Positions 1 to 60,615 of a stretch of 60,615 nucleotides of DNA are shown here, piece after piece. Below the pieces are notes generated by a model. That model had not been told where the DNA came from and did not search any database. It saw only the letters and a list, made by a program, of their open reading frames with translations. A program made the translations under genes and the position numbers. The stretch's first letter is position 1; every line of letters starts with the position of its first letter. The DNA comes from Desulfobacterales bacterium (GTDB lineage: Bacteria; Desulfobacterota; Desulfovibrionia; Desulfovibrionales; Desulfothermaceae). The stretch is taken from contig JAMOPG010000035.1 of the NCBI GenBank assembly GCA_027064715.1, forward strand, positions 1 to 60,615. Reading direction: 5' to 3'.

Positions 1-203
1 ATGAGAAGATATTTGAAAGAAGAGAAAGATACAGAGGCAAAGAGATATGGGTGTGGGGGATGTGAAAATTAAATTCCTTATGTATGAGGAAGATAAAGGA
101 TAGGTGTTTACTATCATAAAAGAAAAATATGCTATAAAAACAATCAATTATAGTATATCGCAGAACTTGATATAATAGAAACGATTTGATATAGAGAATT
201 TCT

Positions 204-641
204 ATGAAAGGGGAACATATTAAGGTTAAAAATATAGAAGAGCTAAAGGAAAAAATTAAAGAGTGAGAAGAAGAAGAATATATTGGTAAAACTTATTTTT
301 CTAAATCTTATAGGATGCCAAGCAGGTTGTGAGAGGAAGATTTAAAAAAGCTTAAGGAATTACTTAAAAAGAAAGTATATTGGACTACAAAAGAGATAAA
401 GGCATTTATAAAAGATAGTTTTGATATAGAATATTCCCAAGACCATGTAGTAAGGAGATTGAGAAATAAGCTTAAGATTCATTTTTCTAAACCATATCCA
501 GTAGATTATAGAAAACCAAAAGATGCAGAGAAGATTTTAGAGAATCAACTTCAAGTTACTTTTTCTTTGTTAAAAGAGATGAAGGATGTTATATCAGAAG
601 CATGGTGGTATACGTTATGTAAAAAAAATAAGTTTTCCTAA
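204..641 (+). pseudogene. Decayed IS630-family transposase, N-terminal winged-helix half only
   Basis: Frame from ATG 204 reads MKGEHIKVKNIEELKEKIKE*EEEEYIGKTYFSKSYRMPSRL*EEDLKKLKELLKKKVYWTTKEIKAFIKDSFDIEYSQDHVVRRLRNKLKIHFSKPYPVDYRKPKDAEKIL. This is the IS630-type HTH pattern (YWTTKEI...YS..HV.R.L). Two in-frame TGA codons (264-266 and 330-332); the catalytic DDE half is absent. Confidence 0.7.
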
Positions 642-733
642 AAGTTAGATAGAAAAATTTTTAAAGGACACCCCCTATTATATGAAGTTGTATAGATAAC
701 TATAATTTACAATTTAAAGGGAACACAAATTTT

Positions 734-2092
734 ATGGCTAATATACTCATTGTAGATGATGATATAAGTATTTTAGAGGTATTAGAGATTGCTATTGAAA
801 ATCAGGGCCACAAAGTAAGCAAGGCCCAAAACTCTAAAGAAGCCAAAGAATTGTTGTTTTCAAAACTCTTTGATCTTGCCATATTAGACATAAAACTCGG
901 ATCAGAAAATGGATTAGATTTGCTGAGATTTATAAAAAAAGAACACCCTTCACTGCCTGTACTTATGATAACTGCATTTGCAGACCCAAAAACAGCTGTT
1001 GAGTCAATAAAACTTGGGGCAAAGGATTATATACCCAAACCATTTGATATAGACGAATTTTTATTGGTCCTTGAAAAGACCATTGAGACCTCAAAGCTAG
1101 AAGAAGAAAATATCAGACTAAAAACAGAAATAAAAGGTAGGTATGGACCTATTATTGGCAATAGTCCCAAGATGCAGGAGGTATTTAATTTAGTAAAAAA
1201 GATAGCTCCCACGAATATAAATGTGTTAATTATAGGTGAGTCTGGCACAGGCAAAGAGCTGATTGCTCGGGCAATCCATGAAAATAGCTTGAGAAGAGAT
1301 GGTCCATTTGTTCCAATAAATTGTGGAGGAGTGCCAGATGAACTTATAGAAAGTGAACTCTTTGGTTATAGACAAGGGGCATTCACAGGAGCAACCCATT
1401 CTAAAAAAGGGCTTTTGCAAAAGGCAGATAAAGGGACTTTCTTTTTAGATGAAGTTGGTGAAATATCCCAAAATATTCAGGTAAAATTACTGAGATGTAT
1501 CCAAGAAGGCACCTTTATTCCCCTTGGTGCACTTGAAGAGATAAAAGTAGATGTGAGATTCATTGGATCAACTAACAGAGACATTGAAAAAGAGGTGAGT
1601 CAGGGAATTTTCAGAGAAGATTTCTTTTATAGATTAAGTGGTATGATTATAAAAATTCCTCCACTCAGGGAAAGAGGAGATGATTTACTATTGCTTGCTG
1701 AATACTTTTTACAAAAATTTGCAAAACAGCAAAACAAGAAAATAAAGGGATTTTCCCAAGAAGCAATGAAAAAACTAACCTCTTATCACTATCCAGGAAA
1801 TGTTAGAGAATTAGAAAATCTGATTGAAAGGGCTGTGGCACTAGAAACTTCCTCATACATAACCCCTTCATCAATAATAATCTATGAAAAGGCCCCACAA
1901 GGAGATCTTGATTCCTTTGAACAAATATTTAGTGGAAAAAAAACCATTGATGAATTTTTAGATGAAATTGACAAAAAAATAATATTAAAAGCCCTAGAGA
2001 GATGTAAAGGAAATAAAAAAGAAACAGCCAAATTACTTGGCCTAAACCTAAGACAACTAAGATATAGACTTGAGAAACATAAAATTAATTAA
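734..2092 (+). CDS. Sigma54-dependent response regulator, PilR/NtrC type (REC + AAA+ + Fis HTH)
   Basis: REC domain MANILIVDDD...LDIKLG...[17 protein letters not shown] Walker A; canonical GAFTGA loop; C-terminal HTH LLGLNLRQLRYRLEKH resembles PilR. Confidence 0.93.
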   Translation: MANILIVDDDISILEVLEIAIENQGHKVSKAQNSKEAKELLFSKLFDLAILDIKLGSENGLDLLRFIKKEHPSLPVLMITAFADPKTAVESIKLGAKDYIPKPFDIDEFLLVLEKTIETSKLEEENIRLKTEIKGRYGPIIGNSPKMQEVFNLVKKIAPTNINVLIIGESGTGKELIARAIHENSLRRDGPFVPINCGGVPDELIESELFGYRQGAFTGATHSKKGLLQKADKGTFFLDEVGEISQNIQVKLLRCIQEGTFIPLGALEEIKVDVRFIGSTNRDIEKEVSQGIFREDFFYRLSGMIIKIPPLRERGDDLLLLAEYFLQKFAKQQNKKIKGFSQEAMKKLTSYHYPGNVRELENLIERAVALETSSYITPSSIIIYEKAPQGDLDSFEQIFSGKKTIDEFLDEIDKKIILKALERCKGNKKETAKLLGLNLRQLRYRLEKHKIN

Positions 2093-4500
2093 TGGTATTC
2101 AATGATAAAAAATATCTCCCACCTATCTTTACAATCCATGTCTGCTTTATCTCATTTTTAGTAGGCCTTTTTTCTATATTTTATTTTAAGCAATCTCTAA
2201 TTTCCATTATAATTCTAATAGCTATATGCAAAAATAAAAAATACACTACAATCATTTTTATGGTAATATGTTATATTATAGGTAGTGCAACTATCTTAAT
2301 AATAGACCAAAAAAATAAATTAAAATACAAAATACCAAAAACAAAATACGTATATCTTGAGGCTAAAATAAAAAACATAAAAACATATCCTTTAAATAAA
2401 ACATATGTAATCCTTCATGACGTAATTATTTTTAATGAAAATCATCAATACAGATTAAAATCAAATGTATTGTGGAAAATATATAATTTGCAATTTACTC
2501 CTTTGCCAGGACAAAAGGTTTATGGAAAATTCAGAATCAAACCTTTAAGATATTTACAGAATCCAGGTGTATTTGATTACACAAAAATATATTATTTAAA
2601 AAATATCCATTTTGTTGCCTATGCATCAAAAGATATAAATGAGATATTTATATATGGAAAACCTACTCCTATCTGGTCAATAAGACAAAAAATTAAGAAA
2701 AATTTAACTAACTTGTTGAAATCCACTCAATATCAAGGGATTTTATTGTCTTTAATTGTTGGAGATAGACATTATATAACTTATGAGCAAATGGAAAAAT
2801 TACAAGACGCATCCCTATCTCACATAATAGCACAATCAGGACTCCATGTGGGATTTGTAGCACTCATGGGTTATACAATAACTTATATAATAGGTCTTTT
2901 ATACCCTCAACTTTTTCTAAAAATTCCAAAACAAAAAATAGGATGTATAACCGCAAGCATTTTTGTTATCATTTATCTCTGTATTAGTGAGCCAAGGATA
3001 TCTATTATTCGTGCATCTATTATGTTTTTCTCCTTTGCTATCCTGTTTTATTTTAACTACAACTACGCTACAATTGATGGCATATTTATTTCTCTATTTT
3101 TGATCCTATTGCATGATCCAACATCTGTATTTGATATTGGTCTGCAGTTATCATATTTGTCAGTTCTTGGCATAATTATATTTTATCCAATAATTAAATC
3201 ACATTTAAAAAGTAAGATAAATAACAAAATCTTATTATATCTTTGTACACTTTTCATTATAACCTTTATAATACAGATAGTCCTTTTGCCAGTGATTTTA
3301 TATTATTTTGGTGAGATACCACTAAATTTTCTTTTAAATCTTATGTTTATACCCATTGTTGGATTTGTTATAGTTCCTCTTTTGTTTTTAGCACTTTTAT
3401 TAATTTTGATGAACTTACACTGTTTATCATTAATTTTAGTTAATATTAATGATAAGCTCATTACATACTCTTTTAATTTAATCTCTTTTCTAGAAAAAAT
3501 ACACCTAATAAATTCCATTCCATTTTTAAGACCTAATAGCTATATGATCATTGGATATTACATGTTATTATTCTCAATTTTACTGATCTATTATAATAAA
3601 AAAATAAAAGCATATTTAATATGCATTATTGCACTATGTCTTATATTTATACCTTTATTTTTAAATAAATTGGACAATAATCTAAAAATATCTATCCTTG
3701 ATGTGGGACATGGACAAAGTATTTTACTTTCATATAAAAAAAAGAGGATATTAATAGATGGAGGTGGGAGCTATTATAGATATTTTAACTTTGGCAGGAC
3801 TCTCCTATCACCTATTTTGACATACATGCATTTTCCATCATTAGATAAGGTAATACTTACACACGGAGATATTGATCATATAGGAGGTCTTTTTTATTTG
3901 GCCAAAAAATATAATATAAACCAGTTTTACTACAATGGAATTAAAACAAAATATAACGTCAAAAGTCTACTTACAATTTTAAAAAAGAGAAAAATCCCTG
4001 TTAAAACAATAAAGAAAGGAGATAAAATTATTATTGATAAGGATCTAAAGATATATGTTTTAAATCCGCCAAAAAACTCTTATGACAATGAAAACGACAA
4101 TTCATTGGTGCTAAAAGTTAGTTATAAAAATCATACAATATTGTTAATTACTTCTGATGTGGGCAAAAGGGTCTTAAACCAAATTATTCAAAAAAAGATG
4201 TCCCCACTCATATTCATGGTGCCTCACCATGGTAGCAGAAAGAGTTTTTCATTTAATTACTTGCAAAAAATAGATTCAAAGATTTGGGTAGTTAGCACTG
4301 GATTTTTAAACAGATTTAGATTACCGTCAAAATTATGGATAAAATTCGCTCGACAAAATAATATCTTATTATTAAATACTGCTTATCAAGGTTGTATCAC
4401 CTTTAAAATAAAAGACAAAAAATTAGTGATAATAACCCAAGGAGGTTTAGATCATGAAAAACACACTTCAAAGATCCACTATCTCAGTACCAGCAAATAG
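2092..4500 (+). CDS. comEC: DNA internalization competence protein ComEC/Rec2
   Basis: Multi-TM competence domain (SHIIAQSGLHVGFVALMGY) followed by metallo-beta-lactamase domain with DVGHGQS and LTHGDIDHIGG. Confidence 0.92.
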   Translation: MVFNDKKYLPPIFTIHVCFISFLVGLFSIFYFKQSLISIIILIAICKNKKYTTIIFMVICYIIGSATILIIDQKNKLKYKIPKTKYVYLEAKIKNIKTYPLNKTYVILHDVIIFNENHQYRLKSNVLWKIYNLQFTPLPGQKVYGKFRIKPLRYLQNPGVFDYTKIYYLKNIHFVAYASKDINEIFIYGKPTPIWSIRQKIKKNLTNLLKSTQYQGILLSLIVGDRHYITYEQMEKLQDASLSHIIAQSGLHVGFVALMGYTITYIIGLLYPQLFLKIPKQKIGCITASIFVIIYLCISEPRISIIRASIMFFSFAILFYFNYNYATIDGIFISLFLILLHDPTSVFDIGLQLSYLSVLGIIIFYPIIKSHLKSKINNKILLYLCTLFIITFIIQIVLLPVILYYFGEIPLNFLLNLMFIPIVGFVIVPLLFLALLLILMNLHCLSLILVNINDKLITYSFNLISFLEKIHLINSIPFLRPNSYMIIGYYMLLFSILLIYYNKKIKAYLICIIALCLIFIPLFLNKLDNNLKISILDVGHGQSILLSYKKKRILIDGGGSYYRYFNFGRTLLSPILTYMHFPSLDKVILTHGDIDHIGGLFYLAKKYNINQFYYNGIKTKYNVKSLLTILKKRKIPVKTIKKGDKIIIDKDLKIYVLNPPKNSYDNENDNSLVLKVSYKNHTILLITSDVGKRVLNQIIQKKMSPLIFMVPHHGSRKSFSFNYLQKIDSKIWVVSTGFLNRFRLPSKLWIKFARQNNILLLNTAYQGCITFKIKDKKLVIITQGGLDHEKHTSKIHYLSTSK

Positions 4501-5362
4501 AGAAAAGATGCTTGCAAAAGCAAAGACTTTAAATGCAGATTTTATTATGTTTGATCTAGAAGACAGCGTGCCACCTAATGAAAAAGATAAAGCCAGAAAC
4601 ATGCTTATTGAATTTTTGCTATCAGAAGATCTATCGGAAAAGAATATATCCTATAGAATTAATTCATTGGAATATCCTTATGTGTACAAAGATGTAATTG
4701 ATGTGGTAGAAAAGGTTGGAGATAAGATCAAAAGTATTGTAATACCCAAGGTGGAAACACCAGATAATGTAATCTGGGTTCATACTCTTCTTACACAGAT
4801 TGAAAGGGCATTTGGAATAAAGGAAAAAATAGAGATCGAAGCATCCATTGAAACAGCCAAAGGTCTATTAAACATAGAAAAGATTATATCCAGTTGTTCT
4901 AGGATAAGATCATTAGTATTTGGAGTTGCTGATTATACTGTTTCTCTGGGAATGTTTTTTAAAGGCATAAGCGGTCATGGAGAAGGGGAAGAGTTTTATC
5001 CTGGTCATAGATTTCACTATCCCCTAAGCAGGATTGCAGTAGCTGCTAAGGCAAATGGTCTACTTGCAATTGATGCCCCTTATGGAAATTTTAAGGATTT
5101 AGAAGGATTAAAAAAGAGCTGTTTACTTAGCAAATATCTTGGCTTTGATGGGAAATGGGCAATACATCCTGCTCAAATAGATGTTATAAATGAACTATAT
5201 TCCCCATCAGAAGACGATCTAAATAGGTGTAAAAAAATAGTGGAGATTTATGAAAAGGCTAAAGAGCAAGGCATGGGCAGTGGTTCATTAGAGGGAAGCA
5301 TGATAGACGGAGCTACATATAGACTCGCAAAGCAAATTTTAGATAACTTCTATGGCAAATAA
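4454..5362 (+). CDS. HpcH/HpaI aldolase / citrate lyase beta-like (CitE family)
   Basis: RSTISVPANREKMLAKA...DFIMFDLEDSVPPNEKDKAR; SIETAKGLLNIEKI; WAIHPAQIDVIN. SD GGAGG upstream of ATG 4454. Confidence 0.88.
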   Translation: MKNTLQRSTISVPANREKMLAKAKTLNADFIMFDLEDSVPPNEKDKARNMLIEFLLSEDLSEKNISYRINSLEYPYVYKDVIDVVEKVGDKIKSIVIPKVETPDNVIWVHTLLTQIERAFGIKEKIEIEASIETAKGLLNIEKIISSCSRIRSLVFGVADYTVSLGMFFKGISGHGEGEEFYPGHRFHYPLSRIAVAAKANGLLAIDAPYGNFKDLEGLKKSCLLSKYLGFDGKWAIHPAQIDVINELYSPSEDDLNRCKKIVEIYEKAKEQGMGSGSLEGSMIDGATYRLAKQILDNFYGK

Positions 5363-5375
5363 AAATCTTTTCCCC

Positions 5376-6023
5376 CTATTTTTTTGAACTTAAGACACCT
5401 TTTTTTGGGCAGAGATGTTCAAGTTCACAATTATTACACCGAGGAGATCTTGCAGTGCATACATCTCTGCCAAACCAAACTAATAGATGATTTACTAAAT
5501 GCCACTCACTACGAGGAAATAAAGACATGAGATCCTTTTCAATTACGTGAGGATTTTTAGAACTAGTGAGACCAAGCCTAAAAGAGAGCCTCTTTACATG
5601 TGTATCAACTGCAATTCCTTCATTTTTAGAAAAACAGTTTGAAAGTACAATATTTGCTGTCTTTCTCGCAACTCCAGGAAGTTTTAGAAGATCTTCCATG
5701 GTATTTGGAACTTCTCCATTAAACTTATTTATAATCTTTTTTGCTGACTCAATCAAAAATCTTGCTTTATTTTTATAACACCCAGTGGAATATATTACTT
5801 TTTCCACTTCCTCATTTTTTGCCTCACTGAGGGCCTTTATTGTTGGCCATTTTTTAAAAAACATAGGAGTTACCTTATTTACCCTATCATCAGTGCATTG
5901 TGCTGCCAAAATTGTAGCAACCAAAAGCTCCCATGGAGTTTTCCAGTTTAATTTAGTTTTTGGATCTGGATATCTTTTTTTCAAAATTTCTAAGATCTTC
6001 AAAGCCCTATCTTTTAGGTTCAT
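5376..6023 (-). CDS. nth: Endonuclease III
   Basis: HhH-GPD fold with LPGVARKTANIVLSNCF...AVDTHVKRLSFRLGL and C-terminal Cys cluster C..C.NC...C for a 4Fe-4S. Confidence 0.95.
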   Translation of the reverse strand: MNLKDRALKILEILKKRYPDPKTKLNWKTPWELLVATILAAQCTDDRVNKVTPMFFKKWPTIKALSEAKNEEVEKVIYSTGCYKNKARFLIESAKKIINKFNGEVPNTMEDLLKLPGVARKTANIVLSNCFSKNEGIAVDTHVKRLSFRLGLTSSKNPHVIEKDLMSLFPRSEWHLVNHLLVWFGRDVCTARSPRCNNCELEHLCPKKGVLSSKK

Positions 6024-6116
6024 AATATGCGCCTTGAAAAGTTAGAATTTAGTAATTATTATTTTCTTGCAAATTGCCTATCAACTCATTAAATCCTTAC
6101 TAAAAAGGAGCTTTGG

Positions 6117-6431
6117 ATGGAGAGTGTAATATTTTATATTACATGTAAAGATAAAAATGAAGCTGAAAAAATTGGAAAGACATTGGTTGAAGAAAGGCTG
6201 GCTGCAGGTGCCAATGTGTTAAGAGAGATCACCTCTTTTTTTTGGTGGAAAGGCAAAATCAATGAAGCCAAAGAGGCTGCCTTGATTTTAAAGACCAAAA
6301 AAGGCCTTGCACAAGATTTAATAAATAGAGTCAAAGAACTACATTCATATGAATGCCCATGTATCATAGCCCTTCCCATCATTGAAGGAAGCAAGGATTT
6401 TTTGAATTGGATTTGTGAGGAGACAAAATAG
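6117..6431 (+). CDS. cutA: CutA1-like divalent cation tolerance protein
   Basis: EAEKIGKTLVEERLAAGANVLREITSFFWWKGKINEAKEAALILKTK; ELHSYECPCIIALPI. Confidence 0.92.
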   Translation: MESVIFYITCKDKNEAEKIGKTLVEERLAAGANVLREITSFFWWKGKINEAKEAALILKTKKGLAQDLINRVKELHSYECPCIIALPIIEGSKDFLNWICEETK

Positions 6432-6433
6432 AG

Positions 6434-7780
6434 ATGAAATTTTATATCCATACCTTTGGTTGCCAAATGAATGTGTGTGATTCATTATGGATAGCAGCAG
6501 CTCTAAGACAAAAGGGTTACACACAGGTGATGTCTGAAAAAGAAGCAGATGTTATTTTAATCAATACTTGTAGTGTGAGGCAAAAGCCTGAACAAAAAGT
6601 ATATAGTATGTTAGGGAGAATTGAACCCTATTTAAAAAATAATCCCAATTTAATAGTTGGCGTGGGAGGATGTGTAGCCCAGCAAGTAAAAGAGACTTTT
6701 TGGGAAAAATTCCCTTTTGTAAGACTTATCTTTGGAACAGATGGGGTTAGATCAGTGCCAGATAGTATAGTTAGATTAAGTGAAAATCCTGATCTGAAGA
6801 TTAGTTTATTAGATTTTCTAGATTATTATCCTGAAAGGGAGATAATTATAGATAGAACACTTACAAAACAGCAAGCTGGAGCATATGTAAATATAATGCA
6901 GGGTTGTGATAATTTTTGTGCATATTGCATAGTCCCATTTACTAGAGGACGACAAAAATCTAGAAAAACCGAAAACATATTAAATGAATGTAAAAAATTT
7001 GCAGAAGCTGGGATAAAAGAGATCACATTGTTGGGGCAAAATGTAAATAGTTTTGGAAAAGACAAATATGGCGATGGTGTGAGCTTTCCTCAATTAATAA
7101 GAAAAGTCTCAAAAATAGAGGGTATTCGACGCATTAGATTTACAACATCCCATCCAAAGGATATATCTGACGAACTTATAGCGCTCTTTGGAGAATTAGA
7201 GAATTTGTGTCCAGCAATACACTTACCCCTTCAATCGGGTTCAAATACGATCTTGGCAAAAATGGGGAGAAAATACACCATTGAAGACTATTTGCAGATT
7301 GTTGAAAAATTGAGAAAAGTAAGAGATGATATAGTGATTACCACTGATCTTATTGTTGGTTTCCCAACTGAAACTGAAGAAGACTTTTTAGAAACTTTAA
7401 AAAGAGTAAAAGAAATTGAATTTGATAGTAGCTTTTCATTTAAATATTCTGATAGACCTGGAACAAAAGCAACAAAAATGGAGCCTAAGATCCCAGATGA
7501 GATAAAATCTGAGCGTCTTAAGAGATTACAAAACCTGCAAGATAAGCTCACTCACAAATCTCTTAATAAGTTAAAGGGTAAAGTTGTTGAAGTTCTAGTT
7601 GAAGGTAAAAGTGCAAAACAAGGGAAAGATAACCAAATTTCTTTAAAAGGAAGAGAAGGAGGGGGAAGGGTTGTAAATTTTTTGACAAAACAAACCAACA
7701 ATATCCATGTTGGTTCTTTGGTTAAGGTTAAAATAACTGAAATTAAAAAACATTCACTTTTTGGGGAGGTGATTTTATAA
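6434..7780 (+). CDS. miaB: tRNA-2-methylthio-N6-dimethylallyladenosine synthase MiaB
   Basis: TFGCQMNVCDS; radical SAM motif MQGCDNFCAYCIVPFTRGRQKSR; C-terminal TRAM-like domain. Confidence 0.95.
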   Translation: MKFYIHTFGCQMNVCDSLWIAAALRQKGYTQVMSEKEADVILINTCSVRQKPEQKVYSMLGRIEPYLKNNPNLIVGVGGCVAQQVKETFWEKFPFVRLIFGTDGVRSVPDSIVRLSENPDLKISLLDFLDYYPEREIIIDRTLTKQQAGAYVNIMQGCDNFCAYCIVPFTRGRQKSRKTENILNECKKFAEAGIKEITLLGQNVNSFGKDKYGDGVSFPQLIRKVSKIEGIRRIRFTTSHPKDISDELIALFGELENLCPAIHLPLQSGSNTILAKMGRKYTIEDYLQIVEKLRKVRDDIVITTDLIVGFPTETEEDFLETLKRVKEIEFDSSFSFKYSDRPGTKATKMEPKIPDEIKSERLKRLQNLQDKLTHKSLNKLKGKVVEVLVEGKSAKQGKDNQISLKGREGGGRVVNFLTKQTNNIHVGSLVKVKITEIKKHSLFGEVIL

Positions 7781-8274
7781 TGGTAGAGATGAAAATTTTT
7801 GGATTAGCATTGGACGAACACTCACAGGTGCCAATTTTAATTTTAAAAGATTTAGAAGAAAAGAGGATACTTCCAATTTGGATAGGTGCCATGGAAGCCA
7901 TGTCTATTTCTATTAGTCTAAACAAAATAAGCATGGCCAGACCACTTACCCATGATCTAATGATAAATATTTTAAATACAATAGGTGCCAAGATCACAAA
8001 GGTGTGTGTGGTGAGTTTAAAAGAAGGCACATATTATGCTGAAATCCACATAGAAATGAATGATACTGTTTATGTAATAGATTCAAGACCATCTGATGCA
8101 ATAGCCCTTGCTATTAGATGTAATGCAAAGATTTTTGCAAAAGAAGAACTTCTCGAAGATTTAGAAAAACATCTAACACAGCAACATGAAGTTGTATTAA
8201 AAGATGAAGAATCTGAAAAGTGGACAAAATTTTTAGAAAAACTTCAAGAAGATGACTTTAAATACAAGATGTAA
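7780..8274 (+). CDS. Bifunctional nuclease family protein (DUF151/BFN)
   Basis: PILILKDLEEKRILPIWIGAMEAMSI...RPLTHDLM...IDSRPSDAIALAIRCNAKIFA. Confidence 0.9.
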   Translation: MVEMKIFGLALDEHSQVPILILKDLEEKRILPIWIGAMEAMSISISLNKISMARPLTHDLMINILNTIGAKITKVCVVSLKEGTYYAEIHIEMNDTVYVIDSRPSDAIALAIRCNAKIFAKEELLEDLEKHLTQQHEVVLKDEESEKWTKFLEKLQEDDFKYKM

Positions 8275-8298
8275 CATAAAAAATATTTAAAAAGGCTA

Positions 8299-8961
8299 AT
8301 GATTATGATTGATCTACATACCCATACTATTTTTAGTGATGGAGAACTTATCCCAGCAGAACTTATTCAAAGGGCAAAAAAGAAAGGTTATAGGGCCATA
8401 TGCATAACAGATCATGTCGACCACACAAATATTGAATTTATTTTAAGCAATTTAAAAAAGGGAATAACAAAAATAAATCTAGCGCAGGATATTACAGTTT
8501 TTGTTGGAGTGGAACTTACCCATGTTCCTCCCCCCCTTATACCTGACCTTATAAAGTTCGCCAGAGAGTTAGGTGCTGATCTTATTGTTGTTCATGGAGA
8601 AACCATAATAGAACCTGTAGAAAAGGGAACAAACCTGGCAGCTATAGAAGGCGGTGCAGACATACTTGCCCATCCAGGATTGATATCTGAACGAGAAGTT
8701 AAGTTAGCTGCTGAAAAGAACATCTACCTGGAAATTACCACAAGAAAAGGTCATTCTCTTACTAATGGACATGTGGCCAGGCTTGCAAAACAATTTGGCG
8801 CAAAGCTTGTTATGAACAATGATGCACATGCACCATCAGATCTAATACCAGTAGACCAAAGGAGACTTATAGCACTAGGAGCTGGTTTAACTGAACAAGA
8901 TTATTTACAAATGGAAAAAAACTCTGAATCTATTGTAAATAAAATCCTTCAAAAAAAATAG
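8299..8961 (+). CDS. PHP domain phosphatase/phosphoesterase (histidinol-phosphatase-like)
   Basis: IDLHTHTIFSDGELIPAEL; ITDHVDHTN; VHGET; LAHPGLI; NNDAHAP. Confidence 0.88.
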   Translation: MIMIDLHTHTIFSDGELIPAELIQRAKKKGYRAICITDHVDHTNIEFILSNLKKGITKINLAQDITVFVGVELTHVPPPLIPDLIKFARELGADLIVVHGETIIEPVEKGTNLAAIEGGADILAHPGLISEREVKLAAEKNIYLEITTRKGHSLTNGHVARLAKQFGAKLVMNNDAHAPSDLIPVDQRRLIALGAGLTEQDYLQMEKNSESIVNKILQKK

Positions 8962-8974
8962 AGGATATAACTAC

Positions 8975-9658
8975 ATGGAATTCAATGCAAATCCAGATCT
9001 TTTATATCTTGTATTAAAAGCAACAATAGTTGTAAAAATAGTATTATGTATATTGCTTTTTATGTCAGTTATAAGTTGGACAATTATAATTTATAAAACG
9101 ATTTTATTTTTAAAATTCAAAGGTCAAATCAAAAATGATGTCCAACTTCTAAAAAATTCAGCAAACCTTTCCTCTGCTTTAAGGATACTTTCAACTAAAA
9201 ATAATTCATTTATCTATTCTATGTCATTTAATGTATTAGAAGAGTTAAAAAAAATAAAAAAATTGTCCTATCCAAAAAAAGAAAAAATAGCTTCAGAAGC
9301 TATGGAAACAATCATAAATAACAATATATCAGAAAAATTAAATGAACTTTCCTATGCCCTTTCTTTTCTAGCTACATGTACAAACTCAGCTCCTTTTATT
9401 GGTCTTTTTGGAACAGTTTGGGGGATTATGCATTCATTTCATAACATAGGGATTCAAAAAACAGCAGGCCTTGCCACTGTTGCACCTGGAATAGCAGAAT
9501 CATTGATAGCAACAGCTTTTGGACTAGCAGTTGCAGTCCCTGCTTCCATTGCATATAATGCATTTGTTAGATCTCTAGAAAATATAGAACTCTATTTATA
9601 TTCCTATAAAGCAATATTTACCACAATGGTTAAAAGAGAGATTAGTATATTTATTTAG
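8975..9658 (+). CDS. tolQ: TolQ (MotA/TolQ/ExbB proton channel)
   Basis: LATCTNSAPFIGLFGTVWGIMHSFHNIG...VAPGIAESLIATAFGLAVAVPASIAYN; followed by tolR, tolA-like, tolB and pal. Confidence 0.92.
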   Translation: MEFNANPDLLYLVLKATIVVKIVLCILLFMSVISWTIIIYKTILFLKFKGQIKNDVQLLKNSANLSSALRILSTKNNSFIYSMSFNVLEELKKIKKLSYPKKEKIASEAMETIINNNISEKLNELSYALSFLATCTNSAPFIGLFGTVWGIMHSFHNIGIQKTAGLATVAPGIAESLIATAFGLAVAVPASIAYNAFVRSLENIELYLYSYKAIFTTMVKREISIFI

Positions 9659-9682
9659 AAGTCACAAACTGACGAATAAAAT

Positions 9683-10093
9683 ATGAACTATTCAATTAAA
9701 AACAAAAAATTAATCTCAGAAATTAATGTTACGCCTTTTGTGGATGTGATGTTAGTTTTATTAGTGATTTTTATGGTCACTGCTCCAATGCTCACCCAGG
9801 GATTAAAGATTGAAGTACCTGAAACAAAAACCGTTCGCACTCTATCAAAAGATCAAGACAAGATAATTATCTCAATTGATAAAGATAAAAATATTTATAT
9901 TGATAAATATAAAGTAGATAAAAAGAACTTTGTAAATTACTTAAAAAAAATGGTGTCCAACAAAGATCAGATAATATTTTTAAAGGCAGATAAAAGCATA
10001 CCATACGGTTTTATAGTAAAAATAATGGGAGATATTAAAAGTATTGGCATTGAACAACTTGGAATTATTGCGGAAAAAGAAGAAAATAAGTAA
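9683..10093 (+). CDS. tolR: TolR (ExbD/TolR)
   Basis: ISEINVTPFVDVMLVLLVIFMVTAPMLTQGLKIEVP. Confidence 0.93.
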   Translation: MNYSIKNKKLISEINVTPFVDVMLVLLVIFMVTAPMLTQGLKIEVPETKTVRTLSKDQDKIIISIDKDKNIYIDKYKVDKKNFVNYLKKMVSNKDQIIFLKADKSIPYGFIVKIMGDIKSIGIEQLGIIAEKEENK

Positions 10094-10098
10094 TATAA

Positions 10099-10845
10099 AT
10101 GCGAATTTTAAGCCTACTATGTTCAATATGTTTACATCTAGCAATTATTTGCTTAATTACAAGTCAAAAAATAACTCCAAAGATCAATTTAGATCAAAAA
10201 GTTCAATATAAGGTGAAGATTGTTACTCTTAAAAAGCATATAAAAAAAGGCCCTTCTAACAAACCTATTAAAAGTAAAAAGGCTCATAAGATAACACCTA
10301 AAAAAATTCAAAAGATAAAAAAAAGAGAGCCAATAACACCTCTTAAACCGAAAAAAAAAGAACCAATAAAAATTGCTGAAAAAAAGAGAAACATAGCCAA
10401 AAATAAAAAAGTTGATCTAAAAAAAGAAAGAGAAAAAGAGATAAAAAGTGCTTTGTCTGAGATATTCAAGATTGCCAAGCAAGAAGAAAAACAAAAGGAG
10501 ATAGTGTCAAAGGAGATTTTAGAAATAAGTAAAAATGTTTCCAAAGAAGATACATTTGATTTTGAAATGTCCAAAGAAGATAGCCTTGAGAATTACAAAA
10601 AAATTGTTGAGGCTATGATTCAACAAAATTTTAGATATCTTTCAATCAATCCTAACCTATCTGTTAAGATAGAGGTGCTTATAGACAAAGATGGAGTAAT
10701 AACAAATAAAAAGATTGTTCACTCATCTGGTGATAAATTTTTTGACAACATGGCACTGAAGGCTATAGATGAAACAGGCAGTCTAGAACCACCACCTACA
10801 AAGGAAAAACTAAGATTTATAATTACACTTGGAAATAAGGAATAG
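10099..10845 (+). CDS. TolA/TonB-family energy transducer
   Basis: Single N-terminal TM, Lys/Pro-rich linker, C-terminal TonB-like domain (VKIEVLIDKDGVITNKKIVHSSGDKFFDNMALKAI); position between tolR and tolB. Confidence 0.85.
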   Translation: MRILSLLCSICLHLAIICLITSQKITPKINLDQKVQYKVKIVTLKKHIKKGPSNKPIKSKKAHKITPKKIQKIKKREPITPLKPKKKEPIKIAEKKRNIAKNKKVDLKKEREKEIKSALSEIFKIAKQEEKQKEIVSKEILEISKNVSKEDTFDFEMSKEDSLENYKKIVEAMIQQNFRYLSINPNLSVKIEVLIDKDGVITNKKIVHSSGDKFFDNMALKAIDETGSLEPPPTKEKLRFIITLGNKE

Positions 10846-10849
10846 TTAT

Positions 10850-12187
10850 ATGATAAGAAGACTCTTTTGCACACTAATATTTATTTTTATCATTTTTTCG
10901 TCAAAAAATTCCTTTAGTGAAATAAAAACCTTGTATCTACATATAGAAGAGCCTGGCCAAAAAGCATTGAATATATGTATAATCCCTCCTATTTTTTTAG
11001 GGAAAAATTACCAATCAACAAATAACACACAACAGCTTATAAGACACTTTTTTTATGTTATAAGAAACAATATACATTTTCTTCCCTTTCTAAAATATAT
11101 ACCAATAAATGACGTAATAGGAGGAAATCAATTTAAAGGTGTTACAATAAAAGATATTGACTTTAGAAAATTTGTAATAAGCAAAGTAGATCTACTTATT
11201 ACTATCGGTTGGCATTTACTGGAAAATGGAAATATAAGGATCGAGATAAGGGCATTTGATGTTTATACTCCTTCGATGATAGTGGGACGGGGCTATATCT
11301 TAAATAATATCAATCAAGTCTATGAAGCAGCTAATAAATTTTGTGGATTACTTATGAAAAGACTCACTGGCAAAGATGGTTTTTTTACATCTAAAATTGC
11401 ATTTGTAAAAAGAGAAAAAGACGGCAGTAAAAATATATATATATCAACTCCTCAAGGATATATGCAAACTAAGATAACTGATTTAAAAGGAATTATCATG
11501 TCTCCTTCTTGGTCCTATGATGGTAATTTCATTATTTTTACATATATATCCAACATGAAACATAAATTATTACTTTGGTGTAGAGATGGAAGACTGAGGG
11601 AAATACTTGTACCTGGAAATACCATTATTTCTCCAACATTTGATCCAAATGGAAATATAGTGCTTAGTTCTGACGTAAATGGAAACCTTGATATCTATCT
11701 GCTTGACAATAACTTTAAAATCAAAGATAAATTAATTCACAGTTGGGCAATTGATATATCCCCAGATTTTGACAATAGTGGAAAAAAGATGGTTTATGTG
11801 TCAAGTAGATATGCAAATCCCAATATTTTTTTGTATGACTTTGATAAAAAGATTACCAAAAGGATAAGCTATATTGGAAATTACAATACTAATCCTGATA
11901 TAAGTGGAAATGGAAAGTATGTGATCTACTCCACATTAACAGAAAAGGGCCACAGGATTGTATTATGTGATCTTGACACATTAGAAGAGAAAATTATTAC
12001 AACTGGACCAGGTAATGACGAACATCCATGTTGGGGACCTGATGACTATTTTATAGCCTTTCTTTCAAACAGAAGGGGCAAATATAAAATTTATATAACT
12101 ACTAAAGACGGCACTTCTCCTGTTTTAGTAGATACTGGAGAAGAAGAGGTGGGCTCAATTGCATGGAGTAAAAAAATTGAACAATAA
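10850..12187 (+). CDS. tolB: TolB translocation protein
   Basis: Signal peptide MIRRLFCTLIFIFIIFSS; repeated propeller motifs SPSWSYDGNFIIFTY, SPDFDNSGKKMVYVSS, NPDISGNGKYVIYST, HPCWGPDDYFIAFLSNRRG. ATG at 10850 is preferred over the track's TTG at 10829. Confidence 0.92.
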   Translation: MIRRLFCTLIFIFIIFSSKNSFSEIKTLYLHIEEPGQKALNICIIPPIFLGKNYQSTNNTQQLIRHFFYVIRNNIHFLPFLKYIPINDVIGGNQFKGVTIKDIDFRKFVISKVDLLITIGWHLLENGNIRIEIRAFDVYTPSMIVGRGYILNNINQVYEAANKFCGLLMKRLTGKDGFFTSKIAFVKREKDGSKNIYISTPQGYMQTKITDLKGIIMSPSWSYDGNFIIFTYISNMKHKLLLWCRDGRLREILVPGNTIISPTFDPNGNIVLSSDVNGNLDIYLLDNNFKIKDKLIHSWAIDISPDFDNSGKKMVYVSSRYANPNIFLYDFDKKITKRISYIGNYNTNPDISGNGKYVIYSTLTEKGHRIVLCDLDTLEEKIITTGPGNDEHPCWGPDDYFIAFLSNRRGKYKIYITTKDGTSPVLVDTGEEEVGSIAWSKKIEQ

Positions 12188-12199
12188 AAGGAGGGAACA

Positions 12200-12820
12200 A
12201 TGTCAAAAACAACCTTTTTGAATTTAGTATTTGTTACAGCCCTTTGTGTATTATTTGTTGGTTGCGCCAAAAAGAAGGTGGTAACTTCTATACCACATAC
12301 AGAAGAAAAACAAACTACTGTCTTAACACAAGAAGATTTGACAAAAAAAATAGATAAACAAAAGGCCCAACAATTAACAAATGTTGAAGTAGGAGAATAC
12401 GCTATAGAGACAGGGAAGGAGAAAATTGAAAAAGAAGAAGAAATTGAACAACAAAAAAGTGTGACACTACCACCTAAAGATGAGGAGATCCTGACAAAAA
12501 GAATACATTTTGCGTTTGATTCCTATGAACTTAGCGAGGAAGCAAAAGAGATACTCAAGAAAAAGGCTGAGATTTTACTCAAATATCCAGAGATAAAAAT
12601 GGTGATTGAAGGACATTGTGACGAAAGGGGTACTGATGAATACAACCTTGCACTTGGGGAAAGACGTGCAAAAGCTGCCTATGATTACCTTATTCTCTTA
12701 GGAGTTGAAGCTGACCGTTTAAGCATTGTGAGTTATGGAGAAGAAAAACCTCTTGATCCTAGACATAATGAAGAGGCATGGGCAAAAAATAGAAGAGATG
12801 AATTTAAAATTGTGAAATAG
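12200..12820 (+). CDS. pal: Peptidoglycan-associated lipoprotein Pal (OmpA domain)
   Basis: Lipobox LFVGC; FAFDSYELSEEAKEILKKKAEILLKYPEIKMVIEGHCDERGTDEYNLALGERRAKAAYDYL. Confidence 0.95.
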   Translation: MSKTTFLNLVFVTALCVLFVGCAKKKVVTSIPHTEEKQTTVLTQEDLTKKIDKQKAQQLTNVEVGEYAIETGKEKIEKEEEIEQQKSVTLPPKDEEILTKRIHFAFDSYELSEEAKEILKKKAEILLKYPEIKMVIEGHCDERGTDEYNLALGERRAKAAYDYLILLGVEADRLSIVSYGEEKPLDPRHNEEAWAKNRRDEFKIVK

Positions 12821-12889
12821 ATTAAAAATATCCTATCTCTAATGTAACTTAGAACCACAATTATTTATTTTTTAAACGAGGAGGTAAGT

Positions 12890-13132
12890 ATGCCAATTTA
12901 TGAGTTTAAATGTTTAGACTGTGATCATTTACAAGAAATTATAGTAACATCTTCATCTCAAAAAATTGAGATCAAATGTGAAAAATGTAACAGTAAAAAT
13001 CTACAGAGGGTCATTAGTAAAACATCTTATATAATGAGTGATGGAAATAGTAATTCTATTAAGACCACTACTAGACAATGTGGACCATCAAACAGTTGCA
13101 CAACATATGAAATACCTGGCTATCAAAGATAG
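12890..13132 (+). CDS. FmdB-family zinc ribbon protein
   Basis: MPIYEFKCLDCDHLQEII...CEKCNSKNLQRVIS; SD GAGGAGG upstream. Confidence 0.85.
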   Translation: MPIYEFKCLDCDHLQEIIVTSSSQKIEIKCEKCNSKNLQRVISKTSYIMSDGNSNSIKTTTRQCGPSNSCTTYEIPGYQR

Positions 13133-13150
13133 TATCATATGGAGTAATCT

Positions 13151-13546
13151 ATGAAAAAAAATATTTTAATACTTATTATGAGTGTAGTGATATTAAATGG
13201 ATGTGCTGTATTATGGCTTGGTGCTGGGGCTGGTATTGGAGTTGCTGGATATAAATATTATAATGGTCACCTTGAAACTAGATACTATACATCATATAAT
13301 AATGTATTCAATGCATGTAAATTAGCTTTAAAAAATTTAAACATTACAATAGAAAAACAATATAAAGATCCAATTGAGGCAACAGTAGAAGGTTTAAGAC
13401 TAAATGGATCAAAAGTAAAAATAAAAATAAAAAACGTTGGCAATTATGTAGTGGTCAAAATAAGAGTAGGATTGTTAGGAGATTTGGAAGCATCAAAATT
13501 AATTAAAACAAAGATAGACAGCTATGTTGGACAAAATGGAAAATAG
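13151..13546 (+). CDS. DUF3568-type lipoprotein
   Basis: Lipobox LNGCA; glycine-rich VLWLGAGAGIGVAGYKYYNG followed by Y(N)..A/LA region. Confidence 0.65.
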   Translation: MKKNILILIMSVVILNGCAVLWLGAGAGIGVAGYKYYNGHLETRYYTSYNNVFNACKLALKNLNITIEKQYKDPIEATVEGLRLNGSKVKIKIKNVGNYVVVKIRVGLLGDLEASKLIKTKIDSYVGQNGK

Positions 13547-14495
13547 TCAAATTATGAAGACTATAATTGATGTAAAAGAGTTAACTAAATATTATGGAAA
13601 TTTTTTGGCAATAGATAAGATATCTTTTAAAATATCATCTGGAGAGATTGTAGGACTACTTGGCCCAAATGGAGCAGGAAAGACCACAACTTTAAGACTC
13701 TTAACAGGCTATTTAACACCTACTTCAGGCACCATCAAAATTAATAATTTTAGATATCCTGAACAAGCTCCTCAAATTAAAGAGCTAATTGGATATTTAC
13801 CTGAATCAGTACCATTGTATAAAAATATGTTAGTTTATGAATATCTGGAGTATGTTGGAAACATTAGGGGATTTGAAAAAGCTAGACTAAATAGCAGGAT
13901 CAAAGAATTAGGGAAACAATGTCAAATAAACCATATTATGGGAAAGGAAATAGGTGAGTTATCCAAGGGACTTACCCAAAGGGTAGGTATTGCAAGTGTT
14001 CTTTTGCACAATCCAGAAATATTAATTTTAGATGAGCCAACCTCTGGTCTAGATCCAAACCAAATTTTGGAAATAAGGGATCTAATAAAGGAGATTGGTA
14101 AACACAAGACAGTTATACTCTCTAGTCACATATTAAGCGAAGTGGAAGCCACATGCGATAGGATAATCATTATTAATAAAGGCAAAATAGTTGCAGATGA
14201 TTCCACTGAAAGACTAACAAGTCTCTATAAAGGAAAAATTTTGATAAGTGTTGGGCTTAAAAACGCTAACTTTGACGAATTAAAATTAAGACTATCAAAT
14301 ATTGAAGAAATAGAAAAAATAGAATTGGTTTCATCAAATAAAGGGCAAGAGTTGTATGTAGATCTCTATTTAAACAAAGATGTTAGAGAAAAGATATATG
14401 AAAATATAAAAAATACAGAATGGATATTAATTGAATTTTCAAAAAAGAAAACATCACTGGAAGAGATATTTAAGGAAATCACACAGGAGAATTGA
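13524..14495 (+). CDS. ABC-2 type transporter ATP-binding protein (GldA-like)
   Basis: GLLGPNGAGKTTTLRLL; LSKGLTQRVGIASVLLHNPEILILDEPTSGLDPNQ; SSHILSEVEATCDRI. Start may be an internal ATG, since the track start is TTG. Confidence 0.9.
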   Translation: MLDKMENSQIMKTIIDVKELTKYYGNFLAIDKISFKISSGEIVGLLGPNGAGKTTTLRLLTGYLTPTSGTIKINNFRYPEQAPQIKELIGYLPESVPLYKNMLVYEYLEYVGNIRGFEKARLNSRIKELGKQCQINHIMGKEIGELSKGLTQRVGIASVLLHNPEILILDEPTSGLDPNQILEIRDLIKEIGKHKTVILSSHILSEVEATCDRIIIINKGKIVADDSTERLTSLYKGKILISVGLKNANFDELKLRLSNIEEIEKIELVSSNKGQELYVDLYLNKDVREKIYENIKNTEWILIEFSKKKTSLEEIFKEITQEN

Positions 14496-15202
14496 TCATG
14501 CATAAGATTATGAGCATATGTATTAAAGAATGGAAAGATTATTTCTTCTCCCCCATGGCTTATATTATTATCTCTATCTTTCTCTTGATTAGTGGCTGGT
14601 TTTTCTTTTCTACATTTTTTCTCATCAATCAGGCATCTTTGAGAGATTTTTTTGACCTTCTGCCATTTGTATTTTCATTTATCATTCCAGCAATCACAAT
14701 GAAGGTATTTGCTGAAGAATTCAATCTAGGATCATATGAAATCTTAATCACTTTTCCCATAAGGCATATCCATATAATTTTAGGAAAATTTCTCGCCCAG
14801 CTTCTATTTATTATTTTATTATTGATGCCAACCCTGTCTTATCCAATTTTTGTATCATTTCTTGGAGATCTGGATTTAGGACCTGTGGTTGGTGGCTATA
14901 TTGGTGCTATTTTTCTAGGTGCAGCCTTTTCAGCAATTGGACTATTTGCTTCTTCACTTACAAAAAGTCAGATAAACTCATTCATTATTGCAACAATAAT
15001 CTGTCTTTTTTTTACATTAATCAATAGAATGCTTTTTTTTCTCCCAGAAAAATTGATTACAATCTTTAATTATCTCTCATCTAGTTATCACTTTCAAAAT
15101 TTTGCAAAAGGAGTTATAGATTCAAGAGATATTATATATTTCTTTTCTTTAACATTTCTATTTATATACCTCACATTTTTATCTCTAGCTTCTAGACAAT
15201 AG
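14492..15202 (+). CDS. ABC-2 type transporter permease (GldF-like)
   Basis: Multi-TM; follows the ATPase with ATGA-type overlap; AYIIISIFLLISGWFFFSTFFL...PAITMKVFAEEFNLGSYEILITFPI. Confidence 0.88.
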   Translation: MIMHKIMSICIKEWKDYFFSPMAYIIISIFLLISGWFFFSTFFLINQASLRDFFDLLPFVFSFIIPAITMKVFAEEFNLGSYEILITFPIRHIHIILGKFLAQLLFIILLLMPTLSYPIFVSFLGDLDLGPVVGGYIGAIFLGAAFSAIGLFASSLTKSQINSFIIATIICLFFTLINRMLFFLPEKLITIFNYLSSSYHFQNFAKGVIDSRDIIYFFSLTFLFIYLTFLSLASRQ

Positions 15203-15221
15203 ATATTTCAGGAGATGTAAC

Positions 15222-17306
15222 ATGAGAGAAAAATACATAAAATTTGTGCTTTATTTAATTGTCATTATACTTGCTAATCTTGTAGCATTAGATAATTTTT
15301 TTAAAATAGATCTTACCAAGACAAAAATGTATTCTCTATCTCCTAAAAGCATAGAAGTAGTATCTCAATTAAGGGAACCATTAACAATAAAATGTTTTTT
15401 TAGCAAAGATTTACCTCCACCATACAATACAATCAAAAGATATTTAAAGGATATACTTCAAGAATATAGTGAATATTCAAATAATTTTTTTAATTATGAA
15501 TTTTTGAATGCAGATGAAAGTAGTGTAAAAAAAATGGCAAGTGAATATGGAATCAGGCCTATTCAAGTTCAAGTTATTCAAAAAGATGAATTAAAATATA
15601 AAAGTGTATATATGGGACTGGTTTTAATACATGGAGATGCAATTGAAAAGATACCAGTTATAACTACCACAAATAGACTTGAATATTTATTAACAACATC
15701 TATAGAAAAATTGATTACCAAGGTTAGTTATTTATTAGGATTAAAAGGATTCATTAATATAGATTTTTATTTTTCACAAGATCTCAAGAAAATAGCTCCA
15801 TACATTGGGTTAAATGATCTAAATACCATTGATATAAAAATAAAACAACTCATAGATAAATTGAACAAAAAGTATTATAATAAATTAAAATTAAATTTAA
15901 TAGACTTAAAAATAAATGCAGACAATATTGAAAAATTATCAAACCAAGGCATCCAGATATTAAAGTGGCCAGAAAATAAAAAATTAAATCTTCAAGCAGG
16001 TGCTGGTGGCATTGGACTTATATTAAGATATGGTAATGAAGAGATTCCTGTTGTTGTATTAAGGGTAGTTAATATTCCAATTATAGGCACCCAATATTTA
16101 CTCACATCTATTGAGGACTTAAAGGATTTAATAGAAACTGGCATCCAATCCCTGTTACATCTAAATCAAACAATAGGATATTTGACAGACCATAAAACTG
16201 TATCCTTATATTCAAGTCCATTTTCTAGGTCCCAAGGTGCAAACAACTTTAGAGTACTTTTAAATGAAGGATATGAAATAAAAGAGATTTCTTTAGATAA
16301 AGGCATTCCAACTACATTAAAATCTCTTATTATAGCGGGACCAAAAGAAAAATTTAGTGATTATGAACTTTATGAAATTGACCAGGCCTTAATGCATGGA
16401 ACTAATTTAATTATTTTCTTGGATAAATACACTGAACTACCTAATAATCCTCAAATGCTTACAAAAAATAAGACAAATTTAGAAAAATTACTCAAATCTT
16501 ATGGCATTGATATAATAGATGGAATAGTTATGGATAAAAATTGTTTTAAACAAAGAATGGATAAACAACAAGGTGGAGGTGAAGTTTCTATATATTATGC
16601 TCCTATAATTAAACAAAAAAATATCAATAACTCTGTAAAATATATGCAAAATATAAAGGGCCTGGTAATGCTCAAAAACTCCCCTTTAGAAATTTTAAAA
16701 CAAGACAAAAATAATACAGATATTAAATATACTCTACTTTTTACAAGCTCAAAAGAATCTTGGATAGAAAAAAATCCAGTTAATTTAAACCCCCTTTTTA
16801 TAAGACCACCATCTAATAGTAGGCTGAAAAAATATCCCCTAGCATATGTAATAGAAGGCAAATTTAAAAGCTATTTTAAAGACAAAAAAATACCTGTTAA
16901 AAAAGAAAAAACAAAAACACAAGATACCTCAAATAAAAGTAACAACAAAAAAACACTTAAGGAATTAGAAGCAAAACAATCAAAACTAGATTCGGGATAC
17001 GGGAAAATATTTGTTATCGGTACATCCGATATTATAACTGATGCAGTAATTGACGAACAGGGAGATAGTCCTAATTCTATATTTGTGATGAATATAATAG
17101 ATGTAATGAATGATAAAATTGATAGAGCACTACTGAGATCAAAAATAGAAGAATTTAATCCACTCTATGAAGTAGATGAAAATACCAAGATGTTTATCAA
17201 ATTATTTAATATAATAGGATTACCTATATTAACCATAATCACAGGATTTATTATAACTGCCTATAGAAAATCTAAAAAAATGAAAATTCAAAGGATGTTC
17301 TCATGA
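15222..17306 (+). CDS. GldG-like ABC-type uncharacterized transport system protein
   Basis: TM ends with large extracytoplasmic region; DLTKTKMYSLSPKSIEVVSQLREPLTIKCFFSKDLPPPY; position after the GldF-like permease. Confidence 0.85.
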   Translation: MREKYIKFVLYLIVIILANLVALDNFFKIDLTKTKMYSLSPKSIEVVSQLREPLTIKCFFSKDLPPPYNTIKRYLKDILQEYSEYSNNFFNYEFLNADESSVKKMASEYGIRPIQVQVIQKDELKYKSVYMGLVLIHGDAIEKIPVITTTNRLEYLLTTSIEKLITKVSYLLGLKGFINIDFYFSQDLKKIAPYIGLNDLNTIDIKIKQLIDKLNKKYYNKLKLNLIDLKINADNIEKLSNQGIQILKWPENKKLNLQAGAGGIGLILRYGNEEIPVVVLRVVNIPIIGTQYLLTSIEDLKDLIETGIQSLLHLNQTIGYLTDHKTVSLYSSPFSRSQGANNFRVLLNEGYEIKEISLDKGIPTTLKSLIIAGPKEKFSDYELYEIDQALMHGTNLIIFLDKYTELPNNPQMLTKNKTNLEKLLKSYGIDIIDGIVMDKNCFKQRMDKQQGGGEVSIYYAPIIKQKNINNSVKYMQNIKGLVMLKNSPLEILKQDKNNTDIKYTLLFTSSKESWIEKNPVNLNPLFIRPPSNSRLKKYPLAYVIEGKFKSYFKDKKIPVKKEKTKTQDTSNKSNNKKTLKELEAKQSKLDSGYGKIFVIGTSDIITDAVIDEQGDSPNSIFVMNIIDVMNDKIDRALLRSKIEEFNPLYEVDENTKMFIKLFNIIGLPILTIITGFIITAYRKSKKMKIQRMFS

Positions 17307-18211
17307 AAAAGGAGGCAGTGATGAAAAAATATACTGAATATATTGTATTAGTTTTAATAATAATTGTTCTTACTGGAATACTAATATTTAAAAAAAACAA
17401 TAGAATTAACTATGTATTGCCTAAAATTCCAAATATAAGTGATGACTTGATAGATAAAATCTCAATTAAAAATGGATCAGCGTCTGAAATTATATTAAAA
17501 AAAATAGATAATAAATGGATAATAGACAGATTTAATTATAAAGTTGATAAGAAAAAGATAAATTTTATATTAAATGATCTTAAAAACTTAAAAATTACAT
17601 CACTTATATCCACAAACAAAGATTATGCAAGATATTCATTAGATAATGAAAATGGAATAGTTGTTTTAATAAATCTCAAAAATGGAAAATCTTTTAGTTT
17701 GATAATTGGAAAGCTAGATCCAAATTATAGTAGTACGTATGTAAAATTAAAGAATAATCCAAATATTTACTTAGCTGAAGGAAACCTTAGACTGACATTT
17801 GATACAAATATAGATGAACTAAGAAATAAAATAATATTCTCGTTTAATAAAGACAATGTAAAATGGATAAAAATAACAGACCATAAAGATATAGAAATAA
17901 AAAGACAAGACAGAAGGTGGATTGTTAATAAAAAGGAAAGTAAAAATAAAAAAACAATAGATTCCTTGCTTGATAATCTAAATAATCTGGAATGTGAATC
18001 TTATTTAAAAGACAAGATGGACCTACAAGATTATAAAAAATTATACACAATTGAATTAGAGGATGACATAAAAACTCATAGCTTAGAAATTTTTTCTAAA
18101 AAGGAAGATAAAGAGGAAAAATATATAGGAGAGTCAAATGAAGTAAAAGAGCAATTTGTTTTAAGTAATTACAAGATAAAAGAAATTATTGACTTAATAA
18201 AAAAATTATGA
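17303..18211 (+). CDS. DUF4340-containing membrane-anchored protein
   Basis: N-terminal TM, repeated I.I(K)(N/D)G...K..W.I units (ISIKNGSASEIILKKIDNKWIIDRF...VDKKKINFILNDL); downstream of the GldG-like gene. Confidence 0.75.
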   Translation: MKKEAVMKKYTEYIVLVLIIIVLTGILIFKKNNRINYVLPKIPNISDDLIDKISIKNGSASEIILKKIDNKWIIDRFNYKVDKKKINFILNDLKNLKITSLISTNKDYARYSLDNENGIVVLINLKNGKSFSLIIGKLDPNYSSTYVKLKNNPNIYLAEGNLRLTFDTNIDELRNKIIFSFNKDNVKWIKITDHKDIEIKRQDRRWIVNKKESKNKKTIDSLLDNLNNLECESYLKDKMDLQDYKKLYTIELEDDIKTHSLEIFSKKEDKEEKYIGESNEVKEQFVLSNYKIKEIIDLIKKL

Positions 18212-18787
18212 TTGATGTCTATTTAATGAGGATATAATTTTTTGTTCAAAGTCAATTAATATATTAGATATAACATTATTAAAAGCTTTTACAGCTCCAA
18301 ATGGAGTATTTTCAGTGCAAGGTTCAGACATATTATATGATTTTTTCAAAATCAAATTGCTAGATGATGTGTCTGTTAAATAAAAGTCTATACTAACTTC
18401 AACATGGGATTTGTCTTTGCTATCAATCTTGTGTAAAAATCGCCTCACTTTTAATTTTAATAAATATTTGGCATTTTTATAGTTATGAGAATATGTAACA
18501 CAACCATTATAGCTGAGAAATGTATTATAAATCAAGTCGGGTAATGGGGCAGCCCATTTATTATAAATATAATTTTTTATTTCATAAGGTCTAATTGAAT
18601 AAAAAATTTCTTTTCTATTATAAGGTCTTAATACAACTACTTCTTTAATAAAAATAGTAATTTTGTCTTTATTAGTACAATTTGAATCTCTTGCAGATAA
18701 ATAAAAATATGAATAATCTTTGTTCTTAAATGGTATACAAGCACCCACAAAAGTTATTATACAACATATAAAAACTAAATTTTTCAT
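18206..18787 (-). CDS. ABC-type transport auxiliary lipoprotein (PqiC/LptE-like family)
   Basis: Lipobox VGAC; YFYLSARD and later LLKLKVRRFLHKI pattern; last gene of the mlaE-mlaF-mlaD operon. Confidence 0.65.
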   Translation of the reverse strand: MKNLVFICCIITFVGACIPFKNKDYSYFYLSARDSNCTNKDKITIFIKEVVVLRPYNRKEIFYSIRPYEIKNYIYNKWAAPLPDLIYNTFLSYNGCVTYSHNYKNAKYLLKLKVRRFLHKIDSKDKSHVEVSIDFYLTDTSSSNLILKKSYNMSEPCTENTPFGAVKAFNNVISNILIDFEQKIISSLNRHQS

Positions 18788-18788
18788 C

Positions 18789-19703
18789 TTATTCTCCTGG
18801 ACCAGGTTTTACAAACATATCCTCATAAATGATTTTTGATGGCCTGTCTTGTATTGTCTCAATCAAATATCTTAATTCCTTAGATGTGTTACTAATATCT
18901 TTTAAGGTTTTTTGGAATTGTTCCATAGTTAGTATTGTACTGTTTGTTACCTTATTGGTACTGTTACTTAAGATATTTACTATATTTTGTTCATCTTTGT
19001 TAATTTTTTCAAGCAGAAGTTTTATTTTCAATGAAATAGTATTTAAATTCTTGTTTATATTATCTAAAGAATCTGGTAGTTTTTTAGATGTAAGTTCAAG
19101 ATTTTTTATTATATCTGAAATTTGATTATTGTGATCTGCTATATTTTTTATGACCAAGTTTGTATTTTTAATAGTCTCCATAAGCTTATTTACATTTCTT
19201 TTTGATAATAAATAATTTAGATTTTCAACTAACATTTCAGCTTTATTACTTAAAATAGTAAGAGTGGTATCTAACCTTGCTATAATTGATGGCTTAGTCT
19301 TTATCTCAGGATAGGGAGGCACTGTTTTTGCAGGCAACTCCCTTGCGTTTTTTGATCCTCCTTTAATTTCTATATATGCAAGTCCTGTGATACCTTTATA
19401 TGAAAGTGATGCCATTGCATCTTCTTTAATAGGAACATCCTTTTGTATTTTGACTATTACAGTTATAATACTCGGATCTTTTTTACATATATATAAATTA
19501 TCAACTGAGCCAATTTTTACACCCTTATATTTAACATCTGAGCCAATATTTAGACCTGAAACCGATTCACGAAATTTTATCACAAAATATTTCACATCCT
19601 TTTTATATTTATTACTACCAAGCCAGACAACAAAAAATAATAATAAAATTGTTGTCAATATAACAAATAAACCAACTAAAGTATAATTTATGTTGCGCTC
19701 CAC
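18789..19703 (-). CDS. mlaD: MlaD family (MCE domain) protein
   Basis: FRESVSGLNIGSDVKYKGVKIGSVDNLYI...DVPIKEDAMASLSYKGITGLAYIEIKGGS MCE domain with long helical tail. Confidence 0.9.
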   Translation of the reverse strand: MERNINYTLVGLFVILTTILLLFFVVWLGSNKYKKDVKYFVIKFRESVSGLNIGSDVKYKGVKIGSVDNLYICKKDPSIITVIVKIQKDVPIKEDAMASLSYKGITGLAYIEIKGGSKNARELPAKTVPPYPEIKTKPSIIARLDTTLTILSNKAEMLVENLNYLLSKRNVNKLMETIKNTNLVIKNIADHNNQISDIIKNLELTSKKLPDSLDNINKNLNTISLKIKLLLEKINKDEQNIVNILSNSTNKVTNSTILTMEQFQKTLKDISNTSKELRYLIETIQDRPSKIIYEDMFVKPGPGE

Positions 19704-19707
19704 TAAA

Positions 19708-20439
19708 TTAACTCCTTTGAAAATATTCCCTTATCCATGGATGAGCTATTTTTTTTATTGTCTCTACACTCCCTTCTCCAAGTTTTTCACCCTGTAAAAT
19801 CACCAACATTCTATCTACAATTGAATTTATTGTAGATAAATCATGTGTAATCATAACAACTGTAATTCCCATCAAATCCCTTATTTTCTTTATTGTTGCA
19901 TTAAATTTTGCTGTAGAAACAGGGTCCAAACCAGAGGTGGGTTCATCTAAAAATAATATCTTGGGATCTAAAATCATTGCCCTTGCAAGCGCTGCTCTCT
20001 TAATCATTCCACCACTGAGTTCACTTGGATATAAATTTATAGACTCCGTTGGATAATTAGCAAGATGTAATTTAAAAACACTAAGCTCTCTAATTATATC
20101 TCTTGGTAATTTCGTCTTTTCCCTTAGTGGCAATTCTACATTTTGCAGAACAGTCAAAGAAGAAATAAGTCCACCAGCTTGAAACAACACTCCAATATTA
20201 GATAATATATTTTTGGATATTTCACTATCATTTATTTTGGTGATATCAAATCCCAAAATCTTTATGGAACCAGATGCTGGTCTTATTAATGAAAGTAATT
20301 CCCTTAGTAATACAGTTTTTCCAGATCCACTTCCACCCACAATGGCGTAAATTTCTCCTTCATTAACATGAAAATTTAAATTTTTGTGTATTACTCTATT
20401 ATTCAAAATAGTGTTTAAATTTTCTACTTGTATTATCAA
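19708..20439 (-). CDS. mlaF: ABC transporter ATP-binding protein MlaF-like
   Basis: AIVGGSGSGKTVLLRELLSL; LSGGMIKRAALARAMILDPKILFLDEPTSGLDPVST. Confidence 0.92.
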   Translation of the reverse strand: MIIQVENLNTILNNRVIHKNLNFHVNEGEIYAIVGGSGSGKTVLLRELLSLIRPASGSIKILGFDITKINDSEISKNILSNIGVLFQAGGLISSLTVLQNVELPLREKTKLPRDIIRELSVFKLHLANYPTESINLYPSELSGGMIKRAALARAMILDPKILFLDEPTSGLDPVSTAKFNATIKKIRDLMGITVVMITHDLSTINSIVDRMLVILQGEKLGEGSVETIKKIAHPWIREYFQRS

Positions 20440-20441
20440 TT

Positions 20442-21575
20442 CTATACACCCAATTTCTGAAAAACTATAGACAATACAGCATCAATAATTATCACTGTAA
20501 AAATCGTTGAAACTACACTTTTTGTAGTATTTATACCTAACTCCTCTGAATCTTTTTTTACACAAAATCCTCTAAAGCAAGATATCAAAACAATTGGCAT
20601 AGCAAATATAGGACCTTTTAAAATTCCTATAAAAAAAGAAGTTAAAGGCAGTGTAGTTTTTAACCTCACAATTAGAGTAGTCATATCCAGATTTAGAATG
20701 ATATTAGATAGATATATACCACTTGCTATTCCTACTACATCACATATAAAAATCAATAATGGCAGAACTATCATCATAGCGATTAATTTTGGAATAACCA
20801 ATAATTCTAAAGGATGTATTCCAATTATCTTTAATGAATCTATTTCCTGATTTAGGACCATTGAACCAATACTTGCTGTATAAGATGATCCTGATCTACC
20901 AGCTACCATAATTGCTGTTAATAATGGTGCCATTTCTCTTGTAATAGATAAGCTTATTAAATCTACAATAAAAATACTAGCTCCAAATCGACTAAGCTGA
21001 GTAGCACCTTGATAAGCTAAAACAATTCCCACTAACATTCCAACCAGTGCAACTATTAAAGTGGCATATACTCCTGTATATTCAATTTCATACAATATTT
21101 CTTTAATTCTAATCTTTTTAGGATTTAAAATAGTAATAAATATAACATTTATGATTTCTCCTAAATACGATAAAAAGCAAATAATTTCAAATATAATATC
21201 TACAAAATACTTTCCTATATTTTGTAAAAAATCTAATTTATTTCTTTTGGGAAATTTTAATTCAAGATCAACCTCTACTATATCCAATAAAGCTTTATAG
21301 TCTTGTTTTATGCCCTCAATAGATACATTGATTTTCTTTTTTTTAAAATTATTAATAATTTTTTTTATTAAATAAGCACCTGATATATCCATCTTTTGTA
21401 TATTGGAACAATCTATAATCAATTTTTCTTCTTTTAAATTTAATTTTTTAATCATATCTTTTATGTTATCTAAATTAGAGACTACCCAATGTCCTTTAAG
21501 AGATAAAATTGTATATCCTCCTTTGTTTTGAATACAATATATTTTTTGCGGGGTTTTTAACATAACTCTACCCAA
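20442..21575 (-). CDS. mlaE: STAS-MlaE permease fusion protein
   Basis: N-terminal STAS domain (LIIDCSNIQKMDISGAYLIKKI) followed by MlaE permease (QGATQLSRFGASIFIVDLISLSITREMAPLLTAIMVAGRSGSSYTASIGSM). Confidence 0.92.
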   Translation of the reverse strand: MGRVMLKTPQKIYCIQNKGGYTILSLKGHWVVSNLDNIKDMIKKLNLKEEKLIIDCSNIQKMDISGAYLIKKIINNFKKKKINVSIEGIKQDYKALLDIVEVDLELKFPKRNKLDFLQNIGKYFVDIIFEIICFLSYLGEIINVIFITILNPKKIRIKEILYEIEYTGVYATLIVALVGMLVGIVLAYQGATQLSRFGASIFIVDLISLSITREMAPLLTAIMVAGRSGSSYTASIGSMVLNQEIDSLKIIGIHPLELLVIPKLIAMMIVLPLLIFICDVVGIASGIYLSNIILNLDMTTLIVRLKTTLPLTSFFIGILKGPIFAMPIVLISCFRGFCVKKDSEELGINTTKSVVSTIFTVIIIDAVLSIVFQKLGV

Positions 21576-21615
21576 AAAATTGATAAAAAATTATTAATTT
21601 CAAATAGATAAAATC

Positions 21616-21644
21616 TTGAAATTAATATTTAAAAATGTTATTAT
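21616..21644 (+). promoter_or_regulatory. Sigma70-type promoter upstream of cobB-dnaA
   Basis: TTGAAA (21616-21621), 17-nt spacer, TATTAT (21639-21644), with TG at 21636-21637 forming an extended -10; lies in the divergent mlaE/cobB intergenic region. Confidence 0.55.
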
Positions 21645-21717
21645 TACAAATTAGTAGCGTTATATATATTTTTTTTAAAAAAATCAATGAGCAACTGAGA
21701 CTCAAAGGAGGGGATTT

Positions 21718-22461
21718 ATGGATGACAAATATTTCACAGGTGCAAAAATGTGGAAAGAGGCAAAATTCCCCATAGCTTTCACAGGTGCAGGTATTTCTGT
21801 TCCCAGTGGAATTCCTGATTTCAGAAGTCCAGGAGGAGTATGGACAAAATATGATCCCATGGAGGTGGCCACAGCTTCAGCAATAGAAAAAAATCCAAAA
21901 AAAGTATGGGATTTTATATTGGAAACTTCTGATCTTTTAGAAAAAGCTAAACCTAATCCTGCACATTATGCACTGGCAGAATTGGAGAAAGCTGGAAAGT
22001 TAATGGGTATTATTACCCAAAATATTGATAACTTACATCAAAGAGCAGGATCCAAGAATGTAGTGGAATACCATGGTAATTTTCAAAAATATTATTGTAA
22101 TAAATGTAGAGTAACTTATACCAAAGATGAAGTTAAAAAAATAATTTCCAATAAAATACCACCGTATTGCAAATGTGGAGGGGTAATAAGGCCAGATGTG
22201 GTATTTTTTGGTGAACCAATACCACAGAAAGCTATAATAGGTACCAATGACCTTTTAAATAAATGCGATTTGATTGTAGTTATAGGTACCTCTGGTGAAG
22301 TTTCTCCAGCTAATACGATCCCTAGAATAGTAAAAAGAAATGGCGGAAAAATGATAGAAATAAATCTAGGTCCTTCATACTATTATGATGTATCAGATGT
22401 AAAATTTAATGAATCTGCAGATATAGTCCTTCCAAAATTAAAAGATATTATTTTATCATGA
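21718..22461 (+). CDS. cobB: SIR2-family NAD-dependent protein deacylase
   Basis: FTGAGISVPSGIPDFRSPGGVWTKYDP; ITQNIDNLHQRAGS; YHGNF; zinc site CNKC...CKC; VVFFGEPIP. Confidence 0.94.
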   Translation: MDDKYFTGAKMWKEAKFPIAFTGAGISVPSGIPDFRSPGGVWTKYDPMEVATASAIEKNPKKVWDFILETSDLLEKAKPNPAHYALAELEKAGKLMGIITQNIDNLHQRAGSKNVVEYHGNFQKYYCNKCRVTYTKDEVKKIISNKIPPYCKCGGVIRPDVVFFGEPIPQKAIIGTNDLLNKCDLIVVIGTSGEVSPANTIPRIVKRNGGKMIEINLGPSYYYDVSDVKFNESADIVLPKLKDIILS

Positions 22462-23648
22462 AACACAAAGAGGAACTTGATTTATTTTTAAAAAAATTTT
22501 TTAAATCTATTATTGATAAAATTTTATGGAGATATAACGCAAAAAAAAGACAATTAATTATAATATGTCCTCATGAGTATTTCCAAGATTTTTTGAATCA
22601 AAATTATATTAAAAAGCTTAGAAAAAATTTAAAAGAAAGATATAATATACAAGATATTATTCTAAAAACAAACAGAGATCATTTTTTATATGGCGAAAAT
22701 TTAAATTTTCCTTTTAATCAAAACTTTACATTTGATAATTATTTTTATTCAAATGAAACAGAATCTACAATTAAACTAATTAAAGAAGTTATAAGAAAAA
22801 AAAATAAATATAATCCTGTAATAATATACGGAGAAAAAAATGCTGGAAAAACTCATATATTACATGCAATTGGCAATTTTTATATAACACATTTAAATAA
22901 AGATAAAATCTTGTTTTTAGATTTTAAAAATATAAATTTTTTGTTTAGAAAATATAGCTTTGAAGACTTAAAGAAAATAAAAATTTTCATAGTAGATCAT
23001 TTAGAATATTATAATATAAATAATGATAAAGAAAATATCCTTTTAAAAACTATAAAATATTTTTTAAATAGAAATGTAAAAATTTTCTTTAGTACAAAAA
23101 ATAGATTAGAAAATATAGTAAAATCTAAGGAGCTTTTTTCTTTACTCATGAGTGGAATTATTTTTAATCTAAGATTGCCAGATTTCAATACACGGATTGA
23201 ATTTATTAGGCATTATACAAATAAAAACAATATGTTAATTAATGAAAATCAAATATTTGATCTGGCTTTAAAACATAAAGATATTGGCTCAATAAAAAAA
23301 GAATTAAATAATATTTTGACTATAGGAACGACAAAAAGAGATAAAATATTAAAAAAAATACAAAATAAAACTCCTCAAAATATAATAAAATTAGTAAGTA
23401 AGCAACTCAATATCACAGAAAAAGATTTATTATCAAAGAATAATAAAAAACATATATCACTTGCAAGACATATAGCTATATATCTTTGTAGGGACATATT
23501 TAAATTATCAACTAAAAATTTAGAAAAGATATTTAATAGAAATCACAGCACCATACTATACTCAATAAAAAAAATTAATAAATTAAAGAAAGAAGATGAA
23601 AATGTTAATAAAATAGTAAATGAATTGTATAAAAAATGTAACTTATAG
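22458..23648 (+). CDS. dnaA: Divergent chromosomal replication initiator DnaA homologue
   Basis: NPVIIYGEKNAGKTHILHAIGNF (Walker A); KIFIVDHLEYY (degenerate Walker B); domain IV ISLARHIAIYLCRDIFKLSTKNLEKIFNRNHSTILYSIKKI; immediately upstream of dnaN-gyrB-gyrA. Confidence 0.88.
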   Translation: MKHKEELDLFLKKFFKSIIDKILWRYNAKKRQLIIICPHEYFQDFLNQNYIKKLRKNLKERYNIQDIILKTNRDHFLYGENLNFPFNQNFTFDNYFYSNETESTIKLIKEVIRKKNKYNPVIIYGEKNAGKTHILHAIGNFYITHLNKDKILFLDFKNINFLFRKYSFEDLKKIKIFIVDHLEYYNINNDKENILLKTIKYFLNRNVKIFFSTKNRLENIVKSKELFSLLMSGIIFNLRLPDFNTRIEFIRHYTNKNNMLINENQIFDLALKHKDIGSIKKELNNILTIGTTKRDKILKKIQNKTPQNIIKLVSKQLNITEKDLLSKNNKKHISLARHIAIYLCRDIFKLSTKNLEKIFNRNHSTILYSIKKINKLKKEDENVNKIVNELYKKCNL

Positions 23649-23718
23649 AATCTTTGAACAAAGCCGATTGAGTTAAGTTATAAATATATTTAATATGTTC
23701 ATTGTTTTCTACATATTT

Positions 23719-23745
23719 TTGTAAAAAATTTAAATGAGTTATAAT
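23719..23745 (+). promoter_or_regulatory. Candidate promoter upstream of dnaN
   Basis: TTGTAA (23719-23724), 15-nt spacer, perfect TATAAT (23740-23745). The short spacer lowers confidence. Confidence 0.4.
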
Positions 23746-23796
23746 ACTTTTTTACATAAAAACAATGTTTAAAATAAATAAAAAGGAGTAAAAAAA

Positions 23797-24969
23797 ATGC
23801 ATTTAATATTTAATAAGGAACAAATAATCAAAGGATTACAAAAAGCAGCAAGTATTTCATCTCAAAAATCAGGAACTACCTTTTTAAAGACAGTCTGGTT
23901 AAAATGGAATGAGGAAAGATTGCAAATATTAGCTACAGACTCAAAAATAGAATTTATAGCAGAATATGAAGTCAAAGCTCAGGAAGAAGGAATTGTGGGT
24001 ATAAATGGACGTTCCTTTTATGAACTCATAAAAAAATTACCTCCTGGTGAAATTACCATTTCTTTGGCAGAGGATGGAGAGTATATAAATTTGATACAAG
24101 GATCAAAAAAATATAAAATAATTACATATGAATCTTCTTGGTTTAGAGAATTTGTTGAGTTTCCAAATAAAGATTATGTAAAATGGTATGGTGACAATTT
24201 TAAAGAAGTAATTAATAGACTCTACTATTTTATACCAGATGATGTTAGTGATGATAATAAATATTTAAATCTGTGTAAATCTCACAAACCTAACCATATA
24301 GTTGCTTATGGAGTTATTTTACATAGCTTTGCAATGTTGACATTTGAACATAATGAGTTATATCAACATTTAGATGATAATCTATACTTAATTGACAAGA
24401 TGTTTTTAAATGAACTGAGAAAATGGCTAGAAAATAATGAAATATATTTGACTATTCATGAAAATAGAATTTTCATCAAAGATGAAGTCAATAATGAGAA
24501 AATAAGCTTTCCTGTTATTATAAAAAACGATGAAGATTATAATATCTATTTAGAGGCATTTAATAATACCAATCTTTCAACATTGATAGTAAATAGAAAA
24601 GAATTAATTGATGTACTAGAAAGGATATCAGTCTTTGCATCAGATATAGATGAATTAGTTACTTTTATTTTTAACAATGATAAATTATTAATACATTCAG
24701 AAGGACATAATAAAGGAGAAGCTACAGAAGAGATTTTAGTCAATTATTCTGGTCAAATAGATTCAGTCTTCTTTTTAATTAAAAGAACAAAACAAATTAT
24801 AGAACATTTTCATTCTGAAAATATAAAAATTGAATTTACTACATCTGATGGTCCCTGTAAAATAACAGGGCTTGATGAATCTGATAATGGTTATATTGTA
24901 GTCACTATGCCAGTAAGATTAAAAGAAGAAAAATATTATGAGGACGAGGTGATAGATAGCGATGAATAA
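23797..24969 (+). CDS. dnaN: DNA polymerase III sliding clamp beta subunit
   Basis: Clamp-like start (MHLIFNKEQIIKGLQKAASISSQKSGTTFLKTVWLKW...LATDSKIEF) and C-terminal VVTMPVRL; synteny dnaA-dnaN-gyrB. Confidence 0.92.
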   Translation: MHLIFNKEQIIKGLQKAASISSQKSGTTFLKTVWLKWNEERLQILATDSKIEFIAEYEVKAQEEGIVGINGRSFYELIKKLPPGEITISLAEDGEYINLIQGSKKYKIITYESSWFREFVEFPNKDYVKWYGDNFKEVINRLYYFIPDDVSDDNKYLNLCKSHKPNHIVAYGVILHSFAMLTFEHNELYQHLDDNLYLIDKMFLNELRKWLENNEIYLTIHENRIFIKDEVNNEKISFPVIIKNDEDYNIYLEAFNNTNLSTLIVNRKELIDVLERISVFASDIDELVTFIFNNDKLLIHSEGHNKGEATEEILVNYSGQIDSVFFLIKRTKQIIEHFHSENIKIEFTTSDGPCKITGLDESDNGYIVVTMPVRLKEEKYYEDEVIDSDE

Positions 24970-27388
24970 AAAACAAGAATCTAATTATACTGCTGAAAGT
25001 ATTACTGTTTTAGAAGGATTAAGTGCAGTCAGAAAAAGACCTGCCATGTATATTGGAAGTACAGATTTGGATGGTGTTCACCATCTTATTTATGAGGTGG
25101 TGGACAATAGTATTGATGAAGCCATGGCAGGATATTGTTCTAAAATTGAAATAACAATTCATGTAGATAATAGTATAACAGTAAAGGATAATGGAAGAGG
25201 TATACCTGTTGATATTCATCCTAAAGAAAAAAGACCTGCAGTAGAAGTTGTTTTAACTGTATTGCATGCAGGTGGTAAGTTTGATAATCGAACATATAAA
25301 GTTGCAGGTGGGCTACATGGAGTTGGTGTATCTGTTGTAAATGCCCTTTCTGAATATTTAGAAGTAACGATAAAAAGGGATGGAAAAAAGTATTATCAAA
25401 AATATTCAAGAGGTGTCCCAGTAACTGAATTGATTATCAAAGGAGATACAAACGAGACTGGAACTACAATACATTTTAGACCTGATGAGGAAATTTTTAA
25501 AAATATAAATGTAAATCATGAAACTTTGAGTAAAAGATTTGAAGAAATTGCATATTTAAATAGTGGATTAGAGATTATATTTATTGATGAAAGAGTATCA
25601 AAAAAAGAGGTATTTAAATTTGATGGAGGAATTTATTCCTTTGTCAAAAAACTAAATAAGACTTATAATCATATTCATTCCATAATTTATAATAAAAAAG
25701 AAATAAATGATGTTATTGTTGAATTCGCAATGCAATATACTGACTCATATAAGACAACACTATATAGTTTTGCAAACAATATTAGAACCAAAGATGGAGG
25801 GACCCATTTAAGTGGGTTTAAGGCTGCAGTTACAAAATCTATAAATAACTATTTAAAAAATTCTGATCTACCTAAAAGAATTAAATTAAAAGAAAGAATC
25901 CAAGGTGAAGATATATTAGAAGGCTTAACAGCTGTTATAAGTGTAAAACTTCCAAATCCACAATTTGAAGGTCAGACAAAGACAAAATTGGGAAATAGTG
26001 AAATAGCAGGCTATGTTCAAAGTGTGGTAAATGAGACTTTGATGAATTATTTCCAGGAAAATCCAAAAGATGTATTGAATATAATAGAAAAGGTGGTTGA
26101 AACAGCGAAGGCCAGAGAAGCAGCAAGGCGTGCTAGGGAGCTAGTCAAAAGAAAAAGTCTACTTACTGATACATTTCTTCCTGGAAAATTGACTGATTGT
26201 CAAAGTAAAAATCCAGAAGAAAGTGAACTATTTATTGTAGAGGGGGATTCTGCTGGAGGCTCAGCTAAGCAAGGGAGAGATCCGAAGTTTCAAGCAATTT
26301 TGCCTTTAAGGGGTAAAATCTTAAATGTTGAAAAGACCAATTTTGAAAAAATGCTAAAAAATAAAGAAATTCAAAGTCTAATCGCCGCACTTGGAGTAGG
26401 TATTGGTGAAGATGATTTAGATTTATCAAAACTGAGATATCATAAAATAATAATTATGACTGATGCAGATGTAGATGGCGCTCATATCAGGACCTTATTA
26501 CTCACATTTTTTTATAGAAATTACAGAGAATTAATAGAAAGGGGACATTTATATATAGCCCAGCCGCCTCTATATAGGGTCCATAAAGGTAAATTTGAAA
26601 AATTTATCAATAATGACAAAGAACTCTTAGAATTTTTTATTGAATCCATGAGTGAGGAAATAGAGGTTTTTGTTGATGAAAGAAAATTAATGAAAGATGA
26701 AGTCAAATTTATTATTAATAAAATAACTGAATTAGAAAACAAAATAAAAGATTCTACATCATTGGGGATATCTAGTAATATCTTATTAAATATATTATTA
26801 TATGATGAAGATTTACATCATGTTTTTATAAAAAAATATCATGATAATTATGATACTCTTAAGGATTCTGAAGAATTTCTAAAATTTTCACAATATATTA
26901 AACAGTTTGATTATGAGGTAGAAATTTTTACAAAGGATGATGACTATAAACGATTTTTTATTAAATTTATTGATAAAAACAAACATGAATTTATATTAGG
27001 GTTGGAATATTTTAATTCAAAGTTGTATAGAAATAGTTATAATTTAGTACAAGAGATAAAAAAATATAGTCCATCTTGTAAATTTAGAATTAAATATAAA
27101 GATTCAATTGAAATAGACAATGTTTTATTATTTGATTTAGTGGATAAAATTATAGATATTGCCCATCAAAATTATACAATACAACGCTACAAAGGTTTAG
27201 GTGAGATGAATCCTGAACAACTTTGGGAAACAACTATGAATACAAAAAAAAGACAACTTTTACAGGTTACAATAAATGAGGCGGAAGAGGCAAATGAATT
27301 ATTCAATAAGTTAATGGGTGACAAGGTTGAACCAAGAAGGGAATTTATAGAAAAAAATGCATTATTAGTAGAAAATCTCGATATATAA
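24962..27388 (+). CDS. gyrB: DNA gyrase subunit B
   Basis: EGLSAVRKRPAMYIGSTDLDGVHHLIYEVVDNSIDEAMAG; FIVEGDSAGGSAKQGRDPKFQAILPLRGKILNVEK; TDADVDGAHIRTLLLTFF; QRYKGLGEMNPEQLWETTM. Confidence 0.98.
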   Translation: MNKKQESNYTAESITVLEGLSAVRKRPAMYIGSTDLDGVHHLIYEVVDNSIDEAMAGYCSKIEITIHVDNSITVKDNGRGIPVDIHPKEKRPAVEVVLTVLHAGGKFDNRTYKVAGGLHGVGVSVVNALSEYLEVTIKRDGKKYYQKYSRGVPVTELIIKGDTNETGTTIHFRPDEEIFKNINVNHETLSKRFEEIAYLNSGLEIIFIDERVSKKEVFKFDGGIYSFVKKLNKTYNHIHSIIYNKKEINDVIVEFAMQYTDSYKTTLYSFANNIRTKDGGTHLSGFKAAVTKSINNYLKNSDLPKRIKLKERIQGEDILEGLTAVISVKLPNPQFEGQTKTKLGNSEIAGYVQSVVNETLMNYFQENPKDVLNIIEKVVETAKAREAARRARELVKRKSLLTDTFLPGKLTDCQSKNPEESELFIVEGDSAGGSAKQGRDPKFQAILPLRGKILNVEKTNFEKMLKNKEIQSLIAALGVGIGEDDLDLSKLRYHKIIIMTDADVDGAHIRTLLLTFFYRNYRELIERGHLYIAQPPLYRVHKGKFEKFINNDKELLEFFIESMSEEIEVFVDERKLMKDEVKFIINKITELENKIKDSTSLGISSNILLNILLYDEDLHHVFIKKYHDNYDTLKDSEEFLKFSQYIKQFDYEVEIFTKDDDYKRFFIKFIDKNKHEFILGLEYFNSKLYRNSYNLVQEIKKYSPSCKFRIKYKDSIEIDNVLLFDLVDKIIDIAHQNYTIQRYKGLGEMNPEQLWETTMNTKKRQLLQVTINEAEEANELFNKLMGDKVEPRREFIEKNALLVENLDI

Positions 27389-27411
27389 AAACATGTAATA
27401 GGAGAAGTTAG

Positions 27412-29823
27412 GTGACTAAAACAATATCTATAGAAGAGGAAATTAAGAAATCATATTTGGAATATTCCTTAAGTGTTATAATAGGAAGGGCAATTCCAGA
27501 TGTAAGAGACGGACTTAAGCCTGTTCATAGAAGAATTTTATATGCCATGTATGAATTGGGCAATTTTTACAATAAGCCATATAAAAAATCAGCAAGGATA
27601 GTGGGTGATGTAATTGGTAAATATCATCCCCATGGCGATGCAGCAGTATATGATGCCCTAGTTCGTATGGCTCAACCTTTTAATATGAGGGATCCCTTAA
27701 TAGATGGCCAGGGAAATTTCGGCTCAATTGACGGTGACGCTCCAGCAGCAATGAGGTATACTGAATGTAGAATGTCCAAAATAGCACATGAATTTATAGC
27801 TGATATAGAAAAGGATACTGTAGATTTTAGACCTAATTATGATAATTCCTTAAAAGAACCTGAAGTTTTACCAACTAAAATACCAAATTTAATTGTAAAC
27901 GGTGCATCTGGTATTGCTGTGGGAATGGCCACTAATATTCCACCTCATAATCTAGGTGAAGTGATAGATGGTATTTTATCATATATTGATAATCCAGATA
28001 TATCTATATCAGAACTTATGAAATTTATAAAAGGTCCAGATTTTCCAACAGGTGCATATGTATATGGAACAAAGGGTCTAAAAAATGCATATTTAATAGG
28101 TAAAGGTACAATAAAAATAAGAAGTAAGATACATGTAGAATCCAATAAAAAAGAAAATGAATCTATTGTAATTACAGAAATACCTTATGGTTTAAATAAA
28201 TCTAATTTATTGAAAAAAATTGCTGAATTAATTAATGAAAGTAAGATTGAAGGAATATCTGATTTAAGAGATGAATCTGATAGAAAAGGTATTAGAATTG
28301 TCATTGAATTAAAAAAAGGTGCATTAAGTGATATAGTAGTAAATAGACTTTATAAATACACTCCACTTGATACATCATTTGGTATTAATTTTCTATGTGT
28401 TGTAAATAATAGACCTAAACTCATTAATTTAAAAGAGTATATAGAGCTATTTGTCTCTTTTAGAAGAGAAATTGTTTTAAGAAGAACAAGATATGATTTA
28501 AAAAAAGCAGAACATAGGGCACACATATTAGAAGGTCTAAAAAAGGCCTTAGATCATATAGATGAAGTTATTAAGATCATACGATCATCAAAGACTCCAG
28601 CAGAAGCCAAACAAAACTTAATAGATCGCTTTGATTTTACTGAAATACAGAGTCAAGCAATATTGGATATGAAGCTGCAAAGACTGACAAATTTAGAAAG
28701 AGAAAAGATTATAGAAGAATACAGAGAAATACTTAAAAAGATAGAATTTTTAAATAGTATTCTAAATAATCCTGAGGTGTTAAAGAATGAGATAAAAAAG
28801 GAATTAATAGAAATTAAGGAAAAATACAGCACTCCAAGAAGGACTGTAATATTAGATCATGATCCAGATGAGATAGATATTGAAGATTTGATACCTGATG
28901 ATGAAGTTGTTATCACATTGACAAAAAGAGGTTATATAAAAAGGACACCTCTTACTCAATTTGGAAAGCAAAGAAGAGGAGGTAAAGGGATATCAGGCGC
29001 ACACTTGAGTGACTCCGACATTGTTCAAGATATCTTGATTGGTACAAATCATGAGAATCTATTGTTATTTACAAACAAAGGTAGGATGTTAGTTTTAAAG
29101 GTCTTTAATATCCCTGAGGCCAGTAAAAAGGCAAGGGGTGTTCATATATCAAATATGGTAACCCTAAATAAGGGTGAAGAGATTGCAACGGCATTAGTAC
29201 AAAGGGAAGAAAATGAGAAACAATATTATCTGTTTGTCACAAAAAAAGGGATAGTCAAAAAATCAAAAATAGCTCTATATAAAAATGTGAGAACATCGGG
29301 AATTATAGCAATAAATTTAAGGGAAAATGATGAATTAATATCAGTAAAAGAAGTTGATGATGATAATGAAATAATGCTTCTCACAAAATTTGGATTTGCT
29401 ATTAGGTTTAGTTGTGTAGAGGTCAGAGAAATGGGAAGAAATACAACAGGTGTAAAAGGTATTTCATTGAGGGATAATGATGAGGTGGTATCAGGTGTGG
29501 TTATTGATCCTGAAGAGGGGAACTATTTAATGACAATTACTGAATATGGAAGTGGAAAAAGGACTATAATTGATAATTATAGATTGCAAAGTCGAGGGGG
29601 AAAGGGTATCATTAATTTGAAACCCAATAAAAAAACAGGTTTTGTCGTAAAGGGATTAGTTGTAAAAGAAGATGATCAATTAATAATTTTAACTTTAAAT
29701 AATAAGTTGATAAGGATTGATGTAAAAGATGTAAATATATATAGTAGAAATGCTAGAGGTGTAAAATTGATTAATTTGGATCCAGGTGATAAAGTTATAA
29801 CCTTTGATAAGATTTCGTCATGA
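27412..29823 (+). CDS. gyrA: DNA gyrase subunit A
   Basis: [45 protein letters not shown]-terminal GyrA box [14 protein letters not shown] start at 27412 with upstream SD. Confidence 0.98.
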
Positions 29824-30815
29824 AAAAGATAATAGTATACAGTGAAAAACTAAAACAGGCTTTAAAAATAGTAAATAAGGTTGCAGCAACGAATTCAACA
29901 GTATTAGTTACTGGAGAATCAGGTACAGGAAAAGAACTTATTGTTAGAGAAATTCATAAAAGAAGTCATAGATCTAAAGGCCCTTTTGTACCAATAAATT
30001 GCGGTGCCATACCTAAGGAACTTATAGAATCTGAGTTGTTTGGTCATGAAAAAGGTGCTTTTACACATGCAATTAGGTCAAGACAAGGACGTTTTGAATT
30101 AGCAAATGGTGGTACTATTTTCTTAGATGAGGTTGGAGAATTGGATATTTATCTTCAGGTAAAGTTGCTTAGAGTCCTTCAAGAAAAGGAATTTGAGAGG
30201 GTAGGTGGAACAAAGACAATTAAAGTAGATGTGAGAATAGTTGCAGCAACTAACAAGGATTTAGAAGAGGAAGTAAAAAAAGGAAATTTCAGAGAAGATC
30301 TTTATTACAGATTGAATGTTGTAAATATATATATTCCACCTTTGAGGGAGAGAAAGGAAGATATTTTACCACTTGCGGACTATTTTTTAAAAAAATATTG
30401 TAAACTCAATAATAGAGAAGAATTAACTTTATCTAATGAGGTAAAAGAAATATTATTAAATTATAATTGGCCTGGAAATGTCAGGGAATTAGAAAATTTG
30501 ATGGAGAGATTTAGTATACTTTGTGAAAATAACAAGGTGACTGTGGAGGATGTTCCCTTAAAACTTTTAGAAAATACACAGAACACACAAGAATCAAAAG
30601 CCCTAACTTGTGATAATGAATTTATATTTCCAACGTTATCCACACTAAATAAGCTTAATCTAACACTAAAAGAGTTTTTAGAAGAAATAGAAAATAGGCT
30701 AATTTTAGAGGCCCTTAAAAAAAGTGGTGGTGTCAAAAACGAAGCTGCAAAATTACTGGGATTAAAACGTACTACTTTGATAGAAAAATTAAAGAAAAAA
30801 AAATTATTGGTATAA
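29820..30815 (+). CDS. Sigma54-dependent transcriptional activator without receiver domain
   Basis: [24 protein letters not shown] loop (variant of GAFTGA); [21 protein letters not shown]; Fis [24 protein letters not shown]. Confidence 0.92.
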
Positions 30816-30872
30816 TATTTGCTTAATTCTTTACTGTAAGGAAAATTATCATGTGAATAATAGGTTTAGATA

Positions 30873-31580
30873 ATGTATAAATTATTAAAAATATTGTGTT
30901 TTTTTATACTACTTTTTATAAAATCCACCTCACTACTATTGGGCTATACCTATTATTGGGGATCTCACCCAGACAGAGAAAGGTTTGTATTAAAATTTGA
31001 TAAGACTATACCTTCTACCTTTAAAATTTTCAGGCAAGATAAATATACTATAAAAATAATTATTCCTGATGAGTTTTTAAAAGAGGAGACTATACCGTCA
31101 TCAAAATTTGTCAAAAATATGACTATATTAAAATCAGTTGATGTTAAAAAGGGAACATTGACTATATTTACACATGTGCCTGATTTTGAACTAAATTGGT
31201 TTTTATTTGCAGAGGAAAATAAGATAGTAGTTGATTTGATTAAAAAACCGTATGAACAAATAAAAAATGAAGAACGAAATAAAGATATAGAAGTAGATAA
31301 TGATAATTTATCTAAAACAACTAATAAAAATATAGTAGATAATTCTTCATCACAATCAGAAAATGGAACTTTAAACAATTTAGTTTCCGAAGGTAATAAA
31401 ACTAAACCTATCTTAAAAGAAATAAAATATGTTAAATCTTTTGCTGTGAAGGGATTTGTTAATAAAAATGCTACTATATATAATCCAAATAAAGAATATT
31501 ATCCTGAAAAGATAGAAAATAAAAAAATAGAAAATGAAAAAGAACACGCAAAAATAGAGAAAAAAAAAATTTTGAAATAA
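30873..31580 (+). CDS. N-terminal part of AMIN-like/TPR envelope protein, frame 0, ends at an A10 run
   Basis: Signal peptide LLKILCFFILLFIKSTSLLLG; AMIN-like YYWGSHPDRERFVLKFDKTIPSTFKIFRQDKYTIKIIIP...VDLIKKP; ORF ends ...EKKKILK* immediately after A10. Confidence 0.6.
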   Translation: MYKLLKILCFFILLFIKSTSLLLGYTYYWGSHPDRERFVLKFDKTIPSTFKIFRQDKYTIKIIIPDEFLKEETIPSSKFVKNMTILKSVDVKKGTLTIFTHVPDFELNWFLFAEENKIVVDLIKKPYEQIKNEERNKDIEVDNDNLSKTTNKNIVDNSSSQSENGTLNNLVSEGNKTKPILKEIKYVKSFAVKGFVNKNATIYNPNKEYYPEKIENKKIENEKEHAKIEKKKILK

Positions 31581-33715
31581 GAAGAAAGATCAATCCTTCT
31601 TTAGTCTTAAAAGAGGAAAAAAATAAAACCAGTGTAGAGCCTTCTCAAATAGTTAAAGAAGGATCTAGTAAAAATAAAACAAAAGAAATATCCCACCAAA
31701 TAGAAGAAAACAAAAGCAAAAAAAATGAAGAAGAACTTCAAGACAATTCCACAAGCAAGGTAAATTATGAAGAGCAAATATATGTAATTAAGTTGCAAAT
31801 AAATAATGGCGAATTGGAAAGTGCCAAGACTGCTCTTGAAGTGTTGTATAACAATCCTAACATACCTTTAAACTACAGAGAAGAAATATTGGCCTTAATG
31901 ATAGATTTGGATTTTCAAATTTATCATGATAAGTTAAAAGACAACTATTTAAAAATCAACAAGTTACTTAATGAAGCAATAAACGTTTTTCCAAAATCTA
32001 TTTATTTTCCAAATTGGTTATTAAAACTTTGTTATTTGAATCTAAATGTGGGGAACATAGATGAAGCCCTTGCTTATTTTAATATCTTAAAGGAAAAATA
32101 TCCAAAGTCATCATATGTTGCACAAGCTCATTATTATTTTGGTGACTACTATTTGGAAAAAAAAGAATTAATTAAAGCTAGAGAGCATTTTGAAACAATT
32201 GTTGAAAATTATCAAACAAGTCCTGTTGTTAAACAGGCGGCAATAAATTTGACAAAAGTTCTGTATCAGATGGAACTATATGATCTGTCTTGGAAGGTTA
32301 TGAAATATGTGCAACAAAGGTGGCCTCTTTTTTATCAAAAGGATCCTTATATGTTAAAATTGGCTGGCCATGTATCCATGCTAAATAAAAAATATGATTT
32401 GGCATTAGATTATTACTGGCAATATTATAATATAATGCCAGAAGTTAAAGATGCAGATATAATTCTTGCGAGAATTGGTGATTTGTATTTAAAAAAAGGT
32501 TTGATTAAGTATGCAAAAAAGATGTATGAATATGTTGCGCAGAGATATCCTGACAAGGAAGGTGGTTTAATTGCAAAGATGCGTCTTGCTGAAGAGGGAA
32601 TATATGATGAACCGTCCATCAAAGATATGTTTACTGTTTTTGACAGACCTTACAATCTACGTCCAGAAAGAATCTATACAGAAATCATACAAAACCATCC
32701 AGACTCTCCACTTGCTCCCCTTGCATATTTAAAATTATCCATGTGGTATTTATGGAAAAATCAATATTTAAAAGCACTTGATGTTATCAAACAATTTTAT
32801 AAAAAATATCCTGATTCCAACTTATGGGATAGATTTGAACATACTGGTATAGTAGCACTTTCTAAGTTGATAGATAAGTCCATAAAGGATAATCTATACA
32901 CTGTAATTTTAGATGTTTGGAATAAATATAGTTTCTTAACTAAAGATTTGTCAAAATTTGATCCTTCAGTAGTTATAGCAGTTGCTGTTTCATACTGGAA
33001 AACAGGAAATCCAACTAAGGCATTAGAACTTGCAAGACCATTTATTGAAAATAAAGATAAAAAAATAGCTTTAGTATCCTCCCTTGAACTTATGTTAAAT
33101 ATTTATTTACAAAATGAAGAGTGGATTGAGATAGAAAATTTAGGTAAAAGATTTTTAGATTATCAGGGATTACCAGAACATTTAAGATCTCAGCTAAAAT
33201 ATGCGTATGCACTGGCAGAAATCCATTTAGGGAAAGGAGAAGAGGTGGTTGATCTTTTAAAAGGATTGGCAATAGACCATAATTTATCTGAAAAACAAAG
33301 GGGATTTGTTTTTTATTTTTTGGCAACTGAGGAATATAATCAAAAAAACTTAGAAAATGCATATATCTTTGCCCAGGAAGCTCTGTCAATCTTCTTAAAA
33401 CAAAACAGAAATAATCCCAAAATCAAGGATTGTCTGAGAATACTTATAGATGTTACAAAAAGGTCAGGCCGTATTATGGAGGCAATAGAATGGGCAGAGC
33501 GGTTTAATAAAGATATTAAAGAAGGTTCAAAAGAAAAGCCCAAATTTGAATATGAACTAGCAAATTTGTATAAACAAGCAGGTTTTACTGACATATGGAT
33601 TAAAAAATTAAAGGATATTGAGCAAAAATATCCAGATACCATTTATGGTGAGCTAGCAAAAAATGATTTGATTTCATTAAAATTAAAGCAAAAGGCAATG
33701 AAATATATCCAATAA
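31580..33715 (+). CDS. C-terminal TPR part of the same protein, in the -1 frame relative to the upstream ORF
   Basis: The frame continues upstream of the track TTG (31793) without stops: ...FEIRRKINPSLVLKEEKNKTSVEPSQIVKEGSS...; then TPR repeats (LKLCYLNLNVGNIDEALAYFNILKEKYPKSSYVAQAHYYFGDYYLEKKELIKAREHFETIVENY). Confidence 0.7.
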   Translation, partial: RRKINPSLVLKEEKNKTSVEPSQIVKEGSSKNKTKEISHQIEENKSKKNEEELQDNSTSKVNYEEQIYVIKLQINNGELESAKTALEVLYNNPNIPLNYREEILALMIDLDFQIYHDKLKDNYLKINKLLNEAINVFPKSIYFPNWLLKLCYLNLNVGNIDEALAYFNILKEKYPKSSYVAQAHYYFGDYYLEKKELIKAREHFETIVENYQTSPVVKQAAINLTKVLYQMELYDLSWKVMKYVQQRWPLFYQKDPYMLKLAGHVSMLNKKYDLALDYYWQYYNIMPEVKDADIILARIGDLYLKKGLIKYAKKMYEYVAQRYPDKEGGLIAKMRLAEEGIYDEPSIKDMFTVFDRPYNLRPERIYTEIIQNHPDSPLAPLAYLKLSMWYLWKNQYLKALDVIKQFYKKYPDSNLWDRFEHTGIVALSKLIDKSIKDNLYTVILDVWNKYSFLTKDLSKFDPSVVIAVAVSYWKTGNPTKALELARPFIENKDKKIALVSSLELMLNIYLQNEEWIEIENLGKRFLDYQGLPEHLRSQLKYAYALAEIHLGKGEEVVDLLKGLAIDHNLSEKQRGFVFYFLATEEYNQKNLENAYIFAQEALSIFLKQNRNNPKIKDCLRILIDVTKRSGRIMEAIEWAERFNKDIKEGSKEKPKFEYELANLYKQAGFTDIWIKKLKDIEQKYPDTIYGELAKNDLISLKLKQKAMKYIQ

Positions 33716-33730
33716 AAGGAGGGATAGAAA

Positions 33731-34537
33731 ATGAATAGAAAAGCAGTAGTTGCTGGACAATTTTATCCAGGATCTGCAATGGAATTAAAAAATACCTTGA
33801 AATCATTATTTATGGAAGTTCCGTCTTCTAAAAAAAAGAATGCACTTTTGACAATGCTGCCCCATGCTGGTTACATATATTCAGGACGAACTGCTGGAAA
33901 AACATTGAGTTATGTAAATTTAAAGGAAAATATCTTGCTTCTTGGTCCAAATCATACGGGGATAGGTGATCCTTTTTCTGTTTGGTGTGATGGAAAATGG
34001 GAATTTCCTGGTGGTTTTTTAGAAGTAAATGAAAAAATAGCTAATGAGCTAGTTAATGGGATTGAATATTTATCTGCTGATGTCAGTGCCCATTTAAGAG
34101 AACATTCTTTAGAAGTCTTAATTCCTTTTTTGTGGTATATAAACCCAAACATTAAGATCATTCCAATATGTATTCGGGAACATAGATTGGATATTTTAAT
34201 AGATGTAGGAAAAAAAATAGCTGATATCATAAGAGATATGGACAATATTTCAATTGTTGTTAGTTCTGATATGAGCCATTTTATATCTCATGATAGGGCC
34301 AAAATTTTAGATCAGACAGCCATTGAAAAATGTGAAAAAGTCGATCCAGAAGATCTTTATAATGCAGTAAGAGAATATAATATCACTATGTGTGGAGTGT
34401 TTCCTATGACTGTTGGACTTAAAATAGCAAAAGAATTAGGGGCTACAAAGGGTATGTTGATTGATTATTCTACTTCTGGAGATGTAACAGGTGATAAAAG
34501 TTATGTAGTGGGATATGCTGGTATAATTGTTTATTAG
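33731..34537 (+). CDS. MEMO1 family protein (AmmeMemoRadiSam system protein B)
   Basis: RKAVVAGQFYPGS; MLPHAGYIYSGRTAGKTL; LLGPNHTG; EHSLEVLIPFL; SSDMSHF; VGYAGI. Confidence 0.93.
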   Translation: MNRKAVVAGQFYPGSAMELKNTLKSLFMEVPSSKKKNALLTMLPHAGYIYSGRTAGKTLSYVNLKENILLLGPNHTGIGDPFSVWCDGKWEFPGGFLEVNEKIANELVNGIEYLSADVSAHLREHSLEVLIPFLWYINPNIKIIPICIREHRLDILIDVGKKIADIIRDMDNISIVVSSDMSHFISHDRAKILDQTAIEKCEKVDPEDLYNAVREYNITMCGVFPMTVGLKIAKELGATKGMLIDYSTSGDVTGDKSYVVGYAGIIVY

Positions 34538-34557
34538 TGACATAGTCAGGGGGATAT

Positions 34558-35187
34558 ATGATAGCAATTATAGATTATAAGGCAGGTAACTTAACATCTG
34601 TAAAGAGAAGTCTTGATTTTTTAAATATAAAAAATGAAATAACAGATGATGAAAAAAAGATTCAAAAAAGTATAGGTATAATATTTCCAGGAGTAGGTGC
34701 AGCTGGATCTGCAATGGAAAATTTGAGGGAAAAAAATTTAGATGAGATCTTAAAACAAGAAGTAATGAATGGAAAACCATTACTAGGTATTTGTCTTGGA
34801 TGTCAAATTATTTTAGATTATAGTGAAGAAAATAATACAAAATGTCTAGGCCTTATCCCTGGAGAGTGTCGTAGATTTGATTCTTTTTTAAAGGACGAAA
34901 AAGGTGAATATATTAAGATACCACATATGGGATGGAATCAGGTTAATATAAAAAAGGAAAATCCATTGTTTCATGATATTAAAAACAACTTAGACTTTTA
35001 TTTTGTGCACAGTTATTACCCAAAACCTGCAGAGGATTTTGTTATAGGCACAACAAACTATGGTGTGGAATTTTGTTCTGTGCTTGGTAGACAAGGCCTC
35101 TGGGCAGTTCAATTTCATCCTGAAAAGAGTGGAAGGTTTGGACTCAAGATTCTTGAGAATTTTTATAAATATTGTGTGAGGTGTTGA
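34558..35187 (+). CDS. hisH: Imidazole glycerol phosphate synthase subunit HisH
   Basis: [64 protein letters not shown]. Confidence 0.95.
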
Positions 35188-35191
35188 TATT

Positions 35192-35971
35192 ATGTTATGT
35201 AAGAGGATAATACCCTGTTTAGATGTGAGAGACGGAAAATTGACAAAAGGTGTTAAATTTAAAGGTAATGTTGATATAGGAGATCCTGTTGAATCAGCAA
35301 AAAAATATTATGAAGAGGGTGCAGATGAGATAGTCTTTTATGATATCACTGCATCCCATGAACGGCGTGGCATAATGATAAAGGTAGTTGAAGAGGTGGC
35401 AAAGAATATATTTATACCATTTTCTGTGGGTGGTGGAATAGCCTCTGTTGAGGATATGAGAGAGGTCCTACTTGCAGGTGCAGAAAAGATATCAGTTAAT
35501 TCAGCAGCAGTAAAAAATCCTAAAATAATCACTGAAGGAGCAGAAAGATTTGGTTCCCAATGCATTGTTGTTGGCATGGATGTATTATGGGTGGGGGTGA
35601 GTAAAAATATCCCATCAGGCTATGAAATAGTAATTCATGGGGGAAGAAAAAAAACAGGCATAGATGCACTCTGGTGGGCAAAGGAGGTAGAAAGATTAGG
35701 TGCAGGAGAGATATGTCTAAATTCCATAGATGCTGATGGCACAAAGGAGGGTTATGAACTTAAGTTGACTAGACTTATTTCTGAAAACGTGAATATCCCA
35801 GTAATTGCTTCAGGTGGTGCAGGAAATCCTCAGCATATGGTTGACGCTGTTACTATTGGTAAGGCATCTGCAGCTTTGATAGCTTCTATTGTGCATTTTG
35901 GGGAGTATACCATTAGAGAAATAAAGGAATATATGAATGAAAAGGGGGTTAGGGTAAGAATGAAGTGGTAA
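35192..35971 (+). CDS. hisF: Imidazole glycerol phosphate synthase subunit HisF
   Basis: [63 protein letters not shown]. Confidence 0.96.
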
Positions 35972-35975
35972 TTGG

Positions 35976-36719
35976 TTATCTCTTTTTAAAATAAGCTAAA
36001 TATTCTTGATTTCCCTTAGGACCTTTTATTTTTGAGGGCACGATACCTATGGACATTAGATTTAGCTCATTTTGTGCAAATTGAACAATTTTTGAAACAG
36101 CCTTATGTTGAAGATTTTTGTCCCTCACCACCCCTTTTTTAACTTCTTTTTTTTCTAACTCAAACTGGGGTTTTATAAGACAAACTATTTCACCCGTGTC
36201 TTTTAAAAATTTGATACAACAGGGAAGTACTTTTGTAAGTGAGATAAAAGAACAATCTATAGTGATGATATCCATCTTTTCAAGTAGTAAACTGGGGGAT
36301 AGATATCTTATATTGATCCTTTCCAAATTTATTACCCTTGCATCATTTAATAATTTTTCGTGGAGTTGGCCATATCCAACATCTACAGCATAAACCTTTT
36401 TTGCCCCATGTTGGAGTGCACAATCTGTAAAACCACCAGTGGAAGCACCAACATCCATAACTATTTTGTCTTTGAAATCTATGTGAAAGGTTTCTATTGC
36501 AGTGAGTAATTTGTATCCTCCTCTGCTAACAAACCTCTCTTTCTCTTTTAGTATCAATTTTTCATCCTTTTCAATTAACTCACCTGGCTTTTTAATTAGT
36601 TCTTGATTTTTTTCTTTAACTACCAGGCCAGCCATTATTAATCTTTTTGCCTTTTCTCTACTCTCACAAATACCTTTTTCCACTAATAATTGATCTGCAC
36701 GGATCTTTTTGTTTCTCAT
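35976..36719 (-). CDS. TlyA family RNA methyltransferase / hemolysin-like protein
   Basis: S4 domain RADQLLVEKGICESREKAKRLIMAGLV; FVSRGGYKLLTAIE; DVGASTGGFTDCALQHGAKKVYAVDVGYGQL. Confidence 0.93.
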   Translation of the reverse strand: MRNKKIRADQLLVEKGICESREKAKRLIMAGLVVKEKNQELIKKPGELIEKDEKLILKEKERFVSRGGYKLLTAIETFHIDFKDKIVMDVGASTGGFTDCALQHGAKKVYAVDVGYGQLHEKLLNDARVINLERINIRYLSPSLLLEKMDIITIDCSFISLTKVLPCCIKFLKDTGEIVCLIKPQFELEKKEVKKGVVRDKNLQHKAVSKIVQFAQNELNLMSIGIVPSKIKGPKGNQEYLAYFKKR

Positions 36720-36874
36720 AAAATATACCTATATTTTGCTTGTAATTTTTTAATTAAAATCATATCTCTTGATTGTAAAGAGAAATGGAGTATTAAGCTG
36801 AAGTTGAATTTTTTTTAAAAAAGGTTACACTTATATTTTAAATAAGCCTAATTAACTAATTAAGGAGGTTAAAA

Positions 36875-37873
36875 ATGGGAGTAAAAATAGGATTAAATGG
36901 CTTTGGTAGGATAGGCCGTTATGTTACCAGGCTATTGGCAAATGACTCAGAGCTAGAACTTGTTGCTGTAAATGCAAGGGCAGACAATAATACCCTTGCA
37001 CATCTCTTAAAATATGATTCTGTACATGGTAGATTTGAATGTAAGGTAGAGGCAAATGATGAAGGAATAGTTGTAAATGGAAGGCAGATCAAGGTCACAA
37101 GGCAGGGCCCTGGTGAGTGGTTATGGAAGGATTTAGGCGTTGATATAGTACTTGAGACCACTGGAAAATTTAGAGACAGGGAAAGTTGTGAAAAGCATTT
37201 AACTTGTGGTGCAAAAAAGGTATTAATTGGTGCTCCTGGTAAGAATCCTGATATAACTATTGTTGTAGGAGTTAATGACAGTGAATTAAAGAAAGAACAT
37301 AACATCATTTCCAATGCCTCATGTACCACCAATTGTATGGCTCCCGTAACAAAAGTCATTCATGAAAAATTTGGCATTTTAAGAGGACTTATGACAACTG
37401 TACATTCATATACAATGAGTCAGAGAATACTTGATGGATCCCACAAAGATTTAAGGCGTGCAAGGGCAGCGGCAATGTCAATGATACCAACAACAACTGG
37501 AGCTGCAAAGGCTGTAACAGAGGTTATACCTGACTTGAAAGGAAAACTTCATGGTATGGCCATTAGGGTACCTACTCCCAATGTGTCTTTGGTTGACCTC
37601 AATGTAGAGTTAAATAAGGAAGTGACAAAGGAGGAGATTAACAAAGTTTTATCTGATGCATCTCAAAATGAATTAAAAGGTATTATGGCGTACACTGAAA
37701 TTCCACTGGTCTCTGTAGATTATGTATCTACTCCTTATGCTGGAATAGTGGATGGACTTTTGACAGAGGTAGTTGAAGGCAGACTTGCAAAATTAATTAT
37801 CTGGTATGACAATGAGTCTGGTTTTTCCAATCAACTTGTAAGACTAACCAGAAAAGTAGCCAATCTTCTCTAA
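36875..37873 (+). CDS. gap: Glyceraldehyde-3-phosphate dehydrogenase, type I
   Basis: GLNGFGRIGRYVTRLL; SNASCTTNCMAPVTKVIHEKFGI; RVPTPNVSLVDL; WYDNESGFSNQLVRL. Confidence 0.97.
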   Translation: MGVKIGLNGFGRIGRYVTRLLANDSELELVAVNARADNNTLAHLLKYDSVHGRFECKVEANDEGIVVNGRQIKVTRQGPGEWLWKDLGVDIVLETTGKFRDRESCEKHLTCGAKKVLIGAPGKNPDITIVVGVNDSELKKEHNIISNASCTTNCMAPVTKVIHEKFGILRGLMTTVHSYTMSQRILDGSHKDLRRARAAAMSMIPTTTGAAKAVTEVIPDLKGKLHGMAIRVPTPNVSLVDLNVELNKEVTKEEINKVLSDASQNELKGIMAYTEIPLVSVDYVSTPYAGIVDGLLTEVVEGRLAKLIIWYDNESGFSNQLVRLTRKVANLL

Positions 37874-37889
37874 TTTTTTTTTCTAGTAT

Positions 37890-37920
37890 AAAAGAGGGCG
37901 GTTAACTGCCCTCTTTTTTT
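37890..37920 (+). terminator. Rho-independent terminator after gap
   Basis: AAAGAGGGC-GGTTAACT-GCCCTCTTT hairpin followed by T run. Confidence 0.9.
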
Positions 37921-37950
37921 ATTTTCATAACAATCTTACGAGGTGAATTT

Positions 37951-40900
37951 ATGGATTTTGTGCATCTTCATTGTCACACAGAATATAGCCTTTTAGATGG
38001 GGCAATAAAAATACCCAAACTCTGCGAGAAGGCCTTGGAATATAATATGAAATATGTCTCCATCACTGATCATGGGAACATGTTCGGTTGCTTGGAATTT
38101 TATTTAACAGCTAAAAAGTATGGATTAATCCCAATAATTGGATGTGAAGTGTATGTGGCTCCTGAGCATAGAACCAAAAAAGAGGCAAGATCTCTTAGTG
38201 AGGTGGGATATCATTTAGTCCTTTTGGCTATGAACAATGAAGGATATAAAAATTTGATTAAATTGGTTAGTCTTGGATATCTAGAAGGCTTTTACTATAA
38301 ACCAAGAGTAGATATTGAATTACTAAAAAAATATAACAGCGGTCTTATTGCGTTATCTGCATGTCTAAAAGGAGAGATTCCCTATGCATTGATGAATCAG
38401 GGGATGGATAGTGCAATTGCTGTGGCTGAAAAATATAAATCCATATTTCAAGATAGATTTTATCTAGAACTAATGGCCAATGGTATAAAAGAACAAGAAG
38501 AGGTAAATGAAAAATTAATAGAACTCTCAAAAGCAACTAATCTGCCTTTAGTTGCAACAAATGATTGTCATTATCTGAATAAAGATGATGCATTGGCCCA
38601 CGATATCTTGCTTTGTATCCAAACCAATTCCTGTGTAAATGACGCAAAGAGAATGCGTTTTAATACTGACCAGCTATATTTTAAATCTCCTGATGAGATG
38701 TATAAACAATTTTCTAGCTGTCCTGAAGCAATTGAAAATTCCGTTAATATTGCGAAAAAGTGTAATGTGGAAATTGAGGTTGGTAAACACCACTTTCCCT
38801 TATACATACCTGAAAGCGGTCTTAGTTTAGAGGAGGAATTTAAGAGATTGGCAAGAGAAGGATTAAAAAAGAGATTAAAAAATATGAAATATTCTGTGAA
38901 TGAAAAGGTTTACTGGGAAAGGTTAGAAAAGGAGATTGATGTTATATGTAAAAAGGGATTTCCTGGCTATTTTTTGATTGTTCAGGATTTTATTAATTGG
39001 GCAAAGTCTCAGGGCATTCCTGTTGGTCCTGGAAGGGGTTCTGCTGCTGGTTCTTTGGTTGCTTATTCTTTAGGAATCACTGAACTTGACCCCATAAAAT
39101 ATAATCTTCTTTTTGAGAGATTTTTAAATGTTGAAAGGGCCAGCCTTCCTGATATTGATGTAGATTTTTGTTATAATAGACGTGAAGAAGTAATAAAATA
39201 TGTGACTGAGAAGTATGGGAAATTAAATGTTGCTCAGATTACTACCTTTGGAAAGATGAAGGCAAAGGCAGTTGTGAGAGATGTGGCCAGGGCACTTGGG
39301 ATAAGCTATCAAGAAGCAGACAAGATTGCCAAACTTATTCCTAATAATTTAAAGATGACTATAGATAAGGCGCTGGAAGTGGAACCTGAATTAAAGCAAA
39401 TGGTGGAAGAAGATCCAAAGATAAGACAACTTATAGAAATTTCAAGGAAATTGGAGGGCCTTGCAAGACATGCCTCAACACATGCTGCTGGAATAGTTAT
39501 CTCTGATAAGCCCATGATGGAGTATCTTCCCCTTTATGTGGGGAAAAAGGGCGAAGTTGTCACTCAATATGATATGAAGATGGTGGAAAAAGTTGGTCTA
39601 ATTAAATTTGATTTTTTGGGATTAAAAACCCTCACTGTTCTAAACGATGCAGTAAAACTTGCTAAACAAAATAATAAAGATGTCCCTCCTTTAAATGAGC
39701 TTCCTTTGGATGATAAAAAGACATTTGAGCTTTTGTGCAGGGGACAAACTGATGGTGTGTTTCAGCTGGAAAGTTCTGGGATGAAAAATGTGTTAATGGA
39801 GTTAAAGCCATCATGTTTTGAAGATATTATTGCGCTTTTGGCCTTATATAGGCCTGGGCCTTTAGAAAGTGGCATGGTTATGGATTTTATTAAGAGAAAG
39901 CACAAAGAGGTGGAGGTGACCTATCCACATCCAAGGCTTGAGCCGATTTTAAAAGACACATATGGGGTAATCTTATATCAAGAACAGGTGATGCAGATTG
40001 CTTCTGAACTCGCAAACTATTCCCTTGGAGATGGAGATATCTTACGCAGGGCCATGGGTAAAAAGATACCTGAGGTCATGGCAGAGCAGCGGGCCAAATT
40101 TTTAGAAGGTGCAAAGGCCAATGGAATAGAAGAAAAGACTGCAAATTATATCTTTGACTTAATGGAAAAATTCGCAGGTTATGGTTTTAATAAATCTCAC
40201 AGCGCTGCTTATGCGCTCATCTCCTACCAATGTGCTTATATGAAGGCCCATTATCCAGTTGAATTTATGGCAGCTTTGCTCACATCTGAGGCCGATAATA
40301 CAGATAAAGTAATCAGTCACATAAATGCTTGTAGGCAGATGGGAATAGAGGTCTTGCAACCAGACATAAATAAAAGTGAAGAAAATTTTTCAGTTGAAAA
40401 TGACTCTATTTTATTTGGTCTTTGTGCTATAAAAAATGTAGGTATAGCAGCAGTTCAAGAAATTATAAAAGAGAGAGATAAAAATGGGCCTTTTCGATCT
40501 TTATTTGATTTTTGCAGAAGATTATCTAATAGAAAAATAACAAAAAGGGTAATGGAATATTTAATAAAAAGTGGAGCCTTTGATGTATTTGGTCATAGTA
40601 GAAGAGGGATGTTTGAGGCCTTGGATAAGATACTTGCTGCAACATCTAAAAAAAGTAGTGTTAAGAAAAAAAGGGGGATTACAGAGCTCACCCTACCTGG
40701 AGTTAAGAAAAAAGAAGAAAACTTAGAAGAGATAGAAATACCTGAGTTGACATTAGATGAATGGCCAGATGAGGAAAAATTGAGATATGAAAAGGAATCT
40801 TTGGGGTTCTATGTATCATCCCATCCTATTTTGAAATATAAAACAAAGCTGTCTATGCTTGATGTAAAAACAATCGAAGGTTGTAAGGAACTGCCCTCTG

Positions 40901-41454
40901 GGAGTGAAGTAAATCTTGTGGTAATAATTAATTCATATAAGGATAAACTTACAAAAACAGGGGAGAAAATGGCATTCTGTCAAATAGAGGATTTGTCAGC
41001 CACTGCAGAAATGGTTTTATTCCCATCATTATATCTAAAGATAAAGTCTTATCTTGATTTAGATGAACCTTTTTTGTGCAAGGTCAAGACAGACATAAAA
41101 GAAGTGGAATTAAACAACAGTAGTGAAAGCGACTCATTTAAGAAAATTAGTTTTGTGTGTCAGGATATTGTGCCTTTAAAAGATGTAGAACTCCCAACAG
41201 ACAAGCCGTTTATAATAGAATGTGACATAGATTTGGTGGACATGAATAAGATAAATAGATTAAAAGAAATTTTTCAAAAATATCCAGGAGAAACACCAGT
41301 TCAAATAAAGATTAATTATGAAGATGCTGTGTGTTACATGCAGTTAGGTCCTAAGTTTTTTATTAATCTAAATCCTAACCTTGAACAAGAAATAAAAGAG
41401 GTGCTCTTTACAGTAAATCTTGGCAAATTTGTAAAATCGGAACTTAAAAGATAA
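37951..41454 (+). CDS. dnaE: DNA polymerase III alpha subunit
   Basis: PHP domain FVHLHCHTEYSLLDGAIKI; VGPGRGSAAGSLVAYSLGITELDPIKYNLLFERFLNVERASLPDIDVDFC; YQEQVMQIASELANYSLGDGDILRRAMGKK; C-terminal OB region. Confidence 0.97.
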   Translation: MDFVHLHCHTEYSLLDGAIKIPKLCEKALEYNMKYVSITDHGNMFGCLEFYLTAKKYGLIPIIGCEVYVAPEHRTKKEARSLSEVGYHLVLLAMNNEGYKNLIKLVSLGYLEGFYYKPRVDIELLKKYNSGLIALSACLKGEIPYALMNQGMDSAIAVAEKYKSIFQDRFYLELMANGIKEQEEVNEKLIELSKATNLPLVATNDCHYLNKDDALAHDILLCIQTNSCVNDAKRMRFNTDQLYFKSPDEMYKQFSSCPEAIENSVNIAKKCNVEIEVGKHHFPLYIPESGLSLEEEFKRLAREGLKKRLKNMKYSVNEKVYWERLEKEIDVICKKGFPGYFLIVQDFINWAKSQGIPVGPGRGSAAGSLVAYSLGITELDPIKYNLLFERFLNVERASLPDIDVDFCYNRREEVIKYVTEKYGKLNVAQITTFGKMKAKAVVRDVARALGISYQEADKIAKLIPNNLKMTIDKALEVEPELKQMVEEDPKIRQLIEISRKLEGLARHASTHAAGIVISDKPMMEYLPLYVGKKGEVVTQYDMKMVEKVGLIKFDFLGLKTLTVLNDAVKLAKQNNKDVPPLNELPLDDKKTFELLCRGQTDGVFQLESSGMKNVLMELKPSCFEDIIALLALYRPGPLESGMVMDFIKRKHKEVEVTYPHPRLEPILKDTYGVILYQEQVMQIASELANYSLGDGDILRRAMGKKIPEVMAEQRAKFLEGAKANGIEEKTANYIFDLMEKFAGYGFNKSHSAAYALISYQCAYMKAHYPVEFMAALLTSEADNTDKVISHINACRQMGIEVLQPDINKSEENFSVENDSILFGLCAIKNVGIAAVQEIIKERDKNGPFRSLFDFCRRLSNRKITKRVMEYLIKSGAFDVFGHSRRGMFEALDKILAATSKKSSVKKKRGITELTLPGVKKKEENLEEIEIPELTLDEWPDEEKLRYEKESLGFYVSSHPILKYKTKLSMLDVKTIEGCKELPSGSEVNLVVIINSYKDKLTKTGEKMAFCQIEDLSATAEMVLFPSLYLKIKSYLDLDEPFLCKVKTDIKEVELNNSSESDSFKKISFVCQDIVPLKDVELPTDKPFIIECDIDLVDMNKINRLKEIFQKYPGETPVQIKINYEDAVCYMQLGPKFFINLNPNLEQEIKEVLFTVNLGKFVKSELKR

Positions 41455-41455
41455 T

Positions 41456-41493
41456 ATGAGCCCTCGCCATAAACTAAATAAAGGGGGGCTCAT
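41456..41493. terminator. Possible bidirectional terminator hairpin after dnaE
   Basis: ATGAGCCC (41456-41463) pairs with GGGCTCAT (41486-41493), loop about 22 nt, between convergent genes; no clear U-tract. Confidence 0.3.
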
Positions 41494-41499
41494 AAGAAT

Positions 41500-41748
41500 T
41501 TAATACCAGAGAAGTCTTTTTTTCTTTTTTTCTCTAAAGTCTATTTCCACTGCGATCATATTTTTTTGCTGGATTAAGTTGTGAATCTCGTTGGCATAGC
41601 ATACACCTTTGCTCAAGTCTTCGTGAAGCATAAGGTCTTTAATTTTTTCTTCAATCTTCTTTTTTTCTTGAATTAAATTCTCTATTTCCTCATCCAATTT
41701 TTTTATTTTCTGAGACAAGGATTCTTCTTCTGATCTTTTTGGGATCAT
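41500..41748 (-). CDS. Small coiled-coil protein overlapping the EPSPS-like gene
   Basis: 82 aa, highly charged helical (SQKIKKLDEEIENLIQEKKKIEEKIKDLML); overlaps the end of the upstream CDS by 59 nt on the same strand. Confidence 0.5.
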   Translation of the reverse strand: MIPKRSEEESLSQKIKKLDEEIENLIQEKKKIEEKIKDLMLHEDLSKGVCYANEIHNLIQQKNMIAVEIDFREKKKKRLLWY

Positions 41749-43303
41749 CTGTGTCCCCCTTTTTTTTCTCCATTGTGAGTTTATTATAATTTATGATTGG
41801 AAGTGATTTGAAATATGTCCAGTAAGGAGGCCACAACTTTGTAATCTCTCCAGGATTTTCTAAAATAAATTCTACCCCTTGAGTACTAATCAGTGAGGCA
41901 CAAATGCTCCATCTTGGATGAGGGGCGTGAAATTTAACCTGAGTAGTGGAAAAGTTTTTTGTATCTGGTATGAATAGTTTTTTATCTTGTATATGAAAAC
42001 TAACCAAAAATTTTTTTAAAAAGCCTTCTAAAAAATCAATTTCTTCATCTGGGATATTTAAAATGGTGCCTGATTTATTGGAAAAAATGAAACCTAGAGC
42101 AAGGGGAAGTAGTTGACCATTCTCTTTTACATCAAAGACCACATCATGTTTTTTATTGTGTTTTGTTTTTAAACGAATTTGATGGGCATCAGTTATAATA
42201 TCATTAGTTTCTAATCTTAAAATTTCCATAAATAGCTTTGCATCATTAAAAAATTCAGGGAAAATACCTGTAATTTGTAATTGTCCTCCTAATATTATTG
42301 GGAAAGCAAGAAGATATGAAGTGAGTTCTGGATCTACAAGATGTTCAATCCCATTAAATGATATTGTACTTGAGTGTATTACAATTTTATTATCAAGATG
42401 TTCATAATTTATAGCTGCTTTTTTAAATATATAAAACACCCTTTGCACTATTGGAGAATCTTTTATATCTTTTTTAGTAATTACTGTAATTTTGGGAAGT
42501 TTGAATTTAGGTAATGTCAAAAGTAACGCAGCTATTGCTTCATCCTCTATCTCTTGTGGTAAGATTATTTGATCATTAATTGCTCCTGTTGCTTCAATCC
42601 TTATTGGCAATGAAAGGCTTCCTGGGATTAATGGAGCAATCCTTGCCCCCATTTGTTCAAACACAGAAAATATATTTTTTAGATTGATTGTCTTTAAAAT
42701 ACCATCTCCTGTGAATTTACATATAGTTGGATTTATGACAGAGGCAAAAAGAAAGAAATAGAGGTTTAAGAGGTCATCCCCAATATATATGGATTTTTTG
42801 TCAAAATTTATTTTTGAAGATACTTCTCGAAAAATTGTCTCTTTATCCCATGAAAATGCGCCACCAGCAACTTTTGATGCTTTGAGAAAATCATAGATAC
42901 TGTCTGTGAGAACCACATGTTTTAGTTTTAGAGCTATATTGTGAACATACGAAAAATAGAGGGCAAGTTTAGTAATGAGGACATCCAGAGGTCCAGGAAG
43001 ATCTATGTTTACGTTTTTTGCTTTAGATTTTATTGAGAATATCTTTTCCTCTTCTTTTTTTACAAACTCATAAGAGAGGGAGTTTAACAGATTGTATATG
43101 GTCCTTAATGTCCTTTGATTTAAGCCTGTATCAAGGGCGAAATTAGACCACACCTTCCACATATTAGCTTCAAATTCACTGTCAGTCACAGGTTCATCCT
43201 TTTTCTTCTTTTTTTCCAAAAGATTGGCATAAGCCTCTGCCCTTTTTTTTATCAATTCTAAGATTTTACTATCTAACATTTTTATTGGATTATTTTTTTT
43301 CAT
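41690..43303 (-). CDS. Divergent EPSP synthase (AroA)-fold protein with helical N-terminal extension
   Basis: EPSPS-like order of motifs: IYIGDDLLNLYFFLFASV...FTGDGILKTINLKNIFSVFEQMGARI...LVDPELTSYLLAFPIILGGQLQITGI...DVKENGQLLPLALGFIF; N-terminal LDSKILELIKKRAEAYANLL resembles a chorismate-mutase helix. SD GAGGAG before ATG. Confidence 0.6.
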   Translation of the reverse strand: MKKNNPIKMLDSKILELIKKRAEAYANLLEKKKKKDEPVTDSEFEANMWKVWSNFALDTGLNQRTLRTIYNLLNSLSYEFVKKEEEKIFSIKSKAKNVNIDLPGPLDVLITKLALYFSYVHNIALKLKHVVLTDSIYDFLKASKVAGGAFSWDKETIFREVSSKINFDKKSIYIGDDLLNLYFFLFASVINPTICKFTGDGILKTINLKNIFSVFEQMGARIAPLIPGSLSLPIRIEATGAINDQIILPQEIEDEAIAALLLTLPKFKLPKITVITKKDIKDSPIVQRVFYIFKKAAINYEHLDNKIVIHSSTISFNGIEHLVDPELTSYLLAFPIILGGQLQITGIFPEFFNDAKLFMEILRLETNDIITDAHQIRLKTKHNKKHDVVFDVKENGQLLPLALGFIFSNKSGTILNIPDEEIDFLEGFLKKFLVSFHIQDKKLFIPDTKNFSTTQVKFHAPHPRWSICASLISTQGVEFILENPGEITKLWPPYWTYFKSLPIINYNKLTMEKKKGDTDDPKKIRRRILVSENKKIG

Positions 43304-43513
43304 TTTCTCCTCTTTAAGGATGGGAAAAAGGTAGGTTAATCAATTAAAGGTGTTTTGAAAATTGATTTTAAAAAGTTGCGATAGATTAATGATGCTAAAT
43401 TTTTTTATGGGAGTCAATGTGAATTTTTTTATTTTCTCAGCACCATTGGGCCATTTTTTACAAGATTTTTAAAGAACGATAACAATCTTGAATTGATAGC
43501 TCAATATTTGGGG

Positions 43514-43540
43514 TTGACTAATTTATTTAGTTAATATGAA
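43514..43540 (+). promoter_or_regulatory. Weak candidate promoter for the PiT-DUF47 operon
   Basis: TTGACT (43514-43519), 15-nt spacer, TATGAA (43535-43540). Confidence 0.3.
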
Positions 43541-43564
43541 ATTACTATTGATTAGAGGATAGGT

Positions 43565-44656
43565 ATGGATAATATTGGTATTTATTTATTAGTTGCACTT
43601 GTTTTGATCTTTACTTATGTAAATGGATTCCATGATGGATGCAATGTAGTTGCAACTATCATTGCATCGCGATCAATGGGACCCAAAAAGGCACTTTTAT
43701 GGGCAAGTTTATTTGAGTTTATTGGTGCCGCATTTTTGGGAACTGCTGTTGCTGTTACCATTGGAAAAGGCATTATTGATCCTGTAGTGTTATCCTCTAA
43801 TACAAATGTGGGACTATTTATGGTGTTTAGTGCAATATCGTGTGCCCTTGTGTGGAATATTATAACATGGCTTATAGCAATTCCATCTAGTTCTTCTCAT
43901 GCCTTGATAGGAGGTATTGTTGGAGCAGGAATAGGAGCCTATGGGTTTGATGTTATAAATTGGCACATTTTTTTTTACAAGGTCCTATTAATAATGTTTT
44001 TAACTCCCATTATTGGAATGATTGTGGGGTATGTCTTGACAAAGATTATTTTTTCATTGCTGGCAAATTGCAGTTCTAAAATAAATTTTTTTATAAAGCG
44101 TATTCAGTTTTTGAGTATGTGTTTTTTAGGGGCTTCCCATGGAACCAATGATGCTCAAAAATCCATGGGGCTGATTGCAATGTTGCTTGCAACAAGTGGT
44201 ATTATTCAAGGTTTTTATGTACCTAAATGGGTGATTTTTGCCTGTGCCTTGGCAATATCTTTGGGGGTATTAAGTGGGGGGTGGCGGTTAATCAAGACCA
44301 TAGGTTTTAGGATCTTTCGTTTAGAACCCATTCATTCCTTTAATGCTCAACTTGCAGCTGGAAGTGTGATCTATGTATCTGGGCTTTTAGGTGGGCCAGT
44401 TAGTACCTCGCAGATTATGAGTTCCTCCATTATGGGTGTGGGAGCTGCCCATAGATTCAAAGAGGTTAGGTGGATAATAGCAAAGGATATATTTATGGCC
44501 TGGTTTATAACTATTCCTGTTGTATGTGTTGCATCATTAATAAGTTACTGGGTCCTTGCGTATTTTGGGAAGGTGGAACAAACAAGTTTTCCTTTGTTTA
44601 TTAACCTGATTAAAAACATATTCAGGATAGTACATGTTTTTTTTCAACTTAAATAA
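43565..44656 (+). CDS. Inorganic phosphate transporter, PiT family
   Basis: FTYVNGFHDGCNVVATIIASRSM; SSSHALIGGIVGAG; GASHGTNDAQKSMGLIAM; GGPVSTSQIMSSSIMGVGAAHR. Confidence 0.95.
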   Translation: MDNIGIYLLVALVLIFTYVNGFHDGCNVVATIIASRSMGPKKALLWASLFEFIGAAFLGTAVAVTIGKGIIDPVVLSSNTNVGLFMVFSAISCALVWNIITWLIAIPSSSSHALIGGIVGAGIGAYGFDVINWHIFFYKVLLIMFLTPIIGMIVGYVLTKIIFSLLANCSSKINFFIKRIQFLSMCFLGASHGTNDAQKSMGLIAMLLATSGIIQGFYVPKWVIFACALAISLGVLSGGWRLIKTIGFRIFRLEPIHSFNAQLAAGSVIYVSGLLGGPVSTSQIMSSSIMGVGAAHRFKEVRWIIAKDIFMAWFITIPVVCVASLISYWVLAYFGKVEQTSFPLFINLIKNIFRIVHVFFQLK

Positions 44657-45254
44657 AAAAAAGAAAAAGCCTGATTTTTTTGAACTTTTGTACCTTCAGG
44701 CATCTAAGACACATGAGGGATGCAAGGTTTTAGATAAGTTTTTTCAAGGAAAATTAGAAAATGCAACTGATATTATATGTGAATTAGAGCATGAAACAGA
44801 TGAATACAGGAGATTTATAATAGATGATTTGAATAAGACATTTATTACTCCACTTGATAGAAAGGATATTTACGCAATATCCAGAGCAATTGATGATATT
44901 ATGGATATGACAAAGGCCATTATTGAAGAGGTTGAGGTGTTTGAAGTTGAGCCAAATGAGTATATGAAGATAATAACATCTACTTTGTCTCACGCCATGG
45001 CCAAGCTTTCTGATTCTTTTAAGCATTTAAAAGAAAGACCAAATTTGTCCAGAGAAGCTGCAGTAAGATCTAATCTTTTATTAAACAATTTAGGTCACTT
45101 ATACATTGAAGCCATTAAAGATCTTGCAGAATCAGGACGTGAGATATCATATTTATTCAAGATAAGAGAGGTGTTTCACAGACTCTTTGAGCTTGTAAAA
45201 CAAATAAGATATACTAACAATATCTTATTAGATATCATAATAAAAAGTTGGTAG
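44634..45254 (+). CDS. DUF47/PhoU-like protein
   Basis: DIICELEHETDEYRRFIIDDLNKTFITPLDRKDIYAISRAIDDIMDM; overlaps the PiT gene. Confidence 0.93.
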   Translation: MFFFNLNKKKKKPDFFELLYLQASKTHEGCKVLDKFFQGKLENATDIICELEHETDEYRRFIIDDLNKTFITPLDRKDIYAISRAIDDIMDMTKAIIEEVEVFEVEPNEYMKIITSTLSHAMAKLSDSFKHLKERPNLSREAAVRSNLLLNNLGHLYIEAIKDLAESGREISYLFKIREVFHRLFELVKQIRYTNNILLDIIIKSW

Positions 45255-45258
45255 AAAA

Positions 45259-46149
45259 GTGTTAAAAAGACCGAAACAAGAGATCAGGATTAACACAAGA
45301 TATCATGGCAAAAAGCTGTTTCAATTTTTAGATGAATTTTTGGAGAAAAAGATCCCCAAATCTGCCCTTATGAAATGGATTAGAAAAGGGGCAGTTAGAG
45401 TTGATGGAAAGAAATTCAAACCCTTTGATAGAGTATTTAAAGGTCAAGTTGTCACAATTCCTTCGCATGAATTAGAGGACACAACAAAAATAGATACCAA
45501 GTCTCAAAATCCTTTTTTAATCAAAAAGATCTATGAAGACGATGAGATTTTGGTTTTGTATAAGCCACCTAATCTTCCTACCCAACCTGGAAAAGGGGTA
45601 AATGATAGTCTTTATCAAAGATTGAAAAATCATTACCAAAAAGACACCCCATATCTCGTGCACAGGCTGGATAAAGAGACATCAGGATTAATTGTGACTG
45701 CAAAAACTTATAGTGCGCTTCATAAGTTACAACAACTTTTTAAAAAAAGGGAAATTACTAAAGTATATCTTGCGTGGGTAATAGGAACTACCCATTTTGA
45801 TAAATGGACAAAGATTGAGCATGAATTTGAAGAGGAGAGAGATAATAAGAAAAAATATGTTAAAGCCAGAAGTTATATAATTACGTTGGTGAATAAAGGA
45901 AATAATAGCTTATTGGGAATATGTTTGGTAACAGGGAGAAAACATCAGATAAGGATCCAACTATCCAAAATGGGTCATCCCATAGTTGGAGAAAAGAAGT
46001 ATGGAAATATCCCCAGTACTCAGGGGCTTTTGTTACATGCTTATTTACTTACATGGGAAGATAAATTATTTGTGTGTAATCCACCCTGGATGCGAAAATT
46101 TATGATAAAAGATGAGTTTTTAAAAAAAATTTTTCCCCTTCCAAAATGA
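45259..46149 (+). CDS. RluA family pseudouridine synthase
   Basis: S4-like N-terminus; LVHRLDKETSGLIVTAKT; VTGRKHQIRIQLSKMGHPIVGEKKYG. GTG start. Confidence 0.95.
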   Translation: MLKRPKQEIRINTRYHGKKLFQFLDEFLEKKIPKSALMKWIRKGAVRVDGKKFKPFDRVFKGQVVTIPSHELEDTTKIDTKSQNPFLIKKIYEDDEILVLYKPPNLPTQPGKGVNDSLYQRLKNHYQKDTPYLVHRLDKETSGLIVTAKTYSALHKLQQLFKKREITKVYLAWVIGTTHFDKWTKIEHEFEEERDNKKKYVKARSYIITLVNKGNNSLLGICLVTGRKHQIRIQLSKMGHPIVGEKKYGNIPSTQGLLLHAYLLTWEDKLFVCNPPWMRKFMIKDEFLKKIFPLPK

Positions 46150-46977
46150 TTATTTATCTGGAATAGAGGATTTTTTTATTCCTAATCTTCCAAACCATGA
46201 AGTGTGCTTTTTTATAAATTTCCAACACTGCTCTAGGTCCTCCTTTGTGTGGGGCTCTAATGTAAATGTTGGAGAAAGTTCTAAGAGTTCTAATCCTGCA
46301 AAAAGTTCTGCCCATGGAATAGATCCAACTCCTAACCCAAAATGGTCATCTTTGACACCGTCATTGTCATGCAAATGTAGGTGTCTTAAATAAGGGGCCA
46401 TTACTTGAATCCATTTTGACATATTGTCTAATTTTAAGCCTCCACTATAACTTGCCCAGTGGCCAACATCAAAGCAAAATTTTATATTTAAATGGGAAAG
46501 CTCTGAAAAAAGATCAGCAAGAGCTTTTGGGTCATACTCTCTGACATTTTCCAAGTAAATAGGTGGATGGTCAGGCCAACTATCAACAATCCTTTCCCAT
46601 GTTTCCACTGATCTTTTGAGCCACTGAGAGAAAAGTTCAATATATAGAGGGATAAAATTGGCGTGAGCCACTAAGAATTTGGGGTTATAAATCTTTGCAA
46701 TATCAAGTGCGCTTATTAATCGTTTTCTAGTGGCTTCCAATATATAATTATCAATGCTTCCAGGTTGTAAATCGTGAAATGGTAGATGGATAGAACAAAC
46801 AAGACCATTTTTTTCTATCTGTTCTGCAATCTTTTTATGCCATTTAATCTCTATATAGTCAATGGAGATGGCATCTAAACCCAATTCAGGATTTATTTTA
46901 TGTGCTATAAAGTATTCAAGATATGTTTTGTCTCTGTGTATGTATCTTAAAGGTAGATTCACAAAATATTTAACCAT
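46150..46977 (-). CDS. Sugar phosphate isomerase/epimerase (xylose isomerase-like TIM barrel)
   Basis: SIHLPFHDLQPGSID; LVAHANF; IYLENVREYDPKALADLFSEL; FCFDVGHWAS; HLHDNDGVKDDHFGLGVG. Confidence 0.88.
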   Translation of the reverse strand: MVKYFVNLPLRYIHRDKTYLEYFIAHKINPELGLDAISIDYIEIKWHKKIAEQIEKNGLVCSIHLPFHDLQPGSIDNYILEATRKRLISALDIAKIYNPKFLVAHANFIPLYIELFSQWLKRSVETWERIVDSWPDHPPIYLENVREYDPKALADLFSELSHLNIKFCFDVGHWASYSGGLKLDNMSKWIQVMAPYLRHLHLHDNDGVKDDHFGLGVGSIPWAELFAGLELLELSPTFTLEPHTKEDLEQCWKFIKKHTSWFGRLGIKKSSIPDK

Positions 46978-47006
46978 AATATTACTCTTATTGGTTTTAA
47001 TGAGAT

Positions 47007-48713
47007 CTATTTACCTGATATCTCAAACACATGGGTGATAGTGGCTAAATCAGTATTTACCATCTTTATTGAAACTGTCTTTCCTTTTTGGATATGAATT
47101 TTTGTAGGCAAAGATATCACTTTGTTCTCCATAATAAGAATTGTATTTGAGTCTTTTGAGATATCATCATAAAAATCAATTAGGTAACTGCCTTCAGGTA
47201 AAATCAATTTTTTCAAAGAGTCAAGCACAAAGATGTGTTTATTGTCTTTTATGGTAATGGTTGGTGTTATTGGTGGTGCCACAATAATGTTAAAGCCAGG
47301 ATTTTCTGTAGGTCCATCATCTTTGCAAACTTCACATATCCATACACCTGTTTGTAAAACCTCTTTTATGTATCTCTTGATAAAAAATCTCTTGTCTAAA
47401 ATAACTTCACTGTATATATCTTGTCCTTGATTTAATCCTGCTCTAGATATATAGCCCTTTACATTTATCACATTATTGTTTGTCCCTGTTAAAGTGCCAT
47501 ATAAGATCAACTTGTCTCCTTCATAAGCTATTATTGAGGAATTTTGCGGAATCACCATAAGTTTGTTATTTAAGGAACACACAAATAATTCCCGGTTGCT
47601 ATCTGTCTTTATTTGTTTTTCATATTTTAATGACCACTTTTTTAAGATGGTTCCATCAATAGATAAATATAATTGAGTCCATTTTCTATTTGGAATTATA
47701 TAATTGCTTTTCAATAAATTAAGCCAAGGAATCCCTTTTATAAAGATACCTATTTGTTCTTTTTTTATTGTCTGCTTGTCATAATATGCCTTTATTTCAG
47801 CAATATCATATATTGTTATTTGTGAAATATTTGTAACATCGTTTCCATTTATATATATTTTACATGACGTGGGAAGATTTTTTATTAAAGCAATTTTTAT
47901 ATTATTATGATTTTCAACTATGATGCCTAATTTCTTTAATAGAAGGGTTACAGCCTTTAATTGAATCTGTACCTTCCATTTTATGTTTTTTATATCTTTG
48001 CTTACCTCTATTGCAAATGCAGGTCTATGCAATTTTGTAAGTACATAGTAGGTAAATGACTTTTTTTGTTCTGCATATTTCGTATGCGGTGATAGTGTAT
48101 TTGTATTAAATATAGTAAACTTGAATTTATGATTGTGTATATAAACATTTAGTTCATCTTTTACTTCTTTTACTATTTTTTCAAGATCTATATTTCTATA
48201 TTTTGCTGTATCAATAATAAATGATTGTCCATATCTTTTGGGATTTTTTAAATAATCAATATAGATAGGGCTATAAAATCCTGATCCTTCGTGAAGATGA
48301 ATAATTCCATCACTTAAGGATGCAAGGAGTTTGATTGCATTAGCTAAATAGTCTTCAAATAATGTATTATAATATTGATCAAATCGTCTATTTAAATCTA
48401 CATTTAATCCTCTTTTTCTATTCATTATAGCTAGTACATTTGCCCTTGGTACCACTATTAAATTACCTTTTTTTACGTGGAGTTTAAGTAGTTGTTCTGC
48501 AGTGAGCACACCACAGATTTCATCCCCCTGTATTCCTCCTTGAACCATAATAGTGGGACCTGGATTATCTCCTTGAATAAAATAAGCAACTAAGGGAAAA
48601 CTACTGTTTTTAAAAAACGTTATCTTTTGGATCTGTTGGCCAAATATTAAGGATGGAAAAAAGATGAAAAAAAATATAAAAAATATCAGGATGTCTTTCA
48701 TAGGGGTCTCCAT
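47007..48713 (-). CDS. Csd4/Pgp1-like M99-family peptidoglycan DL-carboxypeptidase
   Basis: Signal peptide; TIMVQGGIQGDEICGVLTAEQLLKLHV (QxxE zinc motif); RANVLAIMNRKRGLNVDLNRRFD; DGIIHLHEGSGFYSP; RPAFAIEVSKDI; extra beta-rich C-terminal domains. Confidence 0.82.
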   Translation of the reverse strand: METPMKDILIFFIFFFIFFPSLIFGQQIQKITFFKNSSFPLVAYFIQGDNPGPTIMVQGGIQGDEICGVLTAEQLLKLHVKKGNLIVVPRANVLAIMNRKRGLNVDLNRRFDQYYNTLFEDYLANAIKLLASLSDGIIHLHEGSGFYSPIYIDYLKNPKRYGQSFIIDTAKYRNIDLEKIVKEVKDELNVYIHNHKFKFTIFNTNTLSPHTKYAEQKKSFTYYVLTKLHRPAFAIEVSKDIKNIKWKVQIQLKAVTLLLKKLGIIVENHNNIKIALIKNLPTSCKIYINGNDVTNISQITIYDIAEIKAYYDKQTIKKEQIGIFIKGIPWLNLLKSNYIIPNRKWTQLYLSIDGTILKKWSLKYEKQIKTDSNRELFVCSLNNKLMVIPQNSSIIAYEGDKLILYGTLTGTNNNVINVKGYISRAGLNQGQDIYSEVILDKRFFIKRYIKEVLQTGVWICEVCKDDGPTENPGFNIIVAPPITPTITIKDNKHIFVLDSLKKLILPEGSYLIDFYDDISKDSNTILIMENKVISLPTKIHIQKGKTVSIKMVNTDLATITHVFEISGK

Positions 48714-49999
48714 ATCTCTTTTTGGATCTTATATGAACCTTTATATGGATATATAATAAGGGTCTTAATTCCAATATCCTGATAATGATCTGCTCTATAT
48801 TTTTGTAAAAATTTCACTTTAAATCCTGATGGGTCAATGGATATATTTATATTTTGCAATTCAACTGATATTTTTTGGATATTTCTCCATAGCCTTTGTT
48901 TATGATAGTAAATAGATTCTTTAGCGCTTAAATTATTTTGTGTTGCATGTTTATCATAAAAAGATAAAAATTTTTCAATATCTTTATTTTCCCAGGCATT
49001 TTTCCATTTTTTTAAGAAACTATTTATTTTTGCAGTGTGTAATTTTAGATATTCATTATCTAAATTTATGTTAGAATAAATCCATTCTGATGCCACAATT
49101 TTATATTCATTCTCTTTTTGCATTAAATACACACGTTTTATACCTGTTGATTTAAAATATGGACACCTAAACATCTCATAAAAATAGGAAACAATATAGT
49201 ATGGACCAGTTAAGATATATATTTTAGGGACAAAGATATCTATCCATTTATATTTTTTGAAATAGTGTCTTTTCTGTTTAATAAATTTATCAAATGGTGT
49301 ATTGCTCGTTATACTAAAGGCTATTTTGTCATAATATTTGAAATAAGAGTCATTTTTGTCTTTCCATGCATTTATCCAATCTTCTATGATTTTCCTTATT
49401 TTTTCTAAGTCCTTAAGCTGATCAGGTGAAGGATCTCTTATTTTTATTTTGCTGGCAATTAAGATAGGTGTGAAATTGAGTTTTATATAATTTCCAATTA
49501 CTTTTAAAGGATTATTTTTTATTGCAATGCAGCCTTTTGTATCATAGGGCACAAGCTTTTTACCTCTGCCATGCAACCAGATACCATCGCCATTTTTATG
49601 TAGTAATTTGTCTATTGGATTTGGGTAATTTAGGGGAAAAGCCAAATTTCCATATAGAAGAAAATCAGGTGGATTATTTATTTTTTTCCTAAAAAAATAT
49701 ATTCCCTCAGGGGTTTTTTTATCACCATGGCTTGTTTTATCCCCTTTAATTGCACCAGTGGAGCATGGTTCTCTTTTTATAAACTTAATAGTGCCATTTT
49801 TGTAGTTGGCTACATATAACATTTGTTTTTGCTTATCCACCAAAAGAAAAACAGAAGGCAAATATTTGTGGGGAAAGATAGTGATCGTGTTTGCAAAACA
49901 GATATTGAAATCAATTAATCCAAAAACAAAAAAACAAAAAAGGAAAAATAGGATTTTTTTGGTAAGATATCTTTTATTTTCCAAACTTGAACAATTCAT
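48698..49999 (-). CDS. Csd6/Pgp2-like L,D-transpeptidase-fold protein with NTF2-like C-terminal domains
   Basis: GDKTSHGDKKTPEGIYFF; GDGIWLHGRGKKLVPYDTKGCIAI catalytic His/Cys motif; two tandem NTF2-like segments (IRKIIEDWINAWKDKNDSYFKYYDKIAF... and INSFLKKWKNAWENKDIEKFLSFYDKHA...). Confidence 0.82.
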   Translation of the reverse strand: MNCSSLENKRYLTKKILFFLFCFFVFGLIDFNICFANTITIFPHKYLPSVFLLVDKQKQMLYVANYKNGTIKFIKREPCSTGAIKGDKTSHGDKKTPEGIYFFRKKINNPPDFLLYGNLAFPLNYPNPIDKLLHKNGDGIWLHGRGKKLVPYDTKGCIAIKNNPLKVIGNYIKLNFTPILIASKIKIRDPSPDQLKDLEKIRKIIEDWINAWKDKNDSYFKYYDKIAFSITSNTPFDKFIKQKRHYFKKYKWIDIFVPKIYILTGPYYIVSYFYEMFRCPYFKSTGIKRVYLMQKENEYKIVASEWIYSNINLDNEYLKLHTAKINSFLKKWKNAWENKDIEKFLSFYDKHATQNNLSAKESIYYHKQRLWRNIQKISVELQNINISIDPSGFKVKFLQKYRADHYQDIGIKTLIIYPYKGSYKIQKEIWRPL

Positions 50000-50528
50000 C
50001 TTTAGTAAAAATGGATTTTAGCTTAAGACCTTGTTTTTCAATATTTTCCCTACCGCCTTCTTCTCTATCTAAAACACATAGAATTTCCAAAACCTTAAGC
50101 CCTGCATCTTGTATGCGTCTGACTGCAGTGAGCACACTACCACCTGTGGTTACCACGTCTTCTAAAAGAACAATCTTTTGTCCTGCATGGAAATTCTGTA
50201 ATCCTTCTAAATAGTTTTGAGTTCCATGTGTCTTTGCCTCTTTTCTCACTATTATTCCTGGAAGAGGCCTTTTTTCCAGGTATGAGATAAGGACAACAGC
50301 AGAAACCAAGGGATCTGCCCCAAGGGTCATGCCTGCAACACCATCGGCATCTGGTGAGATCATTTCAAAAAATATTTTTCCAATTAGATATAGTCCCTCT
50401 GGATAAAGTGCTGTTGACCTACAATCAAAATAATAATTGCTTTTTTTCCCTGAAGTTAATGTAACTTCCCCTTCTATATATGATTTTTCTAAAAGGAGTC
50501 TTGCAAGCCTTTTTTTTTGTTCATTCAT
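49974..50528 (-). CDS. pyrE: Orotate phosphoribosyltransferase
   Basis: EGEVTLTSGKKSNYYFDCRSTALYPEGLYLIG; GMTLGADPLVSAV; VVLLEDVVTTGGSVL pattern (KIVLLEDVVTTGGSVLTAVRRI). Confidence 0.95.
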   Translation of the reverse strand: MNEQKKRLARLLLEKSYIEGEVTLTSGKKSNYYFDCRSTALYPEGLYLIGKIFFEMISPDADGVAGMTLGADPLVSAVVLISYLEKRPLPGIIVRKEAKTHGTQNYLEGLQNFHAGQKIVLLEDVVTTGGSVLTAVRRIQDAGLKVLEILCVLDREEGGRENIEKQGLKLKSIFTKDELFKFGK

Positions 50529-50562
50529 AAAATATCCTTGATAAAAAACTTACTGATAAGTA

Positions 50563-51855
50563 TCAATTAAATACTCGTTGATAGATATGATCTTCATATC
50601 TCAGGTAATATTTTACATCAAATAGGCTCTCTATCTCTTCTTTAGACAGATATGATGTTATGTTCTTATCTTCTAAAACAAGATCATACAGGGGCCTTTT
50701 TTCTTCCCATGCCCTTAATGCCTGTCTTTGTATTAATTCATAAGCTTCTTGTCTTTTTAGTCCTTTATCAATAAGGGCCAAAAGGATCCTCTGAGAGAAG
50801 AAAAGTCCAAAGGAGAGATTTAAATTTCTCTCCATGTTATCTCTATTAATCTTTAAATTTTTTAGAACAGATGTGAGTCTGTTTAACATGTAGTCAATGA
50901 GTATTGTTGAATCAGGCATTATAATTCGTTCAACAGAGGAATGGGATATATCCCTCTCATGCCAAAGTGGCATATTTTCCAGTGCAGCTATACTGTTACT
51001 TCTTACTACTCTTGCAAGACCACAGAGATTTTCAGCTGATATAGGATTTTTCTTATGGGGCATTGCTGATGATCCCTTTTGTCCTTTTGTGAATCCTTCT
51101 TCTACTTCTAACACCTCTGTCCTTTGAAGATGTCTTAGCTCAACAGCAAGTCGTTCAATGGTCCCTGCAATATTTGCAAGTATGCTAAAATAAAATGCAT
51201 ACCTGTCTCTTTGGATAATCTGCGTAGATATTGGATCCACTTTTAGGCCCAAATGTTCGCATGCAATCTTTTCAACCTCAGGCATAAGATGTGCGTATGT
51301 ACCCACAGCTCCAGATATTTTCCCAACACTTATTTCATCAACTGCCTTTTCAAAACGCAACTTTTGTCTCTTAAACTCTTCATAAAATGTGGCGAGTTTT
51401 AGACCAAAACTGGTTGGTTCTGCATGTACACCATGTGTCCTGCCAATCACCACCAGTCCTTTATATTTAAAGCACATCTCTTTTAGGACATTCATTATTT
51501 TTTCTATGTCTTTTAAAATAATGTTTCCTGCTTCTTTGAGTAAAAGACTATTTGCTGTGTCAACTATGTCTGATGAGGTGCATCCTAGATGAATAAATCT
51601 AGAGGCAGGACCCACCCTTTCTTCCACACATGTCAAAAAAGCAATTACATCGTGTTTTGTGGTTTCTTCTATTTCAAGGATCCTATCAACATCAAATCCC
51701 GCCTTTTCTCTGATTTCTTGCATCTCTTTTTCTGGAATAACACCTAGCCTATGCCACGCCTCACACACAGCAAGTTCTACATCTAACCATTTTCTAAACT
51801 TGTTTTCCAGAGACCAGATTTTTTTAAATTCTTTTCTTGTGTATCTTTCTATCAT
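50563..51855 (-). CDS. purB: Adenylosuccinate lyase
   Basis: MIERYTRKEFKKIWSLENKFRKWLDVELAVCEAW; HLGCTSSDIVDTA; GRTHGVHAEPTSFGLK; GSSAMPHKKNPISAENLCGLAR. Confidence 0.97.
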   Translation of the reverse strand: MIERYTRKEFKKIWSLENKFRKWLDVELAVCEAWHRLGVIPEKEMQEIREKAGFDVDRILEIEETTKHDVIAFLTCVEERVGPASRFIHLGCTSSDIVDTANSLLLKEAGNIILKDIEKIMNVLKEMCFKYKGLVVIGRTHGVHAEPTSFGLKLATFYEEFKRQKLRFEKAVDEISVGKISGAVGTYAHLMPEVEKIACEHLGLKVDPISTQIIQRDRYAFYFSILANIAGTIERLAVELRHLQRTEVLEVEEGFTKGQKGSSAMPHKKNPISAENLCGLARVVRSNSIAALENMPLWHERDISHSSVERIIMPDSTILIDYMLNRLTSVLKNLKINRDNMERNLNLSFGLFFSQRILLALIDKGLKRQEAYELIQRQALRAWEEKRPLYDLVLEDKNITSYLSKEEIESLFDVKYYLRYEDHIYQRVFN

Positions 51856-51874
51856 AATTTTTCCTCAAAAATAA

Positions 51875-51906
51875 AAAAAGAGACCTTTAAAATAAGGTCT
51901 CTTTTT
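51875..51906 (-). terminator. Rho-independent terminator between the fmdB-like gene and purB
   Basis: AAAAAGAGACCT...AGGTCTCTTTTT symmetric hairpin with A run on one side and T run on the other (could act on both strands). Confidence 0.8.
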
Positions 51907-51908
51907 TT

Positions 51909-52187
51909 TTATTTAGTATCTTGTGTGGAAGTACTCTTTGTTTCTTTTGAAGTAGGTGGAGATGATGTACTGGTAGTGGTTTTACTTTTTCCATTACTTC
52001 CGTTTCTTGGCCTTCCATAGTCAGTTACATACCATCCTGTGCCTTTTAAGATAAATGAGGTATTAGAAATAAGTCTCTTTGCACTATTTCCACACTTAGG
52101 GCAATGTACCTCTCTTTCCTCAAAGGTCTTTTGCCATTCCTCAAACTTGTGTCCGCAAGATGTGCACTCATACTCATAAATTGGCAT
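51909..52187 (-). CDS. FmdB-family zinc ribbon protein (second copy)
   Basis: [59 protein letters not shown]. Confidence 0.92.
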
Positions 52188-52304
52188 ACCCCACCTCCTC
52201 TTTTTTCCATTTAACTGAACATAACTATAGATAAGCTCCCAGTTCCGTCAGTCAATACTAAATAGTGCTAATTAAGGCACAGGTCCAGATTTTTGTGTTG
52301 ATAA

Positions 52305-52427
52305 TTAGCCTTTTGCAGATTTTGAAGCAGCAATTGCCTCTTTTATCCTTTGTTTTAGTCTTTTTTTTCTTCTTCTACGCCTTCTATCTATCTCTTTTCT
52401 CCTTTCAATCTTTTTATGTCTTCCCAT
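52305..52427 (-). CDS. 40-aa highly basic small protein, not in the supplied ORF track
   Basis: Reverse-strand ORF MGRHKKIERRKEIDRRRRRRKKRLKQRIKEAIAASKSAKG* with AGAGGAGG SD 5 nt upstream of ATG. Confidence 0.7.
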   Translation of the reverse strand: MGRHKKIERRKEIDRRRRRRKKRLKQRIKEAIAASKSAKG

Positions 52428-52501
52428 AAATCCTCCTCTAATGTATCAATATCCTTTTGTGAACACAGATATTTAACAATTAAGTTGCACGTTGTCTAGG
52501 G

Positions 52502-53611
52502 TTAGATCTTCTTTAGTTCATATTTTCTGGATCCAAGGCCTAATTTTTCAGCGTATTCTAGACAATATTCTCCTTGAGTCTTGGGATGAATAGCCTTAAA
52601 CTTATCCTCTCCTGGTTTTGGTTCATTTTTATACTGTCCGACATTAATTGCAATTGCTTGGTTTACAAGATCTAAGCATGCTTGATCAAGTGCAACTGGA
52701 TCATAAGAGGCAAGCACCCCTATATCAGGGCAGATTGAGGCATCGCTAAATCCAACACAGTCGCAAACAGGAGATACGTCAATCACAAAATTGATATGGA
52801 GTATGGGTTTTTTCAAAGATGAAATAAATGCTGTGCAATATTCAGCCAGCCGTTCAAGGAACAATTTTACATCTATTTTCCAATTTACCTCCAGTGCGCC
52901 ATTTTTACATGCCACAAGGCAATTGGCACACCCCACGCATTTATCATCATCAACACATATCTTGTTTTCCTCATCAAGATATAGTGCACCTGCTTCACAT
53001 GCCTCAATACATCGTCCACATCCTACACATTTTTTTCTTATGGGCTTTGGACCAAGTCCGCAATGCTCCTGCATTTTTCCTCTTCTTGTGGCACATCCCA
53101 TGCCGATATTTTTTATGGCTCCTCCAAATCCTGCAAGCTCATGCCCCTTAAAATGACTTAGGTTTATCAGTGCATCCACTTCAAATAAGTCCCTTGCAAA
53201 ATAAAATTCTTTGAAATGATTACCATTAAAATTTATAGTTATTTCATTTGTACTTTTTAGACCATCTGCAATAATAACAGGTGCACCCAAAATTGCAGGA
53301 TCAAAACCGTGTCTTGTAGCATTTAGAATATGGGACACAGCATCGACCCTTTCACCTACATAAAGGGTATTTGTATCAGCTAAAAATACCTTGGCCTCTT
53401 TTTGTTTTAAAAGAGAAATAATTGGATGTAGCCATATTGGAGATATAAAGCTGGTTGTCCCCTTTTCTCCAAAATGCATTTTAATTCCCACAATGTCCTT
53501 TTTTTCAATCTTGTCTAAAAATCCAGTGGCATTGATTAAGTTTTTTAGTTTTACCTCATAAGATTTTTTAAATGAAGTCCTGAGATTCCAAAAATACACC
53601 TCACTTGCCAT
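52502..53611 (-). CDS. DUF362 domain protein with two [4Fe-4S] ferredoxin motifs
   Basis: MASEVYFWNLR...VGIKMHFGEKGTTSFISP; LSHFKGHELAGFGGAIKNIGMGCATRRGKMQEH; CVGCGRCIEAC and CVGCANCLVAC. ATG at 53611 is preferred over the track start at 53653. Confidence 0.92.
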   Translation of the reverse strand: MASEVYFWNLRTSFKKSYEVKLKNLINATGFLDKIEKKDIVGIKMHFGEKGTTSFISPIWLHPIISLLKQKEAKVFLADTNTLYVGERVDAVSHILNATRHGFDPAILGAPVIIADGLKSTNEITINFNGNHFKEFYFARDLFEVDALINLSHFKGHELAGFGGAIKNIGMGCATRRGKMQEHCGLGPKPIRKKCVGCGRCIEACEAGALYLDEENKICVDDDKCVGCANCLVACKNGALEVNWKIDVKLFLERLAEYCTAFISSLKKPILHINFVIDVSPVCDCVGFSDASICPDIGVLASYDPVALDQACLDLVNQAIAINVGQYKNEPKPGEDKFKAIHPKTQGEYCLEYAEKLGLGSRKYELKKI

Positions 53612-54410
53612 AATATCCCCCCTTTTGTTTTTTATCAAAATATCCTGAAACATTTTTTACCAATTCCATTTTAAAAGGTTTTATACACAGTTTTGTGGCT
53701 TTTTCTAATATGTGAGGATAGTTTTTTGTTAATATTTTATTTTCAGATTCTTCAATATGTAGAAAATATCCCTCTGATTCCTTTCTAATCCTAAATTGCC
53801 TAAGTCCCATAATGAGCAGATATGTTTCCATTTGGTTAATCTTATTTAGTTCTTCTTTCGTTATTTCATAGTCATATGGAAATCTAGTTAAAAGACAAGG
53901 CCTGGATGGAAATTGGCTTGGATTTAGATTTTCATATAGTGCGATTTCCCTAATATCTTTTTTTGTTATTTTGGCTAATTTAAAGGGACTAGTTCCATTT
54001 AATTCATTTAAGGCCTGGCTTCCAGGCCTATATTCTTTTTCATCGTCAAGGTGAGAACCTTCAATTATATTTCTTTCAGGATATAGTTTTTGTAAATTTG
54101 TAAACATCCTTTTTTTGCAAAAATAACATCTATCTCTTTGGTTTTTTTTTATTGGTTCCAAATCCAATAATTCAATCTCCACCTCACTATATTTAATTTT
54201 GGTCTTTTTAACTATCTCTTTTACCCATCTTTTCTCAAAATCTGTTATATGGGGACCTGAAAAAAACACGCATAAAAAATCAAGGTTCCATTTTTTGATG
54301 AAATTAGCAAGAACAGTGCTATCTATTCCACCTGATAATGCCAACACTCCAGGTTGCAAGGATTGTAATATGTTTTTTAAAATTTTCATCTTCTCAGTCA
54401 ATATTGACAT
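53601..54410 (-). CDS. larE: LarE-like ATP-dependent sacrificial sulfur transferase (PP-loop)
   Basis: GVLALSGGIDSTVLANFI PP-loop; DRCYFCKKRMF; EGSHLDDEKEYRPGSQAL; SRPCLLTRFPYDYEITKEEL. Confidence 0.88.
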   Translation of the reverse strand: MSILTEKMKILKNILQSLQPGVLALSGGIDSTVLANFIKKWNLDFLCVFFSGPHITDFEKRWVKEIVKKTKIKYSEVEIELLDLEPIKKNQRDRCYFCKKRMFTNLQKLYPERNIIEGSHLDDEKEYRPGSQALNELNGTSPFKLAKITKKDIREIALYENLNPSQFPSRPCLLTRFPYDYEITKEELNKINQMETYLLIMGLRQFRIRKESEGYFLHIEESENKILTKNYPHILEKATKLCIKPFKMELVKNVSGYFDKKQKGGYYGK

Positions 54411-54503
54411 GGGTTTAAATCTTTATCATGCTTCTTTAAAGAAAAATTGTCTTGGCATATAATTATAATCTAATTTCTTAAAATCGTCTATTAGGAGTTT
54501 TTT

Positions 54504-55613
54504 ATGAAATATGATGTAGTAGTTGTTGGAGGAGGTCCAGCAGGGGCAGCTACTGCATATTTTTTGACAAAACATGGGGCAAAGGTCCTTGTGATAGAAA
54601 AGAAAAAATTGCCTAGATATAAAATTTGTGCAGGAGGGGTCCCTGTTTCAGCATTGGAATATTTCCCCTTTTCCTTTGAATCAGTTATAGAACAATATAT
54701 TCATAGGGCAAGTTTTTTTTATAAAGATAAAAAAGTTAATATCGATATTCCTAAAAGATGTCTGGTCATGGTAATGAGAGATAGATTTGATTATTTCTTG
54801 ATACAAAAAAGTGGTGCTGAAGTCTTAGATAATGAATGTGTAGAAAAGATAAGACAATATAAAACTCATTGCACTATCAGCTTAAAAAGGGGGGGCGAGA
54901 TCAAGACCAAATACGTGATTGGAGCTGATGGTGCAGGATCAGTGGTGGCCAAGTCAGTGGGACTTTTTCAAAAATGTGACTTGGGGCTCGCGCTAGAGGC
55001 GGAAATTGAAGTTGATGAAGCTGTACTGAATAGATATCAATCTATGTTTCAAGTGGGGTTTGGAGTATTATCTTATGGATATTTTTGGATTTTTCCTAAG
55101 AAAAGACATCTTTCAGTAGGGATTGGATGTATTAAGAAAAAAGAGAGAATGTTACAAAAATTAAATAAGTTAGTAAGTCAACTTGGACTCACCAAAAATC
55201 CTTGTAGGGTTTTTGCCCATCCAATACCTTTTCATCAAGGGAATTACAACATAAATAAAAACAATGTCTTTTTAGTTGGAGATGCAGCACACTTAGTGGA
55301 TCCCTTCACTGGTGAGGGAATACGTCATGCCATTTTAAGTGGTTTTATTGCAGCTCAATGTATTTTAAAAAGAGATGAACATAAGTATAGTGAGCAAATA
55401 AAGGCTAAGATTGGTAAAGACTTGTTATGGGCAAAGAGATTAGCAAATTTTTTCTACAAGCATCAAGGGTTTTGTTTTAGATATTTTGTGAGTAATCCCA
55501 GTGTAGTTAATGCCTTTATGAAAATTATAAGTAATCGCATCACCTATAAAAGATGTATGTTTAGGGCACCCTATTATTTTTTAATAGATTTTTTATCAAA
55601 ATTAAAAAAGTAG
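54504..55613 (+). CDS. Geranylgeranyl reductase family FAD-dependent oxidoreductase
   Basis: DVVVVGGGPAGAATAYFLTKHGAKVLVIEKKKLPRYKICAGGVP; GADGAGSVVAKSVG; VFLVGDAAHLVDPFTGEGIRHAILSG. Confidence 0.92.
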   Translation: MKYDVVVVGGGPAGAATAYFLTKHGAKVLVIEKKKLPRYKICAGGVPVSALEYFPFSFESVIEQYIHRASFFYKDKKVNIDIPKRCLVMVMRDRFDYFLIQKSGAEVLDNECVEKIRQYKTHCTISLKRGGEIKTKYVIGADGAGSVVAKSVGLFQKCDLGLALEAEIEVDEAVLNRYQSMFQVGFGVLSYGYFWIFPKKRHLSVGIGCIKKKERMLQKLNKLVSQLGLTKNPCRVFAHPIPFHQGNYNINKNNVFLVGDAAHLVDPFTGEGIRHAILSGFIAAQCILKRDEHKYSEQIKAKIGKDLLWAKRLANFFYKHQGFCFRYFVSNPSVVNAFMKIISNRITYKRCMFRAPYYFLIDFLSKLKK

Positions 55614-55616
55614 TTT

Positions 55617-57170
55617 TTATTTTTTAAGGTTTAACCTATAAAATAACACTATAGTCCTTTTATTTTTTATTCCAAGTGGTCCAGGATGGGTATTTATTCC
55701 CACATAGAGTTCGTCATGAGAGTTATTATCAATATCTCCAAATCCATAATCCATAATAGAGCCTTTTATAGTCTTTGTCTTCCATTTTAAATTGAGGCCT
55801 AGACCATCCCAGAACAGCGCATGAATTTGTCCTTCAGGATAGTCTCTATATCTTGAAAAATACATTGAAGATACAGATAGATTTTCTGCAACTATAAGTT
55901 CAAATGTACCATCCTTTTCTAAATCTTTTACAACCAATCTTGTGGGAAGATAATACATATTTTTGGGATCTGTAACATTTTCACCAAGCCCTGGCATTGC
56001 ATTTGATGTAACTATCTTTACAGATGAACCTGCATAAGATTTCGTTGTTTTGTAAATTAAATTTAAGCTGTTGTTATAAACCTTTATATTTCCATAGTCA
56101 TTAACTGTAACTATCTTATATGAGTCTTTTTCTGGAATATATGCAAAATTGAATACATTGGCATCCTGGGGAAGATTTAGAGTTGGTCCTAATCTCAGCT
56201 CTCCCCTCATGGTCACAACTTCATGTATTCTGGAATCAAATATTTTCCCAAGCCCTGTGCCCTGGCCCACAAGCCTTTTAGAATAATCAGGGGGGATTCT
56301 TTTTACGCTCAAAAAATAATTTATATTCTCTTTTTCTATTTTAAACTTTTTGTTTTTAAATGAAAATATAAACCCCTTTGGTTTTCCTTCATTATCTACT
56401 GTGGATATGATTATTTCAGCAAATCCATCTCTGTTGTAATCAAATACATTGATATTTAAGGCATTTTTGTTCCTGCCAAAACTGTATTCACTGAGTAATT
56501 TTAGCTTATTATTTGTCAAATTATATGCATGCACTGCATGTTTTGACATAATAAAAACCTCATTTTTACCATCTCCATCTCCATCTCCTATGTCCATACC
56601 AACCATGGCATATGGAAGAGATTGTGTCCTGACATATCCCCTCTGTTCTGCCGAGGTTGGTGCAATATATTCAAAGGATGGGTTTAATTGGGATTGTTTT
56701 GTGTAGGGATTGCTTTTTTTATTGACTTCTACTTTGGGTTGTTCTTTGATCCCCAATAATTCATTTTTTAGGGATTTTATTTCCCTGTTAAACTCAGAAA
56801 TCAGGGTATCTTGTGAAGAGGTTATAATTTTAGTTTTGGCTTTGCCACTGTTGTCTAAAAAGTTTATATGAATAGTTATGTTGTTTCCAAGAACAGTGGC
56901 ATCTCCCCATATCAAAACATTTAGGCCATATTTTTTAGAAATCTCTAAAGGATTTTTATCTACTATCCCCTCTTTTATTTCCACTGGTTCTAATTTAGAG
57001 GGGGTATTTAGCCGAGAAATTATCATTGATTGTATTCCCTGAGAAAGATATCTATATTCCTCAGGACCTATTACTTTAAAAGGAAGCACTGAATATTTTA
57101 GAGTTTTACAAAATGCTTCTCCTGTGTTTAATACAAAAAAAGCAATAATAAAAAAAAGAATTTTTCTCAT
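55617..57170 (-). CDS. Secreted FG-GAP/VCBS repeat protein with FlgO-like N-terminal domain
   Basis: Signal peptide MRKILFFIIAFFVLNTGEAFC; LSQGIQSMIISRL...LIWGDATVLGNNITIHINFLD; repeats DIGDGDGDGKNEVFIMS, DYNRDGFAEIIIS, DLEKDGTFELIVAEN, DIDNNSHDELYVG. ATG at 57170 with GAGGAGAAC SD is preferred over 57287. Confidence 0.75.
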   Translation of the reverse strand: MRKILFFIIAFFVLNTGEAFCKTLKYSVLPFKVIGPEEYRYLSQGIQSMIISRLNTPSKLEPVEIKEGIVDKNPLEISKKYGLNVLIWGDATVLGNNITIHINFLDNSGKAKTKIITSSQDTLISEFNREIKSLKNELLGIKEQPKVEVNKKSNPYTKQSQLNPSFEYIAPTSAEQRGYVRTQSLPYAMVGMDIGDGDGDGKNEVFIMSKHAVHAYNLTNNKLKLLSEYSFGRNKNALNINVFDYNRDGFAEIIISTVDNEGKPKGFIFSFKNKKFKIEKENINYFLSVKRIPPDYSKRLVGQGTGLGKIFDSRIHEVVTMRGELRLGPTLNLPQDANVFNFAYIPEKDSYKIVTVNDYGNIKVYNNSLNLIYKTTKSYAGSSVKIVTSNAMPGLGENVTDPKNMYYLPTRLVVKDLEKDGTFELIVAENLSVSSMYFSRYRDYPEGQIHALFWDGLGLNLKWKTKTIKGSIMDYGFGDIDNNSHDELYVGINTHPGPLGIKNKRTIVLFYRLNLKK

Positions 57171-57258
57171 GTTCTCCTCCAGATCTATCATAGCAATTTC
57201 ATTAATTTTGGCTATAATGATTAACATTAAATTATTTTGAGGTAAAGGACAAAATACC

Positions 57259-58497
57259 ATGAGAAATTTTAGGAGCTTCAGGATCACAACAAAGGATGAA
57301 CTTACTTTTTTTGCAGAGGAAGTCTTAAACTTAGAGGGCTTTTTTGTTAAAAAGCTTTCCTTTTACGATCGTGCCAGGATATGTCTAGATAAGAGACTAG
57401 ATATAGGAAATTCCCTTTTAAATCGTTTTGGTCATATATATATTCAAGATCTATCATCTATGCTTCCACCACTTATGCTTGCTCCAAAAAAAGGGGCATT
57501 GGTTTTGGACCTTTGTGCCAGCCCTGGTGGAAAGGGCTCTATCTTGAGTGAGTTAGTTGGATCTTACGGTATAGTGGTTGCCAATGAGCCTGTTAAAAAG
57601 AGATATATGACATTAAAAAAAAATATTGAGCGCTTAAATCTTTTTAATGTAGTAACCACCTGCTATAAAGGAGAAGAATATCCAGAAACCACATTATTTG
57701 ACTATGTACTTCTTGATGTGCCTTGCAGTGGTTGGGGTACTGCTGATAAAAATCCCACAGTATTAAAATTATGGCAAGGCAATAGATTAGAGCCATTGAT
57801 TAAATTACAAAGGAGGCTACTCAAAAAAGGTTTTTCTTTATTAAAACCAGGTGGCAAATTAATATACTCCACATGCACAACAAATTTCGCAGAAAATCAA
57901 CAGCAGATTATGTGGGCATTAAAGGAGTTTTCTTTTGATCTTATTCCTTTACACCCAGTGGATGGTTTTTCATATGATCCAGAAAATCCCATGCCTGAAA
58001 CTTTGGCCATTAGAGGGCATAGATATTATTCACAGGGATTTTTCATAGCTTGTTTAGAAAAAAAAGAAACAATACCCAGTAGCACCACATCTTTTAGTAA
58101 ATTAAATTCTCATAAGCAGTTCATAAACCAATGCATGATTTTTGATTATCTTACAGATTTAGGTCTAGATTGTTCAGAAATATCCCATGGCCTTTTTTAT
58201 AGGGTCAATGAAAATGTTTTTTATTTGCCCATGGTGTTTGAAAATTTGATAAGTGAAGGCCTTTTTATAGGAAGACTAAAAAAAGACAGGTTTATCCCAA
58301 GTTTAAATCTTTGGAAATTAATGAATAAAAATATGAAAAATGTAATTCAAGTTGATAATATTAATGAGATTAAAAGGTTATTAAATGGAGAAAGTTTGAA
58401 TGTCTCATCGAATAATAAGTATTTACAACTTTTTTTTAAAGACCTTCCTTTATGCCTGGTTTCTGTTAAAAATGGAAGGTGTTTGATAACAAGGTAG
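57259..58497 (+). CDS. RsmB/NOP family rRNA C5-cytosine methyltransferase
   Basis: YIQDLSSMLPPLMLAPKKGALVLDLCASPGGKGSILSEL; DVPCSGWGT; LKPGGKLIYSTCT. Confidence 0.93.
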   Translation: MRNFRSFRITTKDELTFFAEEVLNLEGFFVKKLSFYDRARICLDKRLDIGNSLLNRFGHIYIQDLSSMLPPLMLAPKKGALVLDLCASPGGKGSILSELVGSYGIVVANEPVKKRYMTLKKNIERLNLFNVVTTCYKGEEYPETTLFDYVLLDVPCSGWGTADKNPTVLKLWQGNRLEPLIKLQRRLLKKGFSLLKPGGKLIYSTCTTNFAENQQQIMWALKEFSFDLIPLHPVDGFSYDPENPMPETLAIRGHRYYSQGFFIACLEKKETIPSSTTSFSKLNSHKQFINQCMIFDYLTDLGLDCSEISHGLFYRVNENVFYLPMVFENLISEGLFIGRLKKDRFIPSLNLWKLMNKNMKNVIQVDNINEIKRLLNGESLNVSSNNKYLQLFFKDLPLCLVSVKNGRCLITR

Positions 58498-58506
58498 AGT
58501 GATTTT

Positions 58507-60294
58507 TTATTTACTCTCCCTTGTAATCTCTTCAACCTTTTTATTGTAAAATGCAATTGCTTCTCTTCTTCTTAACATCCCAATCAATCTTTTGGGAGTT
58601 CTATAATCTACAACAGGTATAGAATCTATGTTTTTCTGTGTAAATTTTTTCATAACAGTGTGAAGGTCTTCTTTAAAATTAGTGGTGATAACATGAGAGG
58701 TAGCAATATCTTTTATTAAAATTAATGGACCTAGATCTTCAAAAAGGATTCCCCTGATGTCAGTGCTAGAGAAAATACCTACAAACTCCCCCTTATTATT
58801 TACCACAGGAAAATATTGTTGTTCTGTGTTGCTAAAAAACATTTTAAATTCATTGAATGTCATATTTTCAGGGACCACTTGTACAGATCTTATTTCGTGT
58901 TTTAAATCTTCCACATAATAGGATTTTAATATGTCATGGAAGAACTCTCCTGCATGGGCAGGTGATGCAGCCCTGTTTTTTACCTGTTCTATATATATGC
59001 TTATATCTTTTGAAAATATATAACACAAGAGGCATACTAAAAAGCTAGGTAGGAGTAATTCATATGAATTCGTCATTTCACTCACAAATATAATAGTTGA
59101 TATAGGTGCATTGGATACAGCTGAGAAAAATCCTGCCATCCCCAGTATTACCATTGCATGTGGGTCAGTTATAATTCCAGGCATAATATCATGAAAAAAT
59201 TGTCCAATTGCACCTCCCAAACAGCCACCTATGACAATCGATGGACCAAATACCCCCCCACTACCACCAGAACCAATACTAAATGAGGTGGTCAGTATCT
59301 TTCCAAAGGCCACTGCCAAAAGATACTTTATGCTCACCTGATTATATAAGGCATCTTGCAATACACCATACCCAAAACCCAGGGTCTGCGGAATAAAAAA
59401 ACCTATAATTCCAGTGCATAGCCCTCCAATAGCTGGTTTTATGACATGTGGAATTGAAAGGAAGACAAAGGTGTCATGTACTTTGTAAAAACATTTGACA
59501 TACAAATAAGCTGTGCCAGATAAAATTATGGCCAAAATTGTATAAGGAGCTAATTCTAAAAGATTTTTAAAGACATAGGTAGGAGAATCAAATAAGGTTC
59601 CAAATCCAAAAAAAAGGCAAAAAACACAATATGCGACAATGGATGATATTCCAGCTGGAATTAAGACCTCTGGCTCAACATCAGGATCTCTGTATAACAC
59701 CTCAGCAGCAAAAAGGGCTCCAGCAAATGGGGCCCTGAATATGCTCCCTACACCTGCTCCAATACCTGCAACCATTAAAATACGTCTTTCTGTTGGAGAG
59801 AGCTTTAATTTGGTAGCAATAAATGAACCAACGCCTGCACCAATTTGTGCAATAGGTCCTTCTCTTCCTCCAGATCCACCAGATGTTAATGTAATTGCAG
59901 AAGCTATTGTTTTGACTATTGGTACTTGTGGCCTTATTAACCCACCTTTTTTGTGATAGGCCTCAATGGCTGCATCAGTGCCATGTCCTTCAGCCTCTGG
60001 AGCAAATGTATAGACTAGAAATCCACTAATAAATCCGCCAATTGAAGGAAGGATTAAGAGTATCCATCTATTAAAAGGGGTATTTGTAGGATGAAATATT
60101 GAAATCTCACCTTTAGGCCCTCCAGGTCTGTATCCTGCAAGCATATCCATTAAATAATGCATTCCAGCATCACACAATAATTGAAATATTATTGCTCCCA
60201 ATCCAGCAATAATCCCTATAAATATACATAAAGAAATGAGTCTAGTTGATCTTTTAACATCAAAATCAATGAAGGACAAAATCCGTTTTTTCAT
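58507..60294 (-). CDS. ClC-family chloride channel/transporter with C-terminal CBS pair
   Basis: GSGGREGPIAQIGAGVGS; GSGGSGGVFGPSIVIGG; CBS domains (VVPENMTFNEFKMFF...YFPVVNNKGEFVGIFSSTDIR; HVITTNFKEDLHTVMKKFTQKNIDSIPVVD). Confidence 0.95.
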   Translation of the reverse strand: MKKRILSFIDFDVKRSTRLISLCIFIGIIAGLGAIIFQLLCDAGMHYLMDMLAGYRPGGPKGEISIFHPTNTPFNRWILLILPSIGGFISGFLVYTFAPEAEGHGTDAAIEAYHKKGGLIRPQVPIVKTIASAITLTSGGSGGREGPIAQIGAGVGSFIATKLKLSPTERRILMVAGIGAGVGSIFRAPFAGALFAAEVLYRDPDVEPEVLIPAGISSIVAYCVFCLFFGFGTLFDSPTYVFKNLLELAPYTILAIILSGTAYLYVKCFYKVHDTFVFLSIPHVIKPAIGGLCTGIIGFFIPQTLGFGYGVLQDALYNQVSIKYLLAVAFGKILTTSFSIGSGGSGGVFGPSIVIGGCLGGAIGQFFHDIMPGIITDPHAMVILGMAGFFSAVSNAPISTIIFVSEMTNSYELLLPSFLVCLLCYIFSKDISIYIEQVKNRAASPAHAGEFFHDILKSYYVEDLKHEIRSVQVVPENMTFNEFKMFFSNTEQQYFPVVNNKGEFVGIFSSTDIRGILFEDLGPLILIKDIATSHVITTNFKEDLHTVMKKFTQKNIDSIPVVDYRTPKRLIGMLRRREAIAFYNKKVEEITRESK

Positions 60295-60615
60295 GTGGCT
60301 CTTTGGAACTCTTCAATTATTTTGTTATAAAATCCTATTATGGTCTTTCTTCTTAAAAGGCCAATGACTTTTTTAATCTCAGGAGATTTTATCACAGGCA
60401 ACGCATCAATATTTTTTGAGGTCAATTTTTCAAGGGCTCTACTTAGTGTTTCTTCTGGATATGTAACCACTACATTAGGGATAGCTATATCCTTTATTAT
60501 AACTAGATGTTCTAGTTCAGGATTAAATAGCATATGTCTAAAGTCAGAACTCGAAAATATACCTGTTAATCTGCCATTTTTGTCAACTACCGGGAAAGAG
60601 TACTGGGTGGTATTG
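60291..60615 (-). CDS. C-terminal CBS region of a second CBS-ClC-like gene, truncated by the window edge
   Basis: Open frame to the window end: TTQYSFPVVDKNGRLTGIFSSSDFRHMLFNPELEHLVIIKDIAIPNVVVTYPEETLSRALEKLTSKNIDALPVIKSPEIKKVIGLLRRKTIIGFYNK; close parallel to the CBS tail of the downstream gene. Confidence 0.75.
   Translation of the reverse strand, partial: NTTQYSFPVVDKNGRLTGIFSSSDFRHMLFNPELEHLVIIKDIAIPNVVVTYPEETLSRALEKLTSKNIDALPVIKSPEIKKVIGLLRRKTIIGFYNKIIEEFQRAT

Follow-up and report, generated by a model that had tools for sequence, protein, structure and literature searches.

Background

The bacterial initiator DnaA is usually encoded by a single-copy gene, and the ATP switch of DnaA is customarily presented as the master timer of replication in bacteria. 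Domain I of DnaA binds the helicase. Hda, a DnaA-related regulator of DnaA, is devoid of domain IV, and the clamp loader subunits delta and delta' as well as some ORC subunits retain the AAA+ fold while having lost catalytic residues. Two dnaA genes on one chromosome have been documented in the Chlamydiales, where neither dnaA of Waddlia is located at the skew minimum (PMC2878342), and in Acidaminococcus, where both copies belong to one gene cluster at oriC (PMC4403523). The window analysed here, a stretch of 60,615 nucleotides from a MAG of the Desulfohalobiaceae (Desulfovibrionales), comes from a genome that likewise encodes two DnaAs but, unlike those of Waddlia and Acidaminococcus, has an eroding copy at the origin and a conserved copy remote from it. 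No description of a two-DnaA system in Desulfovibrionales was found in the open-access literature, to which our search was largely confined, with subscription papers mostly outside it.

The dnaA1 locus and its product

The gene order in the window is sir2-dnaA1-dnaN-gyrB-gyrA, followed by a sigma54 regulator. The dnaA1 gene (positions 22458..23648, + strand) encodes a DnaA paralogue of 396 aminoacids (P0001), for which all four DnaA domains are predicted. The preceding gene, which codes for a sir2/CobB-type NAD-dependent deacylase (21718..22461, + strand), ends in a stop codon that shares 4 bp (ATGA) with the start of dnaA1. Downstream lie dnaN (23797..24969, + strand; PF00712/PF02768, with a TIGR00663 score of 118 bits that is below the cut-off of 137.65), gyrB (24962..27388, + strand; above the TIGR01059 cut-off and the sole copy in the MAG) and gyrA (27412..29823, + strand; above the TIGR01063 cut-off). 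The sir2 gene adjoins dnaA1 in all Desulfohalobiaceae loci seen and was not found at the dnaA1 or dnaN loci of other Desulfovibrionales families. The same genome has a second sir2, 42% identical (G000:C245:4496-5173), which is either a paralogue or part of the 4.8% contamination of the assembly, and a second, weak DnaN-like match (29% identity; G000:C217:26113-26499), likewise a paralogue or contamination.

The preliminary description of this DNA, made from the letters and translations, recognized in 22458-23648 a DnaA homologue with Walker A and domain IV, and profiles, alignments and fold comparisons agree. P0001 matches PF00308 (Bac_DnaA; 43.1 bits) and PF08299 (Bac_DnaA_C; 75 bits), both above cut-off, and has in common with bacterial DnaA (TIGR00362; E. 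coli, B. subtilis, Aquifex) the four domains, the Walker A motif, the helix-turn-helix of domain IV and the dnaA-dnaN-gyrB-gyrA location. The AlphaFold2 model (mean pLDDT 80.6, pTM 0.59) predicts that a complete four-domain DnaA fold is retained, and the best eleven matches in a fold search of the PDB are all DnaA. The DnaA-box-binding domain IV (23373..23576, + strand), which scores 78.2 bits against PF08299, is the most conserved portion of the protein and is modelled with a pLDDT of ~90-95. However, the score of P0001 against the TIGR00362 equivalog profile is 141.8 bits, far below the cut-off of 343.9. Like Hda, it is a DnaA paralogue with a match to the Hda profile, but this match is weak (52 bits against a cut-off of 194.8), and P0001 differs from Hda in keeping domain IV and in its position at the origin. 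It also resembles the degenerate AAA+ subunits in keeping the AAA+ fold with its catalytic residues lost, though for DnaA1 a defined hetero-oligomer would be hypothetical. An assembly error or a pseudogene was considered and rejected, as the window copy bears no sign of either; a phage or plasmid source was rejected given only ~22-26% identity among the matches listed and the conserved chromosomal synteny.

Loss of the ATP-switch residues

Residues of P0001 were mapped by phmmer to the DnaA structures of Aquifex, Thermotoga and B. subtilis, and by a MAFFT alignment with relatives in which residue numbers follow E. coli K-12 DnaA (NC_000913); the substitutions agree between these independent alignments. 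The Walker A motif GEKNAGKTH (residues 125-133; 22830..22856, + strand) keeps Lys131, the equivalent of E. coli K178. In the Walker B motif IFIVDHLEYY (residues 176-185; 22983..23012, + strand), D235 is kept as D180 and D236 is replaced by H181 (His codon at 22998-23000). The arginine-finger segment SKELFSLLMSGI (residues 223-234; 23124..23159, + strand) has Leu229 at the position of R285, and sensor II, DIGSIKKEL (residues 275-283; 23280..23306, + strand), has Gly277 at that of R334. P0001 thus keeps the Walker A loop but, unlike bacterial DnaA, has no complete Walker B Asp pair, its catalytic residue being lost, and is without the arginine finger and the sensor II Arg; a second DnaA is encoded elsewhere in the genome. 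The retained Walker A and these three substitutions had all been proposed in the preliminary description and hold in both alignments; its estimate that the stretch before Walker B is about 8 residues shorter is also borne out: counted from VVYMHSERF, the stretch has 35 residues in P0001, 43 in E. coli and 37-41 in the other DnaA1 proteins shown.

For domain IV, the substitutions described earlier are real (D433 to N362, T435 to S364), but the altered DnaA-box reader that had been read from them is a weak argument, since such changes are common in relatives: most canonical DnaAs of the Desulfobacterota have Ser at T435, and GG is likewise absent ahead of NR in every DnaA2. We suggest that DnaA1 of the window lineage would bind DNA and might bind ATP, and would neither hydrolyse ATP nor convey a nucleotide signal to a neighbouring subunit.

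A second DnaA and its distribution in Desulfovibrionales

The preliminary description had raised the possibility of a repurposed paralogue with a canonical dnaA located elsewhere, and a genome-wide profile search for a second DnaA supports it. In the MAG (2.1 Mb, 249 contigs, 93.4% complete, 4.8% contamination), PF00308 and PF08299 each match exactly two sites, namely the window and contig C207. The protein on C207, DnaA2, has 461 aminoacids and scores 377.8 bits against TIGR00362, above the cut-off that the 141.8 bits of P0001 fail to reach. Contig C207 is collinear with contig C87 of the same-genus genome G003, with identities mostly of 63-82%, and is therefore unlikely to be a stray contaminant. 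The nearest named relatives of this DnaA2 are from Desulfohalobiaceae MAGs, followed by other Desulfovibrionales. Given the completeness and contamination of the assembly, a third DnaA is conceivable.

PF00308 was matched in all but one of 61 related genomes (60/61), and that one, G008, is 53% complete; a strong match, corresponding to DnaA2, is found in most of the 61 and a weaker second match in many. DnaA2 is near-universal across Desulfovibrionales. All 20 second copies that were fetched are at dnaN-gyrB-gyrA wherever the contig extends that far, whereas dnaA1 is missing from 15 other dnaN loci, at which the DnaA1 profile detects no remnant; among them are all seven f4 family genomes in which this locus was examined. 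On the DnaA2 tree, parsimony requires at least four changes between presence and absence of dnaA1, which has been lost repeatedly, at least four times, in Desulfovibrionales. Other Desulfobacterota mostly have one DnaA. In a quick tree with long branches, whose internal branching is unsure, DnaA1 and DnaA2 are each monophyletic (SH-aLRT 100) and are set apart by long stems from the canonical DnaAs of other Desulfobacterota; P0001 belongs to DnaA1 by its position in that clade (21 rows, SH-aLRT 100) and by the dnaN-gyrBA synteny.

The universality and conservation of DnaA2 and the repeated loss of DnaA1 point to DnaA2 as the most likely initiator. We hypothesize that of the two DnaA lineages of Desulfovibrionales, DnaA2, encoded away from the origin, performs initiation, and that DnaA1, which has stayed at the old dnaA-dnaN-gyrBA locus, is a paralogue that the cell can dispense with, subject to purifying selection that has relaxed, and is on its way to loss. 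The window DnaA1 then most likely persists as a non-switching, DNA-binding accessory of the origin region or as a titrator of DnaA2. We place the probability of this reading as a whole at roughly 0.68.

Erosion and evolutionary rate of DnaA1

Of 21 DnaA1 proteins, 17 retain the second Asp of Walker B and three have Asn instead, His being seen only in the window. The finger Arg is present in 19 of the 21, the exceptions being the window and G044. Most DnaA1 proteins of the Desulfohalobiaceae, the family of the window, are without the sensor II Arg, as are those of G024 and G044. Only the window copy (1/21) lacks all three at once, namely the acidic residue at this Walker B position, the finger Arg and the sensor II Arg. 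Three species of genus g5 have a DnaA1 of 332-351 aminoacids that has also lost domain I. The proviso in the preliminary description that such substitutions might prove ordinary in relatives thus holds in part: substitutions of the same kinds do occur, but as a graded erosion and not as the family norm. None of the seven other DnaA1 proteins tested reaches the TIGR00362 cut-off, while all three DnaA2 proteins tested do.

DnaA1 distances are a median of 2.5 times the DnaA2 distances over 105 genome pairs, and for the closest pair (G009-G010) dN/dS is 0.29 for DnaA1, 0.06 for DnaA2 and 0.05 for GyrB. For the window dnaA1 compared with fragments from the same-genus draft G001, a frame-broken and hence poor partner, pN is 0.34-0.38 and pS is 0.62-0.63. 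These values are signs of relaxed but purifying selection on the window DnaA1. In G001 (loci L073, L074, L075), frame breaks affect almost all genes examined, with uncorrected sequencing errors as the probable cause; its dnaA1 looks broken as well, most likely for reasons of assembly, since gyrA, gyrB, dnaN and sir2 of this draft are likewise broken.

The main rival to DnaA2 as initiator with DnaA1 as an accessory or titrator is that DnaA1 is essentially dead, having become non-functional so recently that its frame is not yet broken. The window protein is among the longest-branched and lowest-scoring of the DnaA1 set, and the repeated losses of dnaA1 in the order would fit such a fate. However, its reading frame is intact over 396 codons in a genome of 31% GC and overlaps sir2 in an operon-like manner, domain IV is well conserved, the predicted fold is confident, and pN is lower than pS against G001. 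We regard a dead gene as unlikely, though as the strongest of the alternatives.

The arginine finger of DnaA2

DnaA2 of the window genome has Tyr at the finger position (SYF) and Glu in place of the first Walker B Asp. With the finger absent from both proteins, no DnaA with a canonical finger was detected in this genome. Among 80 named Desulfovibrionales DnaA2 proteins (loci L197-L276), 44 have Arg as the finger residue and the other 36 have Cys, His, Tyr, Gln or Ser; all 80 retain the Arg of sensor II. In family f4, where DnaA2 is the only DnaA found, the finger is Gln in 4/4 sequences read. These departures in DnaA2 count against its being the initiator. On the other hand, an R285A DnaA is reported to be able to initiate at an E. 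coli oriC that has been engineered (Grimwade et al. 2018, reviewed in PMC6727663), so a missing finger need not be lethal. The suggestion in the preliminary description that initiation here may proceed without the canonical ATP switch is thus not established by P0001, but it gains indirect support from the finger-less DnaA2.

DnaA1 and DnaA2 might instead form mixed oligomers in which each supplies the part that the other has lost, in the manner of the degenerate AAA+ subunits of clamp loaders and ORC. Other Desulfohalobiaceae are suggestive in this respect, since the finger Arg persists in their DnaA1, mostly without the sensor II Arg, and their DnaA2 shows the reverse. Yet the finger is missing from both proteins of the window genome, and family f4 has a finger-less DnaA2 and no DnaA1, which indicates that a finger in trans is not generally required. 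We thus consider mixed oligomers highly improbable, and the specific proposal that DnaA1 provides its arginine finger in trans to DnaA2 was rejected as contradicted by the window and by f4.

It is also conceivable, if doubtful, that neither DnaA of the order needs the canonical ATP/arginine-finger switch. In several families DnaA2 would then initiate with no finger, next to a DnaA1 at the origin that would be nucleotide-locked or nucleotide-indifferent and act as its partner; in Desulfohalobiaceae, nucleotide binding by DnaA1 would perhaps be governed by acetylation of the kept Walker A lysine and deacetylation by the adjacent CobB-type sirtuin. E. coli CobB has been reported to deacetylate the Walker A lysine K178 of DnaA (PMC4971506), and by analogy a functional link between the kept lysine of DnaA1 and the CobB-type sirtuin encoded beside it may be entertained, speculatively. 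Within a single order there is a graded natural series, in which DnaA1 ranges from intact through eroding to absent and DnaA2 either has or lacks the arginine finger. Whether ATP-DnaA filaments are mandatory, an open question (PMC6727663), could be tested with such natural proteins, some of them from cultivable Desulfovibrio relatives.

Position of the replication origin and DnaA boxes

Strand-corrected GC3 skew changes from minus to plus in a replication-origin zone at 21500..29500 of the window (no strand assigned), with the best break at ~25.3 kb. The break, which lies between dnaN and gyrB, has an R2 gain of 0.51 and was equalled in none of 500 permutations, and the origin therefore appears still to be at the dnaA1 locus. 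By sampled whole-chromosome skew, G045 and G049 have their origin at dnaA1-dnaN or close to it, in G017 it is ~0.3 Mb off, and in G018, where dnaA1 has been lost, it is ~0.6 Mb from dnaN. DnaA2 is at the skew origin in none of these four genomes. In G018, the skew-defined origin (2.24-2.34 Mb) is remote from both dnaN and dnaA2.

As the origin seems to have stayed at dnaA1, DnaA1 could still act there, which counts against DnaA2 as the initiator. DnaA1 might accordingly be supposed to remain the initiator without an ATP switch, DnaA2 being otherwise employed, for example in transcription control; this is favoured by the skew, which puts the origin of the window at dnaA1 and those of G045 and G049 close to that gene, and the finger mutant that initiates on a modified E. 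coli oriC (PMC6727663) lends it plausibility. Nevertheless, many relatives have DnaA2 and no DnaA1, DnaA2 evolves like a housekeeping gene, and DnaA1 of genus g5 is without the helicase-binding domain I. An initiating DnaA1 is accordingly improbable, more so than a dead gene, though less remote than mixed oligomers.

The sole perfect DnaA box in the window, TTATCCACA, is at 30636..30644 (+ strand), and a box scan also gave the near box TTATTCACA at 30852..30860 (- strand). Near boxes are at chance level (21 in the window against 23 expected). An E. coli-type DnaA-box cluster marking oriC by dnaA1 or dnaA2 was rejected, none being present in the window or in 40 locus stretches from relatives, apart from a possible weak enrichment of boxes around the skew switch in G017 and G045. 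Close to that switch, these two complete genomes have a divergent pair of genes for homologues of a pseudouridine synthase and an RsmB/F-type methyltransferase (L293:2373-4530 and L287:834-2958). The counterparts of this pair in the window are at 45259-46149 (pseudouridine synthase) and 57259-58497 (RsmB/F-type methyltransferase), 11 kb apart.
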